Below, one piece after another: positions 1 to 20,183 of a stretch of 20,183 nucleotides of DNA. A program made the translations under genes and the position numbers. The number at the start of each line of letters is the position of its first letter. The first letter of the stretch is position 1. Under the pieces are notes generated by a model. That model saw only the letters and a program-made list of their open reading frames with translations. It did not search any database and was not told the origin of the DNA. Origin of the DNA: a virus; the IMG/VR virus record IMGVR_UViG_3300028196_000115, positions 1 to 20,183 of that record. One strand, written 5' to 3'.

Positions 1-552
1 AACGTAAACTGCCTTAGTATCAGTTGCAAAAGCCATATCGCCATCAGTATTGCCAGAACTAGGAAATGCAGCAAGATTTGCATATGAAGTTGGAGAACCA
101 GCAGCTCCTGCTGCTCCTGCTGCTCCAGCTGGACCTGTTGGACCTGTCTGTTGCGGAGATGCAGGAACCCATTGACTACTTGAACCATCTGCATAATATA
201 CAAACATTTTTAAAGATGTTGAATTGAAAAACATATCACCATCGCTAGGACTCGTTGGCGCAGTATCCGACACAGTAACAGTTGCGTCTGAGCCGTCGTC
301 ACCTTTTGGTCCAGAAACTGATACCCATTGTGAAGATGAACCATCATTATAGTAAATATAAAGCACTGCAGTTCCAGTATTAAACCACAATTGACCGGGT
401 TCTGGATTAGCTGGTGGAGTATTTGAATTTATATTTACTGTAGTAAATGCATCACGCCAAGTACCCTTTGCAGAATTAAAAGTATATGTTAAACCATTAA
501 CACTTAGTTGTTGTCCGTCTGTTGGGTTTGCTGGAAAATTTACTTTTGCCAT
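1..552 (-). CDS. collagen-like tail fibre protein, partial (C-terminus beyond left edge)
   Basis: The frame is open from an ATG at 552 to the window edge, giving 184 residues with no stop. Upstream is an AGGAT-type ribosome site. Two copies of a repeat ending in a shared YY.DGSSSQWV motif lie at about residues 52-77 and 104-129, and a third copy begins at about 170 (DGDMAFATDTKAVYV). Between them is a short collagen-like Gly-X-Y tract at residues 137-152 (GPTGPAGAAGAAGAAG). This pattern is typical of phage tail-fibre or virion-attachment proteins, where collagen-like tracts form trimeric rods. It is the last gene of the 4445-to-1 block, directly after the endolysin and nucleotidase genes and far from the other tail proteins. 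A late-type box at 698-705 may supply late transcription. The structural role is well supported; which fibre it belongs to is not known. Confidence 0.85.
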   Translation of the reverse strand, partial: MAKVNFPANPTDGQQLSVNGLTYTFNSAKGTWRDAFTTVNINSNTPPANPEPGQLWFNTGTAVLYIYYNDGSSSQWVSVSGPKGDDGSDATVTVSDTAPTSPSDGDMFFNSTSLKMFVYYADGSSSQWVPASPQQTGPTGPAGAAGAAGAAGSPTSYANLAAFPSSGNTDGDMAFATDTKAVYV

Positions 553-584
553 TATTAATATCCTACGCTTGTGATTCTGACCAT

Positions 585-797
585 CTATTCCCTCTTGTAA
601 TATTCTCCTAATATTACATCCGCAATACTAGTACATTCATCAAACCCCGGTCTAAAACGATTATTTACATAACCATTTTCTTTAAACCACTTTATGTTAT
701 TTATACAACTAGATTTTTTATTTTCCGGTATTTCTAAACTTAACATAAAGGTTTCGTACTGATATCTTAGATTTAATAGTTCCGCAATAGATTTCAT
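585..797 (-). CDS. small hypothetical protein (70 aa)
   Basis: This short reading frame starts at an ATG at 795-797 that overlaps the TGA of the preceding nucleotidase-like gene (ATGA junction), which supports translational coupling and a real gene. The protein is soluble-looking and mixed-charge, with one Cys pair spaced far apart (CINNIKWF and DECTS) and no membrane segment or recognisable domain. I do not recognise the family. It lies between the nucleotidase-like gene and the tail-fibre gene in the same transcription unit. Confidence 0.7.
   Translation of the reverse strand: MKSIAELLNLRYQYETFMLSLEIPENKKSSCINNIKWFKENGYVNNRFRPGFDECTSIADVILGEYYKRE
698..705 (-). promoter_or_regulatory. possible T4-type late promoter box inside a coding region
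   Basis: The minus strand reads TATAAATA, a perfect match to the T4 late promoter core. It lies inside the 70-aa gene, about 145 bases upstream of the tail-fibre start at 552. A late structural gene would need such a promoter, but in an AT-rich genome an eight-base match can arise by chance, so this is tentative. Confidence 0.35.
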
Positions 798-1363
798 GTG
801 ATTGCCTCATATAATTGTTTCCAATTATCGTATCTTTCAATATAACTGTCTTTATTATGATCGTGTGCTATTAAAACAGAATTTAATCCAAATCTATCTC
901 CTGTAACAGCATTTTCATGTTTATCTTCTATCCATAAAAGTTCGCTATCTGCGTACTGCTTTAATGCATTATCTTTATCTGCACCTACATCAAGAAAGAT
1001 ATATTTTTCAAAAGCGGTTTTACCAAAAAGTTTTTCAGTATTTTCTATTCTTAGTTTGCCTGCCCAAGGATCTTTTGATAGTGAGGTTATCATATGAAAA
1101 ACGTATCCATGTTCTTCATGGAGTTTTCTAACATATTTAATAGAATCTCTAAGAGGAGGTAAAAACCCAATACGTGATGATTCATTAAATTGTTTAACCA
1201 GACTACGCTTGGTATCTTCAGTTATATTATATTTTTTGGCCATATCATATGAAGTTGAGTAATTAGGTTGAACTGAATGACCATTACTGATCATCCATTC
1301 ATTAAATGCCTGTTCCCAATTCATAAGAACCCCATCGCAGTCCGTCAGAATAGTTTTAATCAT
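794..1363 (-). CDS. HAD-family 5'(3')-deoxyribonucleotidase-like phosphatase
   Basis: A 189-residue HAD-superfamily protein. Motif I is DCDGVL (nucleophile Asp8 and Asp10 of the chosen start), motif II is the Ser/Thr in HMITSLSKD, and the acidic motif is LWIEDKHENA. The short form and the DCDGVL motif match the phage/bacterial 5'(3')-deoxyribonucleotidase group, which removes the phosphate from deoxynucleoside monophosphates. An in-frame ATG exists nine codons upstream (1390), but the ATG at 1361-1363 begins MIKTILTDCDGV, the usual beginning of the fold, and has an AGGAAAGAG site just upstream, so I prefer 1363. It overlaps the upstream 61-aa gene by 8 bases and the downstream gene by 4. Substrate specificity cannot be read from sequence; a salvage or nucleotide-pool role alongside NrdAB is inference. 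Confidence 0.8.
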   Translation of the reverse strand: MIKTILTDCDGVLMNWEQAFNEWMISNGHSVQPNYSTSYDMAKKYNITEDTKRSLVKQFNESSRIGFLPPLRDSIKYVRKLHEEHGYVFHMITSLSKDPWAGKLRIENTEKLFGKTAFEKYIFLDVGADKDNALKQYADSELLWIEDKHENAVTGDRFGLNSVLIAHDHNKDSYIERYDNWKQLYEAIT

Positions 1364-1541
1364 AATCTCTTTCCTCATCCTCCCATTCATCTATTATAGC
1401 ATATGTAGAAGTATTTCCTTTTATCTTAAAATTAGATCGGTTTTCTTCTACATCTCTAATTCTAATATCTTTATTTTGAGAATGGGTTTTATTTCTATCC
1501 CGCTTCTTATTCCGAGGGTCGTACCTACCGAATTTAGCCAT
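1356..1541 (-). CDS. small basic/acidic hypothetical protein (61 aa)
   Basis: The protein begins MAKFGRYDPRNKKRDRNK and ends with a very acidic tail (IIDEWEDEERDYD), so a basic N-terminal half is followed by an acidic end. Similar short 'RYDPRNKK' proteins are familiar in T4-like marine phages, without a known function. The ribosome site is odd: AGGAG lies 14 bases before this ATG, and a two-codon frame ATG-ATT-TAA (1543-1551) lies between, better spaced from the AGGAG. The gene sits between the endolysin and the nucleotidase-like gene and overlaps the latter by 8 bases. Confidence 0.7.
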   Translation of the reverse strand: MAKFGRYDPRNKKRDRNKTHSQNKDIRIRDVEENRSNFKIKGNTSTYAIIDEWEDEERDYD

Positions 1542-1560
1542 CTTAAATCATCTTACTCCT

Positions 1561-2400
1561 TTATGAATAAATTTTACTTAGTGTTTGTGGTCCAGCAATA
1601 CCGTCAGGAGAACAATCGTTTTCCCTCTGCCACGCTTTTACTGCACTTTCTGTTCCTGAACCAAAGATTCCGTCAGCATCAAGCCCTAAAGCCTCTTGTA
1701 ATTTTTTTACATCACTTCCCTTTGAGCCCACTCTCAAAAGATTATATTTTACATCATCGTCATCGTCATCTGGTTCCCACTGTCTGCCTAGAACTTCTAG
1801 CGCATGTGCGTAATGAAACTTTCTATCTTTTAGCCCAATAGTTCCACCATTAATTCGTTTTGTCATACCAACAATATCGTCATTATCACAATACTTATTA
1901 ATATTATTTGTTTTCCAAAACCAACAAGCACTCTCAATAGCCCCTTGTTTTGTTCTTACATAATCTGTTGCTTCTTCAGCCGACATTCCTACAGTCTTAC
2001 CAAACTCTGTATAGTTATAGCGTCCAGTGAGTTGCAGAATGCCACCGCCTCTAAAACGCCAACCATCGCCAGATGCAGTATCTCCGTTGTCCATACGATT
2101 GGCATAAATACGGTTAGCAATCTTTTCTGGCTGTCTATGATACTTTTGAGCATCAACTCCAGCGCGGTGAAAATACTTACCAAAAATAGCATTAAGTGCT
2201 TTAGACGAATAGTTTAAATTTTCAGTAATAGTTTTATACATTGCACTTTCATGCCCCGTTTGCGCTAAAAATCCAGCTACACGATTTGGTGTATTAATTT
2301 CATACTTTGGAAACATTTCTTTCATTGCAGAATACCATTCAGCAATATTACCTATATGAAGGATTTCTTCTACGTGTTCTTCTTTTAATTCAAAGGTCAT
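1561..2400 (-). CDS. endolysin: GH19 chitinase-like lysozyme with C-terminal peptidoglycan-binding domain
   Basis: This 279-residue endolysin would cleave cell-wall glycan at the end of infection. The N-terminal two thirds is a glycoside hydrolase family 19 domain: HES with the probable catalytic acid Glu51, a second acidic site in ENLNY (Glu60), and the family signature RFRGGGILQLTGRYNY. A run of six Asp residues forms the linker. The last 60 or so residues are a PG_binding_1 domain (VGSKGSDVKKLQEALGL.ADGIFG..TESAVKAWQ). An ATG at 2406 touches the AGGAG with no spacing, whereas the ATG at 2398-2400 (MTFELKEE) is 6 bases from it, so I chose 2400. It has no signal peptide, so it needs a holin for release. 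It is close to a small membrane protein (2654-2824) and in the same transcription unit as PhoH and glutaredoxin. Confidence 0.92.
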   Translation of the reverse strand: MTFELKEEHVEEILHIGNIAEWYSAMKEMFPKYEINTPNRVAGFLAQTGHESAMYKTITENLNYSSKALNAIFGKYFHRAGVDAQKYHRQPEKIANRIYANRMDNGDTASGDGWRFRGGGILQLTGRYNYTEFGKTVGMSAEEATDYVRTKQGAIESACWFWKTNNINKYCDNDDIVGMTKRINGGTIGLKDRKFHYAHALEVLGRQWEPDDDDDDVKYNLLRVGSKGSDVKKLQEALGLDADGIFGSGTESAVKAWQRENDCSPDGIAGPQTLSKIYS

Positions 2401-2412
2401 TTTCATCTCCTT

Positions 2413-2661
2413 TTAAAAGTCGCCTTGACCAAATTCTCTTGTATTTTCTATTTCTGCAACAAAACTTTCATAACCACCAATATGATTGTTATTCCAAAAT
2501 ATTTGTGGTACTGTAGGAACTGATCCTATTTTTTCTGAAAGCTGACTATAGATTTCTAAATCTGTTGCATCTTTATATTCATATTTTAAATTATATCTTT
2601 CTGCTATTTCCACAGACATATCACAAAACCCACAGTTAGGTTTTCCGTATATTTCAATCAT
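2413..2661 (-). CDS. glutaredoxin
   Basis: An 82-residue glutaredoxin. The redox-active pair is CGFC (Cys10, Cys13) after the first strand (MIEIYGKPNC). The cis-proline loop is TVPQIF (residues 50-55) and the glutathione-binding GGY follows at 62-64. This is a complete minimal glutaredoxin fold. A longer frame reaches 2754, but its extra N-terminus is the shadow of the overlapping upstream membrane-protein gene. The ATG at 2659-2661 has a GGGAG...AAGG region upstream and gives the normal family length. Phage glutaredoxins usually re-reduce ribonucleotide reductase, and NrdA here keeps its C-terminal CASC pair, the natural partner. Its position away from nrdAB, between a membrane protein and the endolysin, is noteworthy. 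Confidence 0.9.
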   Translation of the reverse strand: MIEIYGKPNCGFCDMSVEIAERYNLKYEYKDATDLEIYSQLSEKIGSVPTVPQIFWNNNHIGGYESFVAEIENTREFGQGDF

Positions 2662-2824
2662 CGCCTTTCTCCCAGATACAGTACGCGCCATAAATAATAG
2701 CACCATATGCTGCAAGTTTAGCAAATGGTCCAGCAATAAGAACAATAACTCCAAAACTAATTAACGCGGCACCATTCCAAGAAGTTTTTTCTCCTACTTT
2801 CTCAGCAAGCCATTGTTTAATCAT
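2654..2824 (-). CDS. small membrane protein, holin candidate (56 aa)
   Basis: The ATG at 2822-2824 has AGGAG seven bases upstream; an in-frame ATG at 2842 has no such site and would overlap phoH, so I use 2824. The protein has a short amphipathic start (MIKQWLAEKVGEK), then a long hydrophobic stretch at about residues 18-50. This could be two short membrane segments separated by GPFAK, followed by a charged WEKGDD end. It overlaps the glutaredoxin start by 8 bases and lies two genes upstream of the endolysin. Size, topology and position fit a holin or holin-like lysis protein, but small phage membrane proteins have many roles and I see no diagnostic motif. Confidence 0.75.
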   Translation of the reverse strand: MIKQWLAEKVGEKTSWNGAALISFGVIVLIAGPFAKLAAYGAIIYGAYCIWEKGDD

Positions 2825-2834
2825 TTTTTTCTCC

Positions 2835-3518
2835 TTAAACATTTAAAATATCTTTCGTCATTATATAGTCACGAACTAAATCAGACCTAACAATATCTTC
2901 CCAACCAAAATTTACAATTCTAAAAAATCTCATTTGCTCAATAATATTCATAAACTTTATAATACCATCACTTTCATCTTTAAATTTAAAATCAGTCTGT
3001 TTATGATCACCGCAAAAAATAATACGACAATCTTTACCAATTCGTGTTATTACAGAATCTAATTCATGGAAGTTTAGGTTTTGCATTTCATCTACAACAA
3101 CGATTGCCTGATCAAAAGTACAACCTCTAAGAAATGATGTTGTTTCAAATTGAATCTTATTTGCAGTTTTCATCTTATTATATGCGCCCTCAAAGCCAAA
3201 TAGTTCTGAGCATACAAGACGATACGGCGCCTCATAAGACGCTTCTTTTTCTTCCTTAGTGCCTGGCAAAAAGCCTTGGTCTCTTGTCGTTACGGCAGAG
3301 CGCAAAACAATAATCTTCCTATAGATATCAGGATCATTCAACATTGCTTCTAATGCAAGATATAATGCAATAAAAGTTTTACCTGTACCAGCACTACCTG
3401 ATAGAATTAAATTTAAGTTGTCATCCCAGTAATCAAATGCTTTATTTTGATTTTCTGTGATGGGTTCAATTTCTTCCAGTTCTTCAATATTAACTGTGAG
3501 TGAATTAGTTTTTTTCAT
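2835..3518 (-). CDS. phoH: PhoH-like P-loop ATPase
   Basis: A 227-residue PhoH-family protein. Walker A is GSAGTGKT (residues 41-48), Walker B is VVVDEMQN (140-147), and FCGDHKQTD (169-177) is the sensor region typical of PhoH and related helicase-like ATPases. PhoH genes are very common in marine phages. They are related to the phosphate-starvation protein of bacteria, but their biochemical role in infection (RNA metabolism has been proposed) is unsettled. The start overlaps the stop of the upstream 75-aa gene in an ATGA junction. The length fits the T4-like phage form, which lacks the extra RNA-binding domains of some bacterial PhoH proteins. Confidence 0.93.
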   Translation of the reverse strand: MKKTNSLTVNIEELEEIEPITENQNKAFDYWDDNLNLILSGSAGTGKTFIALYLALEAMLNDPDIYRKIIVLRSAVTTRDQGFLPGTKEEKEASYEAPYRLVCSELFGFEGAYNKMKTANKIQFETTSFLRGCTFDQAIVVVDEMQNLNFHELDSVITRIGKDCRIIFCGDHKQTDFKFKDESDGIIKFMNIIEQMRFFRIVNFGWEDIVRSDLVRDYIMTKDILNV

Positions 3519-3742
3519 ACTCTAATAGTGTTACCTTTACCAGACTGTTGCTTGACTCTTCTTAAATGATCTTTAAATCCATCAGGTGTTTTAGGATCTC
3601 TTACACCACCAACAATTTTTGGCATGGAAAGTTTTTGTGTTAAATCGTTATCTGTTTTTAACGTTTCTTGTAGTTCATTCCAACTACATTCAACATCCCA
3701 TTCTTCTTCAGTTTTAATATTTTTTATCGTATAAAGGGGCAT
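3515..3742 (-). CDS. conserved T4-like small protein, FmdB-like family
   Basis: A 75-residue protein with the layout of a short family common in T4-like phages and often labelled FmdB-like. It starts MPLYTIKNIKTEEEWDVE, has a middle PKIVGGVRDPKTPDGF, and ends in a basic tail (HLRRVKQQSGKGNTI). The Cys pairs of a true FmdB zinc ribbon are absent; only one Cys is seen (DVECSW). It overlaps phoH by 4 bases downstream and the 60-aa frame upstream by 19. A GGA upstream of the start is a weak ribosome site, consistent with coupling. Function unknown. Confidence 0.75.
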   Translation of the reverse strand: MPLYTIKNIKTEEEWDVECSWNELQETLKTDNDLTQKLSMPKIVGGVRDPKTPDGFKDHLRRVKQQSGKGNTIRV

Positions 3743-3906
3743 GACATATCCATTTGTATTGCTAATTTTTGCTTATGTAGTTCTAATTCCCAAAGTTTAA
3801 TTATAGCAATTTTATTAGGATTTTCTGCGGGTAATTTTTTAACCCTTTGCAGATTGCTATATTCGTATTTTACTAACTTGCTACGGCTGTGAACCAATCT
3901 GGGCAT
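3724..3906 (-). CDS. hypothetical basic protein (60 aa), overlapping both neighbours
   Basis: This frame fills the 130-base space between two well-supported genes and overlaps each of them (34 bases with the upstream gene using this start, 19 with the downstream). The product is strongly basic (PRLVHSRSKLVKYEYSNLQRVKKLP) with an amphipathic helix-like second half (KIAIIKLWELELHKQKL). An alternative ATG at 3921 adds five residues. Neither start has a strong ribosome site. I keep it because phage genomes rarely leave such gaps and its residue composition looks protein-like. I do not recognise the family. Confidence 0.5.
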   Translation of the reverse strand: MPRLVHSRSKLVKYEYSNLQRVKKLPAENPNKIAIIKLWELELHKQKLAIQMDMSCPFIR

Positions 3907-4445
3907 TCTCGTTTTGTCCATGACATTTTAAACCTATCTTGTTTTGTTTTGTAATATTCACGATAAGACTTTACAGGATTACCTGGATGCATACATTGAG
4001 GTTCGTGCTGCATTGCAAGTGCAAATTCAGATAACATGTATTTGTAGCCTGGTTTAATATTTTTTGGAGTAGATCGTAATATTTTTGTGAGTAAAGGTTC
4101 TGTTTTATGAATTCTTCCATATCTATATGTATATTCTTTACAAAGGGCACGAAAATGATCATAATGCCACATATAGTTATTATCGATTTTCATAGTCCAT
4201 ACCGTACAAGGGTGGTGATAGTGTACTGCTTTATATAAAGTATTTTCTAGATTTTCATTTGGATGCCGATAATATTTGACCATACGTTTTCCAGATTTAG
4301 AAGGTCTGGTTTCTAATGTACCATCTAGCATTCTGTGTGCGGTAGAAAGCATCTGGGCACTTTCTACTATCATTTTTACAACGTGTTTATCACATTGCTG
4401 TTGTGCCGCAACGATAGGATCATTGTCTAATATAAAGATATTCAT
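3873..4445 (-). CDS. conserved phage protein of unknown function (190 aa, CDKHVVKM family)
   Basis: The N-terminus MNIFILDNDPIVAAQQQCDKHVVKMIVESAQMLSTAHR is characteristic of a family seen in many phages and some bacteria. It is rich in conserved His, Trp and Tyr (HYHHPCTVW, NNYMWHYDHFRALC, YRYGRIHKTEP) and ends in a PDWF motif. The clustered His, Cys and Trp residues suggest a metal or nucleic-acid binding role, but that is inference and I know of no established function. It is the first gene after the promoter at 4479-4507, so it heads the block that contains phoH, glutaredoxin and the endolysin. The ribosome site is a GAGAAAG. Confidence 0.85.
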   Translation of the reverse strand: MNIFILDNDPIVAAQQQCDKHVVKMIVESAQMLSTAHRMLDGTLETRPSKSGKRMVKYYRHPNENLENTLYKAVHYHHPCTVWTMKIDNNYMWHYDHFRALCKEYTYRYGRIHKTEPLLTKILRSTPKNIKPGYKYMLSEFALAMQHEPQCMHPGNPVKSYREYYKTKQDRFKMSWTKRECPDWFTAVAS

Positions 4446-4478
4446 TTGTTACTTTCTCTAACGATTCATCTTTCATTT

Positions 4479-4507
4479 ATTATAACATATTTTTTCTAAG
4501 TTGTCTA
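4479..4507 (-). promoter_or_regulatory. sigma70-type promoter with extended -10
   Basis: The minus strand has TAGACA (4507-4502), a 17-base spacer, and a perfect TATAAT (4484-4479) preceded by TGT, the extended -10 form. It lies about 35 bases upstream of the 4445 start and just past the terminator of the previous gene. It should allow host-polymerase transcription of the block running to the left edge. Confidence 0.8.
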
Positions 4508-4520
4508 GTCTTTATATAGA

Positions 4521-4539
4521 AAAGCCAGCATTGCTGGCT
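4521..4539 (-). terminator. intrinsic terminator after the 98-aa gene
   Basis: On the minus strand, AGCCAGC, a 3-base loop and GCTGGCT form a 7-bp perfect hairpin followed by TTTTC. It lies 25 bases past the stop of the gene at 4564-4860. The T-run is short, so termination may be partial. Its stem core matches the terminator at 5756-5780. Confidence 0.75.
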
Positions 4540-4549
4540 CAACTGTCGT

Positions 4550-4557
4550 TATTTATA
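4550..4557 (-). promoter_or_regulatory. T4-type late promoter box
   Basis: A perfect TATAAATA on the minus strand in the non-coding gap, 10 bases upstream of the hairpin at 4521-4539. A transcript starting 5-7 bases after the box would carry the hairpin at its very 5' end. It could give late expression of the endolysin block, but the same hairpin might instead terminate it. Confidence 0.55.
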
Positions 4558-4563
4558 ATTATT

Positions 4564-4860
4564 TTATCCTACTTGCATATCAATAACATTGACAAGATCC
4601 TCAACAAAAACGTCTGTTACTTTTTTGTCAGTGATACAGGTAACTTGACCTTTGATTTTACGGATACGCATGAAAGTGATATCATAAAGATCAGAGCCGT
4701 TCAATTCGATTTGAACTTTTCCTTTCCACTTAACCATTCCGCTAGTTTTGAACATGATACCGTCTGTAGAGGTACGCATATATTCTTTTGATCCCCAAGC
4801 CCAAAGTGCGCGAGGATCAATTGTTTTGATTTGTGAAAGGATTGTTTCTGCGATTTTCAT
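4564..4860 (-). CDS. conserved T4-like phage protein of unknown function (98 aa)
   Basis: The protein starts MKIAETILSQIKTIDPRALWAWGSKEY and continues as a beta-rich domain (GIMFKTSGMVKWKGKVQIELNGSDLYDITFMRIRKIKG) ending FVEDLVNVIDMQVG. I recognise this as a widespread small protein of T4-like phages with no assigned function. The frame extends to 4902, but the extra N-terminus runs through the promoter-like region. The ATG at 4858-4860 gives the family's usual start and has an AGAGAA upstream. It forms a single-gene unit with the hairpin/promoter element at 4893-4926 upstream and the terminator at 4521-4539 downstream. Confidence 0.82.
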   Translation of the reverse strand: MKIAETILSQIKTIDPRALWAWGSKEYMRTSTDGIMFKTSGMVKWKGKVQIELNGSDLYDITFMRIRKIKGQVTCITDKKVTDVFVEDLVNVIDMQVG

Positions 4861-4892
4861 GATGATTCTCTTTTCTCTCTGATTACATACTA

Positions 4893-4921
4893 TTAGTAGC
4901 ATAAAAAAGGGGTCTTGTCAA
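4893..4921 (-). promoter_or_regulatory. sigma70-like promoter with -35 in a terminator loop
   Basis: The minus strand has a perfect TTGACA (4921-4916) and, after 17 bases, TACTAA (4898-4893), a poor -10; ACTAAT one base further is an alternative. It lies upstream of the 4860 start. The -35 is inside the loop and stem of the hairpin at 4908-4926. The second such element at 5488-5525 strengthens the case. Confidence 0.5.
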
Positions 4922-4926
4922 CCCCT
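4903..4926 (-). terminator. intrinsic terminator, GGGGT/ACCCC stem
   Basis: On the minus strand, AGGGGT, a 7-base loop (TGACAAG) and ACCCCT are followed by a T-run, a classical intrinsic terminator. It lies immediately past the stop at 4930 of the frameshifted small gene. The loop provides most of a -35 box for the next gene. Confidence 0.8.
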
Positions 4927-4929
4927 AAT

Positions 4930-5107
4930 TTACATAGGCGACATGTCTAGTATTTCATAACCATCAGGATCACATAACTCAGCCAGTATCGTATTTTCAC
5001 TATAAAAATCACCTTTATTCCAAGCGTTATAAGCTTTTTTTTTCACTGGAATATTCAAAGGTGCTGGCAAAATCATCATCTGAATTTATAACTCTTATAG
5101 TCCACAT
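4930..5107 (-). pseudogene. small conserved-looking gene split by a frameshift at an A9 run
   Basis: From an ATG at 5105-5107, two bases after the upstream gene's TAA, the frame reads MWTIRVINSDDDFASTFEYSSEKK and then hits SL-stop just after a run of nine A on the coding strand (T9 at 5035-5043 on plus). If the run were eight A, the frame would continue as AYNAWNKGDFYSENTILAELCDPDGYEILDMSPM and stop at 4930, for about 58 residues. This ends right before a terminator. Both halves look like protein and together fill the gap between gene stop and terminator. Options are a real frameshift mutation, a homopolymer error in sequencing or assembly, or slippage that makes the full protein from some transcripts. 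A GTG directly before the A-run could alternatively start the second half. Function unknown. Confidence 0.7.
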
Positions 5108-5108
5108 A

Positions 5109-5450
5109 TTATTTGCATCCTTCTAGTAATTCAATATCGGTATAGTGTGAACGGTGAAAGTAATCGCTCATGCTATCTGTGTGGTTGAAGAACTTGGGTC
5201 CTTCCATTGCAGCTAACAATTTCAAAAGAAATTCTTTTGCAATGCCAGTATAGCTAGTTTCAATGTGGTACTCATTGACACTTCCGTTCCAGGGCATCTG
5301 ATTGCCGAAGTTAATATCTCCGCCTTTTACTTTAACAAGTAAAGTAGAATGGTGACGAACTGAGATAGTTCCTTTCATTCCGAATTCTTTAAGTACAGCT
5401 TTTATTTCAGTAGCAAGTTCTTTTTTGTCTGATTGAGATACATAAGCCAT
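5109..5450 (-). CDS. conserved phage protein of unknown function (113 aa, MAYVSQSDKKELA family)
   Basis: The start MAYVSQSDKKELATEIKAVLKEFGMKGTISVRHHSTLLVKVKGG is characteristic of a family widespread in large phages and some plasmids, with no confirmed function. It appears to be an alpha-beta protein: a first helix, then strands, an aromatic-rich middle (NEYHIETSYTG) and a C-terminal SDYFHRSHYTDIELL motif. A GAAAGGG site precedes the ATG at 5450. The promoter/terminator element at 5488-5525 lies upstream, and the frameshifted 5107 gene follows with only one base between stop and start, so the two are probably co-translated. Confidence 0.83.
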   Translation of the reverse strand: MAYVSQSDKKELATEIKAVLKEFGMKGTISVRHHSTLLVKVKGGDINFGNQMPWNGSVNEYHIETSYTGIAKEFLLKLLAAMEGPKFFNHTDSMSDYFHRSHYTDIELLEGCK

Positions 5451-5487
5451 TTTGTGAACCCTTTCAAATGATTCTTTCTATACTAGT

Positions 5488-5516
5488 AATCTAACATAAA
5501 AGGGGGCTGTTGTCAA
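5488..5516 (-). promoter_or_regulatory. sigma70-like promoter with -35 in a terminator loop
   Basis: The minus strand has a perfect TTGACA (5516-5511), a 17-base spacer and TAGATT (5493-5488; four of six consensus positions). It lies about 40 bases upstream of the 5450 start. The -35 sits in the loop of the terminator hairpin of the preceding gene, the same arrangement as at 4893-4926. Confidence 0.6.
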
Positions 5517-5525
5517 CCCCCTTTT
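5498..5525 (-). terminator. intrinsic terminator, 9-bp AAAAGGGGG/CCCCCTTTT stem
   Basis: A 9-bp stem (5498-5506 with 5517-5525) and a 10-base loop. On the minus strand the CCCCC arm is followed by TTTTATG, so it should end transcription of the 5554-5730 gene. The plus strand also has CCCCC then six T, so it could work in both directions. Confidence 0.8.
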
Positions 5526-5530
5526 TTAAA

Positions 5531-5550
5531 TTATTTGAATTTATTTGAAT
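5531..5550. repeat. 10-bp tandem repeat, two copies plus a partial third
   Basis: TTATTTGAAT occurs twice head-to-tail, followed by TTATTA, in the non-coding space between the stop of the 58-aa gene and its terminator hairpin. No function is evident; it may be simple replication slippage. Confidence 0.8.
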
Positions 5551-5553
5551 TTA

Positions 5554-5730
5554 TTATGCTGCTTCTACTCCCGACATTATAGATTTTTTCGTTATATACT
5601 TGTCTAAAATTTCCTTCTTTGCTTTGACTTTTTTTACTAAATCGTATTTTCCCTCATTCTCAAGTTTATATACAAAATTTTGCAACTCTGCACTATCGTT
5701 GATCAATCGTTGAATTTGCGTATGAGGCAT
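5554..5730 (-). CDS. small hypothetical helical protein (58 aa)
   Basis: The ATG at 5728-5730 (MPHTQIQRLINDSAEL) has AAGGAG six bases upstream and is clearly better than the ATG at 5763, which would run through the upstream terminator. The product is lysine-rich and mostly helical (NDSAELQNFVYKLENEGKYDLVKKVKAKKEILDKYI), perhaps a short coiled coil. It has no Cys, membrane segment or motif that I recognise. It stands alone between two terminators. Confidence 0.72.
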   Translation of the reverse strand: MPHTQIQRLINDSAELQNFVYKLENEGKYDLVKKVKAKKEILDKYITKKSIMSGVEAA

Positions 5731-5750
5731 GGTATTCTCCTTATTAAAAG

Positions 5751-5780
5751 TAAAAGCTGGCAACTCAGGGAGAAGCCAGC
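5751..5780 (-). terminator. intrinsic terminator after the 138-aa gene
   Basis: On the minus strand, GCTGGC (5780-5775), a 13-base loop and GCCAGC (5761-5756) are followed by TTTTACTTTT. It lies about 40 bases past the stop at 5819 and directly upstream of the ribosome site of the 58-aa gene. The GC stem is the same sequence as in the terminator at 4523-4539. Confidence 0.7.
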
Positions 5781-5818
5781 ATCAAAGTTTTTTTATTTTT
5801 GGTTGAATTGGTAAACAT

Positions 5819-6235
5819 CTATGTAGGTATTAGATCGGGAAAAGCTTTCTGTACTACTGTTTTTGAAACACCTGTTATATTTTTTTGACTTGTCATATTA
5901 ATTACAACCTCTGCATCTTTTGGGTGAATTGATTCTAATAATTTTATGTATAGCATTTCTCTCCGAAGCTTAGGTAAATTCTTACTTGCTTCACCTAAGA
6001 CAAGATACTTAAATTGCTTATGCTCTTGTAAAAGATTAGCTGGAGCATTAAAACCTTGATTAGCCTCAAAAGGAGGGGATCCTTTAGGGAGATCCCATTC
6101 TAAAGATGTATCATATGTACCTCTCAGTACATCTTTTAATGCCCAAATTGAATTATAACTTTGAAGAATTTGTATTTTATCTTCCACTTTTTTTGTAGAT
6201 TTCACTTCATCTAACATTTCAAAAACATATTTCAT
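5819..6235 (-). CDS. conserved T4-like phage protein of unknown function (138 aa)
   Basis: The protein begins MKYVFEMLDEVKSTKKVEDKIQILQSYNSIWALKDVLRGTYD and has a middle WDLPKGSPPFEAN and a C-terminal LLESIHPKDAEVVINMTSQKNITGVSKTVVQKAFPDL. This matches a family I know from T4-like cyanophages (I recall it labelled DUF6433; not checked). Function is unestablished. The ATG at 6233-6235 overlaps the TGA of the RNase H gene in an ATGA junction and has AGGAG at the right spacing, so I prefer it to the upstream ATG at 6253. Coupling to RNase H suggests a role in DNA replication or repair, which is inference only. Confidence 0.83.
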   Translation of the reverse strand: MKYVFEMLDEVKSTKKVEDKIQILQSYNSIWALKDVLRGTYDTSLEWDLPKGSPPFEANQGFNAPANLLQEHKQFKYLVLGEASKNLPKLRREMLYIKLLESIHPKDAEVVINMTSQKNITGVSKTVVQKAFPDLIPT

Positions 6236-7086
6236 ATAAACTCCTGTACGCATTCCAATAATAGTCTACAACGATTCTTTACCAAGTAGGGAAACACCTT
6301 ACCCTTATTTTTGTGAGGATCTTGTGCTTCATATGTATTTATAATTTCTTGTTTTATGTTTTCGGGAGTTTCTGTCAAATCTACAAGTTTTTTATTACGA
6401 CAAAAGTTTCTATAGATTTCTTCTCCCATTTCTTTACGCATATCATCCGCATTAATCCAAGCATCCATTTTCTTTTTAGTCATAGGTCTTTGACGTATGC
6501 CATCAGCAATTGCATTATCAGGAGATAGAATATTAGGAACTGCATCACTACCACAACCTTTAAATATTTTCTCCATAGTCCATCTATGAGGATCATCTAC
6601 GGTTACAGCTTTTTTAGTAATAGGGCTAAACTGTTTTACATTTGGCATTTTTTGTAGTTGAATAAAATCATGGTCACCAGAAATAATCATAACATTTTCA
6701 TGCTTACCAAACTCTTGAGTTTCAAACGCAATTCTTGCGATTGTATCATCAGCTTCACAGCCCCATTGTCTGATAGTTTTGTAAGGAAAGTTTTCTGCAA
6801 TTTCATCAAATATAACGCTAAGAATACGAAATGCCTCATCCCAATCAATCTTAGATTCGTCACGGCCTTCAGAACGTCTCCATTTGTATTGTGGAAATAT
6901 TTCTTTACGAAAGTTGCCACCACCGTCTGCAACAACAACTATTTCGCCATATTCTTTCAAATACTTTTTACGATACATACGAATTTGGTTTAGAATCATA
7001 ACTCGTAAAAGACTTTCTTCTACCATGTTGCCTTTCTGAGATAGAAAGGTACCAACTGCCACGCCGTTATAATCAATTAGAATCAT
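6232..7086 (-). CDS. rnh: T4-type RNase H (FEN-1 family 5' nuclease)
   Basis: A 284-residue homologue of T4 RNase H, the 5'-3' exonuclease and flap nuclease that removes RNA primers from lagging-strand fragments. The acidic metal-binding residues of the FEN-1 family are visible in order: Asp5 (MILIDYNG), Asp54 (VVADGGG), Glu111/Asp113/Asp114 (CEADDTIA), Asp138/Asp140 (ISGDHDF), then the helix-hairpin-helix region with Asp181 (GCGSDAVPNI). The PNVKQFSPITKK segment also follows the T4 protein. Length is close to the roughly 305 residues of T4. The start has a GGAG upstream. It is transcribed from the promoter at 7113-7141 and coupled to the 138-aa gene. Confidence 0.95.
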   Translation of the reverse strand: MILIDYNGVAVGTFLSQKGNMVEESLLRVMILNQIRMYRKKYLKEYGEIVVVADGGGNFRKEIFPQYKWRRSEGRDESKIDWDEAFRILSVIFDEIAENFPYKTIRQWGCEADDTIARIAFETQEFGKHENVMIISGDHDFIQLQKMPNVKQFSPITKKAVTVDDPHRWTMEKIFKGCGSDAVPNILSPDNAIADGIRQRPMTKKKMDAWINADDMRKEMGEEIYRNFCRNKKLVDLTETPENIKQEIINTYEAQDPHKNKGKVFPYLVKNRCRLLLECVQEFI

Positions 7087-7112
7087 TATATTCTCCGCTG
7101 TTCATTATGAAT

Positions 7113-7141
7113 ATCATAACACACTTTAAATCATTTGTCAA
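7113..7141 (-). promoter_or_regulatory. sigma70-type promoter of rnh, extended -10
   Basis: The minus strand has a perfect TTGACA (7141-7136), a 17-base spacer, and TATGAT (7118-7113) preceded by TGT. It lies about 27 bases upstream of the RNase H start. The TGA stop codon of the upstream nuclease gene (7140-7138) is inside the -35 hexamer. Confidence 0.85.
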
Positions 7142-7602
7142 TCTTTAATAACAACTTTACCTTCGTGTAATAATTTATTTCTATTGGCTAAATGTGCTGT
7201 TGCAATATCAGCTTTGTTTTGTCCAAAGTATTTTACAGCATATCCTTCTTCAACCAGAATAGAAGTGACCTTAACATTTTGTTCATATGCGCCGCTAACC
7301 TTTCTTTCGACCAAAAAGTCTCCAAGTACACGACCAAATTTGCCTTTCTTATCTTCACCAGATTTATCAATTTCTGTCTTTAAAATTTGAATTGAACCAA
7401 CAGGTAATAATTCCTTTAGTCTGGCTTTACTTGCTAGACCAAACTGTTTTTCTAGTAGGTCTCTTGTTCTAGATTCTGGAGTATCAATACCCATGATTCT
7501 GACTCGTTCTCTATGAATCCAAATACCAAAACCTAGGTCAATGTCGATATCTACTGTGTCTCCATCGACTACCCTTAGGATTTTACATTTATATTCGTAC
7601 AT
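7138..7602 (-). CDS. staphylococcal nuclease-like (thermonuclease) endonuclease
   Basis: A 154-residue SNase-fold protein. The N-terminal VVDGDTVDIDID and RVRIMGIDTPES are hallmark motifs. The positions of Arg35, Asp40, Thr41 and Glu43 coincide with the active-site numbering of staphylococcal nuclease, and Arg91 (GKFGRVLGD) corresponds to its Arg87. All catalytic residues are thus present, so a calcium-dependent, non-specific DNA/RNA endonuclease activity is expected. It has no signal peptide, so it acts in the cytoplasm, perhaps on host DNA or in DNA turnover that feeds nucleotide pools. The GGAAGG site upstream of 7602 supports the start. The upstream 58-aa gene overlaps it by 28 bases. Confidence 0.92.
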   Translation of the reverse strand: MYEYKCKILRVVDGDTVDIDIDLGFGIWIHRERVRIMGIDTPESRTRDLLEKQFGLASKARLKELLPVGSIQILKTEIDKSGEDKKGKFGRVLGDFLVERKVSGAYEQNVKVTSILVEEGYAVKYFGQNKADIATAHLANRNKLLHEGKVVIKD

Positions 7603-7751
7603 TTTTTAGACCTTCCTTCAAGCGATTTTGCAATCGCGTTTTTTTGTTCTTTTATTTCTTTTGCTTGTCTTTCAAGTTCTAAGTACTGCAAATCTATATC
7701 GGATATTTTTTCTTCAGCTTTATTTGGAAACTCAACTATTTGACCCATCAT
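7575..7751 (-). CDS. small charged coiled-coil-like protein (58 aa)
   Basis: This frame fills the gap between the SNase-like gene and the GIY-YIG-like gene. It starts at ATG-ATG (7746-7751) behind an AAAGGAA site and stops at 7575, inside the SNase frame. The product reads MMGQIVEFPNKAEEKISDI and continues as an almost uninterrupted charged helix (LQYLELERQAKEIKEQKNA), typical of a short coiled coil. It overlaps the upstream gene by 20 bases and the downstream gene by 28. Tight packing and a good ribosome site support it; function unknown. Confidence 0.72.
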   Translation of the reverse strand: MMGQIVEFPNKAEEKISDIDLQYLELERQAKEIKEQKNAIAKSLEGRSKKCTNINVKS

Positions 7752-8163
7752 TTTTTCCTTTCACATGATTTGAATGAATTTTACAACCTATAAATTCATT
7801 ATAATATTCATCTTTGAAAAGTACTTCCCGATCAAATTGCTCTTTAGCTTCATAGTAACTCATAAGGCCTTTGGTTTTACATAATAATAATATTTCTCTT
7901 TTAAATCGTTTCTCACCGCTTTCTTCTAGAAGTAATTTAACTTCTTCATTTGACCCATAATATTTCATCCAATCGGATACAGTTTTCTTAACTCTTTTGC
8001 GTTTCTTACCTTTTAGAGGTTTTAACCTTCTTGTTGACCAAAAGGTTTTTTTACCTATATACTTTTTACTATTAGTTAAATCGGTAATACAATATACAAA
8101 TCCAACCCAAGACTCTAATTCGTTTTCTGTTGGAATAAATTCTTTATTTTTGTAAAACCACAC
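7732..8163 (-). CDS. GIY-YIG-like putative endonuclease
   Basis: A 143-residue protein whose N-terminal GFVYCITDLTNSKKYIGKK (residues 21-39) resembles the GIY-YIG nuclease core, followed by a very basic segment (RLKPLKGKKRKRVKK). It then has a conserved SDWMKYYGSNEEV and a C-terminal YYEAKEQFDREVLFKDEYYNEFIGCKIHSNH. Proteins of this form are common in T4-like phages as putative endonucleases. The start is GTG (8163-8161), overlapping the TAG of the zinc-ribbon gene by one base, so it is probably coupled. There is no additional DNA-binding domain as in full Seg homing enzymes. Catalytic activity is not certain, because the match is to the fold's first motif only. Confidence 0.75.
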   Translation of the reverse strand: MWFYKNKEFIPTENELESWVGFVYCITDLTNSKKYIGKKTFWSTRRLKPLKGKKRKRVKKTVSDWMKYYGSNEEVKLLLEESGEKRFKREILLLCKTKGLMSYYEAKEQFDREVLFKDEYYNEFIGCKIHSNHVKGKNDGSNS

Positions 8164-8318
8164 TATTCTTCTTCATCATCTTCTGTATATAGTTCTATAG
8201 GACTACCACACATAGGACAAGCCTCAGGTTCCGCATCATCATCACCATTTAAAACTTCTACTTCGCTTTGATATTGACATAAAGGACAGTCAATATAAAA
8301 TGTTTCTTTTCTTGCCAT
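8163..8318 (-). CDS. small zinc-ribbon protein (51 aa)
   Basis: The ATG at 8316-8318 has a GAGGG ribosome site that lies in the last codons of nrdA, three bases upstream. The protein has two CxxC pairs, CPLC (Cys11/Cys14) and CPMC (Cys34/Cys37), separated by an acidic loop, and ends in a DDEEE tail. That is the layout of a minimal zinc ribbon with an acidic C-terminus. Its position directly after nrdA, and coupled to the next gene, puts it in the nrdBA operon. A role in transcription, nucleic-acid binding or protein interaction is possible but not shown. Confidence 0.85.
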   Translation of the reverse strand: MARKETFYIDCPLCQYQSEVEVLNGDDDAEPEACPMCGSPIELYTEDDEEE

Positions 8319-8321
8319 ATA

Positions 8322-9965
8322 TTAGCCCTCACATGAGGCACAAGTCATAATATCTCTTACTAATTCTTGTGCGGGGTTCGCAGATCGTTGATAATAAAAT
8401 GTTTTTACTCCCAACTTCCAACCCTCTATTATTAATGAATTAACGTCCTTTGCAGGAACGTCTGGATGTATGAGTATATTTAGCGATTGGGATTGGTCAA
8501 TATATTTCTGTCTAGCACCAGCTTGTTGCACAATAGACAATGGCGTAATTTCACTAAATGTTTTATATATGTCCTTTTCTTTTTGTGATAAGAAATGCAA
8601 GTGTTGAACTGATCCACCTTTGACAAGAATGGATTTCCAAGTTTCATCGTCGTTTCTACCATGATCATGCAATACACCTTTTAGATGTGGATTACGATAA
8701 GTAAATTTACCTTTTGCTAAGTCTTTTGTAAAGTAATTAGATGCAAGAGGTTCAATAGATGGCGATACTTGACCCAGAATAAATGAAGAAGATGTTGTTG
8801 GTGCAATTGCGGTCCTCGTCAAGTTTCTTTCACCAGTACCTAACATACCTGCAGGTTCACCATATTCGATAGCTAATTCTTGTGATGCCTCAAGTGATTT
8901 ATCATCGATAAACTTACTAATTTTTGTGGCTAACATATGAGCTTCAAACGATTCAAATGCTAAACCTTTTGACTGTAGATATGTGTGCCAACCCAATTGA
9001 CCTAAGCCTAATGCTCTCCAATGTGATGCGAAATTATATGCAGAATGCATAAATGTAATGTCTTTTGTTTTTTCAATATATTCTTCCATGACAGCATCAA
9101 GAAACCAAATCATAGTTTCTACTGCATCAGTCTCTTCCCAATCGTCAAATGTTGCACAGTTCATAGACGCGAGATTGCAGACAAAAGACCATTCTTCACT
9201 TGACGGTAAACAAATCTCAGAACAAAGATTAGATGCCCAAATAGAAACGTCATTATCTTTCAAAACTTTTGGTTTATTGTTATTAACAGTATCGCTAAAG
9301 AAAAGATATGGATATCCACTCTCACGGCGCTTACGCAATACTCTTGCCCAGACAGTACGCTTTTCAGCATCGCCATCAATCATAGACTGCATCCATTCAT
9401 CTGAAATGCAAACACCTAAAGATAGATGCATAATAGATGAACCTTCTTCTCTACACTCTAAAAATTCCATAATGTCTGGAGAGTCAATAGGCAAATATGC
9501 GGCAAAAGATCCACGTCTTACTGAACCTTGTGCTACAACATCAACCTGAGTTTCAGTAAGATTCATAAAGTGAACTGGACCATCTGCAGTGCCACCAGAG
9601 TTAATATCTTCACCTCTTGCACGAATAGCACCAAAGTAACCAGATGTACCAGCACCCATTTTTGTCTGCATTCCTACTTCAGCATTTTTCATTAAGATAG
9701 ATGCCATATCATCTTCAATATAAACACCATTACATGAAATTGGCAAACCTTTTTTAGTACCAAAGTTTGACCAAACTGGAGAAGAAAGACTATAGAAACC
9801 TCTACTCATGTAATCATAAAACTTATCACCAAAGCCTTCTTTGTCAAGAATAGCTTCGGCAGTCTGAGCAATATTTCTTACTCTTTCTTCAACGGTCATA
9901 TTACCGTCAATATATCCACGGCTCAGAAAAGTCCGTGCATCTTCATTAGCCCATTCAAATCCCAT
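8322..9965 (-). CDS. nrdA: class I ribonucleotide reductase large subunit lacking the ATP cone
   Basis: A 547-residue alpha subunit that would reduce ribonucleotides to deoxyribonucleotides. The catalytic residues are all visible: Cys78 (PISCNGV) and Cys263 (VCNLASMN) as the redox pair, Asn246/Cys248/Glu250 (NLCSE) as thiyl radical site and acids, Tyr524-Tyr525 (FYYQRS) in the radical-transfer path, and C-terminal Cys542/Cys545 (CASCEG) for re-reduction. Cellular NrdA has about 750 residues; the missing part is N-terminal, including the ATP-cone overall-activity domain. The truncation is not a start error: an AGGAG lies seven bases before the ATG at 9965, overlapping the nrdB stop. It should therefore be insensitive to dATP shut-off, while the specificity site is probably kept. 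Its partner is nrdB, 9 bases upstream. Confidence 0.95.
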   Translation of the reverse strand: MGFEWANEDARTFLSRGYIDGNMTVEERVRNIAQTAEAILDKEGFGDKFYDYMSRGFYSLSSPVWSNFGTKKGLPISCNGVYIEDDMASILMKNAEVGMQTKMGAGTSGYFGAIRARGEDINSGGTADGPVHFMNLTETQVDVVAQGSVRRGSFAAYLPIDSPDIMEFLECREEGSSIMHLSLGVCISDEWMQSMIDGDAEKRTVWARVLRKRRESGYPYLFFSDTVNNNKPKVLKDNDVSIWASNLCSEICLPSSEEWSFVCNLASMNCATFDDWEETDAVETMIWFLDAVMEEYIEKTKDITFMHSAYNFASHWRALGLGQLGWHTYLQSKGLAFESFEAHMLATKISKFIDDKSLEASQELAIEYGEPAGMLGTGERNLTRTAIAPTTSSSFILGQVSPSIEPLASNYFTKDLAKGKFTYRNPHLKGVLHDHGRNDDETWKSILVKGGSVQHLHFLSQKEKDIYKTFSEITPLSIVQQAGARQKYIDQSQSLNILIHPDVPAKDVNSLIIEGWKLGVKTFYYQRSANPAQELVRDIMTCASCEG

Positions 9966-9974
9966 TATATACTC

Positions 9975-10946
9975 CTAAAATAAATCATCTGCAGTAATGC
10001 CTTGTCCTTTAGCATATTCTACAGGACGTTTTTGAAAGAAATCTGTCATATTAGCACCCAACAATTCTTCTTCAAACCAAAACGTTTCATCAACCAATTC
10101 TTGATTAAATTTAATTTCACTACTATCAAATCCAATTTGATCAATAGACTCTGCCATACGATATGCAATAAAAGATTTTAGAATATCAGCGTTCAAACCT
10201 TTTACTGAATAGTCTCCCATGATCCAATCAATCACTTTACTCTCTGCTTTTAATGAATCAATACATTCTTGCTCAATACGGTCTTGTAATTCTTGATCAA
10301 AATATTCTGGATACTCGTCACGCAACGTTTGAATTAATTTGATACCTACTTGTGCGTGAAGCATTTCCTCATTTCGTGTGTATTGTACTTGTTGGGCACA
10401 ATCTTTCATTACTGCTTTGTTTCTATTCATATGCATGATTATATAGAACTGGCTAAACAAGCTTACATTCTCAACAAACAAGGTAAACAAAATAATTGAA
10501 TAGATGTATTGTTTTTTATCATCCTCATAAACTTTGTTGTTATATTTGCGGAGATAATCTACACGACCTTTAATAACTTCTTCATTCAAATTTTCCTCAA
10601 ATACATGTGTCATATGAAGAACATCAAGAATTTTTTCATAAGCCATATTGTGAATGACTTCGGAATTTGCCATAGCATATCCTAAATCTTTTATAGAAGG
10701 ATGTGGCAAATGTTTACCTACGTCAGCCCAGAAACTCTTAACTGCTATTTCGATTTGTCCAATTGCCGACATTGTTTTTACAACGATTTGTTGTTCGGCT
10801 TCAGTAAGATCAGTTTTAAATTGGGAGTAGTCTGATCTAAAATTAAATTCTTCGGGTGTCCAGAAGCCTTTCCAAATAGCTTCAATAAATTGTTTTGTCC
10901 ACGGGTACAAATCTGGTTTCCGTGCAATTTGTTCTTCAAATAGCAT
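9975..10946 (-). CDS. nrdB: class I ribonucleotide reductase small subunit
   Basis: A 323-residue beta subunit that houses the dimetal centre and radical. Candidate ligands are Glu66 (QIEIAVKSFW), Glu96 and His99 (NSEVIHNMAY), Glu159 (LFVENVSLF), and Glu194 and His197 (NEEMLHAQ). Tyr103, seven residues after Glu96, is at the place of the radical tyrosine, so a tyrosyl-radical type is likely. The first ligand is Glu rather than the Asp of E. coli NrdB. The C-terminus (GQGITADDLF) would bind NrdA. An AGGAAAAG site precedes the ATG. It is the first gene of the operon from the promoter at 10991-11019. Confidence 0.95.
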   Translation of the reverse strand: MLFEEQIARKPDLYPWTKQFIEAIWKGFWTPEEFNFRSDYSQFKTDLTEAEQQIVVKTMSAIGQIEIAVKSFWADVGKHLPHPSIKDLGYAMANSEVIHNMAYEKILDVLHMTHVFEENLNEEVIKGRVDYLRKYNNKVYEDDKKQYIYSIILFTLFVENVSLFSQFYIIMHMNRNKAVMKDCAQQVQYTRNEEMLHAQVGIKLIQTLRDEYPEYFDQELQDRIEQECIDSLKAESKVIDWIMGDYSVKGLNADILKSFIAYRMAESIDQIGFDSSEIKFNQELVDETFWFEEELLGANMTDFFQKRPVEYAKGQGITADDLF

Positions 10947-10990
10947 TCGCTTTTCCTGTCTATATTTTGTTTGATTTTTATATCTGTATC

Positions 10991-11019
10991 ATTATATAGT
11001 ATTTTTAGGTATTTGTAAA
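10991..11019 (-). promoter_or_regulatory. sigma70-type promoter of the nrdBA operon
   Basis: The minus strand has TTTACA (11019-11014), a 17-base spacer and a perfect TATAAT (10996-10991), about 45 bases upstream of nrdB. No terminator is evident until the rnh region, so it probably drives nrdB, nrdA, the zinc-ribbon gene, the GIY-YIG-like gene, the 58-aa gene and the SNase-like gene. Confidence 0.85.
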
Positions 11020-11087
11020 GTACTTATATTAATGATTATTAGATATTCCACTACTATTTTGATGCGACAAATTAACTTTTTATTATA

Positions 11088-11115
11088 TTGACAAATCCTA
11101 CGAATCTGTTATAAT
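11088..11115 (+). promoter_or_regulatory. sigma70-type promoter on the plus strand (antisense to the spanin genes)
   Basis: The plus strand has a perfect TTGACA (11088-11093), a 16-base spacer and a perfect TATAAT (11110-11115) with TGT before it. It faces right, back to back with the nrdB promoter, but no plus-strand gene follows. A transcript would begin near 11122 and run antisense to the o-spanin and i-spanin genes. Confidence 0.6.
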
Positions 11116-11151
11116 AAGATTCTTCTTAGTGAGTGGGGTAATCATTCTAAG
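11102..11151. other. two adjacent inverted repeats between nrdB and the o-spanin-like gene
   Basis: The first is GAATCT / AGATTC (11102-11107 with 11117-11122, 9-base loop containing the plus-strand -10). The second is CTTAGTGA / TCA-tt-CTAAG (11125-11132 with 11142-11151, loop GTGGGGTAA). The second covers the stop of the o-spanin-like gene. Neither has a T-run on the minus strand, so they are weak terminators at best. They might instead be the 5' structure of a plus-strand RNA. Confidence 0.45.
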
Positions 11152-11552
11152 GTAACTGCCATGTCAAGTTTTGATTCTGCTTGATTATAATATTTCTCAT
11201 AAGCATCAACTATAGCATGTTGTTGTGAAACATACATCTGGATATCAGATAAATTTAGAGAAATATTTTCATAACCTTGATCAGTTAAGCCAAAGAAAAC
11301 AAGAGGTCTACCTTTATCTTTTAATTCAGCAAAAGATTCTTCATGATTCTCTGGTGTAACAAGAATCCACTCTATTTTTCTTTGTATTAATTCATCCGCT
11401 TTAGGCAAAATGAGTTCAGGTTTATCAACAGGTTTTGTTCTTATTTGTATTGGTTCTGGAATGTCATTGCGACCCAAGCAACCCGTCAGCAATGTTAAGA
11501 TCATCATAAAGCCAAGGACATTCACTATTGAACGCTTTACCATTCTTTGCAT
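11142..11552 (-). CDS. o-spanin-like outer-membrane lipoprotein (Rz1-like)
   Basis: A 136-residue protein with a signal sequence (KRSIVNVLGFMMILTLLTGC) ending in the lipobox LTGC, so cleavage and lipidation at that Cys are predicted. The mature part contains PVDKPELILPKADELIQRKIEWILVTPENHEESF and a helical, Gln/Tyr-rich end (IQMYVSQQHAIVDAYEKYYNQAESKLD). This is familiar from Rz1-like spanin components of marine phages. It overlaps the end of the TM/coiled-coil gene upstream by 89 bases in another frame, the typical Rz/Rz1 arrangement. Together they would span the periplasm and fuse inner and outer membranes at lysis. GGAGG before the ATG at 11552 fixes the start. It is larger than classical Rz1, so the exact role is inferred. 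Confidence 0.8.
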   Translation of the reverse strand: MQRMVKRSIVNVLGFMMILTLLTGCLGRNDIPEPIQIRTKPVDKPELILPKADELIQRKIEWILVTPENHEESFAELKDKGRPLVFFGLTDQGYENISLNLSDIQMYVSQQHAIVDAYEKYYNQAESKLDMAVTLE

Positions 11553-11949
11553 TTTTTTCCTCCATTCTCAATTCGGCGCCAGATATAATTTCAAAACATC
11601 TTAGTGCCTTTTCACTTGCATTATTTACAACACGTTCCACTAAATCGGGCTTTGCTTCACCTAACATACCAATATCGTGTTTTTGTATCTTTTTCAATAA
11701 AATTTTATTTCTGGTGCGAGTTCGTCTTAATTCTTTATTTACTGTATCTAGCTGTTTATTAACTCTTACTATATCACTTTCCATAGTAGAAATTGTTGCA
11801 GTCTGCGTTTCAACAGCAACATTTAATTTGGCGTTATTTTCTTTGAGAACTTCTATTTTAGCTTGCATATTATTCCAAGTCTTATAACCTGCAAAACCTA
11901 TAGAACCTATAATACCAATAACAAAAAGTGTCACATAAATTTTTAACAT
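11464..11949 (-). CDS. i-spanin-like inner-membrane coiled-coil protein (Rz-like)
   Basis: A 161-residue protein with one N-terminal membrane segment (residues 4-21, IYVTLFVIGIIGSIGFAG). A long periplasmic coiled coil follows (about 28-90: MQAKIEVLKENNAKLNVAVE...VNKQLDTVNKELRRTR). The C-terminal domain has two Cys (RCFEIISGAE and SECPWLYDD). This layout is that of a phage i-spanin. The start forms a TAATG junction with the HAD gene upstream, and the lipoprotein gene begins inside its 3' end. Two Cys in the periplasm may allow a disulfide. The endolysin is 9 kb away in another transcription unit. Confidence 0.82.
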   Translation of the reverse strand: MLKIYVTLFVIGIIGSIGFAGYKTWNNMQAKIEVLKENNAKLNVAVETQTATISTMESDIVRVNKQLDTVNKELRRTRTRNKILLKKIQKHDIGMLGEAKPDLVERVVNNASEKALRCFEIISGAELRMEEKNAKNGKAFNSECPWLYDDLNIADGLLGSQ

Positions 11950-12554
11950 TATCTCACTCGGTTAACCCTGCCATCAGACTTGGCAAAAAAAGCTTCAAAA
12001 CTTACATCTGGATACTGATCTTGAAGCGATAAGAATGCAGTAAGATTACTCTTAGCATCGTCAAAGAAACGAATGCGCTTATAAATGCCTTGATCTAAAT
12101 ATTTTTTAAAAATTACTATCTTGTTTTCGGCGGGTGGACCATGACCTAAATTACCAGCACGTTCAACATAAACTTTGTCAATGTCAATGCCTTGTTGTCT
12201 AAATGTATCTAAGAATAATTTCTTATTATCAAAGTCCGCCCTTGCAGTTACGATAATAACTTTTGATCCTGCTTTAGTTGCGTTCTTCAGAATGGCTTTT
12301 ACTTTATTAATCATTCTAGCTATAGGTGTTGATGTTTTATTGAATACTTCAGCGTTTTTAAATTCGCCGAAATCCCAACTTTCGTCAGATTTTAATTTGT
12401 ATGTGTTATACTCTTGATTTGTAAGTTTCTTAATAATCTTATTATCTTTTTTTATACCAACTTTAGCGTTTGTTTTGAACATAGTTTCATCTATGTCAAA
12501 GATTGTTAAACCTTTACCAGTAGCTTCAGTTAAATATGATTTGAAAGTTAGCAT
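11949..12554 (-). CDS. HAD-family hydrolase with a T4-type capsid-targeting N-terminus
   Basis: A 201-residue protein with HAD motif I FDIDETMF (nucleophile Asp in DxDxT), motif II IIVTARADF, a candidate motif III Lys region (AENKIVIFKKYL) and motif IV RIRFFDDAKSNL. It should be a magnesium-dependent phosphatase or related hydrolase; the substrate is unknown. The N-terminus MLTFKSYLTEATG resembles the capsid-targeting peptide of T4 internal proteins (MKTYQEFIAEA). LTE-A fits the gp21 prohead-protease consensus (L/I-x-E, then A or G), so the protein may be packaged in the head and trimmed. It starts in a TAATG overlap with the upstream gene and ends in another with the i-spanin gene. Similar proteins exist in T4-like cyanophages. 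It differs from the nucleotidase-like HAD at 794-1363. Confidence 0.85.
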   Translation of the reverse strand: MLTFKSYLTEATGKGLTIFDIDETMFKTNAKVGIKKDNKIIKKLTNQEYNTYKLKSDESWDFGEFKNAEVFNKTSTPIARMINKVKAILKNATKAGSKVIIVTARADFDNKKLFLDTFRQQGIDIDKVYVERAGNLGHGPPAENKIVIFKKYLDQGIYKRIRFFDDAKSNLTAFLSLQDQYPDVSFEAFFAKSDGRVNRVR

Positions 12555-13048
12555 TATTGACCTTTCATATAACCTTTAAATCTTTTGAGTACTACAGTTT
12601 CACCCTGGCGCTTTTTCTTTTTATATCGTTTATCTTCAACATCAATAGGTTTCATATTTCTTCTAATCATTTTATCGTGATTAGGATTACCTAAAGGAAA
12701 TGCATCATGACTTGCAACATGACCACCACTCATACTCATTGCAGGAGCATCTTCTTTGACAGATTCTGTGGGTAATTCATTCTTCATATAGTCTCTAGCA
12801 GTATCAATATAATCCGTAGCTTTTGTTATTTTTGACTGAACCCATTCAGGCATATTTGTATCATCTTTTAACATATCGTGCAATTCCAAAGCGGCATCTG
12901 CAATAGTTTTTAGTTGACCTTTTGCCATACCACCTTCATTATCATATTCAGAATTTTCTTTAGTATTCTTGCCCATAGATGTTCCTTTAGGAGCAACGCC
13001 ACTATTTTTTATTTTATTGATAAGTTTTAAATTTCTTGGCGTTCTCAT
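12554..13048 (-). CDS. conserved T4-like late protein with EGGMAKGQL domain, function unknown
   Basis: A 164-residue protein. The N-terminus is basic and low in complexity (RTPRNLKLINKIKNSG). The central segment EGGMAKGQLKTIADAALELHDMLKDDTNMPEWVQSKITKATDYIDTARDYM (about residues 38-88) is a helical module that I recognise from marine T4-like phage structural or head-associated proteins. The tail is Gly/Met-rich, then strongly basic (DKRYKKKKRQGETVVLKRFKGYMKG). It is translated through TAATG junctions with both neighbours, so expression is coupled with the HAD protein. A DNA-binding or head-internal role would fit the charge, but that is inference. Confidence 0.8.
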   Translation of the reverse strand: MRTPRNLKLINKIKNSGVAPKGTSMGKNTKENSEYDNEGGMAKGQLKTIADAALELHDMLKDDTNMPEWVQSKITKATDYIDTARDYMKNELPTESVKEDAPAMSMSGGHVASHDAFPLGNPNHDKMIRRNMKPIDVEDKRYKKKKRQGETVVLKRFKGYMKGQ

Positions 13049-13632
13049 TACATTATCTCCTCAATAGTAATGTATATTTTTTGATTTGTTTTTAAATGCT
13101 TTGCTTCATAAATATTCAATCCAAAAATATCTCCTACTGGATAACATTCTTCTTCAATTCTAATCTGATCTTTTGCTTTTACTATTTCTTCTATATTGAC
13201 ATTTAAAACTTTACTGTTTTTTATTTTATACACACCTTGAGATAGTTTATTATCTTCAGAAGTAAACCATGTATTTTCTTCTGCTAAAAAATCAAATGGA
13301 TCATATCCACATTTTTCAGCTAATTTTTTAAGAGAATCATCATTTAAATTATACTTTTCTTTTATTAAATAAAGTGCTGCGGCATATGATCCTACAGTAG
13401 TCTTTCCTCCAGGTGCTTTCGCTATCAATTTTTTAATGTTAAACACCATTTTATGAAAATGAGTGTACGCACTTTTTTGTTCACTAGTTTTTATTTCTAT
13501 TTCTTTCTGCCTTACACCATCACGATCAATTATACCAAGTTTAAAAGCATTTGTTCTATCAAATGGTGTAACCAATAGTGTTAAAAATCTAAAAGTATAA
13601 AGCAGGTCGCCCGCTCTTGCAATCATTCCCAT
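13048..13632 (-). CDS. conserved T4-like marine phage protein of unknown function (194 aa)
   Basis: The start MGMIARAGDLLYTFRFLTLLVTPFDRTNAFKLGIIDRDGVR and the middle AYTHFHKMVFNIKKLIAKAPGGKTTVGSYAAALYLIKEKY are strongly reminiscent of a family conserved in T4-like cyanophages. The C-terminal part is beta-rich (EECYPVGDIFGLNIYEAKHLKTNQKIYITIEEI). There is no signal peptide, and the hydrophobic stretch near residues 12-22 is too short for a convincing membrane anchor. The position, in the late cassette behind the tail genes, suggests a virion or assembly protein; function unknown. The ribosome site is an AAGAAAG. Confidence 0.82.
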   Translation of the reverse strand: MGMIARAGDLLYTFRFLTLLVTPFDRTNAFKLGIIDRDGVRQKEIEIKTSEQKSAYTHFHKMVFNIKKLIAKAPGGKTTVGSYAAALYLIKEKYNLNDDSLKKLAEKCGYDPFDFLAEENTWFTSEDNKLSQGVYKIKNSKVLNVNIEEIVKAKDQIRIEEECYPVGDIFGLNIYEAKHLKTNQKIYITIEEIM

Positions 13633-13635
13633 TTT

Positions 13636-14010
13636 TTATATCTTTCTTAATTCATCTACTACAAATTGATCCATTTCAATATCCGAATATTCATCATATT
13701 TTATATATTTCAAATAGATCAAAAATGGTTTAATAATTGACCAATTGCGATTATCAAATTTTAATCTCATAATTTTAGTTGCAGCTTCAATTCCAAAAAC
13801 ATTAAATATAATAACAATATGATTAAGTATCAGCCGTACAGATAGTTTTTTATCTTCACGGCTTAGATACCTATTTACTAATCTTTTTACATATTTTATT
13901 CTATTCAAATCTTCATAAAATTCATCAACATCTATACACTTTGGATTATAATAATTTCTTGCTGCAAATAGCACAAGGTTATCTTCATTTACATCATCAA
14001 ATATTTTCAT
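13636..14010 (-). CDS. conserved phage protein of unknown function (124 aa)
   Basis: A mostly helical protein, MKIFDDVNEDNLVLFAARNYYNPKCIDVDEFYEDLNRIKYVKRLVNRYL, then RLILNHIVIIFNVFGIEAATKIMRLKFD and KPFLIYLKYIKYDEYSDIEMDQFVVDEL. The order 'LF(A)..YNP....FYED..R.KY.KRL' and 'LLNH....NVFG' is familiar from short proteins conserved in T4-like phages and cyanophages, with no known function. It lies 4 bases upstream of the 194-aa gene and 14 bases downstream of the EF-hand-like gene in the same late unit. The ribosome site is weak (AAAGTGA). Confidence 0.8.
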   Translation of the reverse strand: MKIFDDVNEDNLVLFAARNYYNPKCIDVDEFYEDLNRIKYVKRLVNRYLSREDKKLSVRLILNHIVIIFNVFGIEAATKIMRLKFDNRNWSIIKPFLIYLKYIKYDEYSDIEMDQFVVDELRKI

Positions 14011-14024
14011 TATTATTTCACTTT

Positions 14025-15080
14025 TTAAGTATTCCTATTTACTGGATTAATGACGTTTTTATCACCTTGGTCGTTATCACCACTTCTTTTAGGACCTGCT
14101 TTTACAGAATCTTTAAATGATTTAAACGTTTTTGCATGTACCACTGGAGCATTTGTGAATTCGGGAACATCTGCATTTTTAGGATTATGCATATCTACAA
14201 ATTCTTGTTCGGTCATTTGGCTTTCAAGTTCATTGTTAAATGTTTTTGTAAGTCTGCGACCAGCGACCTGTTTATCAAAACTATCTCTAGTTTCGTCTTG
14301 AGGTACATGATTAGCCTTTTCTTGAATACGCTTCATAAGATAGCTAGGCGCTTTATCTTCTTTTGTTGTTTTAGCTTTGTTATCGTAATAGTCTCTGTGG
14401 TTATCATGTGTACGATCATATGCTGGTAACTTATCATAGTCGTGGCCATCTTTTGCCGCCATTCTCTTTGCCTTTTGTAGATTATGATAGCTATTTCCAG
14501 CTGTTCTACCTATTGATTCATCTTTCATTTTTATTGACAATGAAGCAGGCATAGGTTTCAAAGAAACTTTATCTTTTGGTTTTGCGGCTTTATCAGCTTT
14601 ATCAAATGCTCTTTGTTGGGCTTTTGTGCCCGGTCTTGCTTGAAGTTCTTCTTTTTTCATCTTTTTGCTGTAGCCTTCGGCTTCCACATCAGCATCGCCA
14701 TCTTTTTTGTCAAGCTTTTTACGACGATCAGTTTTTGCAGCTGGTTCATCAGACTCATCATCTGTGTCAATTGCTTTACTTACAGTTTTACGGCGATTAT
14801 GAAGATATTCATCAGACCCGTCCTCATCACCATCATTATCAATGTCTTTATCTTTACGATTTTTAAATTTCTTTTTTAGTGCTTTGGGTTGAACTTTGTC
14901 CATTCCATCACCATCGTCAGATTTATCATTTGTATTATCTTCAGTGATTTCATCATCGTGAGGAATTGGATTTCCATCAGCATCTTTTTCATGATGCTCT
15001 TCCACTTCTTCTACTTCTCCCCGTAGCATTTTAAGATATGCGCTGGCAATATTGTTATTAATGTCATTACTATGATCCAT
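14025..15080 (-). CDS. highly charged disordered protein with EF-hand-like calcium loop
   Basis: A 351-residue protein dominated by Asp, Glu and Lys and almost without hydrophobic stretches after the first 20 residues, so it is largely disordered. At residues 77-90, DKDIDNDGDEDGSD gives Asp at 79, 81, 83, 85, 87 and 90 around Gly84, the spacing of an EF-hand or dockerin calcium loop. It is followed by the basic EYLHNRRKTVSKAI. This same 'D.DNDGD...YLHKRRK' unit is common in T4-like marine phage head-associated proteins. A scaffolding, head-internal or DNA-condensing role is possible but unproven. An AAGGAG precedes the ATG at 15080. It is second in the late unit after the coiled-coil membrane protein. 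Confidence 0.8.
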   Translation of the reverse strand: MDHSNDINNNIASAYLKMLRGEVEEVEEHHEKDADGNPIPHDDEITEDNTNDKSDDGDGMDKVQPKALKKKFKNRKDKDIDNDGDEDGSDEYLHNRRKTVSKAIDTDDESDEPAAKTDRRKKLDKKDGDADVEAEGYSKKMKKEELQARPGTKAQQRAFDKADKAAKPKDKVSLKPMPASLSIKMKDESIGRTAGNSYHNLQKAKRMAAKDGHDYDKLPAYDRTHDNHRDYYDNKAKTTKEDKAPSYLMKRIQEKANHVPQDETRDSFDKQVAGRRLTKTFNNELESQMTEQEFVDMHNPKNADVPEFTNAPVVHAKTFKSFKDSVKAGPKRSGDNDQGDKNVINPVNRNT

Positions 15081-15092
15081 TTGGTATTCTCC

Positions 15093-15371
15093 TTACATCC
15101 AAATTTGAGCGCAAATCGCGGTCGCTGCGGCAGCCGTAGCAACCCAGAATAGTTTGTTTATTATTTGTACAGTGTGATGATTTTCATCAACCTTTTTTTC
15201 AATCGCGTCTAATTTCTCGGAAAATTTATTCATTCTTGCCCAAGAATCATCACGATATTTCGCATATGCATCCATTTTTTCTTCAAATCTAGCTATGGTA
15301 ACTAAAGCATCTGTAAGAGAATCTATTTTTTCCTCGATTCTGTCTAGTCTTTTATCAGTACCTGTAGCCAT
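15093..15371 (-). CDS. coiled-coil protein with C-terminal membrane anchor (XhlA-like)
   Basis: A 92-residue protein with heptad-like helices (DKRLDRIEEKIDSLTDALVT, then FSEKLDAIEKKVDENHHTVQ) and a single membrane segment at the end (about residues 74-91, LFWVATAAAATAICAQIW). This is the architecture of XhlA-type holin-associated or tail-anchored phage proteins. It is the first gene after the late promoter at 15403-15410 and precedes the spanin-like genes in the same unit, so a lysis role is plausible but not shown. A GGA lies upstream of the ATG. Confidence 0.8.
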   Translation of the reverse strand: MATGTDKRLDRIEEKIDSLTDALVTIARFEEKMDAYAKYRDDSWARMNKFSEKLDAIEKKVDENHHTVQIINKLFWVATAAAATAICAQIWM

Positions 15372-15402
15372 AGATTTATTCCATTTATTTGTTAGTTGTA
15401 TG

Positions 15403-15410
15403 TATTTATA
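15403..15410 (-). promoter_or_regulatory. T4-type late promoter
   Basis: A perfect TATAAATA followed by C on the minus strand, in the 50-base gap between the glycine-rich tail gene and the coiled-coil gene. It lies 31 bases upstream of the ATG at 15371, at a good distance for a T4-like late transcript that would run through to the spanin genes. Confidence 0.75.
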
Positions 15411-15421
15411 TATATTTTAAT

Positions 15422-16732
15422 TTATGCCCAATAAAAAGTTCCAGATGACCCATATATCCATTGATAAAATTTATATGAGCCTACAGTTGTGATAGTCGGA
15501 TTACCTGTAACTGTCGGTTGATCAGCGGCTGCATCTATTCTTATTTTAATTATACCTGATCCACCAGCGCCGCCTGGGTTTCCGCCCCAAGACGCACCTC
15601 GACCTCCACCGCCACCGCCGCCAGTATTTGGTGAAGCTGCAGAACCTGCATTCTGTCCTCCATTACCACCACCACCGTTTCCGCCGGATGCTGTATGGCT
15701 AGTATCAGATCCACCACCGCCGCCTCCGGCGTAATAAGTACTATCTACCCATTGTTTACCAACACCACCAGCGCCGCCATAATCACCGGATGCATTACTT
15801 CCTACTGCACCTGCACCGCCGCCTCCGCCAGAGCCAGCTCCAACCGCACCAGTTCCGCCACGATTTGCAAATCCACTGCCGCTGGGAGTTGGTGGATTAC
15901 TAGTAGTGTTATTACCACCCGTAGAGCCAATTGCAGATGATGAATTACTGGCATAAGTAGAACCACCGCCACCTCCGCCGGAAGTTATAGTAAGTGCGCC
16001 GCCACTCAAAGATGATTGAGAACCTGCAGCGCCAGCACTATTTGAACCAGTCTGAGGTCCGCCTGCGCCGACAGAAACATTATAGGTTGTTCCTCCGGCA
16101 GCTTCATAAGTTCCTTCATTATACTCTCCTGCACCGCCGCCCGCGCCGTGTCTACCACCACCTGATCCACCTCCACCGACAACAAGATAGTCAAAATCAG
16201 GAAGAATTACTAACTCAAAATCGGCTGCACTTGTTACCGCAGTATTTACTCCATCTGTGGCACTAAATGTCAATTGAAAAGTGCCTTGATAAGATGAGTT
16301 TAAGGTTGGTATAATATTAAAATAATTTGAACTATCGCCAGTTCCTTGTGCTACAGTTGCAGTAGCTCCACCACCATTTGTTAATGATCCAGATGTAACT
16401 GAATATCCGTAAGTGATGGGAAGCCCTTCTGGGTCAGTTGATTGTGGAATTACTAATGTAGGAGTACCGTCTGTTGCAAGATTATAAGTGCTATTAACTC
16501 CAGTTAATGAAGTCAAATCTTGATTTACATGAGTCATTATATACCAACCACCATCAAGATATATGTATAAATCACTAGTATCTGTAATATATCCTCTTTC
16601 ACCATCTGCTACAGAAGTTGGTAAATCTGCAAATGTAGCGTATTGTTTTATAACTCCAAGGTCAAGATCACTAGGAGATAAAACGCTAGACGTTCCTAAA
16701 AGTTTTGCTAAGTTTAATCCTGGAGAGGGCAT
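15422..16732 (-). CDS. glycine-rich tail fibre / adhesin protein (436 aa)
   Basis: The protein has three parts. Residues 43-66 (DGERGYITDTSDLYIYLDGGWYIM) are the 'DG..W' tail-fibre motif. Residues about 80-178 form an Ig/cadherin-like module (TDPEGLPITYGYSV, then FQLTFSATDGV). From residue 185 to about 395 is a glycine-rich region with many GGGGGG blocks, closed by GSGIIKIRIDAA and an aromatic end (YKFYQWIYGSSGTFYWA). Such glycine-rich domains can fold as polyglycine-II helix sandwiches and form the receptor-binding tip in T4-like phages such as S16 gp38, so a host-recognition role is inferred. GC-rich codons for Gly runs raise local GC. AAGGAA precedes the ATG; two late promoter boxes lie just upstream. 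Confidence 0.88.
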   Translation of the reverse strand: MPSPGLNLAKLLGTSSVLSPSDLDLGVIKQYATFADLPTSVADGERGYITDTSDLYIYLDGGWYIMTHVNQDLTSLTGVNSTYNLATDGTPTLVIPQSTDPEGLPITYGYSVTSGSLTNGGGATATVAQGTGDSSNYFNIIPTLNSSYQGTFQLTFSATDGVNTAVTSAADFELVILPDFDYLVVGGGGSGGGRHGAGGGAGEYNEGTYEAAGGTTYNVSVGAGGPQTGSNSAGAAGSQSSLSGGALTITSGGGGGGSTYASNSSSAIGSTGGNNTTSNPPTPSGSGFANRGGTGAVGAGSGGGGGAGAVGSNASGDYGGAGGVGKQWVDSTYYAGGGGGGSDTSHTASGGNGGGGNGGQNAGSAASPNTGGGGGGGRGASWGGNPGGAGGSGIIKIRIDAAADQPTVTGNPTITTVGSYKFYQWIYGSSGTFYWA

Positions 16733-16746
16733 GTTAATTCCTTAAA

Positions 16747-16788
16747 TATTTATTTAGTATATAATATAAATTTTATTTATTTAGTATA
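16747..16788 (-). promoter_or_regulatory. duplicated T4-type late promoter box
   Basis: The minus strand reads AATAAATA twice (16754-16747 and 16781-16774), matching the NATAAATA form. Each lies in a perfect 15-base direct repeat (16747-16761 and 16774-16788) with a 27-base period. The box nearer the gene would leave almost no leader before the ribosome site, so the distal copy is the better promoter for the 16732 start. Confidence 0.6.
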
Positions 16789-16801
16789 AACCTTTATATT
16801 A

Positions 16802-18577
16802 TTATACATAAACTCTTATGGCGCCATGATCTTGCCCAGAAGCATTATCGCCTCTGGTTCCACTAACAACACCAATCGTATCGTTTAGTGCAGTAGCGGA
16901 TCCAAGATAAGCACCATTGTTTCCCATGAGATATGACGTTCCATTCCCATTAATATCGTTTCTATATTCGGTATGAGACATATCAGATAATTTATACAAA
17001 TGCCATGAACCACCACCTGCGCGGGCAGACTGACCGATCATTGCATGGGTTTCGTTTATTGAAACAGACATGCCAAAGTATCCGTTGTTGTTGGGACAGT
17101 TTATTGTTTGTGTCAAATTACCAGAAGATAATTGATATATGTATACTTTACATTGGTTTTCATTACTAGCATAACAGCCAACTATTACGTGTGTAGAATT
17201 TTGATCAATAGAAATGCCAAATTTACTATTAGTAGTACCTTGAGGGTTAGTCAGTGTGTGTGTTACACTAAGTGCATTACTACATATGTAAACTCTACCT
17301 GTGTGTCCAGACCCTGCATAATCTGAGCTTCCTATGCAAACTGGGTCATCATAAGCTGTGCCACATGAAAGACCCCATCCACCTAAGTATTGATTTCCTT
17401 GAAGAGTTGCACCTCCTGTATTCCAATATCTATAAGAACCATTAGTTATGTTGTATGCTGCAACTCTTCCGTTATAATAATTACCACTAACAAGAGCGTT
17501 CGGTATGCCAATATAGATAGTATCATTTGAAGTTCCGCCTGAGGTACACGCAACTCTTTGGCCAAATCTTGCTTGAGCATAATTATCAATTGTATTTTCA
17601 ATCGAATATCTATATGATCCGTTGGCAGGATTAAATACTTGCACCCGACCAACTTGGTTCACACTACTACTGTTATCATAATATGACTGACCAACTACCA
17701 GATAAGCACCAGATTGATCAAGTGCCACTGCTCTACCAAATCTATCACCATCATTTGCTGCCTGCCCAGAATTTTCTGTTATTGTATGTTCTAGATTTCC
17801 ACTTGTTGCATTGTGAATGTATACCACACCAACATTATTATAACTTCCTGCATTTGGATAATCAGATGCGCTGACCGCAACTTGAGTTTCATTAATAGCC
17901 ACGCCTGTACCTCTATTACCATTGTCAGATCCTTGGCCCCATTGATGATTCCACGAACTACTTGCATCCGAATTATATATCCATGCAGATGCAGTTCCTT
18001 GAAATCCAAACAATAATGATAAGTCTGTATTTGCTCTTACTGTTTTTACTCCATCAGTTGCAATTGTAGTAAATGTAGATGAACCGCCATTACTTGTTGA
18101 AGGTGTAATTATAAAACTACCAGTAGAGTCGTAACCAGATGCAATTGAAGTAATATGATTAGGAAATGTGCCGCTAGAAGAAGTATAAGAATCACTTCCA
18201 CTTACAATCTTATAATCATATTTCATAGGAAAAACTGCAGAACTATATTCTGGATCTATTGCAACTGCAGATATAGTATTTGGTGTTCCATCTGTATTTA
18301 AAACTAGTGATGTAGGAGGTGTTGTAGAAAATTCGGGTGGTAAGTTTAATCCTGAAGAAACTTTGTCCCATTCTGTACCATCGTGAAAATGTATAGATTT
18401 TGTTGAAGTTACATATGCAGTTTGTCCTGCAGTTCCAGATGGCAAATCTTTCCAAGTAGAAACTATAATAGCTCCTGAAGATATTTCTGTTCCTGTAAAA
18501 TTTAAAAGATTTTCATCAATTTTATTACCCTCAACTGGTTTAAAAAATCTTGCTAGTTGTAATGCTTTTGATACCAT
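16802..18577 (-). CDS. tail protein with predicted seven-bladed FG-GAP beta-propeller (591 aa)
   Basis: The N-terminal part (residues 40-75, AGQTAYVTSTKSIHFHDGTEW) carries the tail-fibre 'DG..W' motif. Residues about 80-190 form the same Ig-like module as the neighbouring tail genes (TTPPTSLVLNTDGTPNTIS, ASGYDSTGSFIITPST). From about 209 to the end are seven repeats of an FG-GAP type: DRFGRAVALDQSGAYLVVGQ, ARFGQRVACTSG, SKFGISIDQNSTHVIVGC, GYFGMSVSINETHAMIGQ and three more divergent ones, each ending in a strand such as GRVQVFN or GRVYIC. Seven such repeats are expected to close into an integrin-alpha-like propeller. A virion adhesin is inferred from the context between two glycine-rich tail genes. 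It is 9 bases downstream of the 509-aa gene. Confidence 0.87.
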   Translation of the reverse strand: MVSKALQLARFFKPVEGNKIDENLLNFTGTEISSGAIIVSTWKDLPSGTAGQTAYVTSTKSIHFHDGTEWDKVSSGLNLPPEFSTTPPTSLVLNTDGTPNTISAVAIDPEYSSAVFPMKYDYKIVSGSDSYTSSSGTFPNHITSIASGYDSTGSFIITPSTSNGGSSTFTTIATDGVKTVRANTDLSLLFGFQGTASAWIYNSDASSSWNHQWGQGSDNGNRGTGVAINETQVAVSASDYPNAGSYNNVGVVYIHNATSGNLEHTITENSGQAANDGDRFGRAVALDQSGAYLVVGQSYYDNSSSVNQVGRVQVFNPANGSYRYSIENTIDNYAQARFGQRVACTSGGTSNDTIYIGIPNALVSGNYYNGRVAAYNITNGSYRYWNTGGATLQGNQYLGGWGLSCGTAYDDPVCIGSSDYAGSGHTGRVYICSNALSVTHTLTNPQGTTNSKFGISIDQNSTHVIVGCYASNENQCKVYIYQLSSGNLTQTINCPNNNGYFGMSVSINETHAMIGQSARAGGGSWHLYKLSDMSHTEYRNDINGNGTSYLMGNNGAYLGSATALNDTIGVVSGTRGDNASGQDHGAIRVYV

Positions 18578-18586
18578 CTTTCAATC

Positions 18587-20116
18587 CTATAACTTTGTTA
18601 TCTTAACATAACCATCTGTATTAGCGGCTATAGTTCCAACGTCTACTCTTCCAGTCATTTCGGATGTGTTAAAGTAGCTACCTCCGCCTGCGCCACCGGA
18701 GTTACCTCCAGTATAACCTGCTCCTGCGCCACCACCATTACATGCTCCATTTCCTCCTCCTCCGAAACCGCCAGCTGCACCATCGCAACTGCCTTGACCT
18801 ATATTATAAAAAGGATTAGAATAATTTGCATATGCTCCATAAGGTTCTGAATTTTGATTTAAAGGTCCTGCATTATAATGAGTCTGATATCCAGTACTTC
18901 CACTATTATTATTACCACCACCTACACTAGCCCAACCAGAGGCACCGCCGCCCCAACCTCCATTGCCTGTTTGTCCATTTCTTCCTCCAGTTCCAACTGA
19001 AGTATTTGTACCATAGGAATGGGCATTTGTTGCACTTTCTCCTGAATTTGCATTATAACCATGGCCGCCTGAGTCGCCTGCGCCACCGCCTGCGCCAGGC
19101 ATAATCCAAGGAAATGCACCATTTGAAGATGCTGCAGGAGTTGCATTTGACATACTGTTTCCGAGAGATACCACACTTGCTCCACCACCACCAGCAGTAT
19201 ATCCAAACCTACCACCTCTATTTCCTACAATAATTCTTATTACTGTACCTCTTGTTAAACTTTTAGTTCCTTTTATCACTCTACCAGTACCACCACTATG
19301 TCCTCGGTTGTTACTACCACCACCAGCAGAAGCAACTTCAAATTCATAGTTACCATCTGAAGGAACTTTCCATAACTGTATTCCATGTAATACATTAAAG
19401 TGATCAGAGTTATTTTCAAATCCTGCTCCAGAATATGCTGAAATAAAAGTATTTTTATTAGTTGCGCGGTGTTCACCTGTATTTGTAGTATTTCCAGTTG
19501 TAAATGTATGTGTAGTAAAATCAAATAATCCAAAACTAAGATTTATTAATGTGGGCGCACTTTTAAAGCTTGCACCATCAAAAGCTTTTGTAATAAGAGT
19601 AAAACTTCCTGCATTTGCTTGAGTCGTAGATGGGGTTAATACAAAATTACCTGTAGTTTCATAACCTGATGCTATAAGACCTGTAAGTTGTGGAGGATAT
19701 GTAGAGCCGTCGGCTCTGTATAAGCTATCGTTTGATCCTAACATATGATATGAATATTCAACATCTGAGATATAACTTGCACTATCATAAACATGATTAA
19801 TGGCTTTCATAGAAATAGTGCTTGTATTACCTGTAGCATCTAATTCTAAAGTTGGTGAAGGAGAATCTAATAATGTTAAAACATATTGTGGCCCTGAAGA
19901 AATTGCACTCCATTCTGTGCCATTCCATAAATAAAGTCTTTTTGTTGACGAAGAAAAAGCTAATTCACCTGTACTGGTCCCCGCTGCAAAACTAGATTTT
20001 GTAGTTGATCTTGTTTTAGCAATCGGGCTTGCGACACTAACAACTTCTTTAGCCCTAAACTTCTTAGAACCTTTACGAAACTTTCTAGAAATATTAAACT
20101 TACCTTTTCTTGCCAT
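18587..20116 (-). CDS. glycine-rich tail fibre / adhesin protein with basic N-terminus (509 aa)
   Basis: The first 24 residues are very basic (MARKGKFNISRKFRKGSKKF). Residues 47-71 carry the 'DG..W' motif (TGELAFSSSTKRLYLWNGTEW). Residues about 85-197 hold the Ig-like module (SPSPTLELDATGNTSTIS, ASGYETTGNFVLTPSTTQ). From about 264 to 495 it is glycine-rich (GYTAGGGGASVV, GGGGNGACNGGGAGAGYTGG), ending in a closing strand (TDGYVKITKL). The region GIQLWKVPSDGNYEFEVASAGGGS is the usual entry into this type of domain. It is a likely tail-tip or fibre protein; the basic start may anchor it, which is a guess. It begins 10 bases after the stop of the partial right-edge gene. Confidence 0.88.
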   Translation of the reverse strand: MARKGKFNISRKFRKGSKKFRAKEVVSVASPIAKTRSTTKSSFAAGTSTGELAFSSSTKRLYLWNGTEWSAISSGPQYVLTLLDSPSPTLELDATGNTSTISMKAINHVYDSASYISDVEYSYHMLGSNDSLYRADGSTYPPQLTGLIASGYETTGNFVLTPSTTQANAGSFTLITKAFDGASFKSAPTLINLSFGLFDFTTHTFTTGNTTNTGEHRATNKNTFISAYSGAGFENNSDHFNVLHGIQLWKVPSDGNYEFEVASAGGGSNNRGHSGGTGRVIKGTKSLTRGTVIRIIVGNRGGRFGYTAGGGGASVVSLGNSMSNATPAASSNGAFPWIMPGAGGGAGDSGGHGYNANSGESATNAHSYGTNTSVGTGGRNGQTGNGGWGGGASGWASVGGGNNNSGSTGYQTHYNAGPLNQNSEPYGAYANYSNPFYNIGQGSCDGAAGGFGGGGNGACNGGGAGAGYTGGNSGGAGGGSYFNTSEMTGRVDVGTIAANTDGYVKITKL

Positions 20117-20126
20117 TTTTTATACC

Positions 20127-20183
20127 TTAATTTGTACTTTCGCCATCACCAGTATTGGAAAAGGCTAATGATGTATTTGTAGA
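20127..20183 (-). CDS. C-terminal end of an unknown protein (partial, runs off right edge)
   Basis: The minus-strand frame from the window edge to a TAA at 20129-20127 gives 18 residues (STNTSLAFSNTGDGESTN). It is in frame with no stop and lies just upstream of the 509-aa tail gene, so it is probably the end of another structural gene. Too little is present to say more. Confidence 0.55.
   Translation of the reverse strand, partial: STNTSLAFSNTGDGESTN

Follow-up and report, generated by a model that had tools for sequence, protein, structure and literature searches.

A HAD-family phosphatase of a marine T4-like phage headed by a putative capsid-targeting sequence and a predicted prohead-protease site

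Why should a phage phosphatase begin with a short peptide like the one by which T4 loads proteins into its head? This question is raised by one gene in the window, i.e., the entire 20-kb virus fragment (20,183 nt) that we analysed. The gene is an ORF on the minus strand (11949–12554, read from 12554 to 11949) with an ATG start, and its 201-residue translation begins MLTFKSYLTEATGKGLTIFDIDET. The initial annotation had noted the HAD superfamily motifs FDIDETMF (with D20–D22), VTARADF, and FFDDAKSNL, preceded by MLTFKSYLTEATG, and had read the N-terminus as a capsid-targeting peptide ending in a prohead-protease site. The ORF and the three motifs, headed by MLTFKSYLTE/A (a slash marks an actual or presumed cut here and below), were confirmed. 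Codons 1–10, MLTFKSYLTE (12525–12554, minus strand), constitute the candidate capsid-targeting sequence, hereafter the tag, in which F4 and Y7 correspond to targeting and L8 and E10 to processing. A gp21 cut, inferred from the [L/I]xE of gp23 in relatives, is predicted between E10 (12525–12527) and A11 (12522–12524; together 12522–12527, minus strand), and the mature protein would then begin ATGKGLTIFD. Since this N-terminal label resembles the T4 head-loading label, the HAD protein probably travels with the DNA in the head and reaches the next host cell with it, perhaps accompanied by an RNA-ligase-like protein bearing a label of the same kind. We propose that, in this marine T4-like phage, it is targeted to the capsid as an internal head protein, cut by a gp21-type protease, and ejected with the DNA, with RNA-end healing as its most likely job; packaging, cutting, injection, and substrate are all inferred, and we give this reading a probability of roughly 0.78. 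The conservation of the tag, its occurrence on unrelated proteins, the corresponding capsid-protein sites, and the HAD fold were computed here, while the T4 tag positions and the tagged enzymes in cyanophage virions were established by others and are applied by analogy.

The catalytic motif set of the HAD superfamily was complete, with D20/D22, T103, K145, and D165/D166 invariant among 48 homologues. On the minus strand, motif I (D20-I-D22-E-T24, with T24 invariant among 38 homologues) lies at 12483–12497, motif II (T103-A-R105, invariant) at 12240–12248, the probable motif III lysine K145, whose role is inferred from the superfamily, at 12120–12122, and motif IV (D165-D166) at 12057–12062. 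In the Pfam search, DUF2608 scored above the cut-off and acid phosphatase B (PF03767) matched at 8.6e-5, and the best PHROG match was PHROG 415, polynucleotide kinase (2.2e-8). Based on these matches and an AlphaFold2 model, the predicted mature phosphatase (11949–12524 including the stop codon, minus strand) has 191 residues and a pI of 9.7.

Around the HAD gene, the window carried a set of genes characteristic of marine phages of the T4 type: nrdA, nrdB, PhoH, exonuclease, endolysin, Rz-type spanins, and DUF7207. The stop codon of an upstream hypothetical gene (12554–13048, minus strand) overlaps the HAD start (TAATG), and the two genes are therefore probably co-transcribed. A DUF7207/phrog_407 protein (13636–14010, minus strand), identified by Pfam and PHROG and by synteny with S-SM1 and S-SCSM1, marks a T4-like cluster between gp41 and nrdAB that in cyanophages contains virion proteins detected by mass spectrometry; nrdA and nrdB (8322–10946, minus strand) form its other border. 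Overlapping Rz-type spanin genes (11142–11949, minus strand) lie directly downstream of the HAD gene. A second phosphatase-like protein (794–1390, minus strand; phrog_420, with a weak 5'-deoxyribonucleotidase match) has no tag. No nucleotide match was found between the window and known phages, and the annotated phages yielded a single distant protein match to HAD (LR756500), without the tag.

The AlphaFold2 model of the HAD protein (pLDDT 88) adopted a HAD Rossmann fold. The first entry in the Foldseek list was AphA, a class B acid phosphatase, whereas the best match of a second fold search was the 3'-phosphatase domain of T4 Pnkp (5uj0; Z 13.8, 2.7 Å over 133 residues). Lower-listed matches to unrelated Rossmann proteins were set aside, and a sequence search of solved structures returned nothing useful for HAD or for DUF6267. 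The same packaging could thus carry other enzymology, namely a nucleotidase or a broad AphA-like phosphatase that acts on nucleotides and not on RNA ends. The first Foldseek rank of AphA, its Z of 12.1–12.8 in the second search, and the Pfam acid phosphatase B match favour such an enzyme; the slightly higher Z and the lower rmsd of T4 Pnkp, the polynucleotide kinase family as the best PHROG match, and the RNA-ligase-like gene that often adjoins HAD speak against it. As the Z scores differ by only about 1, they cannot separate Pnkp from AphA, and we regard the choice of substrate as nearly balanced, with the nucleotide reading slightly the weaker.

In many relatives, the adjoining gene encodes DUF6267, in which K61-x-D63-G64, corresponding to the ligase motif I KxDG, was invariant and motifs of the EGFVA...KLVDR type were present. 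RNA ligases made up all of the best 24 fold matches of the DUF6267 model (Naegleria ligase with the highest Z, 8.7, as well as Trl1 and T4 Rnl2), and the match was middling, covering 186 of 417 residues at that Z. DUF6267 itself was tagged in many phages. Of 27 divergent stand-alone HAD genes, 14 had its signature no more than 1.5 kb away, compared with 0 of 235 background pieces. A HAD phosphatase together with a ligase fold would imply healing and sealing of RNA ends, and the Pnkp-like fold and the tagged neighbour of RNA-ligase fold in many relatives are our reasons for considering RNA-end healing the likeliest job of HAD. A bolder form of this idea, for which we claim well under even odds, is a kit for repairing RNA ends that is packaged in the head. 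The Pnkp-like 3'-phosphatase and DUF6267 as an RNA ligase, both tagged and often encoded by adjacent genes, would be processed by the prohead protease, enter the cell with the DNA as two of many tagged injected enzymes, and mend tRNAs broken by host defence nucleases before the expression of any phage gene.

The conservation of the tag was investigated in HAD homologues. Among 118 relatives in virus contigs, 80 were kept and 79 were readable through residue 1; all 79 possessed the tag, in 23 different 24-residue spellings, and most of the divergent stand-alone homologues also kept it. In an alignment of 38 homologues that included divergent members, down to about 50% identity, M1, F4, and E10 showed zero entropy, position 7 (Y, F, or H) and position 8 (L or I) showed low entropy, and positions 2, 3, 5, 6, and 9 exceeded 2 bits. 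In T4 IPIII, residues 4 and 7 are needed for targeting and residues 8 and 10 for processing (PMC9026906), and these coincide with the constrained positions 4, 7, 8, and 10 of the HAD tag. The linker from E10 to the HAD core varied by several residues among homologues, and residues 1–10 of the model had a mean pLDDT of 49, compared with 80–96 for most of the body. The conserved positions 1, 4, 7, 8, and 10, the variable linker, and the low pLDDT together indicate that the tag is a separate module; the low model confidence and the variable linker rule it out as a part of the HAD fold. Hence, retention of the peptide in linkage to the HAD domain, which the initial annotation had put forward as a check, was borne out in the 79 close homologues and in most of the divergent stand-alone ones. 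In some other large phages (L382, L391, L412, L434, and L446/L447), the HAD domain lay inside longer multi-domain proteins, with parts that appeared endolysin-like and kinase-like by eye. In L382, the internal HAD directly follows NLLNE/AEGLGLTI, a possible internal cut site.

Neither gp21 nor gp23 was present in the 20-kb window, and the cleavage consensus was therefore taken from relatives. At the place expected from T4, [L/I]xE was found in 17 of 17 gp23 sequences of relatives, many of them reading [L/I]xE/A. The site of T4 gp23 is FLTE/A; those in the HAD-bearing group were MITE/AAP, LISE/AAP, YLEE/ATG, VLNE/AIP, and ALFE/AAP, and FLTE/TGP was another among relatives. The YLEE/ATG of gp23 in G021 and G023 was matched by YLEE/ATG or YLEE/AAG in HAD proteins of the group. 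The shared consensus was observed in contigs with both genes, as well as in C48C1, HTVC008M, G043, and G057. The comparison with capsid-protein sites, also suggested at the outset, accordingly fits, with the reservation that it concerns gp23 of relatives, the window having none.

With respect to gene position, gp23 was also located on 13 of 37 long HAD-bearing contigs; in G009, G021, and G023, HAD followed it at a distance of one or two genes. Contigs with both gp21 and tagged HAD were G043, G052, G057, and G058. On long contigs, gp21 was present on 10 of 24 with a tagged gene or HAD homologue versus 6 of 26 controls, a weak excess obtained from fragments. In T4, the N-terminus of ipII and ipIII is MKTYQEFIAEA and that of ipI is MKTFKEF, and the tag pattern within 50 kb of T4 identified ipII and ipIII only. 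Genes for 70-residue proteins were observed just upstream of gp21 in G009, G012, G019, and G023, at the position of T4 gp67/gp68; these proteins begin MKTFSALREA, MKTFLHLREL, MYTFSQLREL, or MKKFREIREA, which is a tag shorter by one residue.

Tagged enzymes were also found in published virion proteomes of cyanophages. The cytidylyltransferase T4-GC190 of S-SM1, reported from purified virions (PMC3037559), has the N-terminus MKKFSAFLNEAERS (MKKFSAFLNEA), and the NMNAT of S-SCSM1, a virion protein (PMC9602691), has MKSFLQFLKEAAES (MKSFLQFLKEA); the sole other tagged ORF of S-SCSM1, ORF30 (MKTFKQFMSES), was not labelled as a virion protein. In the 175 kb of S-CREM2, the strict tag occurred at only three annotated ORF starts: a SAM hydrolase (MKDFDSFLEE), an APH-like kinase (MKRFDAFLTEE), and a cytidylyltransferase (MKNFSSFLTEA). 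Mass spectrometry of this phage detected 52 of 219 ORFs, all three tagged ones included (PMC10665884), which corresponds to a Fisher p of 0.013. The detected cytidylyltransferase of S-SZBM1 starts with the one-residue-shorter form MRFRQFIIEA, and the adjacent DUF6267, which is untagged, is not named in the text or tables of the virion paper. Two tag-like variants were noted post hoc in S-CREM2 (OR473000): LRFASFMAEAAV near the N-terminus of ORF12, a virion-detected Cas9-like nuclease, and MKDLHSFLTEQ at the start of ORF13. The authors of the cyanophage proteomes cautioned that proteins foreign to the virion might, if abundant, persist through CsCl purification, and the cited detections (PMC3037559, PMC10665884, and PMC9602691) concern tagged proteins other than HAD, with no cut N-terminus checked. 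Taken together, the conserved tag, the gp23 sites of relatives, and the tagged virion enzymes support the original proposal of a capsid-targeting peptide with a prohead-protease site; packaging, cutting, and injection of HAD itself remain inferences.

In the mechanism that we propose, residues 1–10 would bind the prohead core during assembly, with F4 and Y7 as recognition residues, and a gp21-type prohead protease would cut after L8-T9-E10. The 191-residue basic phosphatase would remain inside the head, leave it together with the DNA when the next cell is infected, and heal RNA ends at the start of that infection, for example those of tRNAs that a host defence nuclease has cut. The tag might equally target the prohead core and be cut while the enzyme acts in head assembly or is merely carried. 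The HAD gene stands beside the capsid gene in some relatives, and no data analysed here address ejection. We nevertheless consider a protein without a role after injection unlikely: T4 IPIII without its tag functions in the cytoplasm of the host (PMC9391042), cargo bearing the T4 capsid-targeting sequence is delivered to cells (PMC9026906), and several of the tagged proteins in the census described below (SAM lyase, zeta-toxin-like kinase, and methyltransferase) look host-directed.

Expression timing bears on another explanation, in which the tag is a docking or localisation element in the infected cell, unrelated to the head, and HAD is an early metabolic gene. A late promoter was sought before the HAD gene; instead, a sigma70-like promoter (TTTACT-N17-TATAAT) was seen directly before the HAD start in many relatives. 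The −10 element was observed a few bases before the HAD ATG in G012, G015, G019, G026, G030, G031, and G034, and such proximity predicts a very short or absent leader. As judged from the promoter sequence, early expression of HAD is suggested, and the position of the window gene in an nrdAB neighbourhood likewise agrees with a metabolic role. However, the promoter is not decisive, because T4 ipI also has a GTTTACA-type element upstream, and early and late expression of the HAD gene may coexist. In addition, a docking element would leave unexplained that the conserved positions are the T4 targeting and processing residues, that [L/I]xE is matched in gp23, and that tagged proteins of other phages occur in virions. 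We therefore rate this explanation as even less probable than a role confined to the head.

The tag was not confined to HAD. A census with a DNA pattern over virus contigs, counting proteins of at least 60 residues, yielded at least 115 tagged proteins in at least 55 unrelated clusters; among the matches listed, 115 of 126 headed an open frame, versus 43 of 120 for a codon-permuted control. Since the census pattern itself required residues 8 and 10, a second test started from 7425 ORFs that the full pattern had not selected and used the 133 of them that begin M..F..[FY]. Both [LIVM] at position 8 and E at position 10 were present in 53 of the 133, against 2.3 expected, and E peaked at position 10. 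Contig G043 (104 kb) carries gp21, gp22, and gp23. Five consecutive tagged genes on it (84750–87622; L472) shared 22–29 of the 30 nucleotides coding MKTFKEYLEE; their bodies were unrelated, one being HAD and another DUF6267. This identity at the DNA level suggests that unrelated genes have recently acquired copies of the tag. Four tagged genes were found in one cluster of C48C1, and no protein with the strict tag was found in HTVC008M. In C48C1 (OQ984149), the start of the cytidyltransferase at 63514 is probably annotated too late, as an upstream GTG gives the tagged IKNFSQYLLEE. Besides the host-directed types named above, the census cargo included DUF6267, cytidylyltransferase, and many unknowns. 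The commonest family (L136:6812-7405 and 27 further members, approximately 195 residues) begins MKTFKEYLTESKKTYSFKVKIAGD; its first member had no Pfam or PHROG match, and the family is possibly a head protein. Short motifs often arise by chance, but this 53-versus-2.3 excess, the identical tags on unrelated neighbours, and the location of the tag outside the fold refute the view that the N-terminal similarity of HAD is accidental or part of its fold, to which we attach practically no weight.

Comparison with known systems supports the assignment of the HAD protein to the class of capsid-targeted internal proteins. It resembles T4 IPI, IPII, and IPIII in its 10-residue tag with aromatics at positions 4 and 7, I/L at 8, E10, and A11, in its basic mature protein, in the occurrence of the tag on unrelated proteins, and in the major-capsid-protein site. 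It differs from them in that its mature part is a phosphatase without sequence relation to the IPs and its presence in virions is inferred. T4 Alt, a head-packaged and gp21-cut ADP-ribosyltransferase, is likewise an enzyme carried as internal head cargo, but the enzyme and the propeptide are different. The virion enzymes of S-SM1, S-SCSM1, and S-CREM2 share the N-terminal tag and are other enzymes (cytidylyltransferase/NMNAT, SAM hydrolase, and kinase); the papers reporting them did not tie them to a targeting sequence. T4 Pnkp shares the HAD phosphatase fold, whereas the HAD protein lacks a kinase domain, bears a head tag, and acts on 3'-phosphates only by inference from the fold and a weak profile similarity. 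The AphA class B acid phosphatases also share the fold (Z 12–13, about 13% identity), but they are secreted periplasmic enzymes, unlike the tagged HAD protein. Our literature search, which did not cover many subscription papers, found no paper joining the tag to marine phage cargo; the wider set of tagged cargo behind the HAD protein is apparently undescribed.

So far, only a few T4 proteins have been known to bear the T4 capsid-targeting sequence. Should the tag have the same meaning across T4-like phages, marine ones included, the N-terminus of a phage protein would by itself predict whether the protein travels in the head and is injected, and the puzzling enzymes in cyanophage virions would have an explanation. 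Thousands of unknown phage genes would then yield testable candidates for injected effectors and counter-defence proteins, and a packaged phosphatase with an RNA ligase, if real, would be a new counter to RNA-cutting defences that is in place already in the first minute of infection.
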